DNA of 64,000 nt from Desulfovibrio ferrophilus (GTDB lineage Bacteria; Desulfobacterota; Desulfovibrionia; Desulfovibrionales; Desulfovibrionaceae), in the NCBI RefSeq assembly GCF_003966735.1, contig NZ_AP017378.1, positions 2,128,905 through 2,192,904 on the forward strand. The letters run 5' to 3'. The notes beneath the pieces were generated by a model. That model saw only the letters and a list, made by a program, of their open reading frames with translations, was not told where the DNA came from and ran no database searches. The translations under genes and the position numbers were made by a program. This document shows positions 1 through 64,000 of the stretch, piece after piece (the stretch's first letter is position 1; the number at the start of each line of letters is the position of its first letter).

Positions 1-704
1 CAAGGCTGGGTTGCGATAGGCGCAGTTGCGAGGCCGGGGATGGTCAGCGCAGCGGTGGTACCACCAGCAGCAGCAACCGACAGAGCAACGCAAGAACCGG
101 TATCGCCACCGACGCGACCGTCGATCGCGGTATCGAGACCCTGAGCCACATCAGTGGGGCAGTTGTAGATGATCACGAAGTTACGCAGCAGGTCCTGACC
201 GCTCACGGTCACGGCCAGCGTACCCAGATCAACCTGGACAACCTGCGTACCGGTGTACTCACCCTCGATGGTCGTCTGCACGACGTTGACGGTCTGAGTA
301 CCGCTGTCGTCACAATGACCAACAGGCTGAGTCAGGGAGCCCAAAGTAACAGGGGTGGTCAGCTTGGACTTGATCAACGTACAGGGGGTGATACCCACGG
401 CGCGAAGTACTTCCTCTGCACCACCAGCGGCACCAATCTGAAGCTCAAGGCCACCTTCGATCTGGCCGTCAGCGCTTGCAGCGGAACCGCCGTTCTCGGC
501 GCCGTCAATAAGCAGGTTGCCGGTTTTGTCGTAGTAGGTCTGTGCCACAGTGGCCCATTTTTGAGCGAACTGCTGCGAGAACTGTTTGACCTGCGCACCA
601 CGTACGATATCGCGACCCTTCATGACACCGGCCAGAATGATGCCGATGATGACGAGCACGATGGCCATTTCAACCAAAGTGAAACCCTTTGCGTTCCTAT
701 TCAT
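1..704 (-). CDS. Type IV prepilin-like protein (partial, C-terminus off the window)
   Basis: The visible 234 codons begin at an ATG preceded by CAGGAGTCTGCC. A short basic leader (MNRNAKG) is followed by the class III cleavage site G|FTLVE, with Glu at mature +5, and a hydrophobic helix (AIVLVIIGIILAGVM). This is the substrate pattern of prepilin peptidase, so the mature protein should join a pilus or pseudopilus at the inner membrane. It is a close paralogue of the next gene: the first 55 or so residues are nearly identical, and the later blocks GITPCTLIKSKLT, TTxEGEYTG and PTDVAQGLDT are shared. The gap to the upstream pilin gene is only 38 bp, so the two are probably co-transcribed. The real C-terminus lies beyond position 1. 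Confidence 0.85.
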   Translation of the reverse strand, partial: MNRNAKGFTLVEMAIVLVIIGIILAGVMKGRDIVRGAQVKQFSQQFAQKWATVAQTYYDKTGNLLIDGAENGGSAASADGQIEGGLELQIGAAGGAEEVLRAVGITPCTLIKSKLTTPVTLGSLTQPVGHCDDSGTQTVNVVQTTIEGEYTGTQVVQVDLGTLAVTVSGQDLLRNFVIIYNCPTDVAQGLDTAIDGRVGGDTGSCVALSVAAAGGTTAALTIPGLATAPIATQP

Positions 705-742
705 GGCAGACTCCTGAAAAAATTAAATGTTGAACAGACTAC

Positions 743-1528
743 CTAGTAATCCAAAATGATGCCCACAGTTTGAACCTGACCATTACTGGCAGGATCCCAC
801 GCAGTGGCCGTAACAGGATTCACGGCATTCCAGGCACGAGGGAAAGCGGTGGGAATGGCATTCATGGCATAAGCGCCCTGAACACCAATACACGTTCCCG
901 ATTCGCCATCAGCCTGGCCGTCGATCACGGTATCCAGCCCCTGTGCCACGTCCGTGGGGACGTTGAACAGGATCACTGCATTACGCTGCGAGGTCATGCC
1001 GCTGACAGTGGCCATGATCGTCCGCAGGTCCACCGTAACAACCGAGTTGCCGGTGTACTCGCCTTCAACAGTCGTCTGAACGATGTTCACATCGCTGTTG
1101 CAATGAGCGGTGGTCCCCGAAGTGACGTTGCCCTGAATGGTGGTCACGGGCAGGGTCAGCTTGGACTTGATCAGCGTGCAAGGGGTGATGCCCACGGCTT
1201 CGCAGACGTCCAAGACGCCAGAGGCGCCGGCACCGTTGATCCGCACGTTCAAACGGCCACTCATGATGCCGTTGGTGACATCGGCATTTCGGGCGCCATT
1301 GTCATTGCCATCCAACAGAATTTGACCAGTTTTGTCATAGTAGGTCTGAGCGATGGTTCCCCATTTCTGAGCAAACTGCTGCGAGAACTGTTTAACCTGA
1401 GAGCCACGCACGATGTCACGACCTTTCATGACACCGGCCAGAATAATTCCGATGATCACCAGGACGATAGCCATCTCCACAAGCGTGAAGCCGGATACCT
1501 TTTTATTCCGCAGGTTGAGCGAGATCAT
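743..1528 (-). CDS. Type IV prepilin-like protein, 261 aa
   Basis: The leader (MISLNLRNKKVSG) and cleavage site G|FTLVE are followed by the helix AIVLVIIGIILAGVM. ATG at 1528 is preferred over the TTG one codon upstream because AAGGAGG then sits about 7 nt away. The C-terminal ~200 residues are polar with few cysteines (for example VCEAVGITPC and GTCIG), as in the globular head of pilins. It is the upstream member of a tandem pair with the partial pilin gene. Shared helix and internal blocks show a duplication, while the surface-like segments differ. It is probably a major or minor pilin subunit. Which secretion or pilus machine uses it cannot be told, because no assembly ATPase is in view. 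Confidence 0.87.
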   Translation of the reverse strand: MISLNLRNKKVSGFTLVEMAIVLVIIGIILAGVMKGRDIVRGSQVKQFSQQFAQKWGTIAQTYYDKTGQILLDGNDNGARNADVTNGIMSGRLNVRINGAGASGVLDVCEAVGITPCTLIKSKLTLPVTTIQGNVTSGTTAHCNSDVNIVQTTVEGEYTGNSVVTVDLRTIMATVSGMTSQRNAVILFNVPTDVAQGLDTVIDGQADGESGTCIGVQGAYAMNAIPTAFPRAWNAVNPVTATAWDPASNGQVQTVGIILDY

Positions 1529-1749
1529 CAATAATCCTCCTTGGAATGAAGTGGTTGCATCATACCCCTTGGCAACCCGGCCATCTCATATCCACTGAGA
1601 TCCGTGGCTTTCCGTCCCCCCCTCGCGGCGAGTTTGGCTTTTTTACTAGTAGACCTTCAACATTACTATCACTGAATCACTATGATGTGTCAATGCAGCT
1701 TTAGAGTCCTCCCCCCCGTAATAGCCTGAGTGTGCAGTGAATCAGATGG

Positions 1750-2607
1750 CTATATCCAGGCAAATAGCGTTGAGATACGGCCATCACCCTTTACACGAAA
1801 GTCCAAAGACAGCGTTTCAGCTGCCAAAAAATCTTTATTCCACTTTCCTGCACTGAGAAATGAGGCCAATCCCAGCCGCATCACGGCTCTGCCGTCGGGT
1901 TTGGGCCTAAGCCACAGAGTCGCACCGTCACTCATCACTCGCGCACCCGCACCAGAACCAGGACCACTCCCCAATAGCACGTCCACGACACCTGGGAAAG
2001 CCTTTAGGAAAGCAGACTCGCCTCGCCCTCCCCACGTGCTGACCGCAACGACAATGTCACACTGATCCCGCAATGCGGTGGCGGCCTTTGCAACCGACTC
2101 GAGCTGCTTTTCTTCAGGAGTAAACTCCTTACCTTCAAGCACCGGACACAAAACAACCCCGAGCCGAATCTTGCCCTTGGTCAGAATCCGAACCTCAGGT
2201 TCTTCGGCAACCGGGACAAAGCCTGCGGGGGGCTTCAGGCCTGCATGCCCGAGGTATTGCTGATCGCCGGCAGCAAGCACTCCAAGATCATAACCCAGCT
2301 TGGCATACGCCTCCGCCAGGGCCTCCAGCTGCCCGCCTTTGGGCCGCCAGTGCTTGATATAAGAGGTAAAATCATACCCCCCCGACAACAGAAAAATTGT
2401 ATCGCCCGCAGCACGCTGATTCGCGAGCATCGTCGCCCGGCGGTCCAGCCCACCCTCGGAGTACTGTCCGCATGTCGGGCAGGCCTGGTATTCCCCCAGA
2501 GAATTACCTGTATACAGAAGAACAACATCAGATTCAGAGGCCATTCCCGCCCCTGCAACACCAAAAACACAACACAATGCCATCAGAATCGTACGAATCA
2601 AATTCAT
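1750..2607 (-). CDS. Exported protein resembling the N-terminal domain of 5'-nucleotidase-type metallophosphatases
   Basis: 285 aa. A signal peptide is visible (MNLIRTILMALCCVFGVAGAGMA). The mature start VVLLYTGNSLGEYQACPTCG followed by EGGLDRRATML resembles the opening of UshA/SoxB-like calcineurin-fold phosphoesterases (usual pattern D/N-x-x-G, then GGLAR). However, the first metal-binding Asp-His pair of that fold is not evident, so catalytic activity is doubtful. A Cys pair (CPTC) lies near residues 42-45. The gene starts 6 bp after the pseudopilin gene upstream and is probably translated with it, so the product may belong to the same surface or secretion module. The family assignment is an inference from sequence pattern. 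Confidence 0.6.
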   Translation of the reverse strand: MNLIRTILMALCCVFGVAGAGMASESDVVLLYTGNSLGEYQACPTCGQYSEGGLDRRATMLANQRAAGDTIFLLSGGYDFTSYIKHWRPKGGQLEALAEAYAKLGYDLGVLAAGDQQYLGHAGLKPPAGFVPVAEEPEVRILTKGKIRLGVVLCPVLEGKEFTPEEKQLESVAKAATALRDQCDIVVAVSTWGGRGESAFLKAFPGVVDVLLGSGPGSGAGARVMSDGATLWLRPKPDGRAVMRLGLASFLSAGKWNKDFLAAETLSLDFRVKGDGRISTLFAWI

Positions 2608-2612
2608 CCCAG

Positions 2613-3221
2613 CTACCGATACAGATCTAGTTTAATAAACAAGTCGACGCCCTCTGTCTTATTGCGGGCGTAGAGGACATGCCCTGTGTCACTCGAGTCG
2701 TCGTCGTATTTTCGATCGTATGCCCTGGCTTCCAGAGCATTTATTCCAGACAGCTTGAAGAAATGACCAGTGCCGAGAATCTTTTCTCCATCCTTCAGCA
2801 CCATCCAGGCCAGTTCAAGATCCCTGCTGCGAATTCGCGCATAGCCCTGACTGGCAACACCGGATTGGAACAACTCGGGGAAGACCTTATCTTTCTCGCC
2901 ATTCTCCGTCTCAATTTTCTGATTGCCGTTCCCCACAATCATCCGACCATCCACCATAATTGGCAAAGCACTGTCCCCGGGCAAATCACCATGCATATCG
3001 ATGTAGTTCATCAACGCCACTTTCTGTCTTGAGATGGCGTTGTAGATATACATGGCATTAGCGACTCGATACGAAGGAATATCTTCATTATCGTCACCAG
3101 CAAAAGGATTCACAATCACCAGCAGACTCAGCGTCAGCAACGCGACGAGGCCAAACCCCACAAGGAGTTCAGCCTGACTATATCCGGGAAGTCGAATTGA
3201 TTTGATTCTGGTTTGGAACAT
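2613..3221 (-). CDS. Pseudopilin-like protein, 202 aa
   Basis: A basic leader (MFQTRIKSIRLPG) precedes Y-S-Q-A-E and a long hydrophobic segment (LLVGFGLVALLTLSLLVIV). Gly at -1 and Glu at +5 match prepilin peptidase substrates, although Tyr at +1 is uncommon. The rest is soluble, with GDLPGDSALPIM and KLSGINALEARAYDRKYDDD. ATG 3221 follows a G-rich run; a TTG four codons upstream is also possible. It forms a two-gene unit with the phosphoesterase-like gene and faces away from the three prepilin genes across a ~300-bp AT-rich gap. It is likely a minor pilin or pseudopilin; no specific GspH/I/J/K or PilE class can be assigned. Confidence 0.7.
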   Translation of the reverse strand: MFQTRIKSIRLPGYSQAELLVGFGLVALLTLSLLVIVNPFAGDDNEDIPSYRVANAMYIYNAISRQKVALMNYIDMHGDLPGDSALPIMVDGRMIVGNGNQKIETENGEKDKVFPELFQSGVASQGYARIRSRDLELAWMVLKDGEKILGTGHFFKLSGINALEARAYDRKYDDDSSDTGHVLYARNKTEGVDLFIKLDLYR

Positions 3222-3520
3222 CCCCCCGCCCAAACGCTAAAATGATGATTACGGGCTCAGCTTCTCCCCCCACGAAAAAAGCAAGCCTCTCACTCTTATG
3301 TACAACACTAAAAAAACTCAAGTAGAGAATGCAATTTTTTTACGTAAATGCTCGACAAACACAAGCGCTAAACACTTAGACCTCCTCTCCCTGCTCTGAA
3401 AATCGTGCACGAACCCCACGATTACGAATCCGTATTGCTTTTTCTTTTAAAAACAGCCATAAATTATGAAGCTCATAGAGAATGAATGTGCGCGCTGAGA
3501 CACAATAGGGGGGTTCTCAC
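3222..3520. promoter_or_regulatory. Divergent intergenic region between two prepilin units
   Basis: These 299 AT-rich bases separate the leftward pseudopilin unit from the rightward prepilin genes and must hold both promoters. No reading frame with a ribosome-binding site is visible. I could not identify a convincing sigma-70 or sigma-54 promoter by eye, nor a strong hairpin. Confidence 0.5.
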
Positions 3521-4267
3521 TTGAAATTCTCATCACATTCCCGTCACACGGCAGGGAAACCCTTGGCTTGTGCGGGGTTCACCATGATCGAACTGAGTAT
3601 TGTCCTCGTTATTGTCGGGCTCATCATATCGGCCGGGGCAGTGGGATGGACCAGTGTTTTGGAAGGGCGCAGAATAGCAAAGACGGCCTCTGCCCTCTAT
3701 CAAGCCAAAGAATGCCTGATCAAACGCATGTTCTATTCCAACCGCTACCCGACCTACACCGGGAACACGACCACTGGCACTGCTGCTGACAACACGCTTT
3801 GCGATGACAACACGCGGCACGACCTCATGGCCTTTGATGTGGACAACTGCTTTTGCAGCCTGCGAGACGCATGGGGCCAACCTCTTTATTTCCTCGAAGG
3901 TGTCTACGAGAGTTCTCCGGGCGTCTACACGCCCATGAGCGATAGCTATATAGTCAGGAACGAGGCACAGGGACAGACCCCGGTCTATCCGGACTCGACA
4001 TCCTCGATTGTTAATAAAGACGGTGTCACCATTAACAATATTGCTTTTGTCCTGATCAGTTTTGGCCGGGACAGAACCCCGGATAACACCTCGTATCAGG
4101 CACTCTTTTCTGCACCAAATGATAGCCAGATAGCCATCATCAACCCCGGTGGAACCATCCCTGATTTTTCCACCAACGATGTTGGATTAACCGTTGATGT
4201 ACAATCCAGGGACGACCAGATTTATTATGTTACCGGCCCTGAGTTGAGCGGTATCCTGACTCGCTAA
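3521..4267 (+). CDS. Prepilin-like protein with GspG-type motif, 248 aa
   Basis: It begins at a TTG preceded by GGGGGGTTCTCAC. The N-terminus has a longer leader (about 19 residues) ending CAG|FTMIE, then SIVLVIVGLIISAGAV. Further on, the block DAWGQPLYFLEG resembles the D-x-W/Y-G-x-x-(Y) segment of major pseudopilins such as GspG. The following NIAFVLISFGRDRTPDN has counterparts in the next two proteins (GFIIYTAGRDRNN, AFIVYTTGPNMT), showing that the three share one domain. First gene of a rightward three-gene set; the gap to the next gene is about 100 bp. Probably a minor pilin that helps start or cap a fibre. Confidence 0.8.
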   Translation: MKFSSHSRHTAGKPLACAGFTMIELSIVLVIVGLIISAGAVGWTSVLEGRRIAKTASALYQAKECLIKRMFYSNRYPTYTGNTTTGTAADNTLCDDNTRHDLMAFDVDNCFCSLRDAWGQPLYFLEGVYESSPGVYTPMSDSYIVRNEAQGQTPVYPDSTSSIVNKDGVTINNIAFVLISFGRDRTPDNTSYQALFSAPNDSQIAIINPGGTIPDFSTNDVGLTVDVQSRDDQIYYVTGPELSGILTR

Positions 4268-4370
4268 GGCACACACGCGGCAAGAACATACAGCAGGATT
4301 GCAGAATCCGGCATCATCCTGAACTTCATGACGACCCGCATCAGCGGAACGTAGTAACGGTGGAGGAGCA

Positions 4371-5984
4371 ATGAAAAGACAGCATGGCACGACGAGCAAA
4401 AAGTCCGTCGGCTTCGGCTTCACTCTCATCGAAATGGCCATCGTCCTGGTCATTATTGGCCTGATGGCAGGCCTGGTCCTGCCCGTTGTGAGCGACCTCA
4501 TCAAGCGAGAGAAAAGCTCCGCGACAAGCGCTTTCCTGGGAAAGATCAAGAACGAAATCATCGGTTTTGCCCTCATCAACAAGCGCCTGCCAAGGGCCCT
4601 GGATGGGACCGACCTGGGCTTCAGGGTAAGTACTGACCCATACGGCAACACCATTCAGTATGAGGTCGACACAGCTCTGAGCACCGATGACCTGTGCACG
4701 GCATCAGCCTCTGACAACCTGACCCTGCGCTACACCGACAGCACAGGCGACACCGATTATTCAAACCTTGGCTTCATCATTTATACCGCAGGTCGGGACA
4801 GAAACAACGAGATGTCCGTCGCCGCCAATATCGTGCAAGCCTATGACACACGAGCGTGGGTCACAGGTGTTGCCGGCTACGATGGCAGCGAGTTTGACGA
4901 CCTGTTCGACTATGTCTCCTTCAACTTCCTGCGCAACAAAATCTGCACAAACACAGCCAGCAATTCCTTCACACCTCCTGGCTCGGATGTCAGCTTCACG
5001 AATGACATTACCGATTTCTCCGGCGATTCTACGGGTGTGACCCCCTATGGCTCTGCCGGTGGTGCTGTTACTGTCGATATTGAGACAAACACCGTAGAAC
5101 TCGGTGGTGGAGACACTGCCACAGCATTCGATGGTTGTGTCTGGTATCAGGGCAACGAAGCCACAGGTAATTGCGGTTCCGGGGCCGCCCCAAGCAACGA
5201 CCCCGGCGTATGCGAATGGCAAGGTGGACTTCGGGCCTATTTTGCCTTTCTCGCCCGTGACGACAATACCGACTCTGACCGCGGCTGGGGCGGCGGCTTC
5301 ACCTTTGCCATCATCAACGGTGCCAACGATGCCGACTCCTGCGGTGCCGTCCCCGGCAACGGCGCCTTTCTGGCCTACAACGGTGATAATGGCACAGCAA
5401 CAAGCGGCACCAACCTCGTTCCGCCCAAACTGGCAACGGAGTTTGACTTTGCCCAGGACGCTTCCAAGCAGGACCCTGACTACAACCACGTGAGTTGGAT
5501 TGCATGGTCGGAGAATGGAGGTACTGGTGGAGATGACAACGAACACAGCGTGACCGTTCGCGAACCCACTCCCGACACACTCAACGCTCAGACCATTCCC
5601 GATGATACGAGCGCAGCCGTTCCTCCCGACACGGAACCTCCCTTCTACGGCGAAGGTCTTGGCGACCCCGCCTGGATGGAAGATGGAATCGAAAAGAAGG
5701 TCCGCGTGGAAATCACCCGAACCGCCAATGCTGGCAGCGATGGCTATGACTATACCCTCAAGACGTGGGTTGACTGCACGGATGCCAATTGCTCGGATCT
5801 GACAAACACCATGGCTGCTCTCGCCCCAGGTGTTACCGCTACGATTGAACACCAATTCACGACACTCGATGCCGACCTGACATGGGATGATATCCGCTTT
5901 GGGTGGACCGTGGGTACGGGTGGAGGCTATGATGGGGCGACTGATGTCGTCGTCACGGATTTCGGCATCAAATTCCTGCCCTAA
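4371..5984 (+). CDS. Prepilin with C-terminal concanavalin A-like (L-type lectin-like) domain, 537 aa
   Basis: GGAGGAGCA precedes the ATG. Residues 1-40 give a leader and pilin helix (GFG|FTLIEMAIVLVIIGL). Residues about 40-230 match the domain of the neighbouring prepilins (LPRALDGTD, DPYGNTIQYEVD, GFIIYTAGRDRNNE). From about residue 240 to the end the pattern is that of legume/L-type lectins: GGGFTFAIINGAND, then TEFDF with acidic and Asn residues, DPDYNHVSWIAWS, a late KVRVEITRTAN...YTLKTWVDC strand pair, and DIRFGWTVGTGG...VTDFGIKFL. It would place a sugar-binding head on a fibre tip. The lectin assignment is by pattern only. It is followed by another lectin-like prepilin. Confidence 0.8.
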   Translation: MKRQHGTTSKKSVGFGFTLIEMAIVLVIIGLMAGLVLPVVSDLIKREKSSATSAFLGKIKNEIIGFALINKRLPRALDGTDLGFRVSTDPYGNTIQYEVDTALSTDDLCTASASDNLTLRYTDSTGDTDYSNLGFIIYTAGRDRNNEMSVAANIVQAYDTRAWVTGVAGYDGSEFDDLFDYVSFNFLRNKICTNTASNSFTPPGSDVSFTNDITDFSGDSTGVTPYGSAGGAVTVDIETNTVELGGGDTATAFDGCVWYQGNEATGNCGSGAAPSNDPGVCEWQGGLRAYFAFLARDDNTDSDRGWGGGFTFAIINGANDADSCGAVPGNGAFLAYNGDNGTATSGTNLVPPKLATEFDFAQDASKQDPDYNHVSWIAWSENGGTGGDDNEHSVTVREPTPDTLNAQTIPDDTSAAVPPDTEPPFYGEGLGDPAWMEDGIEKKVRVEITRTANAGSDGYDYTLKTWVDCTDANCSDLTNTMAALAPGVTATIEHQFTTLDADLTWDDIRFGWTVGTGGGYDGATDVVVTDFGIKFLP

Positions 5985-6119
5985 CACGGCGACGAAACGA
6001 TTTTTTTGGGGGATCATGCGAATTGCAACGCGCCAGTTGCGCGTGCATCGAAATGCAACAAGCATAGCCCCCAGCGAGACACCACCATACCAACTTCAAG
6101 ATATGCAGGGATGACAGCA

Positions 6120-7592
6120 ATGCCCAAGTTCAAGCGTAACACATCATCCGCTTTCAGCCTCGTGGAAATGGCATTCATAATGATGATTGTGGGTATGATC
6201 GTGGCAGCAGTCATGCCCCGTATCCTTGGGTCTGTGGGCAAGGACAAAGCCAAACAAGCTAAATTCAGCCTTCAGGATGTTCGCGACGAAATCATCGGAT
6301 ACGCGGCAGTCAACGGCAACCTCCCCATACCAGATACCGCTGGCGGTGGATTTACGATTGTTCCCTCGGCCTTGATCACGCATAGCAAAGATGCCTGGGG
6401 ACAGGACATCCGCTACATCATTGCCCGTGATTCCGGCTCTGGAGCCCGACTGGACCAGATCAACGTCAACGATGCCACAGGAACGCAAGTCACTACCAAC
6501 CTTGATCAGTACACCGGCGGGCCAAACCTCGAGAACACTTCTGACGTGGCCTTCATTGTGTACACCACTGGGCCCAATATGACTGCGGAGTCGGTCGATG
6601 GCGTTGTTGATGGTGTGGGCACTTTCACTTACTACCCCTACGCGGCAGACCTCGATAACAACCCGGCGACCGCAGACCCCAACGACGATCAGGTTGAATA
6701 CGTCATTCTGTCTTACCTGCAGGAAAAAGCGGCGGCCTCTGCCGACGATAATGTTGCAATTTCGCCCCCGGGTTCTCCCACGGCAACACTCAATTTTGAC
6801 GGCAACGGAGGCTACACAACCAATGGAGGAGCAGCCGTAACCACCTTGGGCGATGGCACCGGCATAGGCGCGGTTTTGGATCTCACCACCAATACGGCTT
6901 ATGCGGAGCTCGACAATCCCGAGTACTATCGCCGCCATGAATTCACCATCATGGGCTGGTTCAGAACCGATATCACCGTCCCTGAAGGGACTAATAATGG
7001 ATATCAACCCATCATGAACCGCGAAAGTCCGACGACAGCATGGAACGATCGCACCTTCTGGCTTGTGACCTGGGCGAACAATAGCGGGCAGGGCCACCAA
7101 CCCGGTGAGTATGTATTCAAGGCATCAAGGGCCGTAACAGAATACAATCTGGATACAAATGCTCAGCTCCGAGTGGACACGACGGCCACGCTTCACACCG
7201 ATGCCGTCTGGCACTTCTTTGCGGCAACCATGGAGAAGGACTGCGTGGATGAAAACGGGCTACCAGTCGCGGCCATTGATTGCGACACTGCAACCTACGG
7301 CACTGCTGACTACGAAACACAGGCAGATTGGCAACATACCTTGACAATCTACGTCTCTGATGAGCCTACGGATAACGACTTGCAATCCAATACAGTAACC
7401 TACCCAACAGGTCCAGATCTTGGCCCTGCTGCCCCTGTGGCAAGCATATGGCCAACATATCTCGGCATGGAAGTTGGTGTCACTACCCGCACCTTCGACG
7501 GTTACGTCGATGAGATCAGCTTTTACGATACGGTTGTTCCCGCTGCTGATATAGAAGACTATTACGACGCCACCAAACTGAGCTTCCAATAG
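6120..7592 (+). CDS. Prepilin with C-terminal LamG-like jelly-roll domain, 490 aa
   Basis: ATG 6120 (MPKFKRNTSSA|FSLVEM) is chosen because it gives a normal short basic leader; the frame stays open upstream to 6006 without a better site. The residue before the cleavage point is Ala rather than the usual Gly. Residues about 30-200 carry the shared prepilin domain (KDAWGQDIRYIIARD, DVAFIVYTTGPNM). Residues about 240-490 look like laminin-G/concanavalin-type modules: FTIMGWFRTD, FWLVTW, AVWHFFAATMEKD, then YLGMEVGV and FDGYVDEISFYDTVVPAADI, a typical closing strand and turn. Last gene of the set, ending just before a strong terminator. Likely a surface-exposed adhesive minor pilin. Confidence 0.8.
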   Translation: MPKFKRNTSSAFSLVEMAFIMMIVGMIVAAVMPRILGSVGKDKAKQAKFSLQDVRDEIIGYAAVNGNLPIPDTAGGGFTIVPSALITHSKDAWGQDIRYIIARDSGSGARLDQINVNDATGTQVTTNLDQYTGGPNLENTSDVAFIVYTTGPNMTAESVDGVVDGVGTFTYYPYAADLDNNPATADPNDDQVEYVILSYLQEKAAASADDNVAISPPGSPTATLNFDGNGGYTTNGGAAVTTLGDGTGIGAVLDLTTNTAYAELDNPEYYRRHEFTIMGWFRTDITVPEGTNNGYQPIMNRESPTTAWNDRTFWLVTWANNSGQGHQPGEYVFKASRAVTEYNLDTNAQLRVDTTATLHTDAVWHFFAATMEKDCVDENGLPVAAIDCDTATYGTADYETQADWQHTLTIYVSDEPTDNDLQSNTVTYPTGPDLGPAAPVASIWPTYLGMEVGVTTRTFDGYVDEISFYDTVVPAADIEDYYDATKLSFQ

Positions 7593-7620
7593 GAAAAAGA
7601 CTACACCCTACAATACAGAA

Positions 7621-7657
7621 ATGCAGGCGGCAGCTAACAGCAGCCGCCTGCATTTTT
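7621..7657 (+). terminator. Rho-independent terminator of the prepilin set, overlapping the 3' end of hgcB
   Basis: Perfect 11-bp inverted repeat (ATGCAGGCGGC at 7621-7631, GCCGCCTGCAT at 7643-7653) followed by a T run on the plus strand. The left part of the loop and the right arm are also the last codons of the convergent hgcB gene. Confidence 0.9.
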
Positions 7658-7912
7658 CGTCCATGGCAACCACGTTTGAATGATGTAGGCCGCGCAACCA
7701 ACACCCGGTGTAACCGTGATGGCCCCGGGGGCACAGTTCATGGCGCAGGCACCGCACTCCATGCAGCCGTCACCATCGACAATGACGGCCTTCTTGCCTT
7801 GAAGCTCGAACACGCCATGCGGGCAAACGGTGGTGCATGAACCGCAGCCAACACAGGCCTCGGCGTCATATTTCAGCGTTGCCACCCCATCCAGATATCT
7901 GAAGTCTTTCAT
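7634..7912 (-). CDS. hgcB: HgcB, ferredoxin of the mercury-methylation pair, 92 aa
   Basis: HgcB is the 2[4Fe-4S] protein thought to pass electrons to the corrinoid protein HgcA and to handle Hg(II) during methylmercury formation. Two full cluster motifs are visible: C20-x2-C23-x2-C26-x3-C30 (VGCGSCTTVCP) and C50-x2-C53-x2-C56-x3-C60 (MECGACAMNC). The family hallmarks are also present: the isolated Cys73 in TPGVGCAAYIIQTW and the terminal Gly-Gly-Cys-Cys (C91, C92). ATG 7912 is chosen because MKDFRYLDGVATL matches the family's usual N-terminus and length (about 95 aa) and GGGAGAGTGGA lies upstream. The frame is open for 42 more codons upstream without a better site. It lies 144 bp downstream of hgcA. 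Confidence 0.95.
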   Translation of the reverse strand: MKDFRYLDGVATLKYDAEACVGCGSCTTVCPHGVFELQGKKAVIVDGDGCMECGACAMNCAPGAITVTPGVGCAAYIIQTWLPWTKNAGGCC

Positions 7913-8056
7913 TCCACTCTCCCCTGCACACGACAAAGTCTTTGATTCATCCCAAACGGCGTGAACTTTCTGCATCAATCGCCTGCTCAGACCACGCTGT
8001 CGTCGACAAATCTGAAACATAAAGAAATCTGCAAGCACAGTCGTCCTATCACCGCC

Positions 8057-9121
8057 CTACACCATGAAGGCAGCACCGATCCACAAGGCCACAGCCATGA
8101 GCACAGCACCGCCCTGCAAGGGAATGGCCTGGCGCATCTCTTTCTCCACACCCGAGGGCGAGGTGAACGGGGTCGATCCCGTAAAATTCATGCCCAGATA
8201 GGATGACAGAGCCGTCACCCACAGCAGCAGCCCCAGACCTTCGCCCCAATGGGCCCCACCAGGCAGCCAGAACGCAGCCCCAAGCCCCACCACAAGGCCT
8301 GTAGCAGCGCCCTTGAGGCTAAAGGCCCGTCCAGGCAACCACGGCAGCAGAAGGGGCACGGCGATGGCTCCAGCCAGAATGCCCGCCAGAGTTCCACCCA
8401 GAGCCCATCCGCCCCGAGTCCAGGCGGCAGACAGCGAGAACCAATCCGGGCCGATGCCCGAGAGCACGAACATGACCAATGCACCCCAGGCCAGGGCTTT
8501 CCAGAGCAGTGTCACCTCAATGGGCACCAGCAAAGCCCGCTCGGCAAGGCTGAAGGTCGCTCTGCGCATGGTTTCATCAGCGCCCTGTTCAAGGTAGCGT
8601 GGAAGATCTGCCGCACGGATGGGCCCAAATTCAGCACCGAAGCCGCACGCTTTGCGCAGTTTGTGCGCCGACACACCAGTGGCTCCATACTGGGGCAGGA
8701 TCAGCTTGCGGTGGCTCACCACCTTATCCAGCCCAGAACGTTGCACCCTGTGAGCGACCTCTGCGGTGGAGAAGGTGCCCTTACCTGCGGCACACCAGAC
8801 ATTGATGCCGTGTGTATCGATGACCAGCAGCCAAACGTCCAGACCGGTAAGTTCACGGCGCACGATGTCGAAAGTCAGCTTGTAGTTGCAGGTCACGATC
8901 ACAGGCGACTCAGAACCGGGTTGCCCCACTCCATACAGACCGGGCACGATCTTGTAATCGTCGCGCACACCCGAAACTCGAGCCAGAAATGTTCCCCAAA
9001 GATCCCTGCGACTCAGCCTGGTCCTGATTCTCGGCACAGGCCCAGCCAAAGTTTCTGCAAAGCCTTCCACAAACGGCTCGATGCTGTAACCCGGTTTGTC
9101 ATGGTGTCCGAACCCGGACAC
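8057..9121 (-). CDS. hgcA: HgcA, corrinoid-dependent mercury methyltransferase, 354 aa
   Basis: HgcA carries a methyl group on a corrinoid cofactor and transfers it to Hg(II), giving methylmercury. The signature cap-helix motif NVWCAAGK is present at residues 107-114, with the cobalt-ligating Cys at 110. The surrounding N-terminal cytosolic corrinoid domain (VIVTCNYKLTFDIVRREL, VVSHRKLILPQYGATGV) spans roughly residues 60-190. The C-terminal part (about 205-354) holds about five hydrophobic membrane segments, as expected. The start is a GTG with GAGGACCTCAGACC upstream; no in-frame ATG lies nearby. The length fits the family (about 340 aa). It follows arsR and a 43-codon Cys-rich frame on the same strand and precedes hgcB. 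Confidence 0.95.
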   Translation of the reverse strand: MSGFGHHDKPGYSIEPFVEGFAETLAGPVPRIRTRLSRRDLWGTFLARVSGVRDDYKIVPGLYGVGQPGSESPVIVTCNYKLTFDIVRRELTGLDVWLLVIDTHGINVWCAAGKGTFSTAEVAHRVQRSGLDKVVSHRKLILPQYGATGVSAHKLRKACGFGAEFGPIRAADLPRYLEQGADETMRRATFSLAERALLVPIEVTLLWKALAWGALVMFVLSGIGPDWFSLSAAWTRGGWALGGTLAGILAGAIAVPLLLPWLPGRAFSLKGAATGLVVGLGAAFWLPGGAHWGEGLGLLLWVTALSSYLGMNFTGSTPFTSPSGVEKEMRQAIPLQGGAVLMAVALWIGAAFMV

Positions 9122-9133
9122 GGTCTGAGGTCC

Positions 9134-9265
9134 TCAACAGGGGCCCTCTTCTGCTATCTGCTGCGACGGGGACAATCCACCCGCCATGGGCAGTTCAGGC
9201 CCACACCCGCCTCCGCAACCAGTCCCGGTCTCTGATCCATTACGCAAATCTTTCAACACATTCAT
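9134..9265 (-). CDS. Candidate 43-aa Cys/Gly-rich small protein between arsR and hgcA
   Basis: A short frame missed by length cut-offs. ATG 9265 is preceded by a good site (GGAGAGTGGAGAACGT) and starts 23 bp after the arsR stop; its TGA lies 12 bp before the hgcA GTG, overlapping the likely hgcA ribosome-binding region. The product begins MNVLKDLRNGSETG, followed by TGCGGGCGPELPM, and ends EEGPC. It has three cysteines (17, 21, 43), two of them in a CGGGC loop. The position suggests translational coupling and a part in metal handling or in the arsR-hgcAB response. No family is recognised, and the frame could also be a leader peptide for hgcA. Confidence 0.6.
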   Translation of the reverse strand: MNVLKDLRNGSETGTGCGGGCGPELPMAGGLSPSQQIAEEGPC

Positions 9266-9288
9266 ACGTTCTCCACTCTCCATATTTC

Positions 9289-9627
9289 CTAAAGGTCGGC
9301 TATCTGCCCCTTGAATATCTGCAATACGTCATCATCCAGGCAATAGCAGGTTCGTGGCCCCTCAATGCGCCCCTGAACCAACCCGCAGTCCCTGAGTACC
9401 TTCAAATGCTGGCTGACCGTGGATTGCGCCAAGGGAAGCACATCCACAATCCCCCCACAGACGCAGCCCTCAACGCTTTTGAGGTGGCGTACGATAGCCA
9501 GCCGCGCAGGGTGCCCCAGAGCCTTACACACCGCTGCCAGCCGATCCGTATCAAAGACCGGGGTTGCTTTTTCATTGCCCCCGACGCCACCACAACAACC
9601 GGATATTGCATTCTTGATCTTTTCCAA
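9289..9627 (-). CDS. ArsR-family metalloregulator upstream of hgcA, 112 aa
   Basis: Winged-helix repressor of the ArsR/SmtB type. The DNA-binding stretch LAIVRHLKSVEGCVCGGIVDV and LPLAQSTVSQHLKVLRDCGLV is clear. Possible metal-binding thiols are CVC in the recognition region (the place of the ELCVCDL box of arsenic sensors), CYC near the C-terminus, and a CCGG pair in the N-terminal arm. TTG 9627 is chosen because GAGGAG precedes it by about 7 nt; the frame is open upstream to 9699. First gene of a leftward unit with the 43-aa frame, hgcA and hgcB. ArsR-like genes next to hgcAB are known in related mercury methylators. It probably represses its own unit and releases on metal or metalloid binding. 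Confidence 0.88.
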   Translation of the reverse strand: MEKIKNAISGCCGGVGGNEKATPVFDTDRLAAVCKALGHPARLAIVRHLKSVEGCVCGGIVDVLPLAQSTVSQHLKVLRDCGLVQGRIEGPRTCYCLDDDVLQIFKGQIADL

Positions 9628-9659
9628 GGCACGCTCCTCACAGCTTGCATTGTCTATTA

Positions 9660-9675
9660 ATCGTTGATCGACGAT
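9660..9675. promoter_or_regulatory. Candidate ArsR operator
   Basis: Near-perfect 16-bp palindrome ATCGTTGATCGACGAT (one mismatched pair), 33 bp upstream of the chosen arsR start. Its size and place fit the operator of a self-regulating ArsR protein; no site is recorded here, so this is inference. Confidence 0.45.
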
Positions 9676-9851
9676 AGGCGATGAAATACGAAAGGTCAAT
9701 CCCTACTTGTTCACTAGCCAAACACATAATCTCATCCGATTGTTCCTTTCAATCGAGCCACATGGCAACGCTCGCACGCACCTTCCAGACAAGGACCTTG
9801 TAACTGGCGCAGGACATCATACGCTTCAGCAGGCGCAGGGTTATAGCCCCA

Positions 9852-9884
9852 CAAAAAAGGCCCGGCTGGAGAACCAGCCGGGCC
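9852..9884 (-). terminator. Terminator of the qrc operon
   Basis: On the minus strand GGCCCGGCTGG, a 4-nt loop, CCAGCCGGGCC and then six T residues, 25 bp beyond the qrcD stop. It separates qrc from the arsR-hgcAB unit. Confidence 0.93.
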
Positions 9885-9908
9885 AAGATGAGAGCATATG
9901 CGGGTGGG

Positions 9909-11219
9909 TTATGCAGTCTCTGGTTCGCCTTCCACGTCGGCAACTTCTTCAGCCTCGACCGGAGCCGGAGCAGCAGGAGCGCTGATGGGGTTCAGCTGAG
10001 TTTCCTGCGGGAAGACCGGCAGGTAACGATAGGACAGGGACAGGATCAGGAACCCGTAGGCGATAATCATGATCGAGGGGCCCCACTCTGCCCAGTTCGG
10101 AGTATAAGAGTACCACTGGTCGAAGGGCATGACCGGAATGGCCAGTGCCTGGACCGTGAACACGTATCTGTTGATGACAATGCCGGTGCAGTTCAGGATG
10201 GCGGCAGTATACAGCAGACCGGGGTTGTTGCGGAAGCGGGGGGTCAGCAGCAGGATAGCCGGGATGACACCACACACAACCAACTCAGCCCAGAGCAGCC
10301 ACTCACCGTAGCCCAGCGCATCGTTGAACATCTGATCCCAAGTATTACCGGAACGAGGCAGGACATCGGTAGCCCAGGCCCAGGTGTCAGCAAACTTGAA
10401 GAACAGATACAGAGCCAGCATGGTGCCACCGATGCGGCACATCAGCTTCTTGACCTTGAAGTCCACCAGTTCCTTGCCGGTGATCAGCTCCATGAGCTTC
10501 ACGACCAGAACAGAGAAACAGGGGCCGGAGGCCACGGCGGACAGGACGAACAGGAAGAACGTCCAGGGCCAGATGAAGAAGCCGTCACGCAGGATGTACG
10601 GACGGGCGAAGAGCACGCCGTACATACCACCCAGGGAGCCCTGGTGGAAGGTGGACAAGAAAGCGCCCAGACCTGCAATCAGAGGCATAACATAGTGGAA
10701 GTTATGCGCGATATTGTGCAGCAGGGGGATCTTGTTCAGCTGGCGGTTCTCCAGGATGTTCGGAATGAACTCCAGAGTCAGCACCAAGAGGTAACAGGAG
10801 ATGCAGAACATCACCTCTGTCAGCATGGAGTGAACGTTCGGATGCCAGAAGCCGAACCAGGAGCGCAGCGGCTGACCAACGTCCAGAGCCAAAACCAGCA
10901 TGGCACCAGAGTAACAGATGAAGCCGACGATGACCGTCAGATTGACGATCTTCTCCAGCTCTTTGATATCCAGGATGTACTTCAAGAGGCCGGTGAAGAA
11001 GGCACCTGCGCCCAAGGCGATGACGCCAAGGTCGAAAGTGATCCACAGGCCAAACCCGAAGTAGTTGTCCAGCGCGGTACGCGCCAGACCATCAGGAAGC
11101 AGGATCATGACAGCTTCATACGCGCCAGCGGCCAAGAAGATGCCAATGAAACCGAGCCACAGCAGGAATTTGCCGAATGAGCAGCGCTCAACGCCCTCAG
11201 GCCACAGAGCTCTATCCAT
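9909..11219 (-). CDS. qrcD: QrcD, NrfD/PsrC-type membrane subunit of the quinone reductase complex, 436 aa
   Basis: Integral membrane, quinone-interacting subunit of Qrc, which takes electrons from periplasmic cytochrome c3 to the menaquinone pool in sulfate reducers. About ten hydrophobic segments are readable, starting with FLLWLGFIGIFLAAGAYEA and ending with IMIIAYGFLILSLSY. Charged residues inside the helices (for example LHNIAHNFHYVMPL and FHQGSLGGMYG) are typical of the NrfD fold. ATG 11219 overlaps the end of qrcC by 8 nt; the longer frame upstream is an artefact of the other gene's alternative frame. The tail after residue 410 is rich in Pro, Ala and Glu. Last gene of qrcABCD, followed by a terminator. 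Confidence 0.93.
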   Translation of the reverse strand: MDRALWPEGVERCSFGKFLLWLGFIGIFLAAGAYEAVMILLPDGLARTALDNYFGFGLWITFDLGVIALGAGAFFTGLLKYILDIKELEKIVNLTVIVGFICYSGAMLVLALDVGQPLRSWFGFWHPNVHSMLTEVMFCISCYLLVLTLEFIPNILENRQLNKIPLLHNIAHNFHYVMPLIAGLGAFLSTFHQGSLGGMYGVLFARPYILRDGFFIWPWTFFLFVLSAVASGPCFSVLVVKLMELITGKELVDFKVKKLMCRIGGTMLALYLFFKFADTWAWATDVLPRSGNTWDQMFNDALGYGEWLLWAELVVCGVIPAILLLTPRFRNNPGLLYTAAILNCTGIVINRYVFTVQALAIPVMPFDQWYSYTPNWAEWGPSIMIIAYGFLILSLSYRYLPVFPQETQLNPISAPAAPAPVEAEEVADVEGEPETA

Positions 11220-12036
11220 GTTGGCCACCTCCATTGCCGCCATGAGCTGCGGCGCCTTCGGATTCCAGGTAGTTGTCACCCTGCTTGCGAACCCACTCGC
11301 GCTTGCTGATGTAGTAGACCTGGGGGTCAGTACCCAGGCGCTCCAGCAGGCGGAAGGCATACGGGCTCTTGGCGAGCTCGTGAACCTCATGCTCGGGGTT
11401 CTTCACATCGCCGAAGGAGATGGCGCCGGTGGGGCAGGCTTCGGCACATGCAGGCATGTAGGCGCCGTCGGCCAGCTTTTCCGGATCCTCGCCAGCCACA
11501 CGGGCGGCGTCCTTGGCGTACATCAGGCGATGGTGACAGAAGTTACACTTCTCGACCACACCGCGTGAACGCACGGAGACGTTGGGGGTCAGCTGTTTCT
11601 CCATCCCTTCGGGGAAGATGGGCTGATCCCAGTTGAATACGCGAGCGTGGTAGGGGCACGACGCCATGCAGTACCGGCAGCCGAAGCAGCGCGGATAGAT
11701 CTGGCTGACGATGCCGCCTTCCTCGTTCTTGTCAGTGGCAATGGCCGGGCAGACAGACACGCACGAGGGCATGCCGCACTGCATACAGGGCCGAGGCAGG
11801 AATGCGGTATCGTGGTCGCCGCCCTGCTTGCCGTTGGACAGTTCATAGATAGTCAGCCATTCGATCTTCTTGAAGCGGGTCGGGAAACCCTTGCTCTCAA
11901 GACGAGCCTTGGCCTCTTCCTGGGGAGCGATATTGTTTTCCTTGTTGCAGGCCGTCATGCAGGCGCCGCAACCGGTGCATTTGTCGATATCGACAACCAT
12001 GCTCCAGCGGATATTGAATTCCTTAAATCCAGCCAT
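11212..12036 (-). CDS. qrcC: QrcC, periplasmic iron-sulfur subunit of the quinone reductase complex, 274 aa
   Basis: Ferredoxin-like electron-transfer subunit with four Cys-rich cluster motifs: CTGCGACMTAC near residue 20, CMQCGMPSCVSVC near 84, CFGCRYCMASCPY near 117, and CNFC (about 164) pairing with CAEACPTG (about 203). This order matches the DmsB/PhsB/QrcC family, and the length fits. No signal peptide of its own is visible; such subunits usually travel with the Tat-exported partner, here QrcB. It starts 14 bp after qrcB and overlaps qrcD, so it is part of one transcript. Confidence 0.94.
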   Translation of the reverse strand: MAGFKEFNIRWSMVVDIDKCTGCGACMTACNKENNIAPQEEAKARLESKGFPTRFKKIEWLTIYELSNGKQGGDHDTAFLPRPCMQCGMPSCVSVCPAIATDKNEEGGIVSQIYPRCFGCRYCMASCPYHARVFNWDQPIFPEGMEKQLTPNVSVRSRGVVEKCNFCHHRLMYAKDAARVAGEDPEKLADGAYMPACAEACPTGAISFGDVKNPEHEVHELAKSPYAFRLLERLGTDPQVYYISKREWVRKQGDNYLESEGAAAHGGNGGGQHG

Positions 12037-12050
12037 GATACCTTCCTCTC

Positions 12051-14096
12051 TTATGCGGTGGCGATGGTCACCCGGTTGGTAGACCAGACGGAGAGGCCGG
12101 TCTCGGGATCATCTGCCGCAGCGAGCAACTTGAAGGCGTTCTCGCCCACGCCCTTGCTGAAGCCGTCCCATGCGGTGTGGCCGAACCCGAGAGGAGCGGC
12201 GACAACACCGGTCATCACCTTCTCGGAAACGTACACCTGAGCGGTCATTTCGCCGCCGGGACCCATCAGCTTGACAGTCTCGCCAGCCTTGACGCCGCTC
12301 ATACGGGCGGTCTTGGCATTCATCTGAACCACAGTCTGCACACCACTCAGCTCGGTATCGCGGATGGAACCGGCGCTGTGCGGCGGCATGGCGACCTTGG
12401 AGGTACCGATGTTGTGCTTGACCACAGGAGCCAGAGCCAGGGTGCCCTCGCCAATGGCGCGGACAGCCGGAGCGGCACAAGGAGCCAGGTTCAGCTGTGC
12501 AGAGGAAGCAGAGGCAGAAGTCCAGGCCTTGCCCTGACGGAGAGAACTCCAGGAGGCACCCAAACGAGTGGCCTTGGCCTGAAGCACATCCTTGAAGGAG
12601 GCGTAACCGAGATCCATGCCCAGGCGGGAAGCCACGGAGAGCATCACGTCGGCGGTGGTACGCGTATCAAACGCGGACTTCACCAGCGGCTTGTTGACGC
12701 TGTAGGTGGCAGTGCCTGCTCCATGAGGAGTGTAGAGATCATCGTAGCGCTCAGCGGTCATGCTGTTGGGCATGATCAGGTTGGCGCGCTCGGCGGTCTC
12801 ATCCATGAAGGAGCTGAAGGACACGGTGTAGGCAGCCTTGTCCATGGCCTTGGCCATGGCCTGGGTCTGCGGCAAACCGTAGGCGGGATTGGCGTCGTAG
12901 ACCATGAGCACTTTGGCGCCATCACGACCTTCGGCGACACCCTTCAGGAAGGGAATCACGTCGGCAGCGTAACGCTCGGACTCGGAACCAGCGCCCTGAA
13001 CCACCGCGGGAGCACCCGGGATGATCTTCACGCTCTGGCCCATCTGGCCCAGCAGCACGTTCAGACCAAGGGAAGCCATCAGCGCGCGTGCGCCGGCACC
13101 CTGACCGAACTCGGAACCGGCAATCACCAGCGGACGCTTGGCAGCAGCCAGCTCGCGAGCGATCTTCTTCAGCACGTCTGCACGCACACCGGTCTCGCGT
13201 TCCACATGGGCAGGAGCGTAGCCCTGGGCCACGTTCTGCTTGAAGGAGGCAAAACCCTTGGCGTTGGCGACAGCACCGTTGTCCATGAGGATGCGGGACA
13301 GGCCCAGAGCCACGGTCGCGGCTGCGCCGGGCTTGGCCTGAATCCACTGGTCACAGACCACGGCAGTGTTGTTCATCACCGGACCGGCGTACACGTACTT
13401 GGCCGAAGCGGCCTTGCCGGTGGGATGAGTCTCGGAGAACACACGCGCGTTACGCGTGGAAGTGCCCGAAGACTCCAGGGCATCAGCGCCCAGGAACAAC
13501 ACGTAGTCGGCATTTTCGATGTCGTAAGCGATGCGGCCTTCGCCGCCCATCATCTCCAGGGCCTTGTGAGCGCTCTGGGTTTCGCCGGGCATCATGTAGA
13601 AGGAACCATCGAGGCCATTCACCAGAGCGGCAAAGATCTCGTTGGCAGAGCCGGTGTCGTCACCGCTGACCATGGCGACTTCGCCACGGGCTTCGGAAAG
13701 CTTACCGGTCAGAATAGTTTCAGCCTCGTCCCAGGAAATGGCCTTGAATCCGGTAGCGGTCTTCAGCATGGGCTGACGCACGCGTGCAGGGCTGTGGAGC
13801 AGCCCGACTTCGGCGGCGGCCATGGTGGAGACAGCACCCTTGCCCAGGGGATGATCGACGTTGCCGGCGACGCCTACGGCGTTACCATTGACAACGGCGA
13901 CTTTCACGCCAGAGCCAGAGGGATCAAGTTTGGAGGCCATCTCTGCAAAGTAGATAGCTCTCTTGGGAACCTTGGGGTTCCACTGCCAGTTCTGGGTCCA
14001 AATGGAGGCATCGTCCGTCAGTTTCCACGGAATGGGAGTGATCATCAATCCCGCCGTGGCGCCTGCGGAGAAGGTCAGAAAAGTTCTTCTGTTCAT
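12051..14096 (-). CDS. qrcB: QrcB, molybdopterin-oxidoreductase-like subunit of the quinone reductase complex, 681 aa
   Basis: Large periplasmic subunit related to molybdopterin oxidoreductases but known in Qrc to lack the cofactor. ATG 14096 is preceded by GGAAGGGTGG and begins a twin-arginine-like leader, MNRRTFLTFSAGATAGLM. The central body shows family blocks such as NVDHPLGKGAVSTM, RQPMLKTATGFKAISWDEA, VLMVYDANPAYGLPQT and RANLIMPNSMTAERYDD. No N-terminal Cys-rich [4Fe-4S] motif of active enzymes is present, in line with a structural or relay role. Second gene of the operon, 14 bp downstream of qrcA. Confidence 0.94.
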   Translation of the reverse strand: MNRRTFLTFSAGATAGLMITPIPWKLTDDASIWTQNWQWNPKVPKRAIYFAEMASKLDPSGSGVKVAVVNGNAVGVAGNVDHPLGKGAVSTMAAAEVGLLHSPARVRQPMLKTATGFKAISWDEAETILTGKLSEARGEVAMVSGDDTGSANEIFAALVNGLDGSFYMMPGETQSAHKALEMMGGEGRIAYDIENADYVLFLGADALESSGTSTRNARVFSETHPTGKAASAKYVYAGPVMNNTAVVCDQWIQAKPGAAATVALGLSRILMDNGAVANAKGFASFKQNVAQGYAPAHVERETGVRADVLKKIARELAAAKRPLVIAGSEFGQGAGARALMASLGLNVLLGQMGQSVKIIPGAPAVVQGAGSESERYAADVIPFLKGVAEGRDGAKVLMVYDANPAYGLPQTQAMAKAMDKAAYTVSFSSFMDETAERANLIMPNSMTAERYDDLYTPHGAGTATYSVNKPLVKSAFDTRTTADVMLSVASRLGMDLGYASFKDVLQAKATRLGASWSSLRQGKAWTSASASSAQLNLAPCAAPAVRAIGEGTLALAPVVKHNIGTSKVAMPPHSAGSIRDTELSGVQTVVQMNAKTARMSGVKAGETVKLMGPGGEMTAQVYVSEKVMTGVVAAPLGFGHTAWDGFSKGVGENAFKLLAAADDPETGLSVWSTNRVTIATA

Positions 14097-14110
14097 ATGC
14101 GCCACCCTTC

Positions 14111-14713
14111 CTATCGATGACAAACGTAGCAAGCGTTGCTCTGGCCGTTCTCGGCGTGGCAGCGCTCACATTCCCACATTTTCATGGTACCGCGGCTGTA
14201 AGCCGGGTCCACACCGACGCCCCTGCCAAACACGATCTTGTAACCACCGTTGGAATATCCAGTCAGGACGTTCTTGTAATGAGTCGGCGGTGTGTCGTTT
14301 TCAGACATGTTGGGGTGACAGGTGGTACAGTCCTTATCCTGGTGCGCGGCGTGCGAGAAAAACACGTTGTCCGGCTGGTCCTGATAGACAAGCCATTCGA
14401 CTTCTTTCTCTTCGTTCACGTACTCGTTCACGAACTGCTCCTCAGCCGGGTCCTCGCCCATCACGTCGCTGTGGCACTCGGCGCACGACTCGGTGTTGGG
14501 GATACCACTGAAGGATCCATCATCGTTGAAGTAATGGCAGTCTTCGCAAGACATACCGCCGTCGTCCACGTGAATCACGTGGCTGAAGCGGATGGGCTGC
14601 TCAGCTTTGCTAAACAGCGCCTGGGGGAATACCCACCAGCCCACGAAGAGCATCGCCACAAAACCAACGAAGAAGGGCAATGCTCCTCCACTGCTCGATG
14701 CTTTCTTCACCAT
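14111..14713 (-). CDS. qrcA: QrcA, multihaem cytochrome c subunit of the quinone reductase complex, 200 aa
   Basis: Entry point for electrons from cytochrome c3. One N-terminal membrane anchor (LPFFVGFVAMLFVGWWVF) precedes a periplasmic domain with five CXXCH haem sites: CEDCH, CAECH, CTTCH, CERCH and CYVCH. The complex is described as having a six-haem QrcA; only five standard sites and ten cysteines are seen here. ATG 14713 is chosen over the one at 14728 because GAGGCGAGAG lies before it and none lies before the other. First gene of qrcABCD. Confidence 0.93.
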   Translation of the reverse strand: MVKKASSSGGALPFFVGFVAMLFVGWWVFPQALFSKAEQPIRFSHVIHVDDGGMSCEDCHYFNDDGSFSGIPNTESCAECHSDVMGEDPAEEQFVNEYVNEEKEVEWLVYQDQPDNVFFSHAAHQDKDCTTCHPNMSENDTPPTHYKNVLTGYSNGGYKIVFGRGVGVDPAYSRGTMKMWECERCHAENGQSNACYVCHR

Positions 14714-15022
14714 ATGCTCTCGCCTCATCCGTAAAAGGTGAAAGGATTATCCAAGCCGGGCCCGCGGCCCGACATCCCACCCAGGCAAAGGCTTATGCCT
14801 GTGCCATAACCCCGCTTGAAAACACATTCCCGGATGGCCTTGGGCCAAGAGAGAATACGTCCAGACGGGGAAATTTCTTAGTAAAACCTCACTTGAGAGA
14901 CCGCTAGGTTCTATGCATGAGAGATCAAGCGTGTCAAGGCTTAATGAAAAAATTCACGAGGTTTGCCGGGTCTGTTTTCACCCCTCACACAGGGGGAAAT
15001 CATAGATTGGAAACCACGAAAA
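14714..15022. other. Intergenic region upstream of qrcA
   Basis: 309 bases between the qrcA start and the manC stop, both on the minus strand. It must contain the qrc promoter and leader and the end of the manC transcript. I see no reading frame with a ribosome-binding site and no strong terminator; promoter elements could not be picked out with confidence. Confidence 0.5.
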
Positions 15023-16462
15023 TCACTCCTTGTCTTCAGGAGAAATCCGACCGTACACGTCATCGTAGCGAACGATGTCATCCTCTTCCAGATACGGACC
15101 GGACTGAATCTCAATGATCTCGACAGGCACATGCCCGGGATTGCCAAGACGATGCAGGGACGTCTTGGGGATGTCCACGGACTGATTCTCGTACAGCAGA
15201 ATTTCCTCATCCCCGACCCGAACCTCGGCCGTACCGCTGATGACCACCCAATGCTCACTGCGGTGGTGGTGCTTCTGCAAAGACAGACGCGCCCCCGGTT
15301 TGACCTCGATGCGCTTGATCTTGTAGTGCGGCCCTTCCTCCAGCACGGTATAGCTACCCCAAGGGCGATAGACCGTGACGTGGGCCTCCACCAGGGAACT
15401 GCCCTCGCCCTTCAATTGGTTGACCACATCCTTGACGCGCTGGACCTTGCTCGTGGGGCAGATCAACGTGGCGTCGCGGGTCTGGACCACAATCATGCCC
15501 TTGAGTTCCACAGCGGCCAGCTTGCCCCCGCGAGAAAAGAGCAGGCAGTCCTCGCTATCCAGATTCAGCACATCGCCCTGAACCACGTTGCCTTTGTCGT
15601 CCTTGTCTCCCAGACGGTGCAAGGCTTCCCAACTACCGAGGTCATCCCATCCGAAATCAGCCTTGACAACGGCCTGCTGACTCACCTTCTCCATGATCCC
15701 GTAATCGACTGAAATATTGGGTAATTTTGAATACCCATCCATCAGGCTCTGCTCATCCCGCCCGTGCCACCAAGCGGCCAGCTCAGGCTCGTGCTTTTCA
15801 ACAGCCGCCACAAAGGCAGCCACGTTGAATACGAACATCCCGCTGTTCCAGAAATGCTCCCCACCACGCACAAACTGCTCCGCAGTGGCCAGGTCCGGCT
15901 TTTCCACGAAAGCGCCCACCTCGAAGCAGTCATCACCCAGAGGAGCCCCCTGCTTGATATAGCCGTAGCCGGTTTCGGGTTTATCCGGCACCACACCAAA
16001 GGTCACGAACCAGCCTTCACGTGCCAGGGCGGCACCCCGGGTCAAAGCCTCGCGCCAGATCTCGGGCTTGTGGATCAGGTGATCCGAGGGGAACACAGCG
16101 ACAAGTGCTTCAGGATCGGCAGTCAGGGCGCGGTCCATGCCCAGCAGAATGGCAGGCAGGGTATTGCGTCCCATGGGCTCAGCCAGAACCTGTGCTTCCA
16201 GTTGTGGCTCCAAAGCCGCCAACTGACCGCGGACTTCGAACACCTGCTCCTCATTGGTGACCACCCAGATGGACTCAGTCCCAAAGACCTCCATGGAGCG
16301 GACCGCAGTCTGCTGAAGCATGGTAGTCTCTCCGGTCAGGGCCAGCAATTGCTTGGGAAGCAAGGTCCTGGAGTACGGCCAGAGACGCGTACCCGACCCA
16401 CCGGCCAGGATGACGGCATGGCAATGATCAATCCGATCGGCTGAGTGCTGCTTGGCGCTCAT
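15023..16462 (-). CDS. manC: Mannose-1-phosphate guanylyltransferase / mannose-6-phosphate isomerase, 479 aa
   Basis: Bifunctional enzyme of GDP-mannose synthesis for polysaccharide production. The N-terminal nucleotidyltransferase carries the signature AVILAGGSGTRLWPYSR followed by LPKQLLAL and the substrate-site segment FVEKPDLATAEQF. The C-terminal ~120 residues form the cupin isomerase domain (VYRPWGSYTVLEEG, SLQKHHHRSEHWVVISG). Length matches the bifunctional family (about 470-480 aa). ATG 16462 has AGAGGAGGGG in front of it. It lies 37 bp downstream of rfbC, so the two form a small sugar-nucleotide operon. Confidence 0.95.
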   Translation of the reverse strand: MSAKQHSADRIDHCHAVILAGGSGTRLWPYSRTLLPKQLLALTGETTMLQQTAVRSMEVFGTESIWVVTNEEQVFEVRGQLAALEPQLEAQVLAEPMGRNTLPAILLGMDRALTADPEALVAVFPSDHLIHKPEIWREALTRGAALAREGWFVTFGVVPDKPETGYGYIKQGAPLGDDCFEVGAFVEKPDLATAEQFVRGGEHFWNSGMFVFNVAAFVAAVEKHEPELAAWWHGRDEQSLMDGYSKLPNISVDYGIMEKVSQQAVVKADFGWDDLGSWEALHRLGDKDDKGNVVQGDVLNLDSEDCLLFSRGGKLAAVELKGMIVVQTRDATLICPTSKVQRVKDVVNQLKGEGSSLVEAHVTVYRPWGSYTVLEEGPHYKIKRIEVKPGARLSLQKHHHRSEHWVVISGTAEVRVGDEEILLYENQSVDIPKTSLHRLGNPGHVPVEIIEIQSGPYLEEDDIVRYDDVYGRISPEDKE

Positions 16463-16499
16463 GACCCCTCCTCTGAGTTTATCCGGCCTCCCGGATTGG

Positions 16500-17057
16500 C
16501 TAGCCTTCGTAGACGAAAGGCGAATCAAAATCCTTCAGAAGCGGCAACTTCATATCCTTGTCGGATAACAGGGGAGCCCCCCCCGGCCACTCGATGTTCA
16601 AATCGGGGTCATTCCAGGCGATGCCCGCATCGCGCTTGGCGTCGTAATAGGCATCGACCTTGTACTGGAACTCTGCGATTTCGGTCAGGGTCTTGTAGCC
16701 ATGGGCAAAGCCGCGCGGGATAAGAAGTTGCAGATGGTTCTCTGCGGACAGCTCCACTCCGTGCCATTGTCCGTAGGTGGGCGAACCTTGGCGCAGGTCC
16801 ACCACCACATCATACACAGCCCCGTTGGAAACACGCACCAGCTTGGATTGAGCCGATGGCGGCAACTGAAAATGCAGCCCCCGCAAAACCCCAAGCGTGC
16901 CCGAACGAGCATGATTGTCCTGGATCCAATCGTACTTCAGCCCTTTGGCGTCGAGCACGTCCTTGTTCCAGCTTTCCATGAAGAATCCCCGCCCGTCCTC
17001 AAATACCTTTGGTTTGATGACAAACAGGCCGGGGATATGGGTGGTTTCCACCTGCAC
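16500..17057 (-). CDS. rfbC: dTDP-4-dehydrorhamnose 3,5-epimerase, 185 aa
   Basis: Epimerase of dTDP-L-rhamnose synthesis. The family blocks are plain: PKVFEDGRGFFMESWNKD at the start, QDNHARSGTLGVLRGLHFQ with the active-site His and Arg, KLVRVSNGAVYDVVVDLR, and LLIPRGFAHGYKTLTE, followed by AGIAWNDPDLNIEWP near the end. The start is a GTG with AGGAGG six bases upstream, giving the usual 180-190 residues. No other rhamnose gene is in the window, so the other steps must be encoded elsewhere. It precedes manC. Confidence 0.95.
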   Translation of the reverse strand: MQVETTHIPGLFVIKPKVFEDGRGFFMESWNKDVLDAKGLKYDWIQDNHARSGTLGVLRGLHFQLPPSAQSKLVRVSNGAVYDVVVDLRQGSPTYGQWHGVELSAENHLQLLIPRGFAHGYKTLTEIAEFQYKVDAYYDAKRDAGIAWNDPDLNIEWPGGAPLLSDKDMKLPLLKDFDSPFVYEG

Positions 17058-17272
17058 CGTAAACCTCCTCGGATGAACCCCTTGAACTGTGCACTGTGTA
17101 CCCGAGAACGCCTGCCAAGACAACAGCATGCACGCCGAATTACTGCCGTCGTCCAGCACTCTTTCTTCGCAGGAGACTGTTGACAACAAGTCAATTTTCA
17201 ATAGAATTACTCTATTCTGGGAATTCGTCCGGCACGTCTCTCCCCCTGAACAACGCCAACAAGGCCACAAGC

Positions 17273-19222
17273 ATGGATCGCAAGTACACCGCCAAGGAAT
17301 TCAAAGACTTGGAGCGAAAGCTCAATACCGTAACCAAGGAACTGGAAACCCTGCGCCGCGAGAACGAACGTCTGGAGAGTGCTCTGGGCGACAGCCCCGT
17401 CATTATCTACAGGGCCGATCCTTCCCGTGATTACATCACGACCTTTGTCAGCGAAAACGTACACGACATCCTGGGCTACGAACCCGAAGAAATCACGACC
17501 CAAAACGGTTTCTGGCGCGAACGTGTTCATCCCGACGATCGGGACCACGCCATGAGCTTCCGCGACGAACTCAAGGTCGGGATCTGCGGTACCTACGAAT
17601 ACCGTCTACTCCGCAAAGACGGGACTTGGGCCTGGCTGCGGGATCGCAAGTGCCTTGTGGCCGACGCCCCTGGCGAACCCGCTGAACTCATTGGCTACCG
17701 GGCCGACATCACCGATACCCATACCGAGCAGGAAGACCTGCTCAAGCGCAAACGCCTGTTCAAGACGATCTTTAATAATGCAGCCTCGGGTATTGCCATC
17801 TGCGGGCCCGATGGAACCTTTGGCAAGGCCAACGAAAAGTGGCTGGAGCTTTTGGGACGCCCTCTGGATGAACTGATAGGCAAAACCCCGCTGGACTTTA
17901 CCCATCCCCATGACCAGCCTCTATGCCGGGAACGCATGGAGAAAATGCTGGCCGGCGACACGGGTTCCTACCGGATGGAGAAACGTTTTCTGCGCAGCGA
18001 TGGTTCAGCATTCTGGGTGGACATCGTCACCAAGCGCATCGATGGCCCCGAAGGCGACACCCAAGGACTGGTCTGCGTGATGAACGACATCACCGAACGC
18101 ATCGAGATGGAGCGCTCTCTGCGCCAGTCCGAGCACGAAAAAAAGGCCATCCTCGACACCATTAGCGAGGCCGTCACCTTTCAGGATCAGAACCACAGGA
18201 TTCTGTGGGCCAACCGCGCCATGTGCGAAACGACCGGCCTGCCCCCCGAGGAAATCATCGGAGCCTACTGTTATGATCTCTGGCAGACAGGAATCGGAGC
18301 CTGCCCGGACTGTCCGGCTTCCGCCTGCCTGGAGCAGGGCAAGCCCGTCGAGGCTTTGGCCCGGGCAAGTAACGGCCGCACTTACCGCACCAAGACCTAC
18401 CCTGCCCGCCTTCGCGATGATCAATCCCCCGGAGTGCTTGTGGTCTCTCAGGATGTGACCGAGCAGACAGCCTCGGAAGAGGAAATGCGCAAGGCCATGG
18501 CCATGGCCGAAGACGCCACCAAGATGAAGGATGAATTCCTGGCCAACATGAGCCATGAGCTCCGGGCCCCCCTGAACGGCATGCTAGGCATGCTCGATGT
18601 CCTGATGGACTCGAAACTGGACGCCGACCAGCGCGACTCCATCGAGATTGCTCTTGCTGCTGGCGAAGGGCTGCTGGCCATCATCAATGACATCCTCGAC
18701 TTCTCTAAGCTTCAGGCCGACAAGATCACCCTGTCGCGCAACGAATTCGATCTGCGCCAATCCATCCGCACCGTGATCAATACCTATAAGGACCAGAGCG
18801 TGAAGCGCGGTGTGGAAGTCAGCTCCATGGTGGACAAGAATGTGCCTGAACTGCTCGTCGGCGACGAGGGGCGCATCCGCCAGATCCTGTTCAATCTGGT
18901 GGGAAACTCAGTCAAATTCACCAAGGAAGGGTCCGTCCGCCTGGAAACTTTCATCCTGCGCAAAACAGCCAACCCGCATAATGCACGGCTGCTGTTCACT
19001 ATTACCGATACGGGCATCGGCATCCCCGCCGATCAGCTGGAAACAATCTTCGAGCCGTTCGTGCAGCTCAATTGGGCCAAATCCCGCAAGTATGAGGGGA
19101 CAGGACTGGGCCTGGGTATCGTCAAACGGCTGGTCACGCTCATGGGCGGTATCATTACCGTAGAGAGCGAAGTCGACAAGGGCACCACCATCAACTTCTG
19201 GATCAACGTTCAAGTGCCCTGA
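17273..19222 (+). CDS. Cytosolic PAS-domain sensor histidine kinase, 649 aa
   Basis: No membrane segment is present, so it should sense an internal signal. Order: a charged coiled coil (residues about 5-38), a PAS/PAC unit with FWRERVHPDDRDHAMSFRD (about 40-150), a second PAS (about 160-275), a third PAS (about 285-400) containing the Cys-rich stretch GACPDCPASACLEQ, then HisKA with the phospho-acceptor His in FLANMSHELRAPLNGML (about 425) and a HATPase_c domain (GNSVKFT, DTGIGIPADQLETIFEPF, GTGLGLGIVKRLV). There is no receiver domain and no adjacent response regulator. ATG 17273 gives the natural N-terminus; the frame is open further upstream. The following protease gene starts 50 bp away. 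Confidence 0.92.
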   Translation: MDRKYTAKEFKDLERKLNTVTKELETLRRENERLESALGDSPVIIYRADPSRDYITTFVSENVHDILGYEPEEITTQNGFWRERVHPDDRDHAMSFRDELKVGICGTYEYRLLRKDGTWAWLRDRKCLVADAPGEPAELIGYRADITDTHTEQEDLLKRKRLFKTIFNNAASGIAICGPDGTFGKANEKWLELLGRPLDELIGKTPLDFTHPHDQPLCRERMEKMLAGDTGSYRMEKRFLRSDGSAFWVDIVTKRIDGPEGDTQGLVCVMNDITERIEMERSLRQSEHEKKAILDTISEAVTFQDQNHRILWANRAMCETTGLPPEEIIGAYCYDLWQTGIGACPDCPASACLEQGKPVEALARASNGRTYRTKTYPARLRDDQSPGVLVVSQDVTEQTASEEEMRKAMAMAEDATKMKDEFLANMSHELRAPLNGMLGMLDVLMDSKLDADQRDSIEIALAAGEGLLAIINDILDFSKLQADKITLSRNEFDLRQSIRTVINTYKDQSVKRGVEVSSMVDKNVPELLVGDEGRIRQILFNLVGNSVKFTKEGSVRLETFILRKTANPHNARLLFTITDTGIGIPADQLETIFEPFVQLNWAKSRKYEGTGLGLGIVKRLVTLMGGIITVESEVDKGTTINFWINVQVP

Positions 19223-19272
19223 CCCCCCTGCCCCTACCGGAGCCGGGCATGTCCGCCACCCAAGGAGAGCCC

Positions 19273-20691
19273 ATGGTCCCGCCCCATCCCCAACGCCGAA
19301 GCCGCCTGAGTGGCAGCACGATCCCGACGCTGGCTTCCTCCACCCGGCAGCAGCTTCGCGCGCGCCTGCTTCGGATTTGCAACGGCCTGCCAAAATTCAT
19401 TGCGGCATTGCTGATGACCTGCGCCCTCCTGTCAGTCACCACTCCGGTTCGGGCGGAACTCTCGCACTTCAGCCATGACATCCCGTCCCAGACCGATGAT
19501 TCCCAACTGGAACGCGCCGCCGCACGCGGCAATGCCCAGGCCCAATATATTTTGGGAGCCATGCTCATGGTTCGTGCCGAGCATGAGGAACGCTCCGGCT
19601 GGCAGACCAAAGCACGCATCTACTACAAGCAGGCGGCAGTCTGGTTTCACAAGGCCTCAGCATCCGGGCACGGACGGGCTCAATTTTCTCTTGGGCTTCT
19701 GCAACGCAATGGCCTGACAGGCAAGCGCGACCCAGCTGGTGCTCTGCGCTGGCTCAGGACCGCTGCAAATCAGAACGTGCCGGACGCACTCTTCCTGATG
19801 GGCGTCATGGCCGCTGGCGGCGAGGGAATGCGCCGGGATCGCAACCGCGCCCTTGACCTGCTCACTCAGGCAGGCACCATCTTTTTGAATGAAGGCCGTT
19901 CCGACTGGACGCTGGAGGTCTCGCGAACCATCAACCAGGTGGCTCCGGGGCACCCGGCAGCCACCGAGCTGGCCGAGGCGGCCAGACAATTGAACAGCAG
20001 AACAGGTGCAACGCCAAACGGCTTTTCCACAGGTACGGCCTGGATTGCCGCACCGGGCTACGCCGTCACCAACCTGCATGTGGTACAAGGGCACACGACC
20101 ATATCACTGGTGCACCCCGACGGCAGTTATGTTCCGGCGACGGTCGCCGCGTCGGATGAAGACAGTGATCTCGTCCTGCTGGCAGTTGAAGACCCCTGCG
20201 TCCTGCCTCCAGCCCTCCCCTTGGCAGCCGAAACTCCTGGTCTCGGGGCCGAAGTCTTTACCGTAGGCTTCCCGCAGGTGGCCATCATGGGCTCTTCACC
20301 CAAGCTCTCCGTGGGGCGTATCACCGGGGATACGGGCGTGGGCGGTGATCCCCGAACCATGACCATCTCCGTGCCTGTAGCCAGGGGCAACAGCGGCGGT
20401 CCACTCATCAACTTGCGCGGTGAGGTCGTCGGTGTGGTTCAAGCCATGATCGATACTGCGGAAGTTTATCGGTCAACCGGTGAACTGCTTGAGAACGTCA
20501 ACTACGCCATTCACATCCGCCTGCTGCAGCAACTCATTGACCAGGTTCCCTCAAAAACTCCCGGAATATCAGTCTGGATTAAGAATCTGGTGGGGAAATC
20601 ATGCCCTCCGGTCAACGAACCGAAATCCGCCAACCTGGAAATTCATGCAACTCGAGCACAGGTTTCGACCCTGTTGGTGGTGGCAGAATGA
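19273..20691 (+). CDS. Exported Sel1-repeat / trypsin-like serine protease (DegP-type fold), 472 aa
   Basis: ATG 19273 has AAGGAG five bases upstream and is preferred to an ATG 24 bp earlier. An unusually long N-terminal arm leads to a signal segment (FIAALLMTCALLSVTTPVRA). Two to three Sel1-like repeats follow (AAARGNAQAQYILGAML, ASASGHGRAQFSLGLLQRNG, AANQNVPDALFLMGVMAAGG). The C-terminal part is a chymotrypsin-fold protease with a full triad: His in VTNLHVVQG, Asp in DSDLVLLAV and Ser in RGNSGGPLINLRG. No PDZ domain is seen. It probably acts in the periplasm on misfolded or specific proteins. Repeat plus protease in one chain is unusual. Confidence 0.9.
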   Translation: MVPPHPQRRSRLSGSTIPTLASSTRQQLRARLLRICNGLPKFIAALLMTCALLSVTTPVRAELSHFSHDIPSQTDDSQLERAAARGNAQAQYILGAMLMVRAEHEERSGWQTKARIYYKQAAVWFHKASASGHGRAQFSLGLLQRNGLTGKRDPAGALRWLRTAANQNVPDALFLMGVMAAGGEGMRRDRNRALDLLTQAGTIFLNEGRSDWTLEVSRTINQVAPGHPAATELAEAARQLNSRTGATPNGFSTGTAWIAAPGYAVTNLHVVQGHTTISLVHPDGSYVPATVAASDEDSDLVLLAVEDPCVLPPALPLAAETPGLGAEVFTVGFPQVAIMGSSPKLSVGRITGDTGVGGDPRTMTISVPVARGNSGGPLINLRGEVVGVVQAMIDTAEVYRSTGELLENVNYAIHIRLLQQLIDQVPSKTPGISVWIKNLVGKSCPPVNEPKSANLEIHATRAQVSTLLVVAE

Positions 20692-20781
20692 GATCATCCT
20701 GTGTAGCTTTTTGATTGATATAACAAGAGTATACATTCCCGGAATATATATGCTACACTCAGTTTACCCCGTTTAACCGGA

Positions 20782-20802
20782 GGCAGGGATCGTATCCCTG
20801 CC
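20782..20802 (+). promoter_or_regulatory. Hairpin in the leader of the chemoreceptor gene
   Basis: Perfect 9-bp stem (GGCAGGGAT, 3-nt loop, ATCCCTGCC) 31 bp upstream of the ATG. No T run follows, so it is not a standard terminator; it may stabilise or control the mRNA. Confidence 0.4.
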
Positions 20803-20832
20803 ACGGCAACCCGCTAAGTAAGGACTGTGCGT

Positions 20833-22962
20833 ATGAACTTCAACAAGAAACTTATGGCCTCGGTCATTGTCACCACGCTGGTGCTACTGACTGCAGCAGT
20901 GGGGACCACGTATTTCATCTCCGTCCGTTCATTGGATTTTCTTGGTCACTCCACCATGGAAGACCTCATCACCAATCTGACGGATACCCTGGAAATGCAG
21001 AACAGCATTACCCAGGAAAAACTCGTCTCGGACCTCGGGCTGATGGACAAGGAAATCGCCACACAAGGCGGTTTCAGCCTGGCACCCGACGAGCCAGTGA
21101 CCAGCACCATGGTCAACCAGGTCAGCAAGGAATCGAACACCGCAGACATCCCGGCACTGAAACTGGGTGAAGAAACGATCAACAACAACTTTACGCTGGT
21201 GGATTCGGTGCAAAACATGGTGGGCGGAACATCCACCATCTTCCAGGTGCTGCCTGGCAGACTGCTGCGCGTTTCGACCAACGTCAAAAAAACCGACGGC
21301 AACCGCGCCACCGGCACCTACATCCCCGAGAGCAGTGCAGTCTACAAGACCGTCATGAGCGGCGAGACCTTCCGCGGCAAGGCCTTTGTGGTCAACGACT
21401 GGTACCTGACGGCCTACAAGCCCATGAAGGACGCCTCGGGCAAGATCGTTGCGGTTATCTACGTGGGACGCAAGATCCTGACCTCCCAGTTGCGCAATGT
21501 CCTTGAAAAGACGTCGTACAACGGCGAAGGCTCCTGTTTCGCGGCATTGTCGAACGGCAACGTCATCTTCAAGAAAGACGAATTCGGTGAGCCCACGCCC
21601 GAGACCATGAAAGCCCTGCTGGATGCCAAAGACGAATTCATCGAATATGAACAGGGCGGCAAGACACAACTGGCCTATGTCAGCCATTACGAACCCTGGG
21701 ACTGGCACATCGGCCTGACTCTGGATGCCTCCCGGCTCAGCATGGGTACTGATCGAACCATGCTCATTGCAGGCTCGTCCATCACCATCGTCGGCATTCT
21801 GCTGGCGGCGCTGCTCTTTGTCTTCCTGATCCACAGATTGATGAAGCCGTTGCGCGACCTGTCTGAAGTCACCGCCCAGATCGCCGGTGGCGACCTGGAT
21901 GCCAGGGCCAGCTACGCGGCTGATGACGCCATTGGTCAGACCGTGAATTCGGTCAACGCCATGGTCGAAACCCTGCGCGACAAGATGAGTGAAGCCGAAC
22001 AGCGTGGTGATGAAGCCCGCCAGGAAAGCGAGCGCGCCAAAGATGCCATGGAGGCCGCCGAGCAGGAGCGCCAGCGCGTCATCTCTCTGCTGGAAACCAT
22101 CAACGAAGTCACGGAACAGGCCCTGGGCATCTCTGCCAGTCTTGCCAGCGGAGCCGACGAACTCGCCGCCCAGGCTGAGCAGATTCGCAATGGTAGCGAC
22201 ATCCAGAAGACCCGCACTCAGGAAACCGCCACGGCCATGGAAGAGATGAACGCCACGGTCCTTGAGGTCGCCCAAAACGCAGGTGCCGCCGCCGAAGGTG
22301 CGGACAAGGCCAGCGGCCACGCCACCGAGGGCATGGAAGTGGTCACGCAGGTCATTGCCTCATCCAAGGATGTGGCCTCCCACACCAACACCCTGACCGA
22401 GGTCCTGAACGAACTCGGGCAACAGGCGCAAGGTATTGGAGCAATCATGGGCGTGATCAGCGATATCGCTGACCAGACCAACCTGCTGGCGCTCAACGCC
22501 GCCATCGAAGCCGCCCGAGCCGGTGATGCCGGACGCGGGTTCGCAGTGGTGGCCGACGAGGTTCGCAAGCTGGCCGAGAAGACCATGCAGGCCACCGGAG
22601 AGGTGGAATCCGCCACAAAGGCCATCCAGAACAGCGCGACCAACAGCATCGAGGCCATGACAACAACCTCGAAGCTCGTTGAACAGAGCACCGCGCTCTC
22701 CGAGCAGTCCGGTGCCAAGCTGGAGGAGATCATCGATCAGGTCAGGGAAACCGCCGACCGGGTGCGCTCCATCGCCACGGCTGCCGAACAGCAGTCCGCC
22801 ACCAGCGAGGAGATCAACCGTTCCACCGAGGAAATCCACACCATCTCCATGGAAACCTCCGAGGGCATTACCCAGTCCGTGGAGGCCATCCGCCAGATCG
22901 CGGACCTGTCCTCCAACCTGCAACAGCTCATCGGCGAATTGCAGAAGAGCAGCGGCGAATAG
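20833..22962 (+). CDS. Methyl-accepting chemotaxis protein, 709 aa
   Basis: Transmembrane chemoreceptor. TM1 (residues about 8-30) and TM2 ([20 protein letters not shown], about 312-332) enclose a ~280-residue periplasmic sensor of the single-Cache (sCache_3) type, with the typical TSVFQ-like and [36 protein letters not shown] blocks. A HAMP domain follows ([21 protein letters not shown]), then the long signalling coiled coil with the conserved hairpin tip [23 protein letters not shown] 20833 is chosen, with AAGGA 8 bp upstream, over a GTG six bases earlier. It would feed CheA/CheW elsewhere. A terminator follows directly. Confidence 0.94.
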
Positions 22963-22987
22963 ATCGCCCTCAAAGATCACCATCAAG

Positions 22988-23019
22988 AAAGGCCCGGAGC
23001 AGAACGCTTCGGGCCTTTT
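22988..23019 (+). terminator. Terminator after the chemoreceptor gene
   Basis: AAAGGCCCGGAGC and GCTTCGGGCCTTTT form a stem with one mismatch, followed by a short T run, 25 bp beyond the stop codon. Confidence 0.88.
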
Positions 23020-23129
23020 GTTATCTGGAGCAAAAAAAGCAGCGCCAAGCCTGTCTGCCATCCAAAACAGAACCTTGACTTAACCAATGGAACTGATTCA
23101 ACTTGCCAATAACAATGGGGGAAAACCTT

Positions 23130-23666
23130 ATGATGAATCTCGACGAAGCACGGCAGACCGTCACGGCCTTTCAGGAACTACTGGATTCAACGCCCGTTGA
23201 GGCTGCTCAGGTTCGGGTCTCGCCAGACGCCTGGACGCTGACGGAGATCGTGGGCCACCTTGTGGACTCGGCCAGCAACAACCATCAGCGATTCGCCCGT
23301 CTGAGCCTTGGCAACCTCGAGGACTTCCCCGGTTACGATGCCGAACCCTGGGTCGAGGCCCAACACTACGCCACGTTCGATTTCAAGACCCTTGCCACCC
23401 TCTGGAGCAGCTACAACGCCCTCATCCTGCATCTGGCTGCCAACATCCCCGAATCGGCGCGCACGAACGCCTGGATACGGGAAGACGGCCCCCAAACGCT
23501 GGAATTCCTGATCGAGGACTACTACAGCCACCTGCGCCTGCACACGGACCATTACACCGAACGACGGGAGAGGTGGCGAACCAAGTGGCATCACCTGAAA
23601 TACGAGAGAAGAGAGGGGATCATTACCCCACCTAGCGAGGGAGGCAGCGGCCCTCCCCGAGGCTGA
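23130..23666 (+). CDS. DinB-like four-helix protein, 178 aa
   Basis: Resembles DinB/YfiT-type metal-binding helical bundles. The usual three-His pattern is present: one His in EIVGHLVDSASNNHQRF and two in DYYSHLRLHTDHYTERR. The conserved W/T segment SPDAWTLTEIVGHL lies near the N-terminus. ATG 23130 follows GGGGGAAAACCTT; the next codon is also ATG. The C-terminal ~18 residues (GGSGPPRG) are low-complexity. Members bind Zn or Ni, and several act as thiol transferases; the activity here is unknown. It stands alone and converges with tex. Confidence 0.82.
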   Translation: MMNLDEARQTVTAFQELLDSTPVEAAQVRVSPDAWTLTEIVGHLVDSASNNHQRFARLSLGNLEDFPGYDAEPWVEAQHYATFDFKTLATLWSSYNALILHLAANIPESARTNAWIREDGPQTLEFLIEDYYSHLRLHTDHYTERRERWRTKWHHLKYERREGIITPPSEGGSGPPRG

Positions 23667-23734
23667 TGCGCCAAGAGATAAGAACGCAGCCTGCTGCAAC
23701 TGCAACCTGAAGACTCTTCAACCCACTCTCGGGC

Positions 23735-25873
23735 CTATTTCTTCGTCCCGGCCACGCCGCGCATGGTCAGGGAGATACGCCCCCGCTTGAGGTCGACCTC
23801 CACAACCCGCACCATGACCTCCTGACTCACGGAAACCACCTCCGCAGGGTCGGACACAAAGCGGTCCGCCAACTGGCTGACATGAACCATCCCGTCCCGA
23901 TGCACCCCGATGTCCACAAAGGCCCCAAACTTGGTCACGTTGGTCACGATGCCGGGCAGCTCCATGCCCTCGGACAAATCCTCCACCTTGTTCACGCCAT
24001 CGGCAAAGGCAAAGGCGCTGAATGCAGCGCGGGGGTCACGCCCCGGCTTTTCCAGCTCGGCCATGATATCCGTGAGCGTAGGCAAACCAACGTCCTCGGA
24101 CACATAGTCTTCCAGGCGCACCTTGGCCCGCGCCGCAGGATCGGTCAGCAACTCGGCAGGTCGGCATTTCACATCCTTGGCCATGCTCCGGACAAGGGCG
24201 TAACGCTCGGGATGCACCGCGCTTGAGTCCAGCGGCTCCTTCCCACGCACACGCAAGAATCCTGCGGCCTGTTCAAAGGCCTTGGGGCCCAGCCGCTTCA
24301 CCTTGCGCAGCGCGGCCCGGCTGTCAAAGGGGCCGTGCTCATCCCGATGTTCGACCACGTTCTTGGCCAGCACCGGTCCCAACCCGGAGACAAAGGTCAA
24401 CAGCTCCTGACTGGCGGTATTCACGTCCACGCCCACGGCGTTCACGCAACTGGAGACCACATCGTCCAGAGAACGACGCAACCCCGCCTGATCCACATCA
24501 TGCTGATACTGGCCCACGCCAATGGACTTGGGGTCCAGCTTCACCAGCTCCGCCAGCGGGTCCATCAGCCTGCGGCCGATACTCACGGCCCCGCGCACGG
24601 TCAGATCCAGATCCGGGAATTCGCGGCGGGCGATTTCCGAGGCCGAATAGATGGACGCCCCGGACTCGTTGACCAGCACCACGGGCAGGCCCAGCCCGAG
24701 TTCACGCACAAAGGCTTCGGTCTCGCGCCCGGCAGTGCCGTTGCCCACGGCCACGGCCTGCACCTTGAACCTGGCGCAGAGTTCCTTGACCACCTTGGCA
24801 GCGGCCTCGCGCTGGCTGGTGGAGGTGGTGGGGAAGATGGTGGTGTGGTGCAACAGGCCGCCCTGCGCATCCAGCACCGTCAGCTTGGCTCCGGTCCGAA
24901 AACCGGGGTCCAGCGCCAGCACGATCTTCTGCCCCAGCGGCGGAGCCAGCAGCAGCCCGCGCAAATTGGAAGCAAAGACCCGGATGGCCTCGGCATCGGC
25001 CCGTCTCTTGACCTCCGCCCTGATCTCGTTTTCCAAAGACGGCACCAGCAGACGCTTGCAGCCATCGGCAAGAGCGACGCCCACCTGCTCGGTATCCGGG
25101 CCACGGCCCCGCAACGCCCCGCGTCGGGCCAGCTCCAGAATTTCATCCTCCGGCGGCCGCAGACTCAGGGACAAAAAGCCCTCGGCCTCGCCCCTGAACA
25201 TCGCCAGAGCGCGATGACCGGGAATGGCGCGCAAGGGTTCATCCCAGGCGAACCATGAACGATAGGTTGCTCCGGCCTCCTCCTTGCCCTTGACCATCTT
25301 GGACGTGAACCGCCCCCGGCGCAGAAACAACTGGCGCACCGCCTTACGCAGGCTCGGATTTTCGGCCAGGCCTTCGGCAATGATATCCCGCGCCCCGGCC
25401 AGAGCTGCGTCCACATCCGGCACGCCCTTGTCCGCATCGACAAAAGGCTTGGCCAAGGCCAGCGGGTCGCGCCCCTGCTGCGCCATGAGAGCATTCGCCA
25501 ATGGCTCCAGCCCCCGCTCCCGCGCCATAGACGCACGGGTCCGTCGCTTGGGCCGATGCGGCAGATAGATGTCTTCCAACTGGGTCTTGTCCGGGGCCTT
25601 GTCCACGGCGGCTTTCAATTCCGGGGTCAGCAGACCGCGCTCCTCCAGCGAGGACAGGATCACCTCGCGGCGCTTGTCCAGCTCCGCCAGTGCTTCCAAC
25701 CGATCACGAATGGCGGCAACGGCCACTTCGTCCAGCGAGCCTGTGGCCTCCTTGCGATAGCGGGCCACAAAGGGAACCGTAGCCCCCTCGCCCACTAGCC
25801 GGGCCACGGCAGCCACCTGAGACACCGCCAGGGACATGCCCTTGGCGATCTGTGAGCAATGCTTGTCATTCAT
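23735..25873 (-). CDS. tex: Tex-family RNA-binding transcription accessory protein, 712 aa
   Basis: Tex proteins bind nucleic acid and affect transcription. All expected parts are in order: N-terminal helical region (FVARYRKEATGSLDEVAV), YqgF/RNase H-like domain (LALDPGFRTGAKLTVLD, VAVGNGTAGRETEAFV), helix-hairpin-helix part (TASQELLTFVSGLGPVLAKN) and C-terminal S1 domain (GIVTNVTKFGAFVDIGVHRDG). ATG 25873 (MNDKHCSQIAKG) gives the usual N-terminus; the frame is open upstream without a better site. A perfect 14-bp inverted repeat sits just upstream. It is transcribed away from the neighbouring island. Confidence 0.94.
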   Translation of the reverse strand: MNDKHCSQIAKGMSLAVSQVAAVARLVGEGATVPFVARYRKEATGSLDEVAVAAIRDRLEALAELDKRREVILSSLEERGLLTPELKAAVDKAPDKTQLEDIYLPHRPKRRTRASMARERGLEPLANALMAQQGRDPLALAKPFVDADKGVPDVDAALAGARDIIAEGLAENPSLRKAVRQLFLRRGRFTSKMVKGKEEAGATYRSWFAWDEPLRAIPGHRALAMFRGEAEGFLSLSLRPPEDEILELARRGALRGRGPDTEQVGVALADGCKRLLVPSLENEIRAEVKRRADAEAIRVFASNLRGLLLAPPLGQKIVLALDPGFRTGAKLTVLDAQGGLLHHTTIFPTTSTSQREAAAKVVKELCARFKVQAVAVGNGTAGRETEAFVRELGLGLPVVLVNESGASIYSASEIARREFPDLDLTVRGAVSIGRRLMDPLAELVKLDPKSIGVGQYQHDVDQAGLRRSLDDVVSSCVNAVGVDVNTASQELLTFVSGLGPVLAKNVVEHRDEHGPFDSRAALRKVKRLGPKAFEQAAGFLRVRGKEPLDSSAVHPERYALVRSMAKDVKCRPAELLTDPAARAKVRLEDYVSEDVGLPTLTDIMAELEKPGRDPRAAFSAFAFADGVNKVEDLSEGMELPGIVTNVTKFGAFVDIGVHRDGMVHVSQLADRFVSDPAEVVSVSQEVMVRVVEVDLKRGRISLTMRGVAGTKK

Positions 25874-25885
25874 ATTGATGCTTCT

Positions 25886-25968
25886 TTGCGCCAATCGGCG
25901 GCGCGGTTGGGTCATGAGATCATCGGGATCAAGAAGGGCATTTTGGCTTGGCTTGCCGATTGGCGCAA
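25886..25968. repeat. 14-bp perfect inverted repeat upstream of tex
   Basis: TTGCGCCAATCGGC at 25886-25899 and its exact reverse complement at 25955-25968, 55 bp apart, between 13 and 95 bp upstream of the tex start. It could fold in the tex leader RNA or bind a protein. Confidence 0.6.
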
Positions 25969-26000
25969 GGGGAGAAGGGATTTCCAAGAAGAAATGCAAA

Positions 26001-26080
26001 AAGCCCACGAAAATCGGGGGCTTTCTGAACAGCGATGGATTTCGCTGGATATGTCGCTGGCGGAGGGGGAGGTATTCGAA
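26001..26080. repeat. Left copy of an 80-bp direct repeat (tRNA-Ser 3' end plus terminator)
   Basis: About 72 of 80 positions match 29051-29130, exactly 3,050 bp away in the same orientation. The segment contains a decayed copy of the terminator and the CCA/acceptor/T-arm part of tRNA-Ser(UGA). This is the arrangement left by integration at the 3' end of a tRNA gene, so it is a candidate attachment site. Confidence 0.75.
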
Positions 26081-26155
26081 TACAAACTATTTTATCAACA
26101 TAACCGTATATTTATACAAATTCTGAAACTTAGTTGTACCTTTTCTTGTACCAAA

Positions 26156-26767
26156 TCAGTACAACCACTCACCCTCATCACTCCACTTGACCACCCACTC
26201 TACCCAATCATAGGGGTCTAACCCTTCGAAACAATCGATATCATCTTCCGTAATTCGGTACATAGACGCCGGGTACTTAACATCACGCATAACTGTCCCC
26301 TCAAACCTCACCATAAACTTTTCGCTTAAATCCCGGATCAGTGCATTGGGCAAATTAAAGGGGTCCTGACGCCAAACATCTAGTGTAACTTCCCCCTCAA
26401 TCAATCCTGCGCTACGCAACTCACTCAACATCCAATCGACAGAAGATTCTTCCATTCGATTACGACGGATCACCCACTCAACAACTCTAAATGCTCCGTG
26501 AATATGATCCTCCCAACACGAAATCTCCGACTTGCCGCCCATCTGAACCACCGGAAAATTTGATTCAGCCCCCCAGCACCACGCCTCACTGGGCAATTCA
26601 TAGGGCAAAGCGGACTTCGCACCCCGGCTTAACGGGACCCAAGAAGGCACCCCCAACTCGGCACGCAGCGTCATATTCCGAAAGGAAGCCACCCCACGTT
26701 CAACCACATCTGCAGCCACCCTTGCGGCATTAATCAAGAAAGCTCGCTCTTCGCCAGAAAACTTCAT
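26156..26767 (-). CDS. Unknown protein, 203 aa, related to its neighbour
   Basis: ATG 26767 (MKFSGEERAFL) is preceded by GGGGGGTAACG. The product is acidic and rich in Trp, with no signal peptide or membrane segment. It shares a spaced pattern with the next gene upstream: EAWCWGAESNFPVV versus DAWVWNAEDNFLVL, then FRVVEWVIR versus LKLVEWRIR, then a YPxxxxRxTxxD stretch. The two are therefore tandem paralogues. Base composition is clearly AT-richer than the flanks. Small acidic soluble proteins in tandem copies are typical of immunity genes in polymorphic toxin loci, but no toxin is seen, so this remains a guess. Confidence 0.7.
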   Translation of the reverse strand: MKFSGEERAFLINAARVAADVVERGVASFRNMTLRAELGVPSWVPLSRGAKSALPYELPSEAWCWGAESNFPVVQMGGKSEISCWEDHIHGAFRVVEWVIRRNRMEESSVDWMLSELRSAGLIEGEVTLDVWRQDPFNLPNALIRDLSEKFMVRFEGTVMRDVKYPASMYRITEDDIDCFEGLDPYDWVEWVVKWSDEGEWLY

Positions 26768-26807
26768 CGTTACCCCCCAAAAAACTATAAACAGACCAAC
26801 CTCAGCA

Positions 26808-27407
26808 CTAGCTTCGCTTGCGCCTAAGCAAAGGCGTCCCACAGATGAACTTCGGCTCCGGCCTTTCCGGCTTTGGCCCTTCGGGGTAGATTTCTCCGTC
26901 ATATGGGTCGACATATTTCAACAATGCGTTCTCAGCTTTAACCCACGACTGGGCAAATTGTTCGGTAGAAACCACAAGCATAAACAGAGTTAGAATGTCG
27001 AAAGGTGCGCTACTTGCGATCTCCTTGAAGTCTTCAGTCGTCGCCCTGTGCAATTGCAAAGGATAGGTCACCATCTGAGGTACAGTACACCCGAGCAGGT
27101 TCCAAAAATATGGAGACAACTCCTGGAACAAACTCCTCGCGAATCCTTGTGGATGAGCCAGACACCCATCGAGAGTCGTCGAATCAGTTATATACTCACA
27201 CTGAAGCAAATCCTCGAAAGCCCACCCCAAACGCCAATCGGGTTCATCCAGCGACCTTATACGCCACTCCACTAGCTTCAAAAAAGAAAACATGTGCTCC
27301 TGCACGTTCGCAATGACCGGCGAATCATCAAGCTCCCGGAGAACCAAAAAATTATCCTCCGCGTTCCAGACCCAGGCATCACTCAAATCCAACGGCAACG
27401 GCTTCAT
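26808..27407 (-). CDS. Unknown protein, 199 aa, related to its neighbour
   Basis: ATG 27407 is preceded by GGGGGGGAT. The protein begins MKPLPLDLSDAWVWNAED and has the blocks LKLVEWRIRSLDEPDW and MVTYPLQLHRATTEDFKEI in common, in spaced form, with the 203-aa protein downstream. The C-terminus differs (GEIYPEGPKPERPEPKF). It has no membrane segment and no known catalytic motif. The gap to the paralogue is about 40 bp, so they are probably co-transcribed. It lies inside the block bounded by the tRNA-Ser direct repeat and shares that block's low GC, which suggests transfer. Confidence 0.7.
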   Translation of the reverse strand: MKPLPLDLSDAWVWNAEDNFLVLRELDDSPVIANVQEHMFSFLKLVEWRIRSLDEPDWRLGWAFEDLLQCEYITDSTTLDGCLAHPQGFARSLFQELSPYFWNLLGCTVPQMVTYPLQLHRATTEDFKEIASSAPFDILTLFMLVVSTEQFAQSWVKAENALLKYVDPYDGEIYPEGPKPERPEPKFICGTPLLRRKRS

Positions 27408-27432
27408 ATCCCCCCCCTATACATAATCTACG

Positions 27433-27669
27433 CTAGATACCCACACCTAACCTGATCGATTCAAACATTTCTTCGCCAACTTGAAAACCGATAAACCCTG
27501 GCAAAGAGTTCCCTCGCTGATGGGCCTGGACTGAAAACCCTGTATTTTCAGCATGTTTCCTCTCAAAACATTCCACCTCACCCCACATGAAATAAGGAGA
27601 TCTTTGCACGACGTCAGACTGCGCTGAATGCGCCACCAATGCAGAGGATTCCTCCTTGCCTTTCTTCAT
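27433..27669 (-). CDS. Possible 78-aa unknown protein or gene remnant
   Basis: The frame (starting MKKGKEESSALVAHSAQ and ending IRLGVGI) ends 25 bp before the 199-aa gene on the same strand. The ATG lacks a clear ribosome-binding site. No family is recognised. It may be a short gene, or the tail of a longer gene cut down by deletion, as the block seems to have lost other parts. Confidence 0.4.
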   Translation of the reverse strand: MKKGKEESSALVAHSAQSDVVQRSPYFMWGEVECFERKHAENTGFSVQAHQRGNSLPGFIGFQVGEEMFESIRLGVGI

Positions 27670-27719
27670 TGATTCGTGCTTGGTATGATCTAATCAACGG
27701 ATTGTAATAAGGAGAGAGC

Positions 27720-28811
27720 ATGCGGATGCGCGTTTTTCAGACCCTGATATTCCTGATCATGCTGGCGGCTTTCGCCTTCCCGGCTCAGGCTGAAACCAAG
27801 ATCATCACCAAGACCATCCGCCAGTCCTTTGAAGGCATGCAGTCGCCTGAGGACGCTCGCATTACGGCTGTGACACGGGCCAAACGCATGGCCCTGGAAG
27901 AGGCAGGAACCTACCTCGAAAGCCTGACCGTGGTACAAAACGGCAGCCTGGCCCAAGACCAGATCATGGCCCTGGCAGCGGGTGTTCTCAAAACCGAAAT
28001 CATTCAGGAAAAAAGATACGTCACGGACGACACTTTTGGTATCGAAGTCACCGCCCGCATCAACGTGGACACCTCAATACTGGATCGCCGAGTCCGAGAG
28101 TTTCTGGATAACGCAGGAGCTTTGCAGAAATTTGAGGAGTCCGAAAAAAAGCAGCAGGAATTGCTCGCCCGCATCGAAGAACTGGAAACGAAAAACCGCG
28201 AACTGACCAAGCTGAGCACCGAGCAGCGCGAGGAACTCAAGGAAGAGTTCAAGCATGTCTCGCAGGGTTTGACGGCGGAAGAGTGGACCCACAAAGCTTT
28301 CGCCCTCTGGGATAATGGACGATATACAGACCCGCAAAAAGCACTGGAATACCTGAATCAGGCTATCGAGCTGGACCCGCAATATGGCATTGCCTACAAC
28401 GACCGTGGCAATGTCCACAATAACTTCAGCCAATACAAGCGGGCAATCGCGGATTATGGGCGAGCTATCGACCTGACTCCCGGCTTTGGCGAAGCCTACT
28501 ATAATCGCGGCGTTACCTACGCCACACTCCAGCGACACTCGCGGGCAATCACGGACTTCAGCCAGGCCATCAAGCTCAATCCGAACTATACCAAAGCCTA
28601 CTACAACCGGGGCGTTGTCTACGCCACTCTCGGGCAGTACCAGCGTGCAATTTGGGATTATGATCGTGCGATCGAGCTGAATCCAAATTACGCGTTTGCA
28701 TATGGAAACCGCGCCTTCATGCACAAGGCGCTGGGGAACATCCTCCAGGCCAAATCCGATGCCAACAGGGCCAGGCTGATAAACTTCAACATCCCTGTCC
28801 CCACATTCTAA
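27720..28811 (+). CDS. Exported TPR-repeat protein with FlgT-like N-terminal domain, 363 aa
   Basis: AAGGAGAGAGC precedes the ATG. A signal peptide (MRVFQTLIFLIMLAAFAFPAQA) leads to a ~110-residue domain (KRMALEEAGTYLESLTVVQN, VTARINVDTSIL) resembling the N-terminal domain of flagellar protein FlgT and related LPP20-type proteins. A charged coiled coil lies at about 135-170 (ELLARIEELETKNRELTKL). Four TPR units follow, each with the form AIxDYxRAIxLxPxxxxAYxNRGxxY (about 190-350). It probably acts in the periplasm as a protein-interaction scaffold. It lies inside the tRNA-Ser-bounded block but has the GC content of the core genome, so it may predate the insertion. Confidence 0.85.
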   Translation: MRMRVFQTLIFLIMLAAFAFPAQAETKIITKTIRQSFEGMQSPEDARITAVTRAKRMALEEAGTYLESLTVVQNGSLAQDQIMALAAGVLKTEIIQEKRYVTDDTFGIEVTARINVDTSILDRRVREFLDNAGALQKFEESEKKQQELLARIEELETKNRELTKLSTEQREELKEEFKHVSQGLTAEEWTHKAFALWDNGRYTDPQKALEYLNQAIELDPQYGIAYNDRGNVHNNFSQYKRAIADYGRAIDLTPGFGEAYYNRGVTYATLQRHSRAITDFSQAIKLNPNYTKAYYNRGVVYATLGQYQRAIWDYDRAIELNPNYAFAYGNRAFMHKALGNILQAKSDANRARLINFNIPVPTF

Positions 28812-29048
28812 CCCCCCAAATACTTCAGCCGGATGATCTCAAAAAGAAATCATGGGGCAGACCTGTCATTTCAGCTTTAACTCCCAAGGGATTGGTCGAT
28901 CTCGTGGCACAGGGCGTGAATCCACTGGGCACAATCGGGGTAACGACCACGATTATCAAACCAGTTACCCAAAAAGTTCCTCACAATGGATCAGATAAAG
29001 CGCGGATTCAGCCAAAAGACAGCGGCAAAAACAGATGGCAAAAACAAC

Positions 29049-29073
29049 AAAAGCCCCCGAATTTCGGGGGCTT
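29049..29073 (-). terminator. Terminator of tRNA-Ser(UGA)
   Basis: On the minus strand AAGCCCCCGA and TCGGGGGCTT pair, followed by a T-rich run (TTGTTGTTTTT). A decayed copy lies at 26001-26024. Confidence 0.88.
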
Positions 29074-29130
29074 CCTGAACAGCGTTGGACTTCGCTGGAT
29101 GTGTCGCTGGCGGAGGGGGAGGGATTCGAA
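29051..29130. repeat. Right copy of the 80-bp direct repeat
   Basis: Covers the terminator and the 3' end of the intact tRNA-Ser(UGA) gene; about 90% identical to 26001-26080. The 235 bases between the TPR gene and this repeat contain no convincing gene. Confidence 0.75.
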
Positions 29131-29196
29131 CCCCCGGATGGTTACCCATCAACGGTTTTCAAGACCGTCGCATTAAACCGGACTCTGCCACCCCTC
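29107..29196 (-). tRNA. tRNA-Ser (anticodon UGA)
   Basis: The minus strand reads GGAGGGGTGGCAGAG at the 5' end, an anticodon loop CTTGAAA between CGGT and ACCG stems, a long variable arm, TTCGAAT in the T loop, and an acceptor ending CCTCCG-CCA. The 7-bp acceptor stem pairs and CCA is encoded. 90 nt, typical of a class II tRNA-Ser. Confidence 0.95.
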
Positions 29197-29506
29197 CGCA
29201 ATTTGGGGACGCCGAACATATGCGGCAAGCCATCGAATGTAAACACCCTTTCCATACCCTAGCCCACCTCACGATATCAAGCACATCATTTCGCCGATCA
29301 ACGCGCCCAGACCACCACATTCCGCATTCCTTCCCGGTAGTTGAGCCAGTCGCCTCACGGGCAAGGAGCAAGACCATCTGCGCTTTAGGCAAGTTGCACC
29401 AACGGCCCAATCCGCGTAAGGTCCGACACTGAAATAACATTCAAGGGGATCATCCGGTCGCTCACGCGAGCGCACCGCAAGGCCCTGAAAGCAATACGGA
29501 GGAACC
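29197..29506. other. Intergenic region between tRNA-Ser and the FKBP gene
   Basis: 310 bases that hold the tRNA promoter (minus strand) and the promoter of the rightward FKBP gene. A short self-complementary GCTCACGCGAGC lies about 40 bp before the FKBP start. No gene is visible. Confidence 0.5.
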
Positions 29507-29941
29507 ATGGCCCCCGCGAAAAGCGGCGATACTGTACGCATCCATTACACCGGCAAACTCGAGGACGGGCACGTCTTCGATTCATCCATAGAGCGTGACG
29601 AACCCTTCGAGTTCACCCTCGGCTCGGGCAATGTCATCCCCGGATTCGACAAGGCCGTGACCGGAATGGATGCGGGAGAAAAAAAGACCTTCACCATCCC
29701 CGTGGCCGAAGCCTATGGCGAACGCAACGCAGAAATGGTTTTTGAATTTCCCAAGACCGAACTGCCCGGCGAAGTCGACCCCGAAGCCGGCATGGTGCTG
29801 GAAGCTCAGGGCGAAGACGGCGGCCAATATCGCCTGACCGTGACCGAAGTCAACGAAGATACCGTGACTCTGGACGGCAACCACCCCCTGGCTGGCAAGG
29901 ATCTGACCTTTGAGATCGAGCTGCTGGAAATCGCGGAGTAG
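29507..29941 (+). CDS. FKBP-type peptidyl-prolyl isomerase, SlyD/FkpB-like, 144 aa
   Basis: Cytosolic folding helper that speeds cis-trans change at proline bonds. The N-terminal half shows the FKBP strand (GDTVRIHYTGKLEDGHVFDSS), then LGSGNVIPGFDKAVTGMDAGE and the return strands AYGERNAEMVFEFP. An insert-in-flap region (residues about 70-125) fits the SlyD/FkpB branch. The His/Cys-rich metal-binding tail of SlyD proper is absent. GGAGGAACC precedes the ATG. The next gene (esterase) begins shortly after and may be co-transcribed. Confidence 0.92.
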   Translation: MAPAKSGDTVRIHYTGKLEDGHVFDSSIERDEPFEFTLGSGNVIPGFDKAVTGMDAGEKKTFTIPVAEAYGERNAEMVFEFPKTELPGEVDPEAGMVLEAQGEDGGQYRLTVTEVNEDTVTLDGNHPLAGKDLTFEIELLEIAE

Positions 29942-30006
29942 TGAAGCCGATGGAGTTGCCGCAAGACCGGCAGCAGAACACCATCAGGCCTCACCTCGAC
30001 AAGAGA

Positions 30007-30681
30007 ATGAACATCATAAGTATTACTCGGGTGGCCGCCCTGCTGGCGGCCATCTGCATCCTCACCGCGCAGCCGGTCCTCTCATGGGCCGCAGATAAAG
30101 CGACAATGAAGCAAACGCGGCAAATCACCCTCCTCGCCTTTGGCGACAGCCTCACTGCTGGTTACGGTCTGCCCGTGGACCAATCTCTGCCCTCGCAGCT
30201 GGAGCAACTGCTCCTGGCCGACCAATACAACGTGCGCATCATCAATGCGGGAGTCTCCGGCGACACCACCGCTGGCGGCCTGGCGCGTCTGGCATGGACC
30301 CTGGAAGAGCCTGTGGATGCTGCCATTCTGGAGTTGGGCGCCAACGATGCCCTCATGGGCCAGGACCCGGCAGCCATGGAGCGAAATCTGGACGCCATGC
30401 TCATGATGTTCGACAAGAAGGGTATCCCCGTGCTGCTGGCGGGAATGCGATCCATAGCCAACTACGGCGAGGATTACGCCCGCGCCTTTGACGGCGTCTT
30501 CCCCCGGCTGGCAGGCAAACACGGCACGCTGTTTTATCCCTTCCTGCTGGATGGCGTGGTCATGGACCCGACCATGAACCAGATGGACGGCATCCATCCC
30601 AACGCCCGTGGCGCTCGCGAAATCGCCAACCGCATGTACCCGCTGGTGCGCGAGCTGGTGGAACAGGCGTATCGGAACTGA
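30007..30681 (+). CDS. TesA-like SGNH/GDSL esterase (arylesterase / lysophospholipase), 224 aa
   Basis: Periplasmic hydrolase of the SGNH fold. All four blocks are visible: I with the nucleophile Ser in LLAFGDSLTAGYGL, II Gly in NAGVSGDTTAGG, III Asn in ELGANDALMG, and V Asp-x-x-His in MDGIHPNARG. ATG 30007 gives a signal peptide (MNIISITRVAALLAAICILT, then a cleavage-like AQPVLSWA). The frame is open back to 29941, where a GTG touches the FKBP stop, so a longer N-terminus is possible. The size matches E. coli TesA. The substrate cannot be told. Confidence 0.9.
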   Translation: MNIISITRVAALLAAICILTAQPVLSWAADKATMKQTRQITLLAFGDSLTAGYGLPVDQSLPSQLEQLLLADQYNVRIINAGVSGDTTAGGLARLAWTLEEPVDAAILELGANDALMGQDPAAMERNLDAMLMMFDKKGIPVLLAGMRSIANYGEDYARAFDGVFPRLAGKHGTLFYPFLLDGVVMDPTMNQMDGIHPNARGAREIANRMYPLVRELVEQAYRN

Positions 30682-30798
30682 GCCTTTTCTGAACGGACCA
30701 ATTCTCAACCGCCCTGTCAGCAATACCCACATACCAATTTCAGTTTACTGTTCTTCCCATTTAAAAAGACGCACCGCCATCACAGGTCGTTCATAAGT

Positions 30799-30897
30799 GG
30801 CCAGATGCAAGGCGCAAAAAAAGTTCAAGTCCGACGCGTATCCAGACATACGCGAGGGCTTGAATTTTTTGCAGAAACGACGCAGATGACCGCTTAG
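30799..30897. repeat. Dispersed palindromic repeat, copy A
   Basis: The outer part reads CAGATGCAAGGCGCAA at the left and GACGCAGATGACC at the right; the inner stem pairs AAAAAAGTTCAAG with CTTGAATTTTTT, and the centre has GCGTAT...ATACGC. It sits between the convergent esterase and permease genes. Related copies lie at 40663, 40781, 40909 and 43259. Confidence 0.75.
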
Positions 30898-30909
30898 GGG
30901 CGGACTGCA

Positions 30910-33474
30910 TCACTCGTTGCGAAGCACCGGCCAAGCACTGCCCGCCAATGACTTCCTCACCCCCAGCACCCCCAACGTCACCGTGGCCGCAACGCCGCCC
31001 AGCACCACTGCGGCCAGTGTCCCCGGCAGGAAGACCCAGCGTCCGTCCATGCCTTCGGTCACGAACAGCCAGCCGCCCACCGTGCCCAGGGCTGCGGCCA
31101 ACAGGGCCGCAGCGGCACCGAGGATGGCGAACTCCAGAACAAGGGCCAGCATCACATCCCGGCGCGTAGCGCCCAGCACCTTGAAGATCACCGCGTCCCG
31201 GTGCCGGGTGCGCAGGTTGGCGCGCAGGGCCTCGGCCAGCACCAGCAGTCCGGCCAGCAGCGTCACCGCCGCGCAGGAGCGCACGGCCAGACCGATATCC
31301 GCCACAATGCCTGCGATCTCCTCAAGCACCTCGCGCATGGAAATGGCAATCACCTCGGGGAATTGGCTGGTAATCTCCCGGAACAGCAGCGGCTCGGCCT
31401 CGCGCTCGGCATAGGCTGACACCAGCCATGTGTAGGGCGCACGCTCCAGAACTACCGGCGAAAAGATGATGGCGTGGTTGATACCACCGGTGGTGTAGTC
31501 GATGTCGCGTGTGGCGGCGATGGTCCCGGTCACGCGACGCCCCAGAATGTTCACGGTCAGTGTGTCGCCCACCCCAACCCCGAAGTCCTTGGCGATATCA
31601 CTATCAAAACAGATCAGCGGCGGGCCAGCGTAGTCTTCGGGCCACCAGTCGCCCGTGACCAGTTCGACCTTTTCCGGGCGCGGCCCCGCAAAGGTCAGGG
31701 CGCGGTCCGAACGCAAGGCCCAGGACGAGCCCTTCCCCACTTCGGCCTCATAGGCAGGAATGCCGTTGATCTCCAGAATTCGCCCACGGATGGTTGGGGT
31801 CTTGTCCACGCGCTCGACTCCGGGCATTGCCAGAGCGACCTGTTCCAGTTCGGCCATGCGCCCCTTGGGTACATCGATAAAGAAGAACGATGGCGAAGTC
31901 GCTGGAGTCTGACGGCGGATCAGATCCTGAATATTGCCATCCGCCAGCAGCACGACCACCAACACGGTCAGCCCCAACCCCAGTGAGAACAGTACGCTGC
32001 CCGTGGAGGCTCCGGGGCGGTGCAGGCCAGCGATGGCCTGACGGAGATGCGGTGGCCCCACGCGCGGCATCCGCGCCGCCAGCAGACGAATCACCCAGGC
32101 ATAGACCCAGAACAGCCCGATGCTGATCACGCTCCCGGCTGCAAACCCCAGAGGCAGACGGGGGCTGGGCGAAGTCAGAAGCAACAGGCCCAAAAGCATT
32201 CCGGCAGCGCCCAGACAGACCAGCACGGCCCACAGACCGGGGCGACGGCTTCCCGGATCGGCGTAGCCGCGGAACAACTGCGCAGGACGAATCCGGCCCA
32301 CGGCAGACAAAGGCCAAACCGCAAAGATCAGGGCAATGAGGATTCCGTAGACCAGAGCCAGAAACACGGGCTCCCAATACAGACCATACCCCAACGGCAC
32401 ACCGATGCGTGCGGCCAAGGGTCCCGCTCCCAGCACCGCCACCAGCGTTCCCACCACGGCTCCGGCCAGACTTCCAGCCAGGGCCAGCCCCATGGTCTGC
32501 AACAGATAGATGGTGTTCACCAGCCGACGGCTCGCGCCCAGGGATTTCATCACCGCCACGGATGATTCACGCCCGGCCAAAAACGAGCGTACGGCCCCAG
32601 CCACGCCAATACCACCGACCAACAGCGCAGCCAGCCCCACAAGCGTCAAATTCGTTTCCAGACTGTCCAGCAGCCAGGTCAAACCGCCACCGGAACTGCG
32701 ATAGGTCCTCAGCCGCAGTCCCCGGTCCGGGAACCGCTCGCGCAATTCCTCCATCAGACTCTCGGCCGCATCCGGTCCTGCACCATTGTTCAGACGCACA
32801 TTGGCCCCGAAGCGGATCAGCCCGCCGGGCCGGATCAGCCCGGTCTCCTGCAAGGCATCCAGGGAAATCATCAAGCGTGGCCCCAGGCCGAAGAACTGGG
32901 TCACACGGTCCGGTTCCTTGCGAATCACATCGGTGATCACGAACCGCACCTGCCCCACCCCCACGACATCACCCGGCCGTAGGTTCAGGCGCAACAACAG
33001 TTCCCGTTCGGCAACGGCGCCGGGCAGACCGTCCTGCCCCGCCAGGGCCTGATGCAGGCTGCGTCCGGATTCCAAAACCATTTCACCATACAGGGGATAC
33101 GCGCGGTCCACGGCCTTGAGCGACGACAGCACGGGCACGTCCCCAGTAGCGGGACGAACCATGGTCCGCATGCGGGCAAAATGCGAAACCCTGCCCCGCG
33201 CGGAAACCAGATCGATCACATCCGCCCCCGGCTGCACATGAGTCCGGGTGAATTGCACGTCTCCTCCCAGCAGGCGGCGTGCATCGCGAGTCAAACCATC
33301 ATCCACCGCTGCTGAAAACACGCCCACGGCCGTGACTGTTGCCACCCCCAGAGCCAGACAGGTCAGAAATACACCGAACCCGCGCACTCCGCCGCGAAGT
33401 TCCCGTCGAGCCAGACGCAGGGCCAGGCGCAGTCCGGCAAAAAAGCCCAAGGATGACCTCCGGGTGGCCCTCAT
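30910..33474 (-). CDS. FtsX-like ABC transporter permease (YbbP type), 854 aa
   Basis: Large membrane permease partnered with the ATPase encoded just upstream (4-nt overlap). It has the duplicated FtsX arrangement: one N-terminal helix ([20 protein letters not shown]), a big periplasmic region, a first group of helices ([19 protein letters not shown] and on), a central pair of helices, a second periplasmic region, and a last helix triplet ([34 protein letters not shown]). This is the plan of E. coli YbbP, whose partner YbbA is next to the esterase gene tesA; the same neighbours occur here (tesA at 30.0 kb). The substrate is unknown and may be a lipid or lipoprotein. Confidence 0.88.
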
Positions 33475-34190
33475 GCCCCGGCCTCCATCGCCTGGGCAGC
33501 ACCATCCAGACAGCCGTCGCGCATGGTCACGGTTCGCGAACAGCGGGCGGCCAGCCCTCGATCATGCGACACCAGCACAAGGGTCGTGCCCAATCGCTCG
33601 CGGGTCTCGAACAGCAAATCAGCAACCCGCGCTCCGGTGTCGGCATCCAGGTTACCCGTGGGTTCGTCCGCCAGCAGCAATCGGGGTTGCGGAGCAAAGG
33701 CCCGGGCAATGGCCACTCGTTGCTGCTCACCACCGGAAAGTTGCGAGGGGTAATGCCCGGCACGGGCTTCCAACCCCACCGCCGCGAGGTTGGACCGTGC
33801 CCGGTCCATGGCGTTGCGTGCCCCGGCAAATTCCAGGGGCAGAGCCACATTCTCCAGAGCGGTCATGGTCGGCACCAGATGAAAGGCCTGAAAGACCACT
33901 CCCACATTGTCACGCCGGAATCGCGCCAGGGCATCCTCACCCAGCCCGGACAGATCGTGGCCCGCCACGCGCACCAGCCCCGAAGTCGGACGCTCCAGCC
34001 CCGCCGCCACCATGAGCAACGTGGTTTTGCCCGCTCCCGAAGGGCCGACGACGCTCACGGTCTCACCAGTGAGCACGGTCAGGTCCACTCCACGCAGCAC
34101 GTCCACGCTGACGCCTCCGGCCCGCAGTGTCAGCCGCACATCCGCCAATTCCATGATGGGCTCGCGCCCGGATTCCGTATGGTTCATCAT
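33471..34190 (-). CDS. ABC transporter ATP-binding protein (YbbA type), 239 aa
   Basis: Cytosolic ATPase of the LolD/MacB-like branch. Walker A is [11 protein letters not shown], the Q-loop lies in [17 protein letters not shown], the signature is [15 protein letters not shown], Walker B is [12 protein letters not shown], and the switch His is in [13 protein letters not shown] 34190 is chosen for GGAGG eight bases upstream; in-frame ATGs at 34217 and 34154 are alternatives. It overlaps the permease gene by 4 nt. Confidence 0.92.
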
Positions 34191-34458
34191 GCCCGCATCC
34201 TCCACGGGTGCATTCATTTTTACAGTTCTACCTGCATGATGCGATGAATTCTCCAACGAGGCAAGTTCCGCTGACGTTTAAAACGAGTCCTCATGCCATA
34301 ATGGATAATCGTGCCGTTTTGTTCTATATCCCGAGCAGGCGAAACATGCGGTCCCACATCGGAATCCCGGGTACTCCAATGCGTGTGCCCTCAATCATAT
34401 GGATGGAATTTCCCGACCGGAGCCGTCGCCCTCGAAACCAACGCCAGGAGTCTCGATC

Positions 34459-35034
34459 ATGAAAGTCGTCGCATTCAACGGCAGCGCCCGTAAAAAAGGC
34501 AATACACAAGTCCTCATCGATCACGTCCTGGGAGAACTCCGGACCGAAGGCATCGAGACCGAGTCCATCTCCCTTGCCGGAAAGAATATCCGAGGCTGCG
34601 TCGCCTGCCTGAAATGCTTCAAGAATCAGGACAAACGCTGCGCCGTGGACATCGATTTTCTGAATGACTGTGTGGAAAAAATGCTGGGAGCAGACGGCAT
34701 TATCCTGGGATCGCCCACCTATTTTGCCAACGTCTCCACCGAGATGAAAGCGCTCATCGACCGAGCGGGGATGGTCTCCAAAGCCAACGGCGACATGCTG
34801 GCCCGCAAGGTGGGAGCAGGTGTGGTGGCAGTGCGCCGTGGTGGTGCGCAGCAGGTCTTCAACGGCCTCAACGCCTTCTTCCTCATCGGCCAGATGATGG
34901 TGGTCGGCTCCAGCTATTGGAATGTGGGCTTCGGCCTGAACAGGGGCGAGGTGGAAAAAGACGCCGAAGGCGTGCAGACCATGCAGACTCTGGGCCGCAA
35001 CATGGCCTGGCTGCTCAAGAAAATCCATGAATAA
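34459..35034 (+). CDS. Flavodoxin-fold NAD(P)H-dependent FMN reductase-like protein, 191 aa
   Basis: The FMN phosphate loop FNGSARKKGNTQVL is at the N-terminus. GCVACLKCFKNQDKRC follows at residues about 47-62, the Cys-rich insert of iron-sulfur flavoproteins, and GSPTYFANVSTEMKALIDR is the second FMN contact. No large C-terminal extension is present. AGGAGTCTCGATC precedes the ATG. Such proteins reduce quinones, metals or other small acceptors with NAD(P)H; the four clustered cysteines suggest a [4Fe-4S] cluster. It overlaps the DUF309 gene by 8 nt. Confidence 0.9.
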   Translation: MKVVAFNGSARKKGNTQVLIDHVLGELRTEGIETESISLAGKNIRGCVACLKCFKNQDKRCAVDIDFLNDCVEKMLGADGIILGSPTYFANVSTEMKALIDRAGMVSKANGDMLARKVGAGVVAVRRGGAQQVFNGLNAFFLIGQMMVVGSSYWNVGFGLNRGEVEKDAEGVQTMQTLGRNMAWLLKKIHE

Positions 35035-35419
35035 GCCCTGCGCCCAATCCGCTCCGGACCTGCTCATCAAGGCACTGGACGAATTGAATACAAGTTTGTG
35101 GTTCGAATGCCACGAAACCTTGGAAAGCCTCTGGAAATCACTGCCCAAGGATGCACCCGAGCGCGATCTGTACAAGGGAATCCTGATGATCGCCGTGGGC
35201 CTGTACCACAACGGTCGGGGACATCGTCTGGGCGCACTCAGAAAACTGCCCCGGGCTGTGGAATTGCTGGCTCCATTCGCCCCTGCCTGTCAGGGCGTGG
35301 ATGTCAGCAAGCTGCTGGCCTGTTGCGGAAGGCTGCTGGTCTTTTTTGCCAATGCCGCTCCGAGCGCCCCCATTCCGCCCCAGTTACTGCCAGACATCCC
35401 ACTCCCCGATCCTGCATAA
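35027..35419 (+). CDS. DUF309-family protein, 130 aa
   Basis: Small helical protein of unknown function. The family motif is present as LWFECHETLESLWKSLPKD, followed by LYKGILMIAVGLYHNGRGH and an Arg-Lys-Leu helix. It starts inside the end of the flavin-reductase gene, so the two are translated together. The C-terminus is Pro-rich. A strong terminator follows at once. Confidence 0.85.
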   Translation: MNKPCAQSAPDLLIKALDELNTSLWFECHETLESLWKSLPKDAPERDLYKGILMIAVGLYHNGRGHRLGALRKLPRAVELLAPFAPACQGVDVSKLLACCGRLLVFFANAAPSAPIPPQLLPDIPLPDPA

Positions 35420-35420
35420 A

Positions 35421-35450
35421 AAAACCCCGGAGCATAAGCCCGGGGTTTTT
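35421..35450 (+). terminator. Terminator after the DUF309 gene
   Basis: AAAACCCCGG and CCGGGGTTTT form a perfect 10-bp stem with a 9-nt loop, ending in a T run, just after the stop codon. The A/T flanks would let it work in both directions. Confidence 0.93.
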
Positions 35451-35546
35451 CATCAAAATCATCTTGAAAAAGCAACGCGTCACGTATTTTCGCAACGCAT
35501 CAAGGGAATCTCACATGTCGCATCGCGGAGCCTATGCTGGCTCGGG

Positions 35547-36137
35547 TTAGGTCCCCAGAAAATTGACGATGCCTGTAAAGATGATCTGCGCTGCCAGGGC
35601 AGCCAGAATCAGGCCCGTAAGCTTGGTCAAAATTTCGATGCCCATCTTGCCCAGCACACGCTGCACATGGTGGGACATGAACAGGATAACACCAACGCAA
35701 ATCACCGCCGCCACCAGCGCGGCGCAACCCACAAGCCTCTCGGTCCCTTCCAGACCAGCGCCCATAACAAGAAGCGCACCCGTGCTGGCAGGCCCCACGG
35801 TAATGGGAATGGCCAAGGGCACGACGCTGATGTCCTCCCCACTCTCGGACGGTGCCTTGCCTGGCTTGCCATGCACCAGGGACACCGCGGACAGGAACAG
35901 CAATGCTCCAGCCCCGATGCGGAAACTATCCACGGTAATGCCCAGCACGGCAAAAAGGCCATTGCCGAAGAAGAACAAGACCAGACAGGCAACAATCACC
36001 GCAAGGGTGACGCGAACGGCCACAGCCCGCCTCGCGGCCCGGTCCATGCCCTTGGTCAAAGCCAGGAACATGGACAACACAAAGAATGGAGCGAGCAGTA
36101 CGAAAAATTTGATGAAAATGGAAACGAACAGATTCAT
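35547..36137 (-). CDS. MarC-family integral membrane protein, 196 aa
   Basis: Six hydrophobic segments are readable, from FIKFFVLLAPFFVLSMFLAL to ILAALAAQIIFTGIVNFL. The family hallmarks are the PFFVL/ALT motif in helix 1 and the PLAIPITVGPASTGALLV re-entrant-like block in the middle. The transported substrate is unknown for this family. GGAGGGCTCC precedes the ATG. It borders the phage-like block: its start is about 230 bp from the last structural gene. Confidence 0.92.
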   Translation of the reverse strand: MNLFVSIFIKFFVLLAPFFVLSMFLALTKGMDRAARRAVAVRVTLAVIVACLVLFFFGNGLFAVLGITVDSFRIGAGALLFLSAVSLVHGKPGKAPSESGEDISVVPLAIPITVGPASTGALLVMGAGLEGTERLVGCAALVAAVICVGVILFMSHHVQRVLGKMGIEILTKLTGLILAALAAQIIFTGIVNFLGT

Positions 36138-36369
36138 GGAGCCCTCCGGGCAATCTTCAGACGCGTTATGCTTACGGTCCTTACCATACCCCGATCGGCA
36201 AAGGGGATTCTATCATATTCAGATGCAAATGCACCAAACGCTCATGGAACAGACCATTCAGAAAATCAGCCGGGCATTCGGCAGTTGTTCCCGCGTCGGT
36301 CTGTGGCGGGCAGCGGATGTAGCCGGGCCAGCGCGTGAGGTCAAGCCCTGTTCTCCGGCCAATGGTTCA

Positions 36370-36873
36370 TCATCCGTAAGCCCTGGCCCCCAAAGACAGC
36401 AGGCTGCTGGTTCCGCCAAGCACCAAATCACTATAGGCCGAGCGTTGCCTGGCTGCTGCCGATGAGGCCTGACTGCCATAATTTGCAGCACCAGATCGCC
36501 CCCGGTACCGGGCCTGTTCGGCCCGCAGCTTCCCGTCATAGCCCAGCCAGGCCACATTGCGTCTGCCATCGGCAGCCGCACCGGACAGGATTTCCAGTGC
36601 CGATCCCGTGGAGGACGAAACTCCGGCATCCGCCAGGGCCACATTGGCACGCGCCAGATCCCGACGGACTTCACTCCGGGCCACTTCCTTATCCCGGCTG
36701 ACCTGCGCCTCGATGAGTTTGGCATTCTCCTCGCCCTGCTTGAGGGCATTGTCAGCCTGCCGATCCGCTGTTCGTTGCTGATCTCTGGCTGCGTCGGCAC
36801 TCTGCATTCCATCCATCACCTGATTGGCCAACCCCAGCCCCATAATGGTCCATGAAATCGGATCCGCACCCAT
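36370..36873 (-). CDS. Phage internal virion-like protein, 167 aa
   Basis: GAGGGTACGATA precedes the ATG. It starts with a hydrophobic segment (SWTIMGLGLANQVMDG), continues as a long Ala/Gln/Arg-rich helix (DAARDQQRTADRQADNALKQ) and ends in a Gly/Ser/Ala-rich tail. This make-up matches small internal core or ejection proteins (T7 gp14-like) encoded after the tail-tube genes in podoviruses. It is the last gene of the cluster; the larger ejection proteins that normally follow are missing. Confidence 0.6.
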   Translation of the reverse strand: MGADPISWTIMGLGLANQVMDGMQSADAARDQQRTADRQADNALKQGEENAKLIEAQVSRDKEVARSEVRRDLARANVALADAGVSSSTGSALEILSGAAADGRRNVAWLGYDGKLRAEQARYRGRSGAANYGSQASSAAARQRSAYSDLVLGGTSSLLSLGARAYG

Positions 36874-37322
36874 TATCGTACCCTCGCATACAGATAGTAA
36901 TCGTCATCGCCCACAAGCCTGCGCAGCAGCCCTTCGCGGGAAAATCCCAAAAACGCATACCAACGCGGCGGCAGGTCCAGGCTGTGATGGGCCGTGGTCT
37001 GTATCCGTGTCAGCCCATGTTCGCACTCGATGTCTTCCAACCCGCGCCTGATGGCCCGCGCCACTGCCACGGGCTGCTCACCAATCAACGTACCGCTGAA
37101 CATCCAGGCATTGCCCGTGGCTCCGGGCTGCACCGCCACCCCCGCACAGGCTGCGACACAGCCCCGAACGAGGACCGTAAAGGCCGGACCGGACCGGGCA
37201 TAGAACTCGGCCAATCGCCCAAGGTCACGGCCATCTCCCAGCCCGACCACACCCAGGCGATCAAATTCTCGCAACTCCAGACGCTCAAGATGCGCTGGTT
37301 CAAAAGGAACCAGCCTCATCAT
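36873..37322 (-). CDS. GNAT-like phage protein, 149 aa
   Basis: It resembles the acetyltransferase-fold proteins found after the tail-tube gene in T7-like and BPP-1-like podoviruses. Visible blocks are MRLVPFEPAHLERLELREFD at the N-terminus, AWMFSGTLIGEQPVAVARAI (where the acetyl-CoA loop would be) and HHSLDLPPRWYAFLGFSREG. No clear Q/R-x-x-G-x-G/A loop is present, so enzymatic activity is uncertain. It overlaps both neighbours by a few bases. Confidence 0.6.
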   Translation of the reverse strand: MMRLVPFEPAHLERLELREFDRLGVVGLGDGRDLGRLAEFYARSGPAFTVLVRGCVAACAGVAVQPGATGNAWMFSGTLIGEQPVAVARAIRRGLEDIECEHGLTRIQTTAHHSLDLPPRWYAFLGFSREGLLRRLVGDDDYYLYARVR

Positions 37323-39631
37323 CCACCTCCCTGCACCCGCGGTACACAGCAGATCACGGTCATGGGCAAGGGATCATCCTGGCGCACGGTGAACAGCCCG
37401 TCGCGATCGAACCCGGCAGACAAACGAAGTTCCCTGTCCCCGGAAAAAGGCCTTGGCGCCTCGCCTGCACGGGCAGGCTGCACGTGCGGCAACACTCGTT
37501 CGTATTTGCCCGACACATCATCCCCCGGGCAGACCTTGCCACCCACCGTATCCTTGAATCGCAGGGTCACGGCCAGAATACGCTTGGGCATGGTCTGAGA
37601 AGTCCCTGTGGCCGCACCAGTCTCCAGGCGCATGGGTTGCAGCACTGCCCCAAAGCCGTATCCGGCATGGACCTTCCAGGCAGGACGATTCAGACGCACG
37701 CTACCTCCCTGCACGGTCTGGGCGAGATGCACGGCCCCATCAGCCAGGATATCAACGGTTTCACCTTCCAGGTGATCCAAGCCGCTCACTTCGCTCAGCA
37801 GACGCCAGACTGTTCCGCCAGGAGCCGATGTCCCCAGACCGGAACCGTCCACCCCGGACAAGGCAAAGGAATCCTCATCCGGTGCCGTCACAGTGTACTG
37901 CCCCTCGCCTTCCATCCCCTGTACGCCCTGTACGCGCACGGTTTCGCCCTCACTGGCTCCGTGGCCGGGCACAATCAGACGCAGGGGATTCGCGGCTTCA
38001 AATCCACTCACGGATAATCCGCTACTCAGCCCACAATCCACATGAAAGGCATCCGAGGCGTCGCCATCCACAGCCGGAGCCGGAACCAACCGCTCCAGCA
38101 TGCGCTGCACCTGCCCGCCGATGCTCCGCCGCACCAACAGCCAGGTCTCGTCGCCGTCTTCACCGGGAATACTGGCCACGCTCTCGCAGGCTCCATCGCC
38201 GCCCAACGGATGGCGATGCCAGGCCACGACACTTTGCTCGGCCAGATAGGTGCATCCGGCCAGCACCCCGTCACTGCGCACCACCCACAAAATACCATCA
38301 GGCTCGCGTGCAAAATCCAGATCCTGCAATCCTGTCCCGGTGATATGGTCTGCCAGCAGGGTGATTTCCGGTGCCGTGTAACGGTCACTGGCAAAATCAA
38401 AGGCCATGCGCCGCACCTTGCGCCCGCTACGCGAGATGAACAGCACCTCATTGGAAATGAGTTGCGCGGGCAAAAAGGCACTGCCGTGAGCACTCTGGCG
38501 TTTGCGCTGCACACGCGACGGGGTCATACCCTCGCCCGAGGTCCCGGACCAGACCTTGACCTCGCTGGCATTGGTGCCCACCAGCAGTTCCTCAGAATCC
38601 ATGATCCAGCGAATGGGATTGATGCGCGAACCGGACAGGCTGATCTCGATGGCATCGTCGTCCAGGGGTTCGTCCTGAATGCCATCCACATAACTGGCAG
38701 TGTTCAGGCGAAAATCCCCATAACTTCCCGTGCTGGACAGCCACAGGGTCAGCGGTTGACTCGGGGTGGCCGCCAACACCAGCCGATCTTCGTACAAGGC
38801 GGCCACACCGGGCCAGTTTCCTTCGACCCAGACCTCGGGCATGGTATGATCCACATCCACCGGCTCCCAGAACTTGCTGTTCACCGCGCCCCCCGCCTTG
38901 TGCACGGACTCGATCTGATCGCTGTCCTCGACCGGTGAATCCTTGAACGTCAGCACCCGGTCCTGATCCCCGGCATCAAAGATGCCGCCGCCCTTGTAGA
39001 CAAACCAGCGGGCCGTGCCATTCGGGCTCTGCCCGCTCACGAGCATGGACACCTCCATGGGGCAACCTGCAGGGACACTCAACGTATCGTTCTGTTTGCC
39101 ATCGGCCAGACCATCGCCGTTGGCATCGGCAATGGCGTAATCGTGTCCGGGCCAGGAAAACGCCATGGGTGCAAGGGTCCAATCCGCATGTCCGGCGCGA
39201 GTCAGCTTGTGCGGGCGCACCTGTGGATGCACCAGATACAGCACGTCACAGCTCTGCACCGTGTTCACGGACCAGAGCATGTCCTCGGTCCAGGGGGTGG
39301 CGATCTCGTAAGGTTCGTTCTCCTCACCCAGAATCACACCACCGTCCTTGTGAAAACGCAGGTACTCGTGCCCCAACTCGAGGACATAGCTCTGACTGGC
39401 GGTACTGTTGAAATCAAAGGCAATAAGACGCGCCGCACGATCACCATATTTGGCCCGCGCCACAAACCGCGTGCCCGGGCGCTTGTACACGCTACCGTGG
39501 GGCCGGGGGATGAAGTTCTCCAACCTGCGACAGCCGCTATAATATTTCTCGTGGTCCGTGCGCCCCTCCAGGTGGGGCGACAGCTCCCCGGCGGTAAAGG
39601 CATTGATGATGGGGATTGTCTGCTGCCCCAT
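37319..39631 (-). CDS. Phage tail tubular/nozzle protein B-like, 770 aa
   Basis: The N-terminus (INAFTAGELSPHLEGRTDHEKYYSGC, read in parts, followed by RLENFIPRPHGSVYKRPGTRF) is the hallmark of the large stabilisation or tail-nozzle proteins of short-tailed phages. Later blocks such as LVLAATPSQPLTLWLSSTGS and SEVKVWSGTSGEGMTP also fit. A calcium-loop-like D-A-N-G-D-G-L-A-D-G lies near residue 168. It follows the tail tubular A-like gene after 2 bp. GGAGGTAATC precedes the ATG. Confidence 0.82.
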   Translation of the reverse strand: MGQQTIPIINAFTAGELSPHLEGRTDHEKYYSGCRRLENFIPRPHGSVYKRPGTRFVARAKYGDRAARLIAFDFNSTASQSYVLELGHEYLRFHKDGGVILGEENEPYEIATPWTEDMLWSVNTVQSCDVLYLVHPQVRPHKLTRAGHADWTLAPMAFSWPGHDYAIADANGDGLADGKQNDTLSVPAGCPMEVSMLVSGQSPNGTARWFVYKGGGIFDAGDQDRVLTFKDSPVEDSDQIESVHKAGGAVNSKFWEPVDVDHTMPEVWVEGNWPGVAALYEDRLVLAATPSQPLTLWLSSTGSYGDFRLNTASYVDGIQDEPLDDDAIEISLSGSRINPIRWIMDSEELLVGTNASEVKVWSGTSGEGMTPSRVQRKRQSAHGSAFLPAQLISNEVLFISRSGRKVRRMAFDFASDRYTAPEITLLADHITGTGLQDLDFAREPDGILWVVRSDGVLAGCTYLAEQSVVAWHRHPLGGDGACESVASIPGEDGDETWLLVRRSIGGQVQRMLERLVPAPAVDGDASDAFHVDCGLSSGLSVSGFEAANPLRLIVPGHGASEGETVRVQGVQGMEGEGQYTVTAPDEDSFALSGVDGSGLGTSAPGGTVWRLLSEVSGLDHLEGETVDILADGAVHLAQTVQGGSVRLNRPAWKVHAGYGFGAVLQPMRLETGAATGTSQTMPKRILAVTLRFKDTVGGKVCPGDDVSGKYERVLPHVQPARAGEAPRPFSGDRELRLSAGFDRDGLFTVRQDDPLPMTVICCVPRVQGGG

Positions 39632-39633
39632 GA

Positions 39634-40185
39634 TTACCTCCGTGCATTGACGAACAGGTCCGGGCGTGCGGCATCGGGCGTGCCACCACCCTGCGCATCG
39701 CGCCCCTTGGCCGTGCGCAGCCGGTCTCGATACAGGGTTTCCAGGCGCTCCTTTTCAGCACTGGAGCCAGTGATCTTCTTGCAGACACGCGCGGCAATGC
39801 GCGTAGCCAGAGCGACCCGGAACGTGGGTGGCATCTGTGTAGCATCATCGACCCGGCGCACGTAGCGAATGCTCAGGGCCTCGAGGTCTGCCAACAGATT
39901 CCCACCCTCGATCTTATACGGAGTCTCCGGCTCTACGCTGATCACATACAGACAATCGGCGGGCAGCCTGAAACCGTGGGCAAAGCCGAAGGCAGGCACC
40001 AATTCCAACCGGGCCAGCCCGGCCCGGAAAATGGCAAAATTCCAGGGATGCTCCTCCAGCAGGGAGTCACGCTCGTCCTCATAGACCTCGGACACCACCC
40101 GCGCCCGCTCGGTGTCCTGGTCCGCCGAGGTGATACGGTCCTCGCCCAGTTCGAGTAGTGCCCCGGACAGGATGCGTACGCTCAT
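39634..40185 (-). CDS. Phage tail tubular protein A-like (head completion), 183 aa
   Basis: The N-terminal blocks ALLELGEDRITSADQDTERA and VYEDERDSLLEEHPWNFAIF are typical of T7 gp11-like gatekeeper proteins, which join the portal to the nozzle. The C-terminal Arg/Lys-rich part (KKITGSSAEKERLETLYRDR) also fits. It lies 3 bp after the 129-aa gene and directly before the nozzle gene, the usual order. A G-rich ribosome-binding site precedes the ATG. Confidence 0.8.
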   Translation of the reverse strand: MSVRILSGALLELGEDRITSADQDTERARVVSEVYEDERDSLLEEHPWNFAIFRAGLARLELVPAFGFAHGFRLPADCLYVISVEPETPYKIEGGNLLADLEALSIRYVRRVDDATQMPPTFRVALATRIAARVCKKITGSSAEKERLETLYRDRLRTAKGRDAQGGGTPDAARPDLFVNARR

Positions 40186-40188
40186 GGC

Positions 40189-40578
40189 CTAGGCTCCCCC
40201 CTGGAACAGGGAGCGGAAGAACTCTTCCTGGGCACCTTGCCCCCCACCCTGCTTGCCACTGCGCTCGTCAGTCTCACGCTCTTCAGACCGTTCCCGCTGC
40301 CCGGCTTCGGGATCGGCCAGATTCGTGAGCCTGATCTCCAGGGCTAGGGCCTCTGGGTCCGGCGAATTGCGCACCACGGCCTGCCCCAACACGTCCAGCA
40401 CCTGACCGGGACGGGGCAATTCCTTCAACCCCAGAGCCTGAATCTGCTCCGGGGCCAACCCGAGCATCAAAGGGGCCTCGGCGTCGCGCTGTCCACGCCG
40501 GGTTTCGGCATCCTGCCCTTGGGATGTCTGTGCGTTCTGTCCACCGTCCACGCGCCCGTCATTCATGAGAGTTTGCAT
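40189..40578 (-). CDS. Phage structural accessory protein, possibly capsid staple-like, 129 aa
   Basis: ATG 40578 has GGAGATTCAT before it. The N-terminal third is Gln/Gly-rich. The middle, LMLGLAPEQIQALGLKELPR followed by PGQVLDVLGQAVV and LALEIRLTNL, resembles small capsid staple or decoration proteins of tailed phages. The C-terminus is a charged run ending EEFFRSLFQGG. It is separated from the upstream structural gene by about 420 bp of palindromic repeats, an unusual gap in a phage operon. The assignment is tentative. Confidence 0.5.
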   Translation of the reverse strand: MQTLMNDGRVDGGQNAQTSQGQDAETRRGQRDAEAPLMLGLAPEQIQALGLKELPRPGQVLDVLGQAVVRNSPDPEALALEIRLTNLADPEAGQRERSEERETDERSGKQGGGQGAQEEFFRSLFQGGA

Positions 40579-40636
40579 ATGAATCTCCATTGCCCGTCTG
40601 TTCCCAAAAGAAACCGGGCCTGTTGTCGGTAAATGA

Positions 40637-40660
40637 GGGCGGGGTTATGAAACCCCGCCC
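40637..40660. promoter_or_regulatory. Perfect 10-bp hairpin upstream of the 129-aa phage gene
   Basis: GGGCGGGGTT, 4-nt loop ATGA, AACCCCGCCC, about 60 bp upstream of the gene start. It has no T run on either side, so it is not a normal terminator; it may protect or process the mRNA. Confidence 0.5.
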
Positions 40661-40662
40661 AG

Positions 40663-40750
40663 GATGGATGTGAGGCGTAATAAAAGTGTAAGCTTACCGA
40701 GTATTTGACATACACAAAAGTTTACACTTTTTGCGGCAACAAAGCAGATG
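40663..40750. repeat. Dispersed palindromic repeat, copy B
   Basis: Outer parts TGTGAGGCGTAA and GGCAACAAAGCAGATG; inner stem AAAAGTGTAA with TTACACTTTT; centre GAGTAT...ATACAC. First of three copies in tandem between two phage genes. Confidence 0.75.
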
Positions 40751-40780
40751 CAAACAGCCTCTGCGCAGATCGCTCAAAAT

Positions 40781-40874
40781 GGTCAGATGCAAGACGCAAG
40801 GGCAATTCAAGATCGTGGCGTAGTCGGTCCTACGCGAGAGTTTGAATTGCCCGCTGCAACGCCGCAGATGGCTG
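40781..40874. repeat. Dispersed palindromic repeat, copy C
   Basis: Outer parts GGTCAGATGCAAGACGCAA and GCAACGCCGCAGATGGC; inner stem GGGCAATTCAA with TTGAATTGCCC; centre GCGTAG...CTACGC. Middle of the three tandem copies. Confidence 0.78.
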
Positions 40875-40908
40875 TTTTCAGCGCTACGGCAGGGCGCTCA
40901 AAAGCGCT

Positions 40909-40995
40909 CAAATGTGAGGCGCAATAACAGTGTAAGCTTGCCGCGTATCTGACATACGCAAAAGTTTACACTGTTGGCGGCAACAAAGCAGATGA
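40909..40995. repeat. Dispersed palindromic repeat, copy D
   Basis: Outer parts AATGTGAGGCGCAA and GGCAACAAAGCAGATG; inner stem AACAGTGTAA with TTACACTGTT; centre GCGTAT...ATACGC. Last of the three tandem copies; it ends 18 bp from the 132-aa gene's stop. Confidence 0.78.
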
Positions 40996-41013
40996 GTGCT
41001 TAGGAGCGCCCTG

Positions 41014-41412
41014 CTAACGGGCGAGGTAGTGCGGATAGATGGATAGGAAGCCACTGGCCGCAGCATCGTCCGTGGTAATCACGGCTCGAGTCAGGGCCTT
41101 GGTGTCCGTGGGCGGAATAAATCGCCCGAGCACGGTTCCGGCCTCGATGGAAAGCGGCCCGGAGGCCGTCAGCTTGCAGACCTCGCCCAGCGGTTCCCAG
41201 CTTTGGCCGGAATCGGAATGCTCCAGGCCCACGGTCAGGGTCTTGGTGTCGGCCAGGGCAATGTCACCCGTGACCTCAGCCAGGACCTCCACCCCGCCAA
41301 GAGAACCGGAGAAGTTCAACGTCTCACCGTTGCCTGCCTGCGAGGCGTTTTGCGGCAGGGCCATGTCCTTGGCCAGATACTGGTCATGCACCTTGAGGAT
41401 GTGGTTGTACAT
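41014..41412 (-). CDS. Phage structural protein (decoration-like, Bbp16-type), 132 aa
   Basis: AGGAGGGCGCA precedes the ATG. The product is an all-beta-looking protein (GETLNFSGSLGGVEVLAEVTG, GLEHSDSGQSWEPLGEV, TVLGRFIPPTDTKALTRAVI) like the small proteins encoded right after the major capsid gene in BPP-1-like podoviruses. It starts 10 bp after the capsid gene. A role as a head decoration or minor capsid protein is likely. Confidence 0.65.
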   Translation of the reverse strand: MYNHILKVHDQYLAKDMALPQNASQAGNGETLNFSGSLGGVEVLAEVTGDIALADTKTLTVGLEHSDSGQSWEPLGEVCKLTASGPLSIEAGTVLGRFIPPTDTKALTRAVITTDDAAASGFLSIYPHYLAR

Positions 41413-41421
41413 TGCGCCCTC

Positions 41422-42333
41422 CTAGTCCACCTGGACGTGGGCCTCGGCCCCGTCCTGGAAGTTGTAGCTGGTGATGATGGGCACGCCGTTCCATTCTGCG
41501 ATGCGGCGGTCCACCTTCTTGTCACCGGGGGTCATCTGGAAGGCCGCGCCCTTGCCAACCTCGGCCAGAATGGACAGGGCCTTGCGATGGCAGAACAGAT
41601 AGGTCCCGTTCGCGGCGCGCACCATGTCCAGCAGATTGTCCACCTGAATAGCCGTGGGGGGGCTGTCCGGGGTCACGTTGACCAGAGCGGCCACGGTGTC
41701 CGGGTTGGCAATCTGGATACCGAAGTAGCCCTTCATGCGCACTCCGTAACCCAGAATGCCCTGCTCGTTTTCATACAGTCCACCACCACTGACCGCACGC
41801 ATGTCGATCAATCCACCCTGCTTGAAACCGGTGGTTGAAAACAGCCCCGTGGTCTCGCCGGGCACAAAGCGCACGGCCAGCAGGCTGTAGTTTTCGTTGC
41901 CCGCATCACCGGCATCGATGAGCCGGGCATGATCCACGGCATACTGACGGAAATTGCCATAAACGATGGCCTTTTCCGCATCCACACCCAGCTTTCGCAG
42001 GGCCTTGGGAGTTTTCTTGGCAAAGTAGCTGTCGCGCCCACCAAAGGCCTTGGCCTTGTCCTCGGGGCAGAACATCTTGGCCCCGAGGATGGACAGATCC
42101 ACCTTGTTCAGACGCGTATCCACCTCGATCATGTCCAGGGGTGCGTCCATATCCACAAATCCGCCGCCGGAGACGTCGGATACCTCGTCATAGACATTCC
42201 ACAGAGTGTGGGATGCCTCCTCGAAGGGGATCACATCAAGCACCGGAGTTTCCTCGGTCAGCCAGTCCACCTGTTTGGGTTGGCGGGTGGCGAACTGCGC
42301 GGAAATCTCCTTCAAGGTGCCGCTGGTCGTCAT
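41422..42333 (-). CDS. Phage major capsid protein, 303 aa
   Basis: Main shell protein of HK97 fold, inferred from its place after the scaffold gene and from its pattern: an N-terminal helix (TLKEISAQFATRQPKQVDW), a beta region (EASHTLWNVYDEVSDVSGGG), a long central part (LRKLGVDAEKAIVYGNFRQY) and a closing segment WNGVPIITSYNFQDGAE, which is typical of capsid proteins of this group. AGAGGAGAATAAACA precedes the ATG. It lies 4 bp after the scaffold-like gene. Confidence 0.8.
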   Translation of the reverse strand: MTTSGTLKEISAQFATRQPKQVDWLTEETPVLDVIPFEEASHTLWNVYDEVSDVSGGGFVDMDAPLDMIEVDTRLNKVDLSILGAKMFCPEDKAKAFGGRDSYFAKKTPKALRKLGVDAEKAIVYGNFRQYAVDHARLIDAGDAGNENYSLLAVRFVPGETTGLFSTTGFKQGGLIDMRAVSGGGLYENEQGILGYGVRMKGYFGIQIANPDTVAALVNVTPDSPPTAIQVDNLLDMVRAANGTYLFCHRKALSILAEVGKGAAFQMTPGDKKVDRRIAEWNGVPIITSYNFQDGAEAHVQVD

Positions 42334-42336
42334 TGT

Positions 42337-43137
42337 TTATTCTCCTCTGCCGCCGAAGACTTCCTCGGCGAAAAACCGTTTGGAGGACATCTCGCGTGCG
42401 CGACTTCCGGGACCGCTGGAACCCGACACGAATCCGTCCTCTGCAAAGGCCATCCCCACGCCATGAAACAGGCGAATCATCAGCGGATCGTCACCATGGG
42501 CCGAAAGGATCATCTCCTGCTCGACTTCGTTGATTCCAGCCCGCTGGGCAAAGGTGGAAAACCCCCGCCGCGCCAGTTCCAGATTGGCCGCCGAATCGCC
42601 GCCCCATCGCGTATTCAGATCGCGCAGGGTTTCATGCCTGCGCCCCTCGCGCTGACGGGCAAACTCCTGAACGGAGTCGGTCAACCAGTCGTTGTAACGC
42701 TCGGACAATCCCCTGGCCTGCTCCGGGGACAGGCCCATCTCATGGGCGCTGTTCCTGAACCAGTCCATGAGCCGCTCATCCGCAGCCATGCCCTTGGGCG
42801 CGTCCAGCTCGTATCCATCCGGGGAGTCGGGCACTCCGGTCATGCGCTTGAGTTCGGCGTGATACTGCTCCCAATCTTCGGGGGTGGCATCTTCCGCCGG
42901 GCGAGTCAGCCCCACGGTCTTGCGGCCCACCAGAGATTGGGCGTGCAGGAGGGACTTGGCCATATCGGCCGCGCTGCCGTATTTGCTCAGTTGCGGATGC
43001 TCCCGCAGGGGAATCTGTTCCCCGCCATGCTCGGCCAGCGCGTCCTCGGGGAAGGCCTGTTCCAGCCAATTGTTTTGCGTGGAAGGTGTCTCTTCGCCGT
43101 GTCCAGTTTCGGGGGCCTGTGAGGCTTCCTGCGTCAT
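42337..43137 (-). CDS. Phage capsid assembly/scaffold-like protein, 266 aa
   Basis: ATG 43137 has GGGAGCAATGGACC upstream. The product is hydrophilic and helical with an acidic N-terminus (EASQAPETGHGEETPSTQ), a middle block (SKYGSAADMAKSLLHAQSLV, PDSPDGYELDAPKGM) and charged helices. The sequence PDxPDxYxLxxP is common in podoviral scaffold proteins. Immediately upstream of the major capsid gene, as expected. Confidence 0.75.
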   Translation of the reverse strand: MTQEASQAPETGHGEETPSTQNNWLEQAFPEDALAEHGGEQIPLREHPQLSKYGSAADMAKSLLHAQSLVGRKTVGLTRPAEDATPEDWEQYHAELKRMTGVPDSPDGYELDAPKGMAADERLMDWFRNSAHEMGLSPEQARGLSERYNDWLTDSVQEFARQREGRRHETLRDLNTRWGGDSAANLELARRGFSTFAQRAGINEVEQEMILSAHGDDPLMIRLFHGVGMAFAEDGFVSGSSGPGSRAREMSSKRFFAEEVFGGRGE

Positions 43138-43258
43138 GGTCCATTGCTCCCGTAAAAAGTTTGACCCGGGCGGGCCGCGATTCCCGCCCGGAGAGGATGA
43201 ATGGTGTGCACAAAGCCGCGTCTCAGCGCACAGCATGCAGATTGTTCAACGGTGGTTG

Positions 43259-43348
43259 GATGTCAGGCGCAAGGACGATTCAGACGCGACGCGTATTTTC
43301 ACACACGCGAGCGGTTGAATGACCCGAAGGAACGCCGCAGACAGCCGC
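43259..43348. repeat. Dispersed palindromic repeat, copy E
   Basis: Outer parts TGTCAGGCGCAA and GGAACGCCGCAGACAGC; the inner stem is weaker (GATTCA with TGAAT); centre GCGTAT...ACGC. It lies between the tail-collar and scaffold genes. Confidence 0.65.
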
Positions 43349-43362
43349 CGAGGAACGATCTG

Positions 43363-43986
43363 TTAGGCTTTGATGCAGTAGAGAAACGCGACGTTGCGGG
43401 GACGGGTTTCGTCGGCAGTGCGGGCCACGCGGGACGCATCGAATCCGATATTGCAGAAGTCACTACCGATGGGGGTATCGGTCCCGGCGTCGTAGTCACC
43501 AACGCCACCGTTCTCGTAGAACGGACCAGTCGCCCGCAGACCGTTTGAGCTGGCAGCGCCAATATCCTTGATCTCACCAATAATGTTCTGCAAGGCATCC
43601 TCCTGCGCACTGCCCAGCACACGATCGACATCCACACCCCGGCCATCGTCCCAACCGCGCACAAACTCGCCGCGCAGGTCGGGCAGGTTGAAGGTCGTGC
43701 TGCCATCACCCGCGCCGTAGGTCTCGCCCACCACGGCAAACAGAGGCGCGTAGTCCACACGGGAGATTGCCGAGCCCTCACAGACCAACCAGCCGGAAGG
43801 AGCCGAGCCAGCGCCAAAGGCCATGACCACGCCCGAAGGCACGGCAGCCTGAATCAGAGCGTCGATCTGTTCAGAGGTATAGGTGCCGGTCTGTCCGGCG
43901 GTCACCTGATGAGGGTTGTCAATACGTTCGGGATGAGCGTCGATCTCAGCCATCCGATCCAGAAAGCAGGTGCAGTCAGTGGTCAT
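43363..43986 (-). CDS. Phage tail collar-domain protein, 207 aa
   Basis: Carries a clear tail-collar module: VPSGVVMAFGAGSAPSGWLV, CEGSAISRVDYAPLFAVVG, TFNLPDLRGEFVRGWDDGRG. The end ETRPRNVAFLYCIKA is the usual closing strand. ATG 43986 has AAGGAG seven bases upstream. Such proteins form or attach tail fibres and may bind the host surface. Its place between the connector and scaffold genes is unusual for a fibre gene. Confidence 0.88.
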   Translation of the reverse strand: MTTDCTCFLDRMAEIDAHPERIDNPHQVTAGQTGTYTSEQIDALIQAAVPSGVVMAFGAGSAPSGWLVCEGSAISRVDYAPLFAVVGETYGAGDGSTTFNLPDLRGEFVRGWDDGRGVDVDRVLGSAQEDALQNIIGEIKDIGAASSNGLRATGPFYENGGVGDYDAGTDTPIGSDFCNIGFDASRVARTADETRPRNVAFLYCIKA

Positions 43987-44079
43987 AGTCATTCTCCTTG
44001 ATCATTGATTTCACACACAGTTATTCCTCCGCCGCACACCCGGTGCGTGCGACAAAAAATATCTCTAGCGAGTGTCCGC

Positions 44080-44319
44080 CTAGTCTTCGGGGTGGTTAAA
44101 GTTCGCAGGGTTTGCGAAATAATCCAGAAGCTGGAACAAAGTCATGCGCCCGTAGCGAAACTCCACCTGCTCGTGCCCGGTCCATTCCCGGGGTCGTGGG
44201 GTAGGCTGCATGAAACAATGTGAACGCAGAAACTCCATCAGCACCTTGCCTGAAGGCGACGACAGTGCCTTCTGGATATGTCCGGCCAGCTCAGGCTCGC
44301 TCATCATGCTGGCAGCCAT
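44080..44319 (-). CDS. Small phage protein (Bbp19-like), 79 aa
   Basis: ATG 44319 overlaps the connector stop codon, with GGAG eight bases upstream. The pattern IQKALSSPSGKVLMEFLRSH, then EFRYGRMTLFQLLDYFANP, matches the short proteins that follow the connector gene in BPP-1-like podoviruses. No function is known. It is probably translated together with the connector. Confidence 0.6.
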   Translation of the reverse strand: MAASMMSEPELAGHIQKALSSPSGKVLMEFLRSHCFMQPTPRPREWTGHEQVEFRYGRMTLFQLLDYFANPANFNHPED

Positions 44320-46160
44320 CAACGGCGCTCCGTATTGCCGTTGGACTCAGTTGGTTCTGGCCCTCCGACTTTGGGAGCTGCGACTGCTTCTTGCTGCGTG
44401 CCGTCGCCTCGGGTCACCGAGTTGGCCGATCCGGGCACCGGGGCACTCCCCATGGCCTGCCCGGCGGTTTGAGCCAAATCCTCCAGCACCTCGCCAAGCT
44501 TCTCTCCGGCAGCTGCCTGCTCCCTCAGTTCACGCAGGGCCGCGACATCGGACCGCGAGCGCACCCCGGTCTGGGGAAAGCCCCGCTGTTCCAAGACCAG
44601 ACGCACGTTCTCGTCATGGTCGAACAGGTCCAGAACCTGCGGCGATACGCTGGCGATCCCTCCAACCTCGGCATAGGTCCGGAGCACTGCGTTGGTCCGC
44701 GTTTCCTGCTGAGCCAGCATCAGCGGACTGACGTAATCCACATCCAGGGACCGCCCAGCCAAATCAGGTGGAGGCGGAGGCAGTTCCCCACGCCGATCCA
44801 ACAAACGAAAGAGCCGGTCAAAGAGCCTACGGAAATTCTCCTGCTGCTGGTTGACCAGCATCGGCCCCAGCAGGAACATGCGCTCCCCCGCCAATTCAGC
44901 CACTTCCATGGCCGTGGGCGCACCGCCCTGGCTGATGCGGCTCTTGATGGCCAGGAACAAGTCCACGAAAAAGGCCTCGTTGATGTCTTCCTTGGTGGCG
45001 GAGAGCAACTCCCAGGAGAAGCGCGGATCGCCGCCGATGGACAGAGGACCGAAGTCGGCCAGAGAATTGCCATCTCCCCGGCGGTAGTAGTTCATGGCCC
45101 GCGGTTCAAAAGAGAACCGCCCCACAAACCCGTCATCAGGCACCAGATAGGGAGGAGCCACAGCCAGTTGCCCGGCCTCCAGAATCAGGCGTTTCATCTC
45201 GTTGATCATCTTGGCATCGGCCAGGGCCTCGGTGCCGGGGCTATAGCTGTAGGGCGTGCCCGGCAACCGATGCGAGCGTGTCACGATATAGGGAAGCTCG
45301 GCGTATCCGCCTGTCGCAACAATACGGCGCGAAACACGCTCCAGATACACGGACACATAGGGACGAAGCGTCTCACCACCCTGCGTGCCGAGGCTTTTAC
45401 CCGCGACACTTTCCGCGCTTTTTCCGCGGTCAGTGTCACCTGGGCTGCCGCTATCCCGACGCGGATAGACCGCATGCAGAAAATCGAATTCCTCGTCGCT
45501 GTTCCCCCGACGATGCAGAGCCCGGCGCAGCGCATCCGACAGGTTGGCTTCGCCCCATTTCTGAGTGGCCTGCCGTGCCGTGAGTCGAAAACTGCGGAAG
45601 ACCGTGTCCACCTCGCCATGAAAATTCTCGGCAATGCAGACCTCGTGCAGGGGCAACGCCCTGAAGCGGACCCCGGTCCCCGGTTGCCCCGGGTCTTCAT
45701 CCACATACAGGCATTGCCAGCCGAACAGCCCTGCCTGGTGGTAACCCAAAGTCTGCTGCGGGTAGAATCCGCAATGCGACAGAACCCGATAGGCGATGTC
45801 CTCCACCTCCTGCAACCAGGCGCGTGCGCCAGGGGCCTCGGCCAGTCCCCTGTCCTGCATACCGAGCCTGAACCAGCGTTGCGAAGGCGATGACACGCCC
45901 GACAACATTCCGGCTGCAAAGACATTGGCAGCCCGCCGTGCCGTGGAATCCACCAAATCCTCGCGCTGTTTGCGCGGATGCCCGGGACGTGCCGTAAAGC
46001 CTGAATAGGCCGGCCCCATGTATTGGGCTACTTCCTCCCAGATGGGGTCAAAGGCTTCGCGCCCTCTGAGTAGAGATTCGTGCCGTCGGATCACCTCGTC
46101 GGCGATGTCGCCAGGGCCCAAGGGCAGAGACATTTCCGTCATTTCAGCATGTGCAGTCAT
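44319..46160 (-). CDS. Phage head-tail connector (portal), 613 aa
   Basis: Portal of short-tailed phages, the ring through which DNA enters and leaves the head. The N-terminus (RHESLLRGREAFDPIWEEVA, QYMGPAYSGF, DSTARRAANVFAAGMLSG) and the segments PSQRWFRLGM, YHQAGLFGWQCLYVDED and EFDFLHAVYPR match the Head-tail_con family. The C-terminal ~70 residues are rich in Gly, Ala and Glu. The ribosome-binding site is weak (GGGATAGATC). It follows a 74-aa gene after 3 bp. Confidence 0.88.
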   Translation of the reverse strand: MTAHAEMTEMSLPLGPGDIADEVIRRHESLLRGREAFDPIWEEVAQYMGPAYSGFTARPGHPRKQREDLVDSTARRAANVFAAGMLSGVSSPSQRWFRLGMQDRGLAEAPGARAWLQEVEDIAYRVLSHCGFYPQQTLGYHQAGLFGWQCLYVDEDPGQPGTGVRFRALPLHEVCIAENFHGEVDTVFRSFRLTARQATQKWGEANLSDALRRALHRRGNSDEEFDFLHAVYPRRDSGSPGDTDRGKSAESVAGKSLGTQGGETLRPYVSVYLERVSRRIVATGGYAELPYIVTRSHRLPGTPYSYSPGTEALADAKMINEMKRLILEAGQLAVAPPYLVPDDGFVGRFSFEPRAMNYYRRGDGNSLADFGPLSIGGDPRFSWELLSATKEDINEAFFVDLFLAIKSRISQGGAPTAMEVAELAGERMFLLGPMLVNQQQENFRRLFDRLFRLLDRRGELPPPPPDLAGRSLDVDYVSPLMLAQQETRTNAVLRTYAEVGGIASVSPQVLDLFDHDENVRLVLEQRGFPQTGVRSRSDVAALRELREQAAAGEKLGEVLEDLAQTAGQAMGSAPVPGSANSVTRGDGTQQEAVAAPKVGGPEPTESNGNTERR

Positions 46161-46163
46161 GAT

Positions 46164-46388
46164 CTATCCCAGGGTTGATTTCCCCACGTTGGCGGTCCCG
46201 AGATCACCTTGGGCACCAGTGGCGACCGTGGCACGGGCCTGTTTTCTACGACGCTCTTCTTCCCTCTGACGTGCTGCCTCCAGCAACTCACGGGAGCCTT
46301 CATCCTCGGCCGGAGTTGGCGGGATTTCTACCGGTGCTGGAGCCGATGTCACCGAGGGCACGGATTTACCGATGCCTGATCCACCCAT
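46164..46388 (-). CDS. Small phage protein of unknown function, 74 aa
   Basis: ATG 46388 is preceded by AGGAGGTCTGAA inside the end of the GNAT-like gene. The product is Gly/Ser/Pro-rich at the start (MGGSGIGKSVPSV), has a charged helix (ELLEAARQREEERRRKQARA) and ends GKSTLG. Similar Gly-rich short proteins lie between terminase and portal genes in related podoviruses. No function is known. Confidence 0.55.
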   Translation of the reverse strand: MGGSGIGKSVPSVTSAPAPVEIPPTPAEDEGSRELLEAARQREEERRRKQARATVATGAQGDLGTANVGKSTLG

Positions 46389-46389
46389 T

Positions 46390-46908
46390 TCAGACCTCCT
46401 CATGAGTCAGGATTGAAACAATGGCCCCGGTTGTCTCCCCCTCCAGCATGGTGACTGCATGAGGGATTCGGCCCAGAACCCTGAACCCGATGTCACGAAC
46501 GAATCGGATGGCCAGAGGATTCGTCTCCGGTGTCAGGCCAATGAGGGTCTGCACCAGCGGCAAGCCTCCCTTGCGCTTGGCCCGCAGCAACCAGCCCGTG
46601 ACATAGCGGCCAATGACCCGCGCCGTAGAACCATAGGCCCGGCGAAACACTACAAAGTGGATAAACGCTGCCCGGCCCGACCAACCATCCAGCCAGAACA
46701 AGGCTGCTGGTGTCCCACTGACAAACACCGCGTACAACAATCTCTGTGGAGCCTGTGCGAACCGGGCAAAATCCTCAGCCGTGTTCATGCTGCCGTCGTA
46801 GAACAAGGACCGCGCACTCCCTTCCCGCTCAAGTTGCTCCCACAAGGGGCACAACCCGTCAGTACCCAGGTTCCTTGCGTCCACGAGGGTCAATGTCATC
46901 AGGTCCAT
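46390..46908 (-). CDS. GNAT-fold acetyltransferase-like phage protein, 172 aa
   Basis: ATG 46908 overlaps the terminase stop (TGATG). Strand-helix blocks AALFWLDGWSGRAAFIHFVV, RVIGRYVTGWLLRAKRKGG and TPETNPLAIRFVRDIGFRVL follow the order of GNAT enzymes, including the late N-P-x-A-I-R-F-V-R-x-I-G-F motif. An acetyl-CoA loop is weak. Proteins of this kind lie next to the terminase in several podoviruses; the target is unknown. Confidence 0.65.
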   Translation of the reverse strand: MDLMTLTLVDARNLGTDGLCPLWEQLEREGSARSLFYDGSMNTAEDFARFAQAPQRLLYAVFVSGTPAALFWLDGWSGRAAFIHFVVFRRAYGSTARVIGRYVTGWLLRAKRKGGLPLVQTLIGLTPETNPLAIRFVRDIGFRVLGRIPHAVTMLEGETTGAIVSILTHEEV

Positions 46909-48428
46909 CAACTTCGCTCTCCCAGCCAGAGATCTTCGCCCCGGTCTGCAAAACGCTGCTGCGGTCGCGCACGGCGCACCGGTGCGGCAAAGGTCAGGGC
47001 CAGAGCATCGGCAATATCCGGTGATCTGAGACCCCGCTGGCGCATCCGTTCCTTGGGTTCAAGCACCAGGCGCCCCTGACTGTCATAGGAATATCCAGGG
47101 CCCGTGAGATCGGATTGCAGTGCATCCTCATCGGGCAGTGAGACGGGCAATTCCCCCGTCAGCCACTCGCGCAGCTCGCCCCACATCTCCGCACGCTTGT
47201 TTCGATAGCGTTCCTGACTGGCCGCCCGCCCGCCGAACTGCACGGCACTGACCCGAAGCCCGAAGCCCATTTCACGCAAGCGATCCACCACTCCCGCACC
47301 CAATCCTCCCGCATCCACAAACAATCGCTCCACTCGCGGGGTGTCGGATTCCAGCACACGCCGGCAAAGACCAGCCACCTCCATGGTGTCCTTGCCACTC
47401 CAACTCCTCAGCCCAAAAGCCCTACGGCCCTGGCGAAAGACCATGGCCGTACGATCGTCTCCAAACCGTGCCGGATCCACTCCGACAACGACCGGGCCGC
47501 TGCCCGGCTCCTCGGTCTTTCTGGCTCGCAGCACATCGGCAGCCTGAATGAACGAATCCTCCCCCGTATTCTGAAAGGCCTCGTCCGGGGTGCAGGGGTA
47601 TTCCTGACGAAACAGCAACGGGTCACCCAACTCGCGGATCTTGAACCGACGCCACACAAGCTGCGGCGGTGTCAGGCCGAGAACCGCCATGAGATGGCGC
47701 TCCTCGTCGTCGGGCCTGAATTCATCTCCGACCTCGCTGCGATATTCCCGTTGCCAGAACCAAGGCAGAAATACGGCCTCATAGCCGGAGTCCCCGGCCT
47801 CGGCCGCCTGCCAGCCCGCATGGAAGAAGTTTCCCATCCCGTTGGCTGTGGACTCGAAGACCACTTCCGAGCCCGGGGCATCCGGAACGGTTTGCAGTAC
47901 GCCTGCGACGTGCTCCCTTGCATTGGGCCAGAAGGCGACCTCGGAACCGTGGAAGTACTGAACGGTCATGGACCGACCCGCACTTCTGGACCCGGCAGTG
48001 CCCACCCTGTAGCCGCTTCCAAGCCGGGGAAACGCCAGCTCGCGCTCGTTGTCCTTCCCCGCCACGGGGCGGACAGCCACCGGGCAATTTCTGTAAAACC
48101 TCTTGGTCATGGCAAACAGGTTCCGGGAGGCCTCCATGTCGTGAGCCAGAATGAACGCGCGCATTCCTCGACCATGTGTCACTCGGTGGAAAAATCTCGC
48201 CCCCACATAGGTCGAGCAGCCCTGCTGACGGCCCTTGAGCACAAAGACACGAACTCTGCCCTTCTTCCTGCGCTGCTCCTTCATGGCCTGATGCAGGTGC
48301 AACTGCGCCCGGTTCAATACCAACCGGTCCAACCCACCAGACTTGCTACGAATGGACAAACAACGCTGGCTGTAATGGATGAAGTCATCCTTGAGCCGTT
48401 GCCTTATCTGCTTTTGCCTTTCGGTCAT
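46908..48428 (-). CDS. Phage terminase large subunit, 506 aa
   Basis: ATP-driven DNA packaging motor and nuclease. The Walker A-like loop is VLKGRQQGCSTYVGARF, with the Walker B-type segment downstream (VQYFHGSEVAFWPNA), and the coupling motif VFESTANGMGNFF. The C-terminal RNase H-like nuclease starts with VGVDPARFGDDRT, followed by VERLFVDAGGLGAGV and SPDIADALALTF. The length is normal. It overlaps the small-subunit gene by 4 nt (ATGA). Confidence 0.93.
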   Translation of the reverse strand: MTERQKQIRQRLKDDFIHYSQRCLSIRSKSGGLDRLVLNRAQLHLHQAMKEQRRKKGRVRVFVLKGRQQGCSTYVGARFFHRVTHGRGMRAFILAHDMEASRNLFAMTKRFYRNCPVAVRPVAGKDNERELAFPRLGSGYRVGTAGSRSAGRSMTVQYFHGSEVAFWPNAREHVAGVLQTVPDAPGSEVVFESTANGMGNFFHAGWQAAEAGDSGYEAVFLPWFWQREYRSEVGDEFRPDDEERHLMAVLGLTPPQLVWRRFKIRELGDPLLFRQEYPCTPDEAFQNTGEDSFIQAADVLRARKTEEPGSGPVVVGVDPARFGDDRTAMVFRQGRRAFGLRSWSGKDTMEVAGLCRRVLESDTPRVERLFVDAGGLGAGVVDRLREMGFGLRVSAVQFGGRAASQERYRNKRAEMWGELREWLTGELPVSLPDEDALQSDLTGPGYSYDSQGRLVLEPKERMRQRGLRSPDIADALALTFAAPVRRARPQQRFADRGEDLWLGERS

Positions 48429-48826
48429 GCCAGTTCATCCAAGGCGTCTTCATGGACATTGACCTGATGCTCCACCCGCTCCGAGAACATGCCCAAGTTC
48501 TTGCCCAGCAGGGTCAGCCCCCGAATGGCTCCCGCAGTATCGAACTTCCACTCTCCTGCGGCCTGTCCCGATGAGGCTGGGGCCTGGGCGCTTTGCATGC
48601 AGCGCTCGACAACCTCCACCAGCCTCTGCACGACCCATTGTTCATCGGGCTCTCGAGCAGGGATTTCGCCCCTATTCATCGGCTCTGGAGCGTTTTCAAC
48701 ACGTGGTGCAAATATATTTTTGCCCTGTTCAGAGGCACCTGCTGCCCCCACGGACAACCATTGCTCCGGGTTGGCAACAATCAGACCCTTGATTTTGTGT
48801 TGCTTTGTCTCGATGTTAGCACTCAT
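48425..48826 (-). CDS. Terminase small subunit-like protein lacking an N-terminal DNA-binding domain, 133 aa
   Basis: The C-terminal half (VVQRLVEVVERCMQSAQA, then GEWKFDTAGAIRGLTLLGKN and LGMFSERVEHQV) is that of TerS proteins, which recognise viral DNA and start packaging. The N-terminal helix-turn-helix that normally binds the packaging site is not recognisable; a polar, loosely structured arm (GASEQGKNIFAPRVENAPEP) stands there instead. ATG 48826 is used; the frame runs on to 48865 without a better site. It overlaps the large-subunit gene. Confidence 0.75.
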   Translation of the reverse strand: MSANIETKQHKIKGLIVANPEQWLSVGAAGASEQGKNIFAPRVENAPEPMNRGEIPAREPDEQWVVQRLVEVVERCMQSAQAPASSGQAAGEWKFDTAGAIRGLTLLGKNLGMFSERVEHQVNVHEDALDELA

Positions 48827-49120
48827 TGTTCGCTCACTGAAAACAAGGTTCCTTAATATCAGCATAATACATACAACAAATAACCGTTGATCTATGCACG
48901 AAAGGCTTCGATTTTCGGCACTGATTCCTTGCCACGAATAAGGAAAATGATTATGTTGAATTTACCTGGGACACAGGTGCAGCGGTCTGACCAAAGGGAT
49001 GAACATAATGAATACGCGACGTCCCCGCCCACGGGGGAGCACGCAGGGGAGACCGCCCCATTAAAAAATAAGTGCGTTCAATGGTCTTGCCGCACACGGT
49101 GTCCCGGGTTTTTTATGGCC
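48827..49120. other. Gap between lysis and packaging genes
   Basis: 294 AT-richer bases in an otherwise tight operon. A TATTAT box near 48874 (minus strand) could be the -10 of a promoter for the terminase genes; I could not find a convincing -35. No gene is visible. Confidence 0.35.
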
Positions 49121-49327
49121 TCAACTCAATAGCTCATAGATCGCCCGCCCAAGCAGACCAAAACTCACCATCATCAGCCCATAGACGACCCGCTCCAAAT
49201 TCCTGAGTTTTTCCGAGTGAGTATGACAGCGCCTGGTTCGTCTCAGATCGGCAACATCTTCCATGATGGCCTTGACCCGCTCGTCTATGCGCGCCAGCAG
49301 CAGTCTGGCATCCTGATCCGTGGTCAT
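49121..49327 (-). CDS. Small membrane protein of the lysis cassette, 68 aa
   Basis: It has a charged coiled-coil-like N-terminus (LLLARIDERVKAIMEDVADL) and one C-terminal membrane helix (VVYGLMMVSFGLLGRAIYEL). It overlaps the holin-like gene by 4 nt. The shape and place fit a second holin or holin regulator. Confidence 0.6.
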   Translation of the reverse strand: MTTDQDARLLLARIDERVKAIMEDVADLRRTRRCHTHSEKLRNLERVVYGLMMVSFGLLGRAIYELLS

Positions 49328-49833
49328 TTGGCACCCATGTGCAGGCGCACCGCACCCTTGTCAAAAGCCGAACGCCCCAGAAAATAGTACCCGTAGATGC
49401 CCCATCCCAAACCGGTCAGAGCCTCCAGCTTGTCCACGGCAATCTTCGTATCCAATGAAGCGGCAACAATGGCCACGGTAACGATCAGCAGGCACAACGG
49501 TCTGACATTTTTCGACAACCACGAATCAGAGGCCATGTCCGCCTCATGCCGCCGACCCAACTCGCGCTCAAAGTCCCGCTCGGCCTCAAGCTGTTTTTCC
49601 TGCCAGGCCAGCAGGCGCTCTTTCTCGGCTGACTCCAGTTCCTTCAAACGCAGCAGATTTTCCGGGTTGCCCAGCGCCCGAACCACACGATCCGGCTCCG
49701 GCTCCACACCCAGAAACGATGCGGCCAAGGCACCAGCTGCGCCAACCACCGCTCCTGCCGGACCGCCAAGAATCCCAGCCAAGACCGGTGCGGCACCGGC
49801 AACGAGATTCCCCACATCCTTCCATTCAGCCAC
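49324..49833 (-). CDS. Holin-like protein (3TM / GTA-type), 169 aa
   Basis: A GTG start follows AGGAGGACGAT. An N-terminal hydrophobic Gly/Ala-rich stretch (APVLAGILGGPAGAVVGAAG), a charged helix (LLRLKELESAEKERLLAWQE) and two C-terminal helices (RPLCLLIVTVAIVAASL and LGWGIYGYYFLG) match the three-helix holin family first described with gene-transfer agents. It should make membrane lesions at lysis. No separate endolysin with a known muramidase or amidase motif is visible nearby. Confidence 0.75.
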   Translation of the reverse strand: MAEWKDVGNLVAGAAPVLAGILGGPAGAVVGAAGALAASFLGVEPEPDRVVRALGNPENLLRLKELESAEKERLLAWQEKQLEAERDFERELGRRHEADMASDSWLSKNVRPLCLLIVTVAIVAASLDTKIAVDKLEALTGLGWGIYGYYFLGRSAFDKGAVRLHMGAK

Positions 49834-50011
49834 ATCGTCCTCCTGAGCACCTGCTGCGTCTATTGCTGCTACCTTCTGGGGGTATCATCAATTGTTCCCT
49901 GGTCCGAAACACATGCCCACACGTGTGGCACGCCCGAATACGATGCGTCTCTTCCCCTCGTTGCAATGTCCTGATGACCTGTGTCCGTGCCGCACATTTC
50001 ACACAGCGCAA
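49826..50011 (-). CDS. Small zinc-ribbon protein, 61 aa
   Basis: Start taken as TTG 50011 with GGAGG five bases upstream; a GTG at 50023 is the alternative. Two Cys pairs (CVKC and CHTC) set 27 residues apart, with RTREQL after the second, resemble the zinc ribbon of NrdR or of the small Com-like phage regulators. It overlaps the holin gene by 8 nt. Confidence 0.55.
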   Translation of the reverse strand: MRCVKCAARTQVIRTLQRGEETHRIRACHTCGHVFRTREQLMIPPEGSSNRRSRCSGGRCG

Positions 50012-50046
50012 ATCCGCCTCCACAGCTGATCAATCACTCTGAAGTG

Positions 50047-50457
50047 TTAATAGCGCTCCAGAATTGTCAGATGAAAGCCATCCACTCCGCTCAGATTTTC
50101 CATGAACAGATTGAAGGCGTTGCGGCTCCCAAGGACTCCGCGCTCTTGCCCCAGCATCCCGTAGGACGTTCCCAGCAAGACGCACCCTCGGGTATCCTCA
50201 ACAGTGTTCCCGGAATGGAACAGTACACGGGTCCGTCCCGGCACATCCTGCACCTGAAAAGTGTTTCCGAACCGTGGAGAATCCACCCGTGCACAGAGAT
50301 ACTGCTGTGCAGGAATGCTGGAAACATCCTGCGCATTCAACTTGTCGGGCGGCTCCAGGGTCACACAAACCACCTCCTTGTTCATGCGCAAAACGCCGAA
50401 TGAACCCAGGGGCGCCTCCTCCAGCCGAATCAATTCAACAATGGGCATGTTTCGCAT
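50047..50457 (-). CDS. DUF5675-like phage protein, 136 aa
   Basis: The sequence VCVTLEPPDKLNAQDVSSIP, VQDVPGRTRVLFHSGN and DTRGCVLLGTSYG follows the DUF5675 pattern (TLE, IP.G.Y, FHSGN, DT.GC). The conserved H and C recall L,D-transpeptidase-like proteins, and members lie in phage lysis regions, so a cell-wall role is possible but unproven. ATG 50457 has GGGAG five bases upstream and lies 13 bp after the previous gene. Confidence 0.75.
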   Translation of the reverse strand: MRNMPIVELIRLEEAPLGSFGVLRMNKEVVCVTLEPPDKLNAQDVSSIPAQQYLCARVDSPRFGNTFQVQDVPGRTRVLFHSGNTVEDTRGCVLLGTSYGMLGQERGVLGSRNAFNLFMENLSGVDGFHLTILERY

Positions 50458-50470
50458 CATCACTCCCGCG

Positions 50471-50932
50471 TTAAAAACCCAGGATCGGGTCAGCACCGCG
50501 CGCATCACCAACGATCCGGGATCGCTCCCAGGGACACCCCCTGGACAACGTATTCAACAAGGCAATAAGATAATCGCCCTCAGCTTCCTGGAGCATGGCC
50601 CCCAGCGGATCGCGCAAGCGGGCACGCTCCTCGAGCATGCGATTTTCGGCATCCACGATCAGACGAGTCTGATCTATCCATTTCCAATCCGCTTCCACTC
50701 TGGTCCCGAAGGCTTTAAAAATGTCCTGAAGCGGGAGCCAACCCTCGCGCCCCGAGAAACACAATCGATACCCAAGGCCAGCATCATCGCCATGCTCGGC
50801 TTGCGGCAGCAGCCACCGCCCCTGCCCTTCGCGTTCTCTGCAACGCACAAACCCCGCTCCGTTCATCTCGAAACCAATTCGGAATCCCCGCAGATTAACC
50901 GGGACCCACACTTCGTCCTGATTCATACCCAT
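50471..50932 (-). CDS. Unknown phage protein, 153 aa, first gene of the leftward operon
   Basis: ATG 50932 has GGAG seven bases upstream. The N-terminus (DEVWVPVNLRGFRIGFEMNG, then AGFVRCRER) faintly resembles the NUMOD4 W-x-P-V module of HNH endonucleases, but no HNH motif follows. The rest has LCFSGREGWLPLQDIFKAFG and charged helices. It is transcribed from a promoter whose spacer contains a repressor operator (50986-51002), about 43 bases of leader being expected. Function unknown. Confidence 0.7.
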   Translation of the reverse strand: MGMNQDEVWVPVNLRGFRIGFEMNGAGFVRCREREGQGRWLLPQAEHGDDAGLGYRLCFSGREGWLPLQDIFKAFGTRVEADWKWIDQTRLIVDAENRMLEERARLRDPLGAMLQEAEGDYLIALLNTLSRGCPWERSRIVGDARGADPILGF

Positions 50933-50985
50933 CACATCACTCCGTCAGGCCGCTTGATGGCGACCCCTCATCGTGAATGAATATA

Positions 50986-51002
50986 TAGGCCATTTCCGCC
51001 TA
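50986..51002 (-). promoter_or_regulatory. Operator O1 inside the promoter of the leftward phage operon
   Basis: TAGGC-CATTTCC-GCCTA. On the minus strand TTGACA (51010-51005), a 17-base spacer and TATATA (50987-50982) form a strong promoter; the operator fills the spacer and touches the -10. Bound repressor would block the structural operon. Confidence 0.75.
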
Positions 51003-51028
51003 AGTGTCAACAGGGCAAGCCAGCTTTT

Positions 51029-51045
51029 TAGGCTTTTTTCGCCTA
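51029..51045. promoter_or_regulatory. Operator O2 upstream of the repressor gene promoter
   Basis: TAGGC-TTTTTTC-GCCTA, ending directly before a rightward promoter (TTGCCG at 51046-51051, 16-base spacer, TATAGT at 51068-51073). Its place just upstream of the -35 suits autoregulation, possibly activation, of the repressor. Confidence 0.7.
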
Positions 51046-51079
51046 TTGCCGACATTCCATATTTGGCTATAGTAAACGC

Positions 51080-51358
51080 ATGGACGAAGCACTGACCTTT
51101 ACGCAGAACTATCTGGATGCCATCGAGGCTGCCCGCATCAAGCAGGGGCGCAGCCATTCCGACATCGCCCGCTCGGCTTTTCCCACCCAGCGCGACCCAG
51201 TGGGCACCTATCGCAAGGTTCGCAACTCGGGTCGCACCCTCAAGCTGCCAGATGCTTACCGCCTGGCCCATGCAGTCCACCAGGACTTCTCTTCACTCTG
51301 CTGGCAGGTCTCCCAGGCCATGCAGGGCTACTCCCTCAAGGCCCCCTCCCCCGAATAA
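51080..51358 (+). CDS. Phage-type repressor candidate (helix-turn-helix), 92 aa
   Basis: The segment RSHSDIARSAFPTQRDPVGT followed by YRKVRNSGRTLKLPDAYRLA reads as a helix-turn-helix of the Cro/CI class, with the closing helix HAVHQDFSSLCWQV. It is divergent from the structural operon, and two identical-type operators lie between them. The ATG has no ribosome-binding site; the TATAGT box ends 6 bases before it, so transcription probably starts at or next to the A of the ATG (leaderless message). The small size leaves no room for a cleavable RecA-responsive domain. Confidence 0.7.
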   Translation: MDEALTFTQNYLDAIEAARIKQGRSHSDIARSAFPTQRDPVGTYRKVRNSGRTLKLPDAYRLAHAVHQDFSSLCWQVSQAMQGYSLKAPSPE

Positions 51359-51635
51359 GCACCTCTTGCTCCCCTGACTGTGTTTCTTTACGTCCATCAA
51401 TAAAGTTTTATCTATATCTATAGATACAGCACCCTAACTCTACATTGCAACTCGAAAATCATTAACGGTAGGAAAAAGCCAAACAGCACTCAACCCCTTA
51501 CACTGAATGGATTTTTAGCCCACTTGCAGTTTACAAAATACATGATTTTAAGTAGTAACGTATTTCAGTTATCGCCAATACTAAGCGGTTTTCCCCACGA
51601 TCACACTTCAACAGGTCAACTGCGAGGTCAGATTC

Positions 51636-51902
51636 ATGGACAACGAAATACCCTTCAGCACCAGCGCGAAAGACCCGGTTACGGAGCTGTATGACGTAGC
51701 CTCTGCCCTGAGGTTCCTTGAGGATGCTTTTGAAGGCCATGACGAATCAGGAGTTCAAATCAGAGCCTCAGGTGCTGCCTATGTCGCTGGACTTATGAGT
51801 AAACGAGTAAACGCCATCGCTTGCACACTATGGAGCATGGAATCGCCCTCAGGGACTTCTCCAACCATCGTAGAGACTCGCGACATCATAGACCCAGAAT
51901 AA
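51636..51902 (+). CDS. Unknown small protein, 88 aa
   Basis: GAGGTCAGATTC precedes the ATG. The product is acidic (pattern DVASALRFLEDAFEGHDESG), with a hydrophobic middle stretch (YVAGLMSKRVNAIACTLWSM) and no known motif. It may be an accessory gene of the phage-like element. The 277 bases upstream, back to the repressor gene, are AT-rich and hold nothing else I recognise. Confidence 0.6.
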   Translation: MDNEIPFSTSAKDPVTELYDVASALRFLEDAFEGHDESGVQIRASGAAYVAGLMSKRVNAIACTLWSMESPSGTSPTIVETRDIIDPE

Positions 51903-51953
51903 AATATTTTGACTTTCTTACAGGGCGTCATGGCCTGCCCCCCCATTGACATA

Positions 51954-51970
51954 AAGGCGATTTACGCCTA
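51954..51970 (+). promoter_or_regulatory. Operator O3 inside the promoter of the Cys-rich protein gene
   Basis: AAGGC-GATTTAC-GCCTA, one base off the O1/O2 arms. It lies between TTGACA (51946-51951) and TATACA (51969-51974, 17-base spacer), the same architecture as O1. It puts the gene at 52028 under the same repressor. Confidence 0.72.
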
Positions 51971-52027
51971 TACAATGACCAGGCTAAATCACCCTTTTGG
52001 TGATTCCTCCGTATCCAGGAGAAACCA

Positions 52028-52330
52028 ATGGCAAACCTTCGCTGTTCGGAAAAATACTGGGATGAATCAGAAGCCCAATGGCAATGCAAACTGAATGGTT
52101 ATTGCTGCGTAGACGGCAAAGAACCACGTGAATACAGCGCTCTATGCCCCGACATGCGAACAACTCCTCACCCCTGTCCCGAATGCCTGGGCCAACCGCA
52201 AAGCAAGGATGAACCGCCCCCCCGTCTAAAGCGAATGGTACAGCACCCCACAAGCGACCTGATCTGTCCGACATGCGGACACAAGACCAGCGCCCACCAA
52301 TGCGTCGAGGATCTATTGTATACCTTGTGA
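52028..52330 (+). CDS. Cys-rich putative zinc-binding protein, 100 aa
   Basis: CCAGGAGAAACCA precedes the ATG. Ten cysteines (6, 20, 26, 27, 40, 50, 53, 80, 83, 92) and several histidines are spaced like zinc-ribbon or knuckle ligands; pairs CPEC and CPTCGHKTSAHQC are clearest. The middle is Pro/Lys-rich. The promoter contains operator O3, so it should be induced together with the structural operon. No family is recognised. It could be a small regulator or an anti-host protein. A shared terminator lies between it and the tRNA. Confidence 0.72.
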   Translation: MANLRCSEKYWDESEAQWQCKLNGYCCVDGKEPREYSALCPDMRTTPHPCPECLGQPQSKDEPPPRLKRMVQHPTSDLICPTCGHKTSAHQCVEDLLYTL

Positions 52331-52363
52331 GTTGTTGATCCGCAGGCCGCGGACACAAACGAG

Positions 52364-52396
52364 AAAAGGGCTCACAGCAATGCTGTAAGCCCTTTT
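52364..52396. terminator. Two-way terminator between the Cys-rich gene and tRNA-Ser(GCU)
   Basis: GGGCTCACAGCA and TGCTGTAAGCCC pair with one mismatch; AAAA and TTTT flank the stem, so it can end transcripts from both sides. Confidence 0.88.
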
Positions 52397-52403
52397 GATT
52401 TCA

Positions 52404-52494
52404 TGGCGGAGAGGGAGAGATTCGAACTCTCGATACCCGTAAAGGTATACGCCCTTAGCAGGGGCGCGCCTTCAGCCAGCTCGGCCACCTCTCC
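52404..52494 (-). tRNA. tRNA-Ser (anticodon GCU)
   Basis: The minus strand starts GGAGAGGTGGCCGAG, has the anticodon loop CTGCTAA, a long variable arm, TTCGAAT in the T loop, and ends CTCTCCG-CCA with an intact acceptor stem. 91 nt. Its 3' end faces the phage-like block. Confidence 0.95.
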
Positions 52495-52752
52495 AAGGGT
52501 TGTTCATCTAGGCCGCCGGAGCCATAGGACGATCAACAATCAAAGCCCGCTTGTGATACCGGCGCAAACGGGACATACTGAATAAGGGGTACGCCTCAAG
52601 TTTGTCAAGACAATTCAGCAAGTCGCAAGAGGCCCATCAGCCCCTCTCGATCAATGCCCCAACATCTTGAAATAAATATCACTTTCACATTTCGACCTTA
52701 GCTTTACAACAGGGCTTATTTACAGATAAATAACACCGCTTAAGGAGTCGAC

Positions 52753-53748
52753 GTGAAGTGTTCCCACTGCGGTCATGATCTCATGCTGGGCCTGGTGCCC
52801 AAGGGCCTCGGTAAATTCCTGCCGATGACCACCTACACCTGTGTCCGCTGTGGTCAGGTCAACCGGCGCTTGTCCGAATCCCTGACGCAACGCGGCCCCC
52901 GGCTCCTGCTGGTGTTGCTGCTGATTGTCGCGGTGAGTGCTACGGCCTGGTTCGCTCTGCTTGCCCCCCGGATGCAACAGGCCAACTCCATTCGCCGCGA
53001 GATTGTCACTGTTGTGGAGGAACCCGCCCCCACGGTACAGCAAGAGTCTTCCACCGACACCACACCCACGCCTGCGCAACCAGCATCATCGGCTCAAACT
53101 GATGCTGGCGAATCCCCAGCTGAAGCCACACAACAGGCTCCTCCACCGCCGACCGAACAAAAAACCGTAGCCGAGGCTTCGCCCGCTACGAATTCCATGT
53201 CCTCCACGCCTGCAATTCCTGCCCCCACAAAGCCGGCACAGGTATCGAAGGACGGGCCCAAGACCCAGGACAAACCGGCCATCACTCTGCCCGCTCCTGC
53301 GCCACAGCAAGTGGCTACGGCACCAGCCGCCCCCAGGCCAGCCTCCTCGGACCTTGAGGAAGTGGAAGTCACTGCGCCGCCCAAGGCCTCGCGACCAGCC
53401 GTTGTCGGCACAACCCAAAAAAAGAAGCGCTCCAGCTGGAACGCCACGTTAACGGGTATCCGCTCCGGGATATGGAAGGACGCCCTTATCCTGAACCTGA
53501 GCGTGAAGGGTTTGGCTGGAGATCCCACTGGATTCCAGTTATCCTCTCCGCCGCGCTACGTGGTGGATGTTCCCGGCAGCTGGACCTACGAAGGTGACAA
53601 GAAAGTCGCGGTGGGCAAAGGTGGCGCAAGCGCCATTCGGCTGGGTGTCCACTCGGATAAACTGCGCATTGTGCTGGATCTGGACCGCGAGCCAAAACAG
53701 GCATCGGTCCGCCGCACCCCGGATGGCCTGACCATCACCATCCGCTAG
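52753..53748 (+). CDS. Zinc-ribbon, single-pass membrane protein with C-terminal AMIN domain, 331 aa
   Basis: A GTG start follows AAGGAGTCGAC. Residues 1-40 form a zinc ribbon (CSHCGHD and CVRCGQV). A membrane helix follows (LLLVLLLIVAVSATAWFALL, about 50-70), then a ~160-residue Pro/Ala/Thr-rich linker. The last ~100 residues (LILNLSVKGLAG, YVVDVPGSWTYEGDKKVAVG, LRIVLDLDRE, RTPDGLTITIR) match AMIN domains, which bind peptidoglycan or secretion parts. The ribbon would be cytosolic and the AMIN domain periplasmic, so the protein may link an inner signal to the envelope. It stands alone. Confidence 0.85.
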   Translation: MKCSHCGHDLMLGLVPKGLGKFLPMTTYTCVRCGQVNRRLSESLTQRGPRLLLVLLLIVAVSATAWFALLAPRMQQANSIRREIVTVVEEPAPTVQQESSTDTTPTPAQPASSAQTDAGESPAEATQQAPPPPTEQKTVAEASPATNSMSSTPAIPAPTKPAQVSKDGPKTQDKPAITLPAPAPQQVATAPAAPRPASSDLEEVEVTAPPKASRPAVVGTTQKKKRSSWNATLTGIRSGIWKDALILNLSVKGLAGDPTGFQLSSPPRYVVDVPGSWTYEGDKKVAVGKGGASAIRLGVHSDKLRIVLDLDREPKQASVRRTPDGLTITIR

Positions 53749-53964
53749 CCTCCCGTTTTCCGACAAACATTCACGGCCAGCTCACCCCGCAGTCCTCTCC
53801 TCTGCGAAACCACATTGCCCCGAGGCGCATCCGCCTCATCCTGTAGTGCGCCCATCGCATCCCGCGCGAACAATATCTCCAGCCAGCACATGATGGGACT
53901 ACAGCTTCCGACTCACAGACAGACGAACAGCCCCCGAGCCTGCACTTTCAGTGCTTGCCGCAGT

Positions 53965-56900
53965 CTAATCTCGATCCTGAAGCACCGATTTCGAGATCAA
54001 CCCGAAATCATCCAGAATGGCATACAGCGCAGGGATCACCAGAAGCACCAATACCGTGGAGGCAAGCAACCCGAAGATGATGCTCACTGCCAGCGGAATC
54101 AGCACCTGAGCCTGGAGGCTACGCTCGAACATCAGCGGGATGAGCCCCATGATTGTGGTCATGGAGGTCAACAGCACTGCCCGAAAACGCCCACGGCTGG
54201 CCATACGAGCCGCGTCTGACGCACTCAGTCCCTCTTCACGCATGCGTATCTTGATGAACTCCACAAGCAGGATCGAATCATTGACCACAATTCCGGCCAG
54301 GGACACAAAGCCCATGATGCTGGGCATGGCCAAGTCCTGGCCCATGATCAAATGCCCCCAGATCACGCCTATCAGCGCCATGGGGATAGCCGAAATTACG
54401 ACCAGCGGCTCCGCGTAGCTCTTGAACTGGAAGGAAAGAAGCACAAAAATACCAAACAGGCCAATCATGAGCGCCTTACGTAGCGAGGCCCCGGTCTTGG
54501 CTCCTTCCCTGGCTTCACCTTCCAGTGAAACCGTCACGTCGGGGTAGCGCTTCAACAGTTCCGGCACAAACTGCGCCTGGGTCTCTGAGATGATCTCGCC
54601 AACATTGGACAACGAGGTATCCACATCGCCCTGAATACTTACCGTACGCAAGGAATCAATACGCCCGATTCTGGCCCATCCCCGTCCCTCCACCAATTCG
54701 GCCACAGCACCCAACGGGACTTGTGAACCATCCGGTGCCGTCAGGTGAAAGTACTCCAGATCCGCCATGCTATCCCGATCCATACGCGCCAGACGCACGT
54801 TGATTTCGTAGCTTTCCGGCCCGGCCTGAATCTCGGCGGCATCCACGCCATGCAGGGCAGCACGCAGTTGACGGGCAATGGAAGCGGCATCCAGCCCCAG
54901 TGCCATGGCACCCTCACGCATCCGCACTCGGACTTCCGGCTTGCCCGGTCGCAAGTCATCCTTCAAGTCCAGCACTCCCCGGTACCCATTCAGCCAGTCT
55001 TGCAACTCCAGAGAGGCCAGTTTGAGATTATCCAGGTCATGCCCCTGCAGCCGGATATCGATGGCCCGGCCTGCCGGTCCAATGGCTGGCTCGGTGTAAG
55101 AAATTGAGATTACATCAGCCACCTGCCCGACACCCTTGCGCCACAGGGAGTTGAATTCGTCGATGGTGGCATCGCGCCGTTCGGCATCCAACAGATCGAT
55201 GGAAACGGTGGCCAGATGTGCACCGCTCTCATTGGCGTCACTATTCATCCCGAACTGAATATTGACGTTCTCCACCAGGTCCCGTCCCTCGGGTTGCCGA
55301 TCATTCAGATTTTCACCCACAGCAGTAGCCGCCTGGGCAACATGGGCTGCAATCTGCTCGGTTCGCGCAAGAGGGGTACCTTGGGGCAGCAGGATGCGGG
55401 CTTCCACGACATCCCCATCGATCTCCGGGAAGGCTCGCGTCTTGAGATGCCCACCGGCAATCATACCCACCGACAGCAGAAAAACTGCCAGCACACATCC
55501 TACCCACAAATATCGCCAGCGCACGCACCAGTCCACGGCGCGCCCCAGGCGATCCTCTCGAAAAGCCTCCAGCCTCTGCTCGAACCTTCTGCGAAAACGG
55601 TTCTTGCCATTATCCTGATAGCCAGCCAGAGAATGCGCCAAATGGTTAGGCAAAATGAAAAAGGCCTCGATCAGACTGGCCATCAGCGTCAGGATCAGAA
55701 CCACAGGCATGGCCCACAGGATCTTGCCTATGGAACCCTCCAGAAGCAGAGCGATGGTTCCAAAAATGAGTACCGTGGTGGCAAAGGATGAAGCCACGCC
55801 GCGGGCCACCTGCGCCGTCCCTTCCACAGCAGCATCAAGGGCATTCTTGCCCATCTTCAGATGCGCGGCCACATTCTCCGCAATAACGATGGCATCGTCC
55901 ATGATCAGGCCCAATGCCAAAAGCAGCCCCACCATGGACAGCAGATTCAGGGACAGTCCGAAAATCTGCATGGCAAACACAGCCCCCATGAACGACACGG
56001 GCAGCCCCATGGAGACCCAGAACGAAAAGCGAAAGGCAAAGAACAGCCACAGGGTCAAAAACACCAGGATCAGTCCCTGCACACCGTTCATGGTCAGCAA
56101 ATCCAGACGATCCTGGACGATCTTGGAAATATTACGCGTCACCGTAAATGTCACCGTTGGTGGCGCAGCCAGACGTTCCCGATCCAAAAAGCCATAAACG
56201 GCGTGCATCACATCCAGCGTATCATCGGCCTTGACCTTGTTGACCTGCAAAATGGCCGCGCGCTGACCATTGAAGATGATCTTGTCTTCATCCAGCTCAA
56301 AGCTGTCAGAAATAGTGGCGATATCCCCCAAACGAATTTCGGCCCCTGTTCTACCGGAAATCACGATCAGATCTTCATACTCGTGAACATTGCGGCGTTC
56401 CTCATCCATGCGCACCAGGATATCCGCCTCACGGGTCTGGACACTGCCCGCAGGCAAATCCACACTCATGCGGGCAATGCGGTCCGCAACGTCGGACACG
56501 GAAAGCCCAAACTTCATCAACGTCCCCGCAGGGATCTCGATGCGAATCTGGTGATCGGAAAAACCCTGAACCTTGACCTCTGAGACTTCGGGCAAGGCCA
56601 TGATCCTGTCCTTCAACTGCTCACTGTACAGCTTCAGGTCAGGCACGGACATCGGCCCGGTCACAGCCACTGACAGGACAAGATCCGTCCGGTTCAACTC
56701 GCCGACAACAGGGTCCTCGGCAGCATCGGGAAAATCATCGATGGTATCGATCTCACTACGGATGTCAGCCAGGAACTGACTGATGTCACCCCCTTCGACC
56801 ATCTCCACGGTAACCCGCCCCACTCCCTCGCGGGCTTCGCTGATGACCTCTTCAACCTGAGTAATCCCATCCAGGGCGTCCTCGATACGCAGGCAGATGG

Positions 56901-57096
56901 CGTTCTCAACGTCTTCGGCCGAAGCACCGGGGTAGGCCACGGAAATCTCCACCATGGAGGAATCAAATTCAGGGAATGTCTCGCGCTTCAGATCCGCGGC
57001 TGTAGTCACTCCCAGGAACAGGAACAACAACATCAGCAGATTGGCTGCCGTGGGGTGATCTGCAAAATAGCGCAGCAGGGGATAACTCTTCTTCAT
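53965..57096 (-). CDS. RND-family efflux transporter, 1043 aa
   Basis: Proton-driven inner-membrane pump of the AcrB/MexB superfamily. Twelve membrane segments are expected; the first (HPTAANLLMLLFLFLGVTTA) and the block GLILVFLTLWLFFAFRFSFW, LALGLIMDDAIVIAENV with the proton-relay Asp pair in TM4, and the late GIVVNDSILLVEFIKIRMRE are plain. Two large periplasmic loops follow the usual repeat. The length is standard. It overlaps the adaptor gene by 4 nt, and a TetR gene heads the operon. The drug or other substrate cannot be told. No outer-membrane factor is encoded nearby. Confidence 0.94.
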   Translation of the reverse strand: MKKSYPLLRYFADHPTAANLLMLLFLFLGVTTAADLKRETFPEFDSSMVEISVAYPGASAEDVENAICLRIEDALDGITQVEEVISEAREGVGRVTVEMVEGGDISQFLADIRSEIDTIDDFPDAAEDPVVGELNRTDLVLSVAVTGPMSVPDLKLYSEQLKDRIMALPEVSEVKVQGFSDHQIRIEIPAGTLMKFGLSVSDVADRIARMSVDLPAGSVQTREADILVRMDEERRNVHEYEDLIVISGRTGAEIRLGDIATISDSFELDEDKIIFNGQRAAILQVNKVKADDTLDVMHAVYGFLDRERLAAPPTVTFTVTRNISKIVQDRLDLLTMNGVQGLILVFLTLWLFFAFRFSFWVSMGLPVSFMGAVFAMQIFGLSLNLLSMVGLLLALGLIMDDAIVIAENVAAHLKMGKNALDAAVEGTAQVARGVASSFATTVLIFGTIALLLEGSIGKILWAMPVVLILTLMASLIEAFFILPNHLAHSLAGYQDNGKNRFRRRFEQRLEAFREDRLGRAVDWCVRWRYLWVGCVLAVFLLSVGMIAGGHLKTRAFPEIDGDVVEARILLPQGTPLARTEQIAAHVAQAATAVGENLNDRQPEGRDLVENVNIQFGMNSDANESGAHLATVSIDLLDAERRDATIDEFNSLWRKGVGQVADVISISYTEPAIGPAGRAIDIRLQGHDLDNLKLASLELQDWLNGYRGVLDLKDDLRPGKPEVRVRMREGAMALGLDAASIARQLRAALHGVDAAEIQAGPESYEINVRLARMDRDSMADLEYFHLTAPDGSQVPLGAVAELVEGRGWARIGRIDSLRTVSIQGDVDTSLSNVGEIISETQAQFVPELLKRYPDVTVSLEGEAREGAKTGASLRKALMIGLFGIFVLLSFQFKSYAEPLVVISAIPMALIGVIWGHLIMGQDLAMPSIMGFVSLAGIVVNDSILLVEFIKIRMREEGLSASDAARMASRGRFRAVLLTSMTTIMGLIPLMFERSLQAQVLIPLAVSIIFGLLASTVLVLLVIPALYAILDDFGLISKSVLQDRD

Positions 57097-58451
57097 CGCA
57101 ATCCGGCCTCCCCGGTCGCCTCGGCCACCACGCGCTCAAACAGCGCAGTGTCCTGTTCCACGCTGAGCATCATGCCCTCGATGGCCGGAGACACATCGGA
57201 GACAATTACCCGCTCACCCGCCTGAAGCCCACTGGCAATGCTGGCGACATTCCCTTGCAGATAGTCCACGACCACCTCACGGGAGAGCAGCCTGTCATCG
57301 GGTCCTGCCACATGCACACGCCCCTCACGCAGTGCGGATCGAGGCACGATCACTCGCGCTGCCCGCGGCTGCCCACGGAGCTCGACCTCGCAATACATGT
57401 TTTTGACCAACGGCGGACGCCCTCCGGGAATGGCCTGTAAATAGGGGTTATCCACCACGACATACACGCCCACGGTCCTGGTTTGCGGATCGATCTCATC
57501 GGAAATGCGCGAGAAACGAGCCTGCCATTCCACGGGGGTCCCTGCCACATTCAAGCGCACCACCGCCTTCAACCCCACGGCCTGTCGAACAGCGTCCATG
57601 TCAATGCGCCCAGCAGCCAATGGCGAGCTCTTCATGTCCAGCAGATTCCGAAACGCCGCGATGGGCACTTGAGCCGGGATTTCTGAAATACCGATGGAAT
57701 CGGCCACGACAACGACCTGCCCGGACTTGGCGTATTGGGACAGCTCCACGTTCACTGCCGCAATTCTGCACTCGAAAGGCGTGCGCAAGACGGTTTTGTC
57801 CAGATCGAGACGCGCATTCTCCAGGCTTGAACGGGCAGACGCCAAATCCGCAGACAGGGCCTGTCGCTCTGACGGAACCAGCTCAAGGGTGCTTTGATAG
57901 CCTTGGACAATATTCTTCTGAGTCAGATAGCGCTTTTCCTCGGTCTCCATCTCGGACTTGGAAATGGTTCCGCTCTCCTGAAGACTGCGCTTTCGTTCCA
58001 ACTCCCGTTCGGACAACTGCAGAGAATTCTGTTCCACACCCAGCGAACTCATGGCATTGCGCTCTCGTTGATCCAGTTCGCGCAGCTTGGCCAGGACGAC
58101 AGCAACTGCGGCTTCCGACCGGTCTCGTGCCAAACGGTATTCCACAGGATCAATACGCATCAGGACCGCACCGGCAGGCAGGATGGCCCCCCGGTCAAGG
58201 CTTTCATGCACCTCAACGACCTTCCCACTCACCTCGGCCACGGCCTCCCAGACCTGACCGGGCTGCACACTGCCATAGCCCACGGCCCGGGGGACCAGCG
58301 CCAATTCAGTGGCAGGCACAACGCGTACGGCCCGGGCGCGCTCGACAATCCCGACACGTTCAGGAGTCAATCGGGTCTTGACCAGCACAATCAGGGTCAG
58401 GATTCCCAACAACAGAACAGGCAAAACAAGCATTCGTCTGGACATCTTCAT
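57093..58451 (-). CDS. RND efflux periplasmic adaptor (membrane fusion protein), 452 aa
   Basis: Links the RND pump to an outer-membrane channel. An N-terminal membrane anchor (LVLPVLLLGILTLIVLVKT) is followed by a lipoyl half (GYGSVQPGQVWEAVAEVSGK), a long alpha-hairpin coiled coil (residues about 110-200, ELDQRERNAMSSLGVEQNSL and after), the second lipoyl half (VLRTPFECRIAAVNVELSQY) and beta-barrel/membrane-proximal domains. ATG 58451 has AAGGGG six bases upstream; 58457 is an alternative. Middle gene of tetR-mfp-rnd. Confidence 0.92.
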   Translation of the reverse strand: MKMSRRMLVLPVLLLGILTLIVLVKTRLTPERVGIVERARAVRVVPATELALVPRAVGYGSVQPGQVWEAVAEVSGKVVEVHESLDRGAILPAGAVLMRIDPVEYRLARDRSEAAVAVVLAKLRELDQRERNAMSSLGVEQNSLQLSERELERKRSLQESGTISKSEMETEEKRYLTQKNIVQGYQSTLELVPSERQALSADLASARSSLENARLDLDKTVLRTPFECRIAAVNVELSQYAKSGQVVVVADSIGISEIPAQVPIAAFRNLLDMKSSPLAAGRIDMDAVRQAVGLKAVVRLNVAGTPVEWQARFSRISDEIDPQTRTVGVYVVVDNPYLQAIPGGRPPLVKNMYCEVELRGQPRAARVIVPRSALREGRVHVAGPDDRLLSREVVVDYLQGNVASIASGLQAGERVIVSDVSPAIEGMMLSVEQDTALFERVVAEATGEAGLR

Positions 58452-58477
58452 CGTCATCCCCTTGCCTAGGAAATATC

Positions 58478-59107
58478 CTATCGGTTCAATAAATGATAAG
58501 CGTCCTCGGCCGGATCTGAAAGATCGGATGGTTCGTAAAACAACCCCGAAGTCAACATGGTAAACCAGGTCAGCCAAGCCTGCTTTGGAGTAAATTCGGC
58601 ATTGCGGAACGTATCCGGCACCATGAACTTCTGAACCACGCATTCCATGATTCCAGCCACGATCTGCGGATGAACGCCGGAGCGAATTTCTCCGCGTTCG
58701 ACACCCCGGGCAATGGCATGGGCGAACTCACCCAGCACCCGAATACGCAACTCATCGAACTCCTCCCAGATATCAGGATAGCAGGACCGCGTATCCGACA
58801 GAAAGATAGGGGAAGCTTCGCGCACCATCTCACCCAATCTGCGATATCCGGCAATGAATGATTCCCGGGCCGACCGCCCTCGAGACACTTCAACCAGCAC
58901 GACATCCAGATGGCGGGAGTATCTCTTGAGCACCAGCTCACGGACCAGATCCTTCTTGCTCGAAAAATACCGATACAGGGTCTTCTTGCTGATACGCAGC
59001 CCCCCCGAAATCTCATCCATTGTAACCCGACGCACCCCGAACTGCCTGAAGCTGGCATAGGCCGCCTCCAGAATCCGATCACGCATCTCTTGCGACAAAG
59101 CACCCAT
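58478..59107 (-). CDS. TetR-family regulator of the efflux operon, 209 aa
   Basis: The N-terminal DNA-binding domain is clear: RDRILEAAYASFRQFGVRRV, then TMDEISGGLRISKKTLYRYF and SSKKDLV. The C-terminal ligand-binding half is not classifiable. It lies 27 bp upstream of the adaptor gene and is probably co-transcribed, so it may repress its own operon and release on binding a pump substrate. An inverted repeat just upstream could be its operator. Confidence 0.92.
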   Translation of the reverse strand: MGALSQEMRDRILEAAYASFRQFGVRRVTMDEISGGLRISKKTLYRYFSSKKDLVRELVLKRYSRHLDVVLVEVSRGRSARESFIAGYRRLGEMVREASPIFLSDTRSCYPDIWEEFDELRIRVLGEFAHAIARGVERGEIRSGVHPQIVAGIMECVVQKFMVPDTFRNAEFTPKQAWLTWFTMLTSGLFYEPSDLSDPAEDAYHLLNR

Positions 59108-59119
59108 CTTATACTCCAG

Positions 59120-59134
59120 AAACGAAAAGCGTTT
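59120..59134. promoter_or_regulatory. Candidate TetR operator
   Basis: Inverted repeat AAACG-AAAAG-CGTTT, 13 bp upstream of the tetR start. Its size is short for a TetR site, but the place suits autorepression. Confidence 0.35.
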
Positions 59135-59190
59135 TTTAAGTTTCCTAGCGCATCAGTACGCTTCGGTCAACACCGTTCCGAGAACAATAA

Positions 59191-59224
59191 AATAAGCCTC
59201 AGAACAGTTGTTCCGAGGCTTATT
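59191..59224 (-). terminator. Terminator after the cyclophilin gene
   Basis: AATAAGCCTC-GAACA type arms pair across a 34-base hairpin; on the minus strand TTATTTTATTG follows. It lies about 120 bp beyond the cyclophilin stop and ahead of tetR, which it insulates. Confidence 0.75.
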
Positions 59225-59341
59225 GTTCAATCGTTAAACATTTGAAAGTGATGCCAAGCCCTCAAGGCCGACCGAGTCACCCCTTGCAAGGGTTTACGTG
59301 GCTCAAAATAGCGCCGCTAACGGAGAGTTTTCATCACCCTG

Positions 59342-59917
59342 CTAGGGCTGGTGACGATAGGCCTTCTTGATCACTACAGGCACCAGCGGCACATCACCCA
59401 TACCACCCTGGCGGCCGGTCTGAACCTTGGCAATTGTGTCGACCACGTCCATCCCACGGATCACACGGCCAAAAACGGCATAGCCCCAGCCCTGGGGGTT
59501 CTTGCCCGTGAAATCCAGGCTGGCATTGTTCTTGTGGTTGATGAAAAACTGACTGCTGGCACTGTGCGGGTCAGAGGTCCGAGCCATGGCGATCGTACCA
59601 CGGCTATTGGGCAAACCATTATTTGCTTCATTCATGATGGGAGCCCCGGCAGACTTGCGCATCATGCTCATGTCAAAACCTCCGCCCTGAATCATGAAGC
59701 CCTTGATCACCCGATGAAAAATGGTTCCATCATAAAACCCGGCATCCACATACTTGAGGAAATTGGCCACGGTCACGGGGGCCTTGGCTTCCTCCAGCAT
59801 AATGACAATGTTCCCCTGGCTGGTTTCCATGACAACCACCGGATTGGCGGCAAAGGCCCCGGAAACGGAAAAACACAGCAGCAACGCTGCCAGCACGATC
59901 ATGCGCCCTATCTTCAT
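59342..59917 (-). CDS. Periplasmic cyclophilin-type peptidyl-prolyl isomerase, 191 aa
   Basis: Folding enzyme. A signal peptide is visible ([18 protein letters not shown]). The cyclophilin core shows [54 protein letters not shown] with the catalytic Arg, [20 protein letters not shown], and [20 protein letters not shown] 59917 has AAGGAGATTGCTG upstream. Single gene, ended by its own terminator. Confidence 0.94.
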
Positions 59918-60220
59918 CAGCAATCTCCTTGAACGAATTGTTGTTGCTCTTGGATAAAAGAGCAGCACGAGGAAGTCAAAACAAGTCCCACTCTTTTGTA
60001 TTGAGCTTCTCAATCCAAACAGCCTCAGCCCATCAATATCCAAGGGCAATATTCACGCCCCCCCAGATTTTCAAATCCGCCCTAAACACTAGGCTATTGT
60101 GAGAATTATAATGAGATATCAGCATAAAAATCAAAAAAATCAATACGCGAACATCCCCATATCGAAACTTTCTATTTGCAGCCAGCTCCACCCCGCACTA
60201 TAGTACATCTTGCTCACTGG

Positions 60221-60251
60221 TTCTCCACAGGCTGTGGATGCATGTGGAGAA
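60221..60251. promoter_or_regulatory. Inverted repeat with DnaA-box-like arms
   Basis: TTCTCCACA at 60221-60229 and its exact reverse complement TGTGGAGAA at 60243-60251, with a further TGTGGATG between them. Each arm is one base off the TTATCCACA box. It lies in the 459-base region between the cyclophilin and 67-aa genes and may be a protein-binding site. Confidence 0.45.
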
Positions 60252-60312
60252 ATTGAATAACATCCTGGATGTTGGGGAACTCCTGGATGCGGCATTGCAT
60301 TAAAGGGTGACA

Positions 60313-60356
60313 GCCTTGGGGAAGGCATAACGCCCGCGACGGGTAAACAACCCGTC
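60313..60356 (+). promoter_or_regulatory. Two hairpins in the leader of the 67-aa gene
   Basis: GCCTT-GGGG-AAGGC (60313-60326) and the perfect 7-bp stem GACGGGT-AAACA-ACCCGTC (60338-60356), the latter ending about 10 bases before the ribosome-binding site. They suggest a structured 5' leader; no known riboswitch class is recognised. Confidence 0.45.
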
Positions 60357-60376
60357 CAACCACCAGGCAGGAGACC

Positions 60377-60580
60377 ATGGATAACATCATCCAGAAACAC
60401 ATCCGTGAAATGAAGGCCCTCAGGAATTCCCTGAAAGATTCCAGCAAGCAACTGCATGAGCAACGTCGCCAGAACGATTTGGCGGTCGTGGCATTGAAGC
60501 GCCGTATCGCAGACATCCCGCTCACCGTGCCAAAAGCCAGGAAACCCATTCATTCGCGCATCCTTTCTTTCATTTTCTAG
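60377..60580 (+). CDS. Unknown small basic protein, 67 aa
   Basis: GGCAGGAGACC precedes the ATG and a strong terminator follows, so it is a complete single-gene unit. The product is a charged helix (MDNIIQKHIREMKALRNSLK, then DSSKQLHEQRRQ) with a basic second part (AVVALKRRIADIP) and a hydrophobic end (SRILSFIF). It has no Cys and no known motif. The long structured leader hints at post-transcriptional control. Confidence 0.65.
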   Translation: MDNIIQKHIREMKALRNSLKDSSKQLHEQRRQNDLAVVALKRRIADIPLTVPKARKPIHSRILSFIF

Positions 60581-60597
60581 ACACTACAATCCATTCT

Positions 60598-60632
60598 GCG
60601 CCACCTGTTTTTTCGGGTGGCGCTTTTTTTTT
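60598..60632 (+). terminator. Terminator after the 67-aa gene
   Basis: GCGCCACC and GGTGGCGC form a perfect 8-bp stem, followed by nine T residues. The next gene (sensor kinase) therefore needs its own promoter or read-through. Confidence 0.93.
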
Positions 60633-60660
60633 GTCCAACTTTCCGGTAACAATCATATTT

Positions 60661-63513
60661 ATGGAGACCCCGGCCCACGTTCCGAGCCTTTCGCTCGCCC
60701 CAACACCACAGCGCAAAGCCTACATGCTCTTTGCCATGGCAATCGCTGCCATCCTCGGGATATTCGCATTGGGCTCGCAGTGGGCTCAGGAAAAGGCCGA
60801 CCAGGAACGGCACAAGGCCTTTAGCGATCAGCAGTACACCCAGGCTGTGCTCATCCGCCAATCACTGGCTGGACTCATCAACTCCCTCCATGCCCAGGCA
60901 GACTCCCTGGCCACCCATGCCCTTCCGGCTTTTGCGACCGGCACTCTGGACTATGAATCCCTCCATGCCCTATTCCGCTCGGCCAACAGCGTCTTTCCCG
61001 ACCTGAAGGCCATGGCCTATTTCTCCGATGATCAGGTCCTGGAGTTCATGTCTGCGTCCGACCCACAGGTCATCAAGACCATGCGCAACGCTGCCGAAGA
61101 ATGGATCTGTGGCCCGGCCATCCTCACAACACCCCCCGGACAGGTTTACACTCCACCGCTTCTGATTACGGCCGAGCATCAATTCATGGGCATGGTTGCC
61201 CATATCAAAGTCAAAAATCGTCCCGCAGGAAGCCTGGTCCTGATCGTCGATCTGGGGAATATGCTCGCCCGCCTGGCTGGCGGACTGCATGCCCACCTCA
61301 AGGGCTCCATCTACGTCATGGCGGCCGACGGTACCGTGATCTATTCACGCAACAGAGAACAGACCGCGCGTAACCTGTTGGCCGATCTGAAGGATATGGG
61401 CAAGCAAAGTCAGGACATGCTGCTCTCCATGCTGACCATGCCCACAGGTCGCCACATCTGCACAACGCCCCATCTCACTCCCGATACCAGAGATTGCGAA
61501 TTCATGTCCTGGGAATCCGTACAGATGGGAGAGCGCCGAATCATCATTTCCCTACTGGCCCACGAAACAGATATCTTTACCCTCCAGGCAAGCCTGAGCC
61601 GCCAGAGATGGATCCTGGGCGGATTACTGGCGCTCATCCTCACAGGAGCCACGGCCTTCTTTTACCGCCAGCGCTCACGCCAGCGTCTTGAAGATCACAA
61701 CCTGCTGCTGGCAACACAGCTGGAGTCCACTCCCGACGGAGTGCTCGTCATGAACAACGAGCCACGCCCCCTGCTTTGGAACTCTCAGTTGCTCCAACAA
61801 TGGCAACTCGGTCTCAATCCCCGGGATGACAGATCAGGAAAAGAAATCCTGCGACAGGTGACACGGCAACTCATCGACCCCCGCCCATTCCTGGAGGCGT
61901 TCAGAACCCTGTCTTCCGCACCCGGTGCCGAAATGCGAGGCACCACCATCAGCCTCAAAAATGGAACAGTGCTGGAGGTCAACTCCAACAGCCTGGTGGA
62001 CGAACGCGGAAACTACCGAGGACGCGCCTGGTTTTTCCACGACATTACGGAACGCATACGCTCGGATGCAGCCCTGAAACAGAGCAAGGACCTGTTGCAA
62101 AGTATTCTGGACAACGTCCCCTCGTTGGTCTACCTGCGGGATGCTCAAAGCCGTTATGTCCTTGTCAATCGCCGTTATGAACGCTTCTTCGGCTGGAAAA
62201 CAGGCACCTACGAAGGCAAGACCCCCCGCGAAATGCTCACCGAGAGCCACGCGGCCAGCATTTACATGAATGACGCCAAAGTCCTTCAGTCCAAAAAGCC
62301 TTATGAGCATGAGGAGACATTGGACTTTAAGGGGCGCCGACACGTGATGCTGACCAGGGAAGTTCCCCTGTTCAACGAGCGCGGCAAGGTGACAGGCATC
62401 GTAGGCATCACAACGGACATCACCTCACGCAAGCAGATTGAAGAACGCCTGCGCAGTGCCGTCGAAGAGTTCGAAGCCATTTTTGACAACACCTTGGTGG
62501 GAACCCTACTACTCAAGAATGGTCGGCATATCGCCAAGGTCAACGCACGATTTGCCGAGATGTTCGGCTATCCCCCCGAGGAGATGGTCGGGCGCTCCAC
62601 CCGCTTCCTTCATCTGTCAGACAAGCACTATGAAGAATTTGGGGAACAATTCTCTTCCAAGCTGGCCTCACAGGAAATCATGAAGGTCGAGTATCCCTAT
62701 CGCCACGCCAATGGATCAACGTTCTGGTGCCAACTCTCCGGCAAGGCTTTGGACCCGGACCTGCCCGAATCCGGAGTACTCTGGATTGTCGACGATATTA
62801 CCGATCGCAAAAAACTGGAACAACTCAGAGATGATGTGGATAACATCGTGCGCCACGACCTCAAGTCCCCCCTGAGCGCAGTCATCCACGTTCCACAGCT
62901 GCTTCTGGACGACGACAATCTGAATCACGACCAAAGGGCGCTCTTGCGCGAACTCGAACGCTCCGGGCACCACATGCTGGAGATGATCAACAGATCGCTG
63001 GACATCTACAAGATGGAAAGGGGCACCTATCACATGGAGGCACGGAACCTGGATCTCACCGGAGTCCTACTTCGTGTTCTGCGCGAATTGAACTCCCAGA
63101 TTCTGTCCAAAAGCCTACAAATTGAAATTCTGGTCAACGGCAACCCCACGGGAGCAAATGAGTTTATCGTCAGCGGCGAAGAACTGCTCTATCACTCCAT
63201 GCTTGCCAACCTGCTCAAGAACGCCGTGGAGGCTTCCCCCGAGGGTGGGCGCGTCACTATTTCCATGGTTGAAGGAACCGCCAGGACCGTCGCCATCCGC
63301 AATGCCGGAGCAGTACCGGAGCCCATTCGGAAGACATTCTTCGAAAAATTTGCCACAGCAGACAAGAGCGGCGGCACCGGCCTTGGGACGTATTCAGCCA
63401 AACTCATTGCCGAGGCCCATGGCGGAGCCATCGGCATGCATACGGGTGAAGCCGAAGGAACCACAATCACCGTGACTCTCCCCGGCCCGGTGCAGGACAA
63501 CTCCGACCCCTGA
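60661..63513 (+). CDS. Membrane PAS sensor histidine kinase, 950 aa
   Basis: TM1 (about 22-42, AMAIAAILGIFALGSQWAQE) and TM2 (WILGGLLALILTGATAFFY, about 325) enclose a ~280-residue periplasmic sensor, probably Cache-like (GQVYTPPLLITAEHQFMGM, RPAGSLVLIVDLGNMLARL). Three PAS units follow (about 350-740), each ending in a DITERIR/DITSRKQI/DITDRKKL segment. The dimerisation domain has the His in VRHDLKSPLSAVIHVPQLLL, and the ATPase domain has NLLKNAVEASPEGG and GGTGLGTYSAKLIAEAHGG. ATG 60661 is used; its ribosome-binding site is weak. No response regulator is adjacent. The next gene, an exported lytic-transglycosylase-like protein, may share the transcript. Confidence 0.92.
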   Translation: METPAHVPSLSLAPTPQRKAYMLFAMAIAAILGIFALGSQWAQEKADQERHKAFSDQQYTQAVLIRQSLAGLINSLHAQADSLATHALPAFATGTLDYESLHALFRSANSVFPDLKAMAYFSDDQVLEFMSASDPQVIKTMRNAAEEWICGPAILTTPPGQVYTPPLLITAEHQFMGMVAHIKVKNRPAGSLVLIVDLGNMLARLAGGLHAHLKGSIYVMAADGTVIYSRNREQTARNLLADLKDMGKQSQDMLLSMLTMPTGRHICTTPHLTPDTRDCEFMSWESVQMGERRIIISLLAHETDIFTLQASLSRQRWILGGLLALILTGATAFFYRQRSRQRLEDHNLLLATQLESTPDGVLVMNNEPRPLLWNSQLLQQWQLGLNPRDDRSGKEILRQVTRQLIDPRPFLEAFRTLSSAPGAEMRGTTISLKNGTVLEVNSNSLVDERGNYRGRAWFFHDITERIRSDAALKQSKDLLQSILDNVPSLVYLRDAQSRYVLVNRRYERFFGWKTGTYEGKTPREMLTESHAASIYMNDAKVLQSKKPYEHEETLDFKGRRHVMLTREVPLFNERGKVTGIVGITTDITSRKQIEERLRSAVEEFEAIFDNTLVGTLLLKNGRHIAKVNARFAEMFGYPPEEMVGRSTRFLHLSDKHYEEFGEQFSSKLASQEIMKVEYPYRHANGSTFWCQLSGKALDPDLPESGVLWIVDDITDRKKLEQLRDDVDNIVRHDLKSPLSAVIHVPQLLLDDDNLNHDQRALLRELERSGHHMLEMINRSLDIYKMERGTYHMEARNLDLTGVLLRVLRELNSQILSKSLQIEILVNGNPTGANEFIVSGEELLYHSMLANLLKNAVEASPEGGRVTISMVEGTARTVAIRNAGAVPEPIRKTFFEKFATADKSGGTGLGTYSAKLIAEAHGGAIGMHTGEAEGTTITVTLPGPVQDNSDP

Positions 63514-63568
63514 TCCAGAACGCTGCAATCCATGACTATGAACCTCTTTCACTGGAGCAGGAGCTATC

Positions 63569-64000
63569 ATGAGGCTTAGCCGTCGCAACGCCATCAAAGT
63601 CGTAACCGCCGCCACTCTGGCCCCCATGTTCGGACTCAGCGGGGCAACGTCCGCTGAAGCTGCAACCAATGGAGCCTTCGCCACAGGCTCGCCCATCAAT
63701 GTCATTATCCCCAAAAACTATGTACAGCCTCTGGACGGCAAGCAAGGCCGTATCGTTCAGGCCCGTCTGGGACGAGCCGTGCTGGAGACCGTGCGCACCC
63801 ATTACAAGGGGAAGAACCTCCCTGTATGGAAACAGAAATACGGAACCATGGACCTTGAAAAACGGGTCATGAACATCTGTCACTGGATCATACAAAGCGT
63901 GCGCGAGCATCGCGATGTCTATCCACTGGACCCGGCTTGGGTAGCGGCCCAGATCATGACCGAATCATTTTTTTATGAATTTGCCGTATCCCGGGCACTG
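63569..64000 (+). CDS. Exported lytic-transglycosylase-like protein (partial, 3' end off the window)
   Basis: GCAGGAGCTATC precedes the ATG. 144 codons are visible. The leader MRLSRRNAIKVVTAATLAPM has a twin arginine and an Ala-rich stretch, so Tat export is possible. The mature part shows NVIIPKNYVQPLDGKQGRIV, VRTHYKGKNLPVWKQKYG and WVAAQIMTESFFYEFAVSRA; the last resembles the catalytic-Glu helix of SLT-type transglycosylases (A-x-I-x-x-E-S-x-F). The remainder lies beyond position 64000, so the family is likely but not certain. Confidence 0.7.
   Translation, partial: MRLSRRNAIKVVTAATLAPMFGLSGATSAEAATNGAFATGSPINVIIPKNYVQPLDGKQGRIVQARLGRAVLETVRTHYKGKNLPVWKQKYGTMDLEKRVMNICHWIIQSVREHRDVYPLDPAWVAAQIMTESFFYEFAVSRAL

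What the first reader, a model, noticed from the sequence alone, without database searches (positions are those of the whole stretch)
7634..9121. Complete mercury-methylation gene pair hgcA-hgcB
HgcA has the NVWCAAGK cap-helix motif with the corrinoid-ligating Cys and a C-terminal membrane domain. HgcB has two [4Fe-4S] motifs, Cys73 and the terminal Cys-Cys. All residues known to matter are intact, so the organism should make methylmercury. The pair occurs in a small, scattered set of anaerobes.
Basis: partly seen in the sequence, partly recalled or inferred. Interest (0 to 1): 0.85.

Follow-up and report, generated by a model that had tools for sequence, protein, structure and literature searches.

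The report
Mercury-methylation genes, selenocysteine start missed
The mercury-methylating gene pair is really there, but its first protein is longer than it looks: it runs through an internal TGA codon that most likely inserts the rare amino acid selenocysteine, a variant already predicted for this family and seen here in nearly all relatives from the genus of the model mercury methylator.

Summary
In detail: hgcA and hgcB lie on the minus strand and score over the NCBIfam cut-offs (416.9 vs 275 bits; 119.3 vs 99). But hgcA starts at an ATG at 9265, not 9121, and reads in frame through one TGA (9136-9134), giving 402 residues with Cys43-Sec44. Evidence: of 186 distinct HgcA loci 88 carry TGA in that column and 73 Cys; the same-genus relative keeps the TGA; the tree needs at least 13 Sec/Cys changes; a SECIS-like hairpin follows in 79 of 92 Sec genes against 7 of 73 Cys genes; the genome has tRNA-Sec, SelA, SelB and SelD. 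Selenoprotein HgcA is in print (review table), so this is a new member of a known kind. Less expected: 20 of 21 Pseudodesulfovibrio HgcA have the TGA, and the published numbering of the model ND132 enzyme (Cys93) fits a protein cut off behind that codon. ND132 DNA was not seen. The arm's role, perhaps Hg(II) handling, is inferred; it is not universal and may be dispensable.

The parts
8057..9265 (-). hgcA, full frame: ATG 9265 to stop; 402 residues, Sec44 by TGA, corrinoid domain with NVWCAAGK (Cys158), five-helix membrane domain
   Evidence: Read-through translation, NF040863 416.2 bits on the full protein, structure model
9134..9136 (-). TGA codon 44, probably read as selenocysteine (Cys43-Sec44-Gly-Pro)
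   Evidence: In-frame TGA; column occupied by TGA or Cys in most relatives
9104..9121 (-). bSECIS-like hairpin: 7-bp stem GTGTCCG/CGGACAC, loop GGTT, 19 nt between TGA and loop
   Evidence: model of bacterial SECIS in PMC13188914 (passage)
7634..7912 (-). hgcB, 92 residues, two [4Fe-4S] motifs, Cys73, terminal Cys-Cys
   Evidence: NF040864 119.3 bits
9289..9699 (-). ArsR/SmtB-type regulator gene directly upstream of hgcA, same strand (start codon not settled)
   Evidence: NF033788 75.2 bits, cut-off 55; HTH_5 43.8 bits
9859..9884 (-). terminator-like hairpin with T run between qrcD and the arsR-type gene
   Evidence: Pattern match only (3 found in the region, 2.0 expected)

Best explanation
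This is an arsR-hgcA-hgcB unit of a Desulfovibrionaceae sulfate reducer in which HgcA is a selenoprotein. SelB brings Sec-tRNA to the UGA at codon 44, directed by the hairpin whose stem begins 12 nt behind it (shown by sequence, comparison and predicted structure only). The product is a membrane corrinoid protein whose cap-helix Cys158 ligates cobalt; a methyl group is loaded on cobalt and passed to Hg(II), with HgcB supplying electrons through its [4Fe-4S] clusters (known for the family, not tested here). The N-terminal arm that carries Cys43-Sec44 is disordered in the model and stands before the corrinoid domain; I infer that it is a second flexible thiol/selenol arm, like the Cys-Cys tail of HgcB, that captures Hg(II) or takes over the product. 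The Sec reading is well supported (the confidence given is for it); the arm's role is a guess (about 0.45).
For: Family scores over the cut-offs. From ATG 9265 to the stop the frame has one TGA and no other stop. Of 186 distinct HgcA loci 88 have TGA in that column, 4 within two positions, 73 Cys, 13 another letter, 8 none; 82 of the 88 have Cys just before it. Relatives without TGA mostly have CC there, followed by G or P, e.g. CCGP for CUGP. Same-genus G396, 79% identical, keeps the TGA. Hairpin with 5 bp next to a 3-6 nt loop at the right place: 79 of 92 Sec genes (U and near-U), 7 of 73 Cys genes, 9.8% of letter-shuffled sequences; G in the first two loop letters in 79 of 79; arms pair 4.82 of 5, dealt to other sequences 2.89 +- 0.12. 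The tree needs at least 13 Sec/Cys changes, 8 forced by starred branches. Own genome: tRNA-Sec 80.9 bits, SelB 396.6, SelA 617.9, SelD 340.5, itself with one TGA, each over its cut-off. Model: residues 1-49 have pLDDT under 50, 291 of 402 residues 90 or more.
Against: No selenium or mass-spectrometry data. The window's own hairpin is not unusual against shuffles (z -0.73; 47 of 200 fold as well). A GTG at 9121 with GAGG before it could restart translation behind the TGA. SelB is over the cut-off in 353 of 395 genomes of the phylum, so its presence separates little. For the arm's role: 13 of 186 HgcA have another letter in the column, 8 of them with a lone Cys just before it, 4 without, 1 masked, and recombinant ND132 HgcAB, probably without the arm, made methylmercury in E. 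coli lysate (PMC11588087, passages).
Confidence: 0.9

Rival explanations
1. The TGA is a true stop. A 43-residue Cys-containing leader peptide (9265-9134) ends there and HgcA starts again at GTG 9121 or GTG 9070, perhaps by translational coupling.
For: GTG 9121 has GAGG nearby. Starting at GTG 9070 gives Cys93 and 337 residues, close to the published ND132 protein.
Against: 73 of 186 relatives have Cys and an uninterrupted frame in the same column. I saw no TAA or TAG in the CUGP context; one row, L044, has a TAA near that place in a sequence without the motif. GTG 9070 encodes Val66, invariant in two alignments whose rows mostly run on upstream of it.
Confidence: 0.06
2. Sequencing error or recent pseudogene: TGA arose from a Cys codon and the gene is damaged.
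For: A single base separates TGA from a Cys codon.
Against: TGA in the same column in 88 of 186 distinct loci and in the same-genus genome; the rest of the frame is intact.
Confidence: 0.01
3. HgcA is a selenoprotein, but the Cys-Sec arm is a redox device (selenenylsulfide) that reduces or protects the corrinoid or HgcB clusters rather than a mercury-binding arm.
For: Neighbouring Cys-Sec pairs are redox active in other selenoproteins (general knowledge, no call). Cys forms carry more CC pairs (mean 1.47 against 1.02), which would fit either role.
Against: None decisive; I looked for no partner reductase.
Confidence: 0.35

Closest known systems
HgcA selenoprotein form (NF040863 with CU motif), listed in PMC13188914 with reference to Haft and Gwadz 2023
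   Same: Same family and motif: one Sec, CU, in HgcA (passage of the table)
   Different: I could not read the original paper (not held), so whether this genus is among its examples is unknown
HgcAB of Pseudodesulfovibrio mercurii ND132 (UniProt F0JBF0 and F0JBF1, named)
   Same: Same core; 53% identical to the model 9a0b over 326 columns; HgcB has Cys73 and a terminal Cys-Cys in both
   Different: Published ND132 HgcA is numbered from a start behind the Sec column (Cys93 against Cys158 here). ND132 DNA was not seen
Corrinoid iron-sulfur protein large subunit (CFeSP; 2ycl, 2h9a)
   Same: Corrinoid domain fold: rmsd 1.3-1.4 A over about 125 columns, 29-30% identity
   Different: No cap-helix Cys: the alignment has VLTAWAAG where HgcA has VWCAAGKG, Thr at the Cys. 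No HgcA-type membrane domain in CFeSP (general knowledge)
HgcB selenoprotein form (GVGU)
   Same: Partner gene of the same pathway; Sec in place of Cys73 (review table; L190-L192 here)
   Different: HgcB of this window has Cys73; the three HgcB-Sec loci seen (two of them alike) have Cys in HgcA

Membership tests
HgcA (NF040863) | Whole-protein score over the curated cut-off of 275 bits | tested here: met
   416.9 bits (core) and 416.2 bits (full frame)
HgcA (NF040863) | Cap helix NVWCAAGK with cobalt-ligating Cys | tested here: met
   Motif with Cys158; the ligation itself is not testable here
HgcA (NF040863) | Corrinoid domain followed by five membrane helices | tested here: met
   Model helices 240-268, 278-309, 315-332, 340-364, 373-401, mean pLDDT 85.7; CFeSP-like domain. 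Membrane insertion itself not tested
HgcB (NF040864) | Score over 99 bits, two [4Fe-4S] motifs, Cys73, C-terminal Cys pair | tested here: met
   119.3 bits; residues counted on the translation
Mercury methylator | Makes methylmercury from Hg(II) | not testable with these tools
   Needs a culture assay
Bacterial selenoprotein | In-frame UGA in a conserved Cys/Sec column | tested here: met
   88 U, 4 near U, 73 C of 186
Bacterial selenoprotein | bSECIS: loop of 3-9 nt with G in its first two positions, upper stem 4-16 bp, 16-37 nt from UGA to loop (PMC13188914, passage) | tested here: met
   Window: 7 bp, loop GGTT, 19 nt; family: 79 of 92. By energy alone the window hairpin is not unusual
Bacterial selenoprotein | tRNA-Sec, SelA, SelB, SelD in the genome | tested here: met
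Bacterial selenoprotein | Selenium present in the protein | not testable with these tools
   Needs 75Se labelling or mass spectrometry
hgcAB-linked ArsR regulator | ArsR/SmtB family gene directly upstream, cotranscribed with hgcA | tested here: inconclusive
   Family and position met; cotranscription is reported for Desulfovibrio and Pseudodesulfovibrio (PMC7438021, passage), not tested here

The most novel reading that the evidence does not exclude
The selenocysteine form is the usual HgcA of Pseudodesulfovibrio, the model strain ND132 included: the reference enzyme, numbered so that its cap-helix Cys is 93, was annotated from a GTG that really encodes an invariant valine behind an in-frame Sec codon. 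Published structural models and recombinant enzyme would then lack the native mobile Cys-Sec arm, and methylation in these strains would depend on selenium supply through that arm, which handles Hg(II).
Probability: 0.4. Interest if true: 0.75.

Novelty: new member of a known kind. Interest (0 to 1): 0.45.

Why it matters
Much of the biochemistry of methylmercury formation that I saw cited uses Pseudodesulfovibrio mercurii ND132. If that enzyme too starts before a Sec codon (20 of 21 HgcA of its genus do), its annotated form lacks the natural N-terminus, and selenium becomes a directly testable factor in mercury methylation. For annotation, a reading that stops at TGA loses 48 codons of this gene.

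Tried and rejected

Considered and rejected: CdhD/CFeSP misassignment; HgcAB-like fusion protein NF043039 (199.4 bits against a cut-off of 285); pseudogene. Some '1 TGA' counts are the stop at the end of the gene (L007, L009), so I recounted by column.

Rows dropped and doubtful: one search used 190 loci; 29 not matched by my cap-helix pattern and 3 duplicates left 158. One search used 226, 186 kept; of the 40 dropped, 8 were duplicates, 30 missed the pattern and in 2 no cap helix was found. Read by eye, 3 of the 30 have U in the column (L071, L073, L207), so the dropped rows lean to Cys or neither. Of the 88 U rows, 6 lack Cys before U and one of these (L115) is probably a chance TGA; of the 4 near-U rows L112 is doubtful. 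If rows with another letter count as not-Sec, the tree needs 17 changes. An earlier count said 13 of 20 for the GTG count; recounted it is 12 of 20.

Full report
What is there. The window (positions 2128905-2192904 of the larger of two contigs of a 3.72-Mb genome) carries hgcA and hgcB on the minus strand. The hgcA core and hgcB pass the curated NCBIfam cut-offs (416.9 against 275 and 119.3 against 99 bits). Pfam sees CdhD (54 bits) and ferredoxin domains. A search of the own genome with the protein finds this one place. The family is Desulfovibrionaceae: genome G213 of the same family holds a contig of the same length (119,195) as JAVHLG010000003.1, a Desulfovibrionaceae MAG, with the same gene in the stretch compared.

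Upstream of the GTG at 9121 the same frame continues to an ATG at 9265 with a plausible ribosome site (GTGGAGAACGT before ATG). The only interruption is a TGA at 9136-9134, codon 44: EEGPC-U-GPQTVSGFGHHDKPGY. The full protein has 402 residues, with the cap-helix Cys at 158.

Relatives. In a sample of 395 genomes of the phylum the read-through protein finds many relatives, and the search itself reports one TGA inside for a good part of them. I took the 30 loci given there, 80 further stretches, 80 named loci and 26 and 10 loci of the family and of Pseudodesulfovibrio: 226 in all. Aligned by column, the 186 distinct ones that my pattern kept give 88 TGA, 4 TGA within two positions, 73 Cys, 13 another letter, 8 none. 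Cys forms mostly read CC followed by G or P where Sec forms mostly read CUGP or CUP. The genus-mate G396 (79% identical) reads GPCUGPQTVSGFG at the same place. Of the 8 rows without a letter, 3 are cut by a contig edge, 4 have stops upstream but no recognisable motif (one, L044, with a TAA near that place), and one has a lone Cys.

SECIS. The bacterial SECIS model asks for a small loop with G in its first two positions, 16-37 nt behind UGA (PMC13188914, passage). Here a 7-bp stem GTGTCCG/CGGACAC carries the loop GGTT, 19 nt behind the TGA. Across the family the hairpin is the strongest evidence: 79 of 92 Sec genes against 7 of 73 Cys genes and 9.8% of letter-shuffled sequences, G in the first two loop letters in 79 of 79, arms that pair 4.82 of 5 but 2.89 +- 0.12 when dealt to other sequences (that control does not remove relatedness). 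An ensemble calculation on a smaller set gives 43 of 64 against 13 of 71 (p = 5.7e-9), and folding z-scores differ too (mean -0.53 against 0.17). The window's hairpin alone is not unusual by energy (z -0.73).

Sec/Cys exchange. On a FastTree tree of 185 rows the label needs at least 13 changes, 8 of them forced by starred branches; shuffled labels need about 54. So the two forms have replaced each other several times, yet each is clustered. The starred set of 55 rows that holds the window has 53 Sec, 1 Cys and 1 without label.

Machinery. tRNA-Sec (80.9 bits, gathering score 47), SelB (396.6), SelA (617.9) and SelD (340.5, with its own TGA) are in the genome.

Pseudodesulfovibrio and ND132. 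Genus g249 is Pseudodesulfovibrio: two of its loci (L229, L232) equal, in the stretch compared, records titled so (L120, L152). There 21 of 36 genomes have HgcA and 20 of these carry one TGA, which I checked to be the CU column in all 20; the 21st locus ends before the column. The ND132 enzyme is numbered with cap-helix Cys93 (PMC7305189, passages); its model 9a0b has 329 residues after nine were left out, hence 338. Counting back from that Cys, residue 1 falls on our Val66, invariant in two alignments, and in 12 of the 20 Pseudodesulfovibrio Sec genes a GTG stands exactly there and would give Cys93 and 336-342 residues; the window too has GTG there (9070; 337 residues). This suggests, without proof, that the ND132 annotation starts at a false GTG behind a Sec codon. 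I could not see ND132 DNA.

Structure. AlphaFold2 on 49 aligned sequences: mean pLDDT 85.7, pTM 0.79, residues 1-49 under 50. The closest PDB entries are the HgcAB model 9a0b and CFeSP chains. The Cys-Sec pair thus seems to sit on a mobile arm, comparable to the disordered tail of HgcB described in PMC7305189 (passages). That the arm handles Hg(II) is inference. Against necessity: some HgcA lack the pair, and recombinant ND132 HgcAB was active in lysate (PMC11588087, passages). Cys forms carry somewhat more CC pairs in the arm (1.47 against 1.02).

Known or new. PMC13188914 (passages of its table) lists HgcA with motif CU and HgcB with GVGU as selenoproteins; [quoted passage not shown] The 2023 paper was not held. 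So the kind is known. In the listings and the passages that I read, nothing says that the HgcA of ND132 itself is a selenoprotein; the library lacks most subscription journals.

Neighbourhood. An ArsR-type gene lies just upstream of hgcA (9289-9699), as reported for Desulfovibrio and Pseudodesulfovibrio (PMC7438021, passage). Beyond it lies qrcABCD on the same strand, with a terminator-like site between. Downstream, on the plus strand, are genes with pilin-like N-termini.

Noticed in passing
9909-14728 (-): Complete qrcABCD operon (menaquinone reductase of sulfate reducers) directly upstream of the arsR-hgcAB unit; all four subunits over the NCBIfam cut-offs.
   Followed up: partly
3521-7592 (+): Three consecutive genes with type IV pilin-like N-termini (GFTMIELSIVLVI, GFTLIEMAIVLVI, AFSLVEMAFIMMI), the second and third long; convergent with hgcB. 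Family not tested.
   Followed up: no
L190, L191, L192 (Desulfotignum MAGs): HgcB with TGA in place of Cys73 (GVGU), while HgcA of the same loci has Cys in the Sec column: 3 of the 78 loci in which my pattern saw HgcB; L190 and L192 are alike.
   Followed up: partly
L059, L065, L072, L045: HgcA arms with the order Sec-Cys (UC) instead of Cys-Sec; each has a stem-loop in the SECIS region, placed slightly earlier in L059 and L065.
   Followed up: no
L237 (G000:C1:455441-456355): SelD of the own genome itself has an in-frame TGA, so it is probably a selenoprotein.
   Followed up: no
9289-9699 (-): The ArsR-type regulator has its own CCGG stretch before the DNA-binding domain and GCVCGG further on; its metal is unknown.
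   Followed up: no
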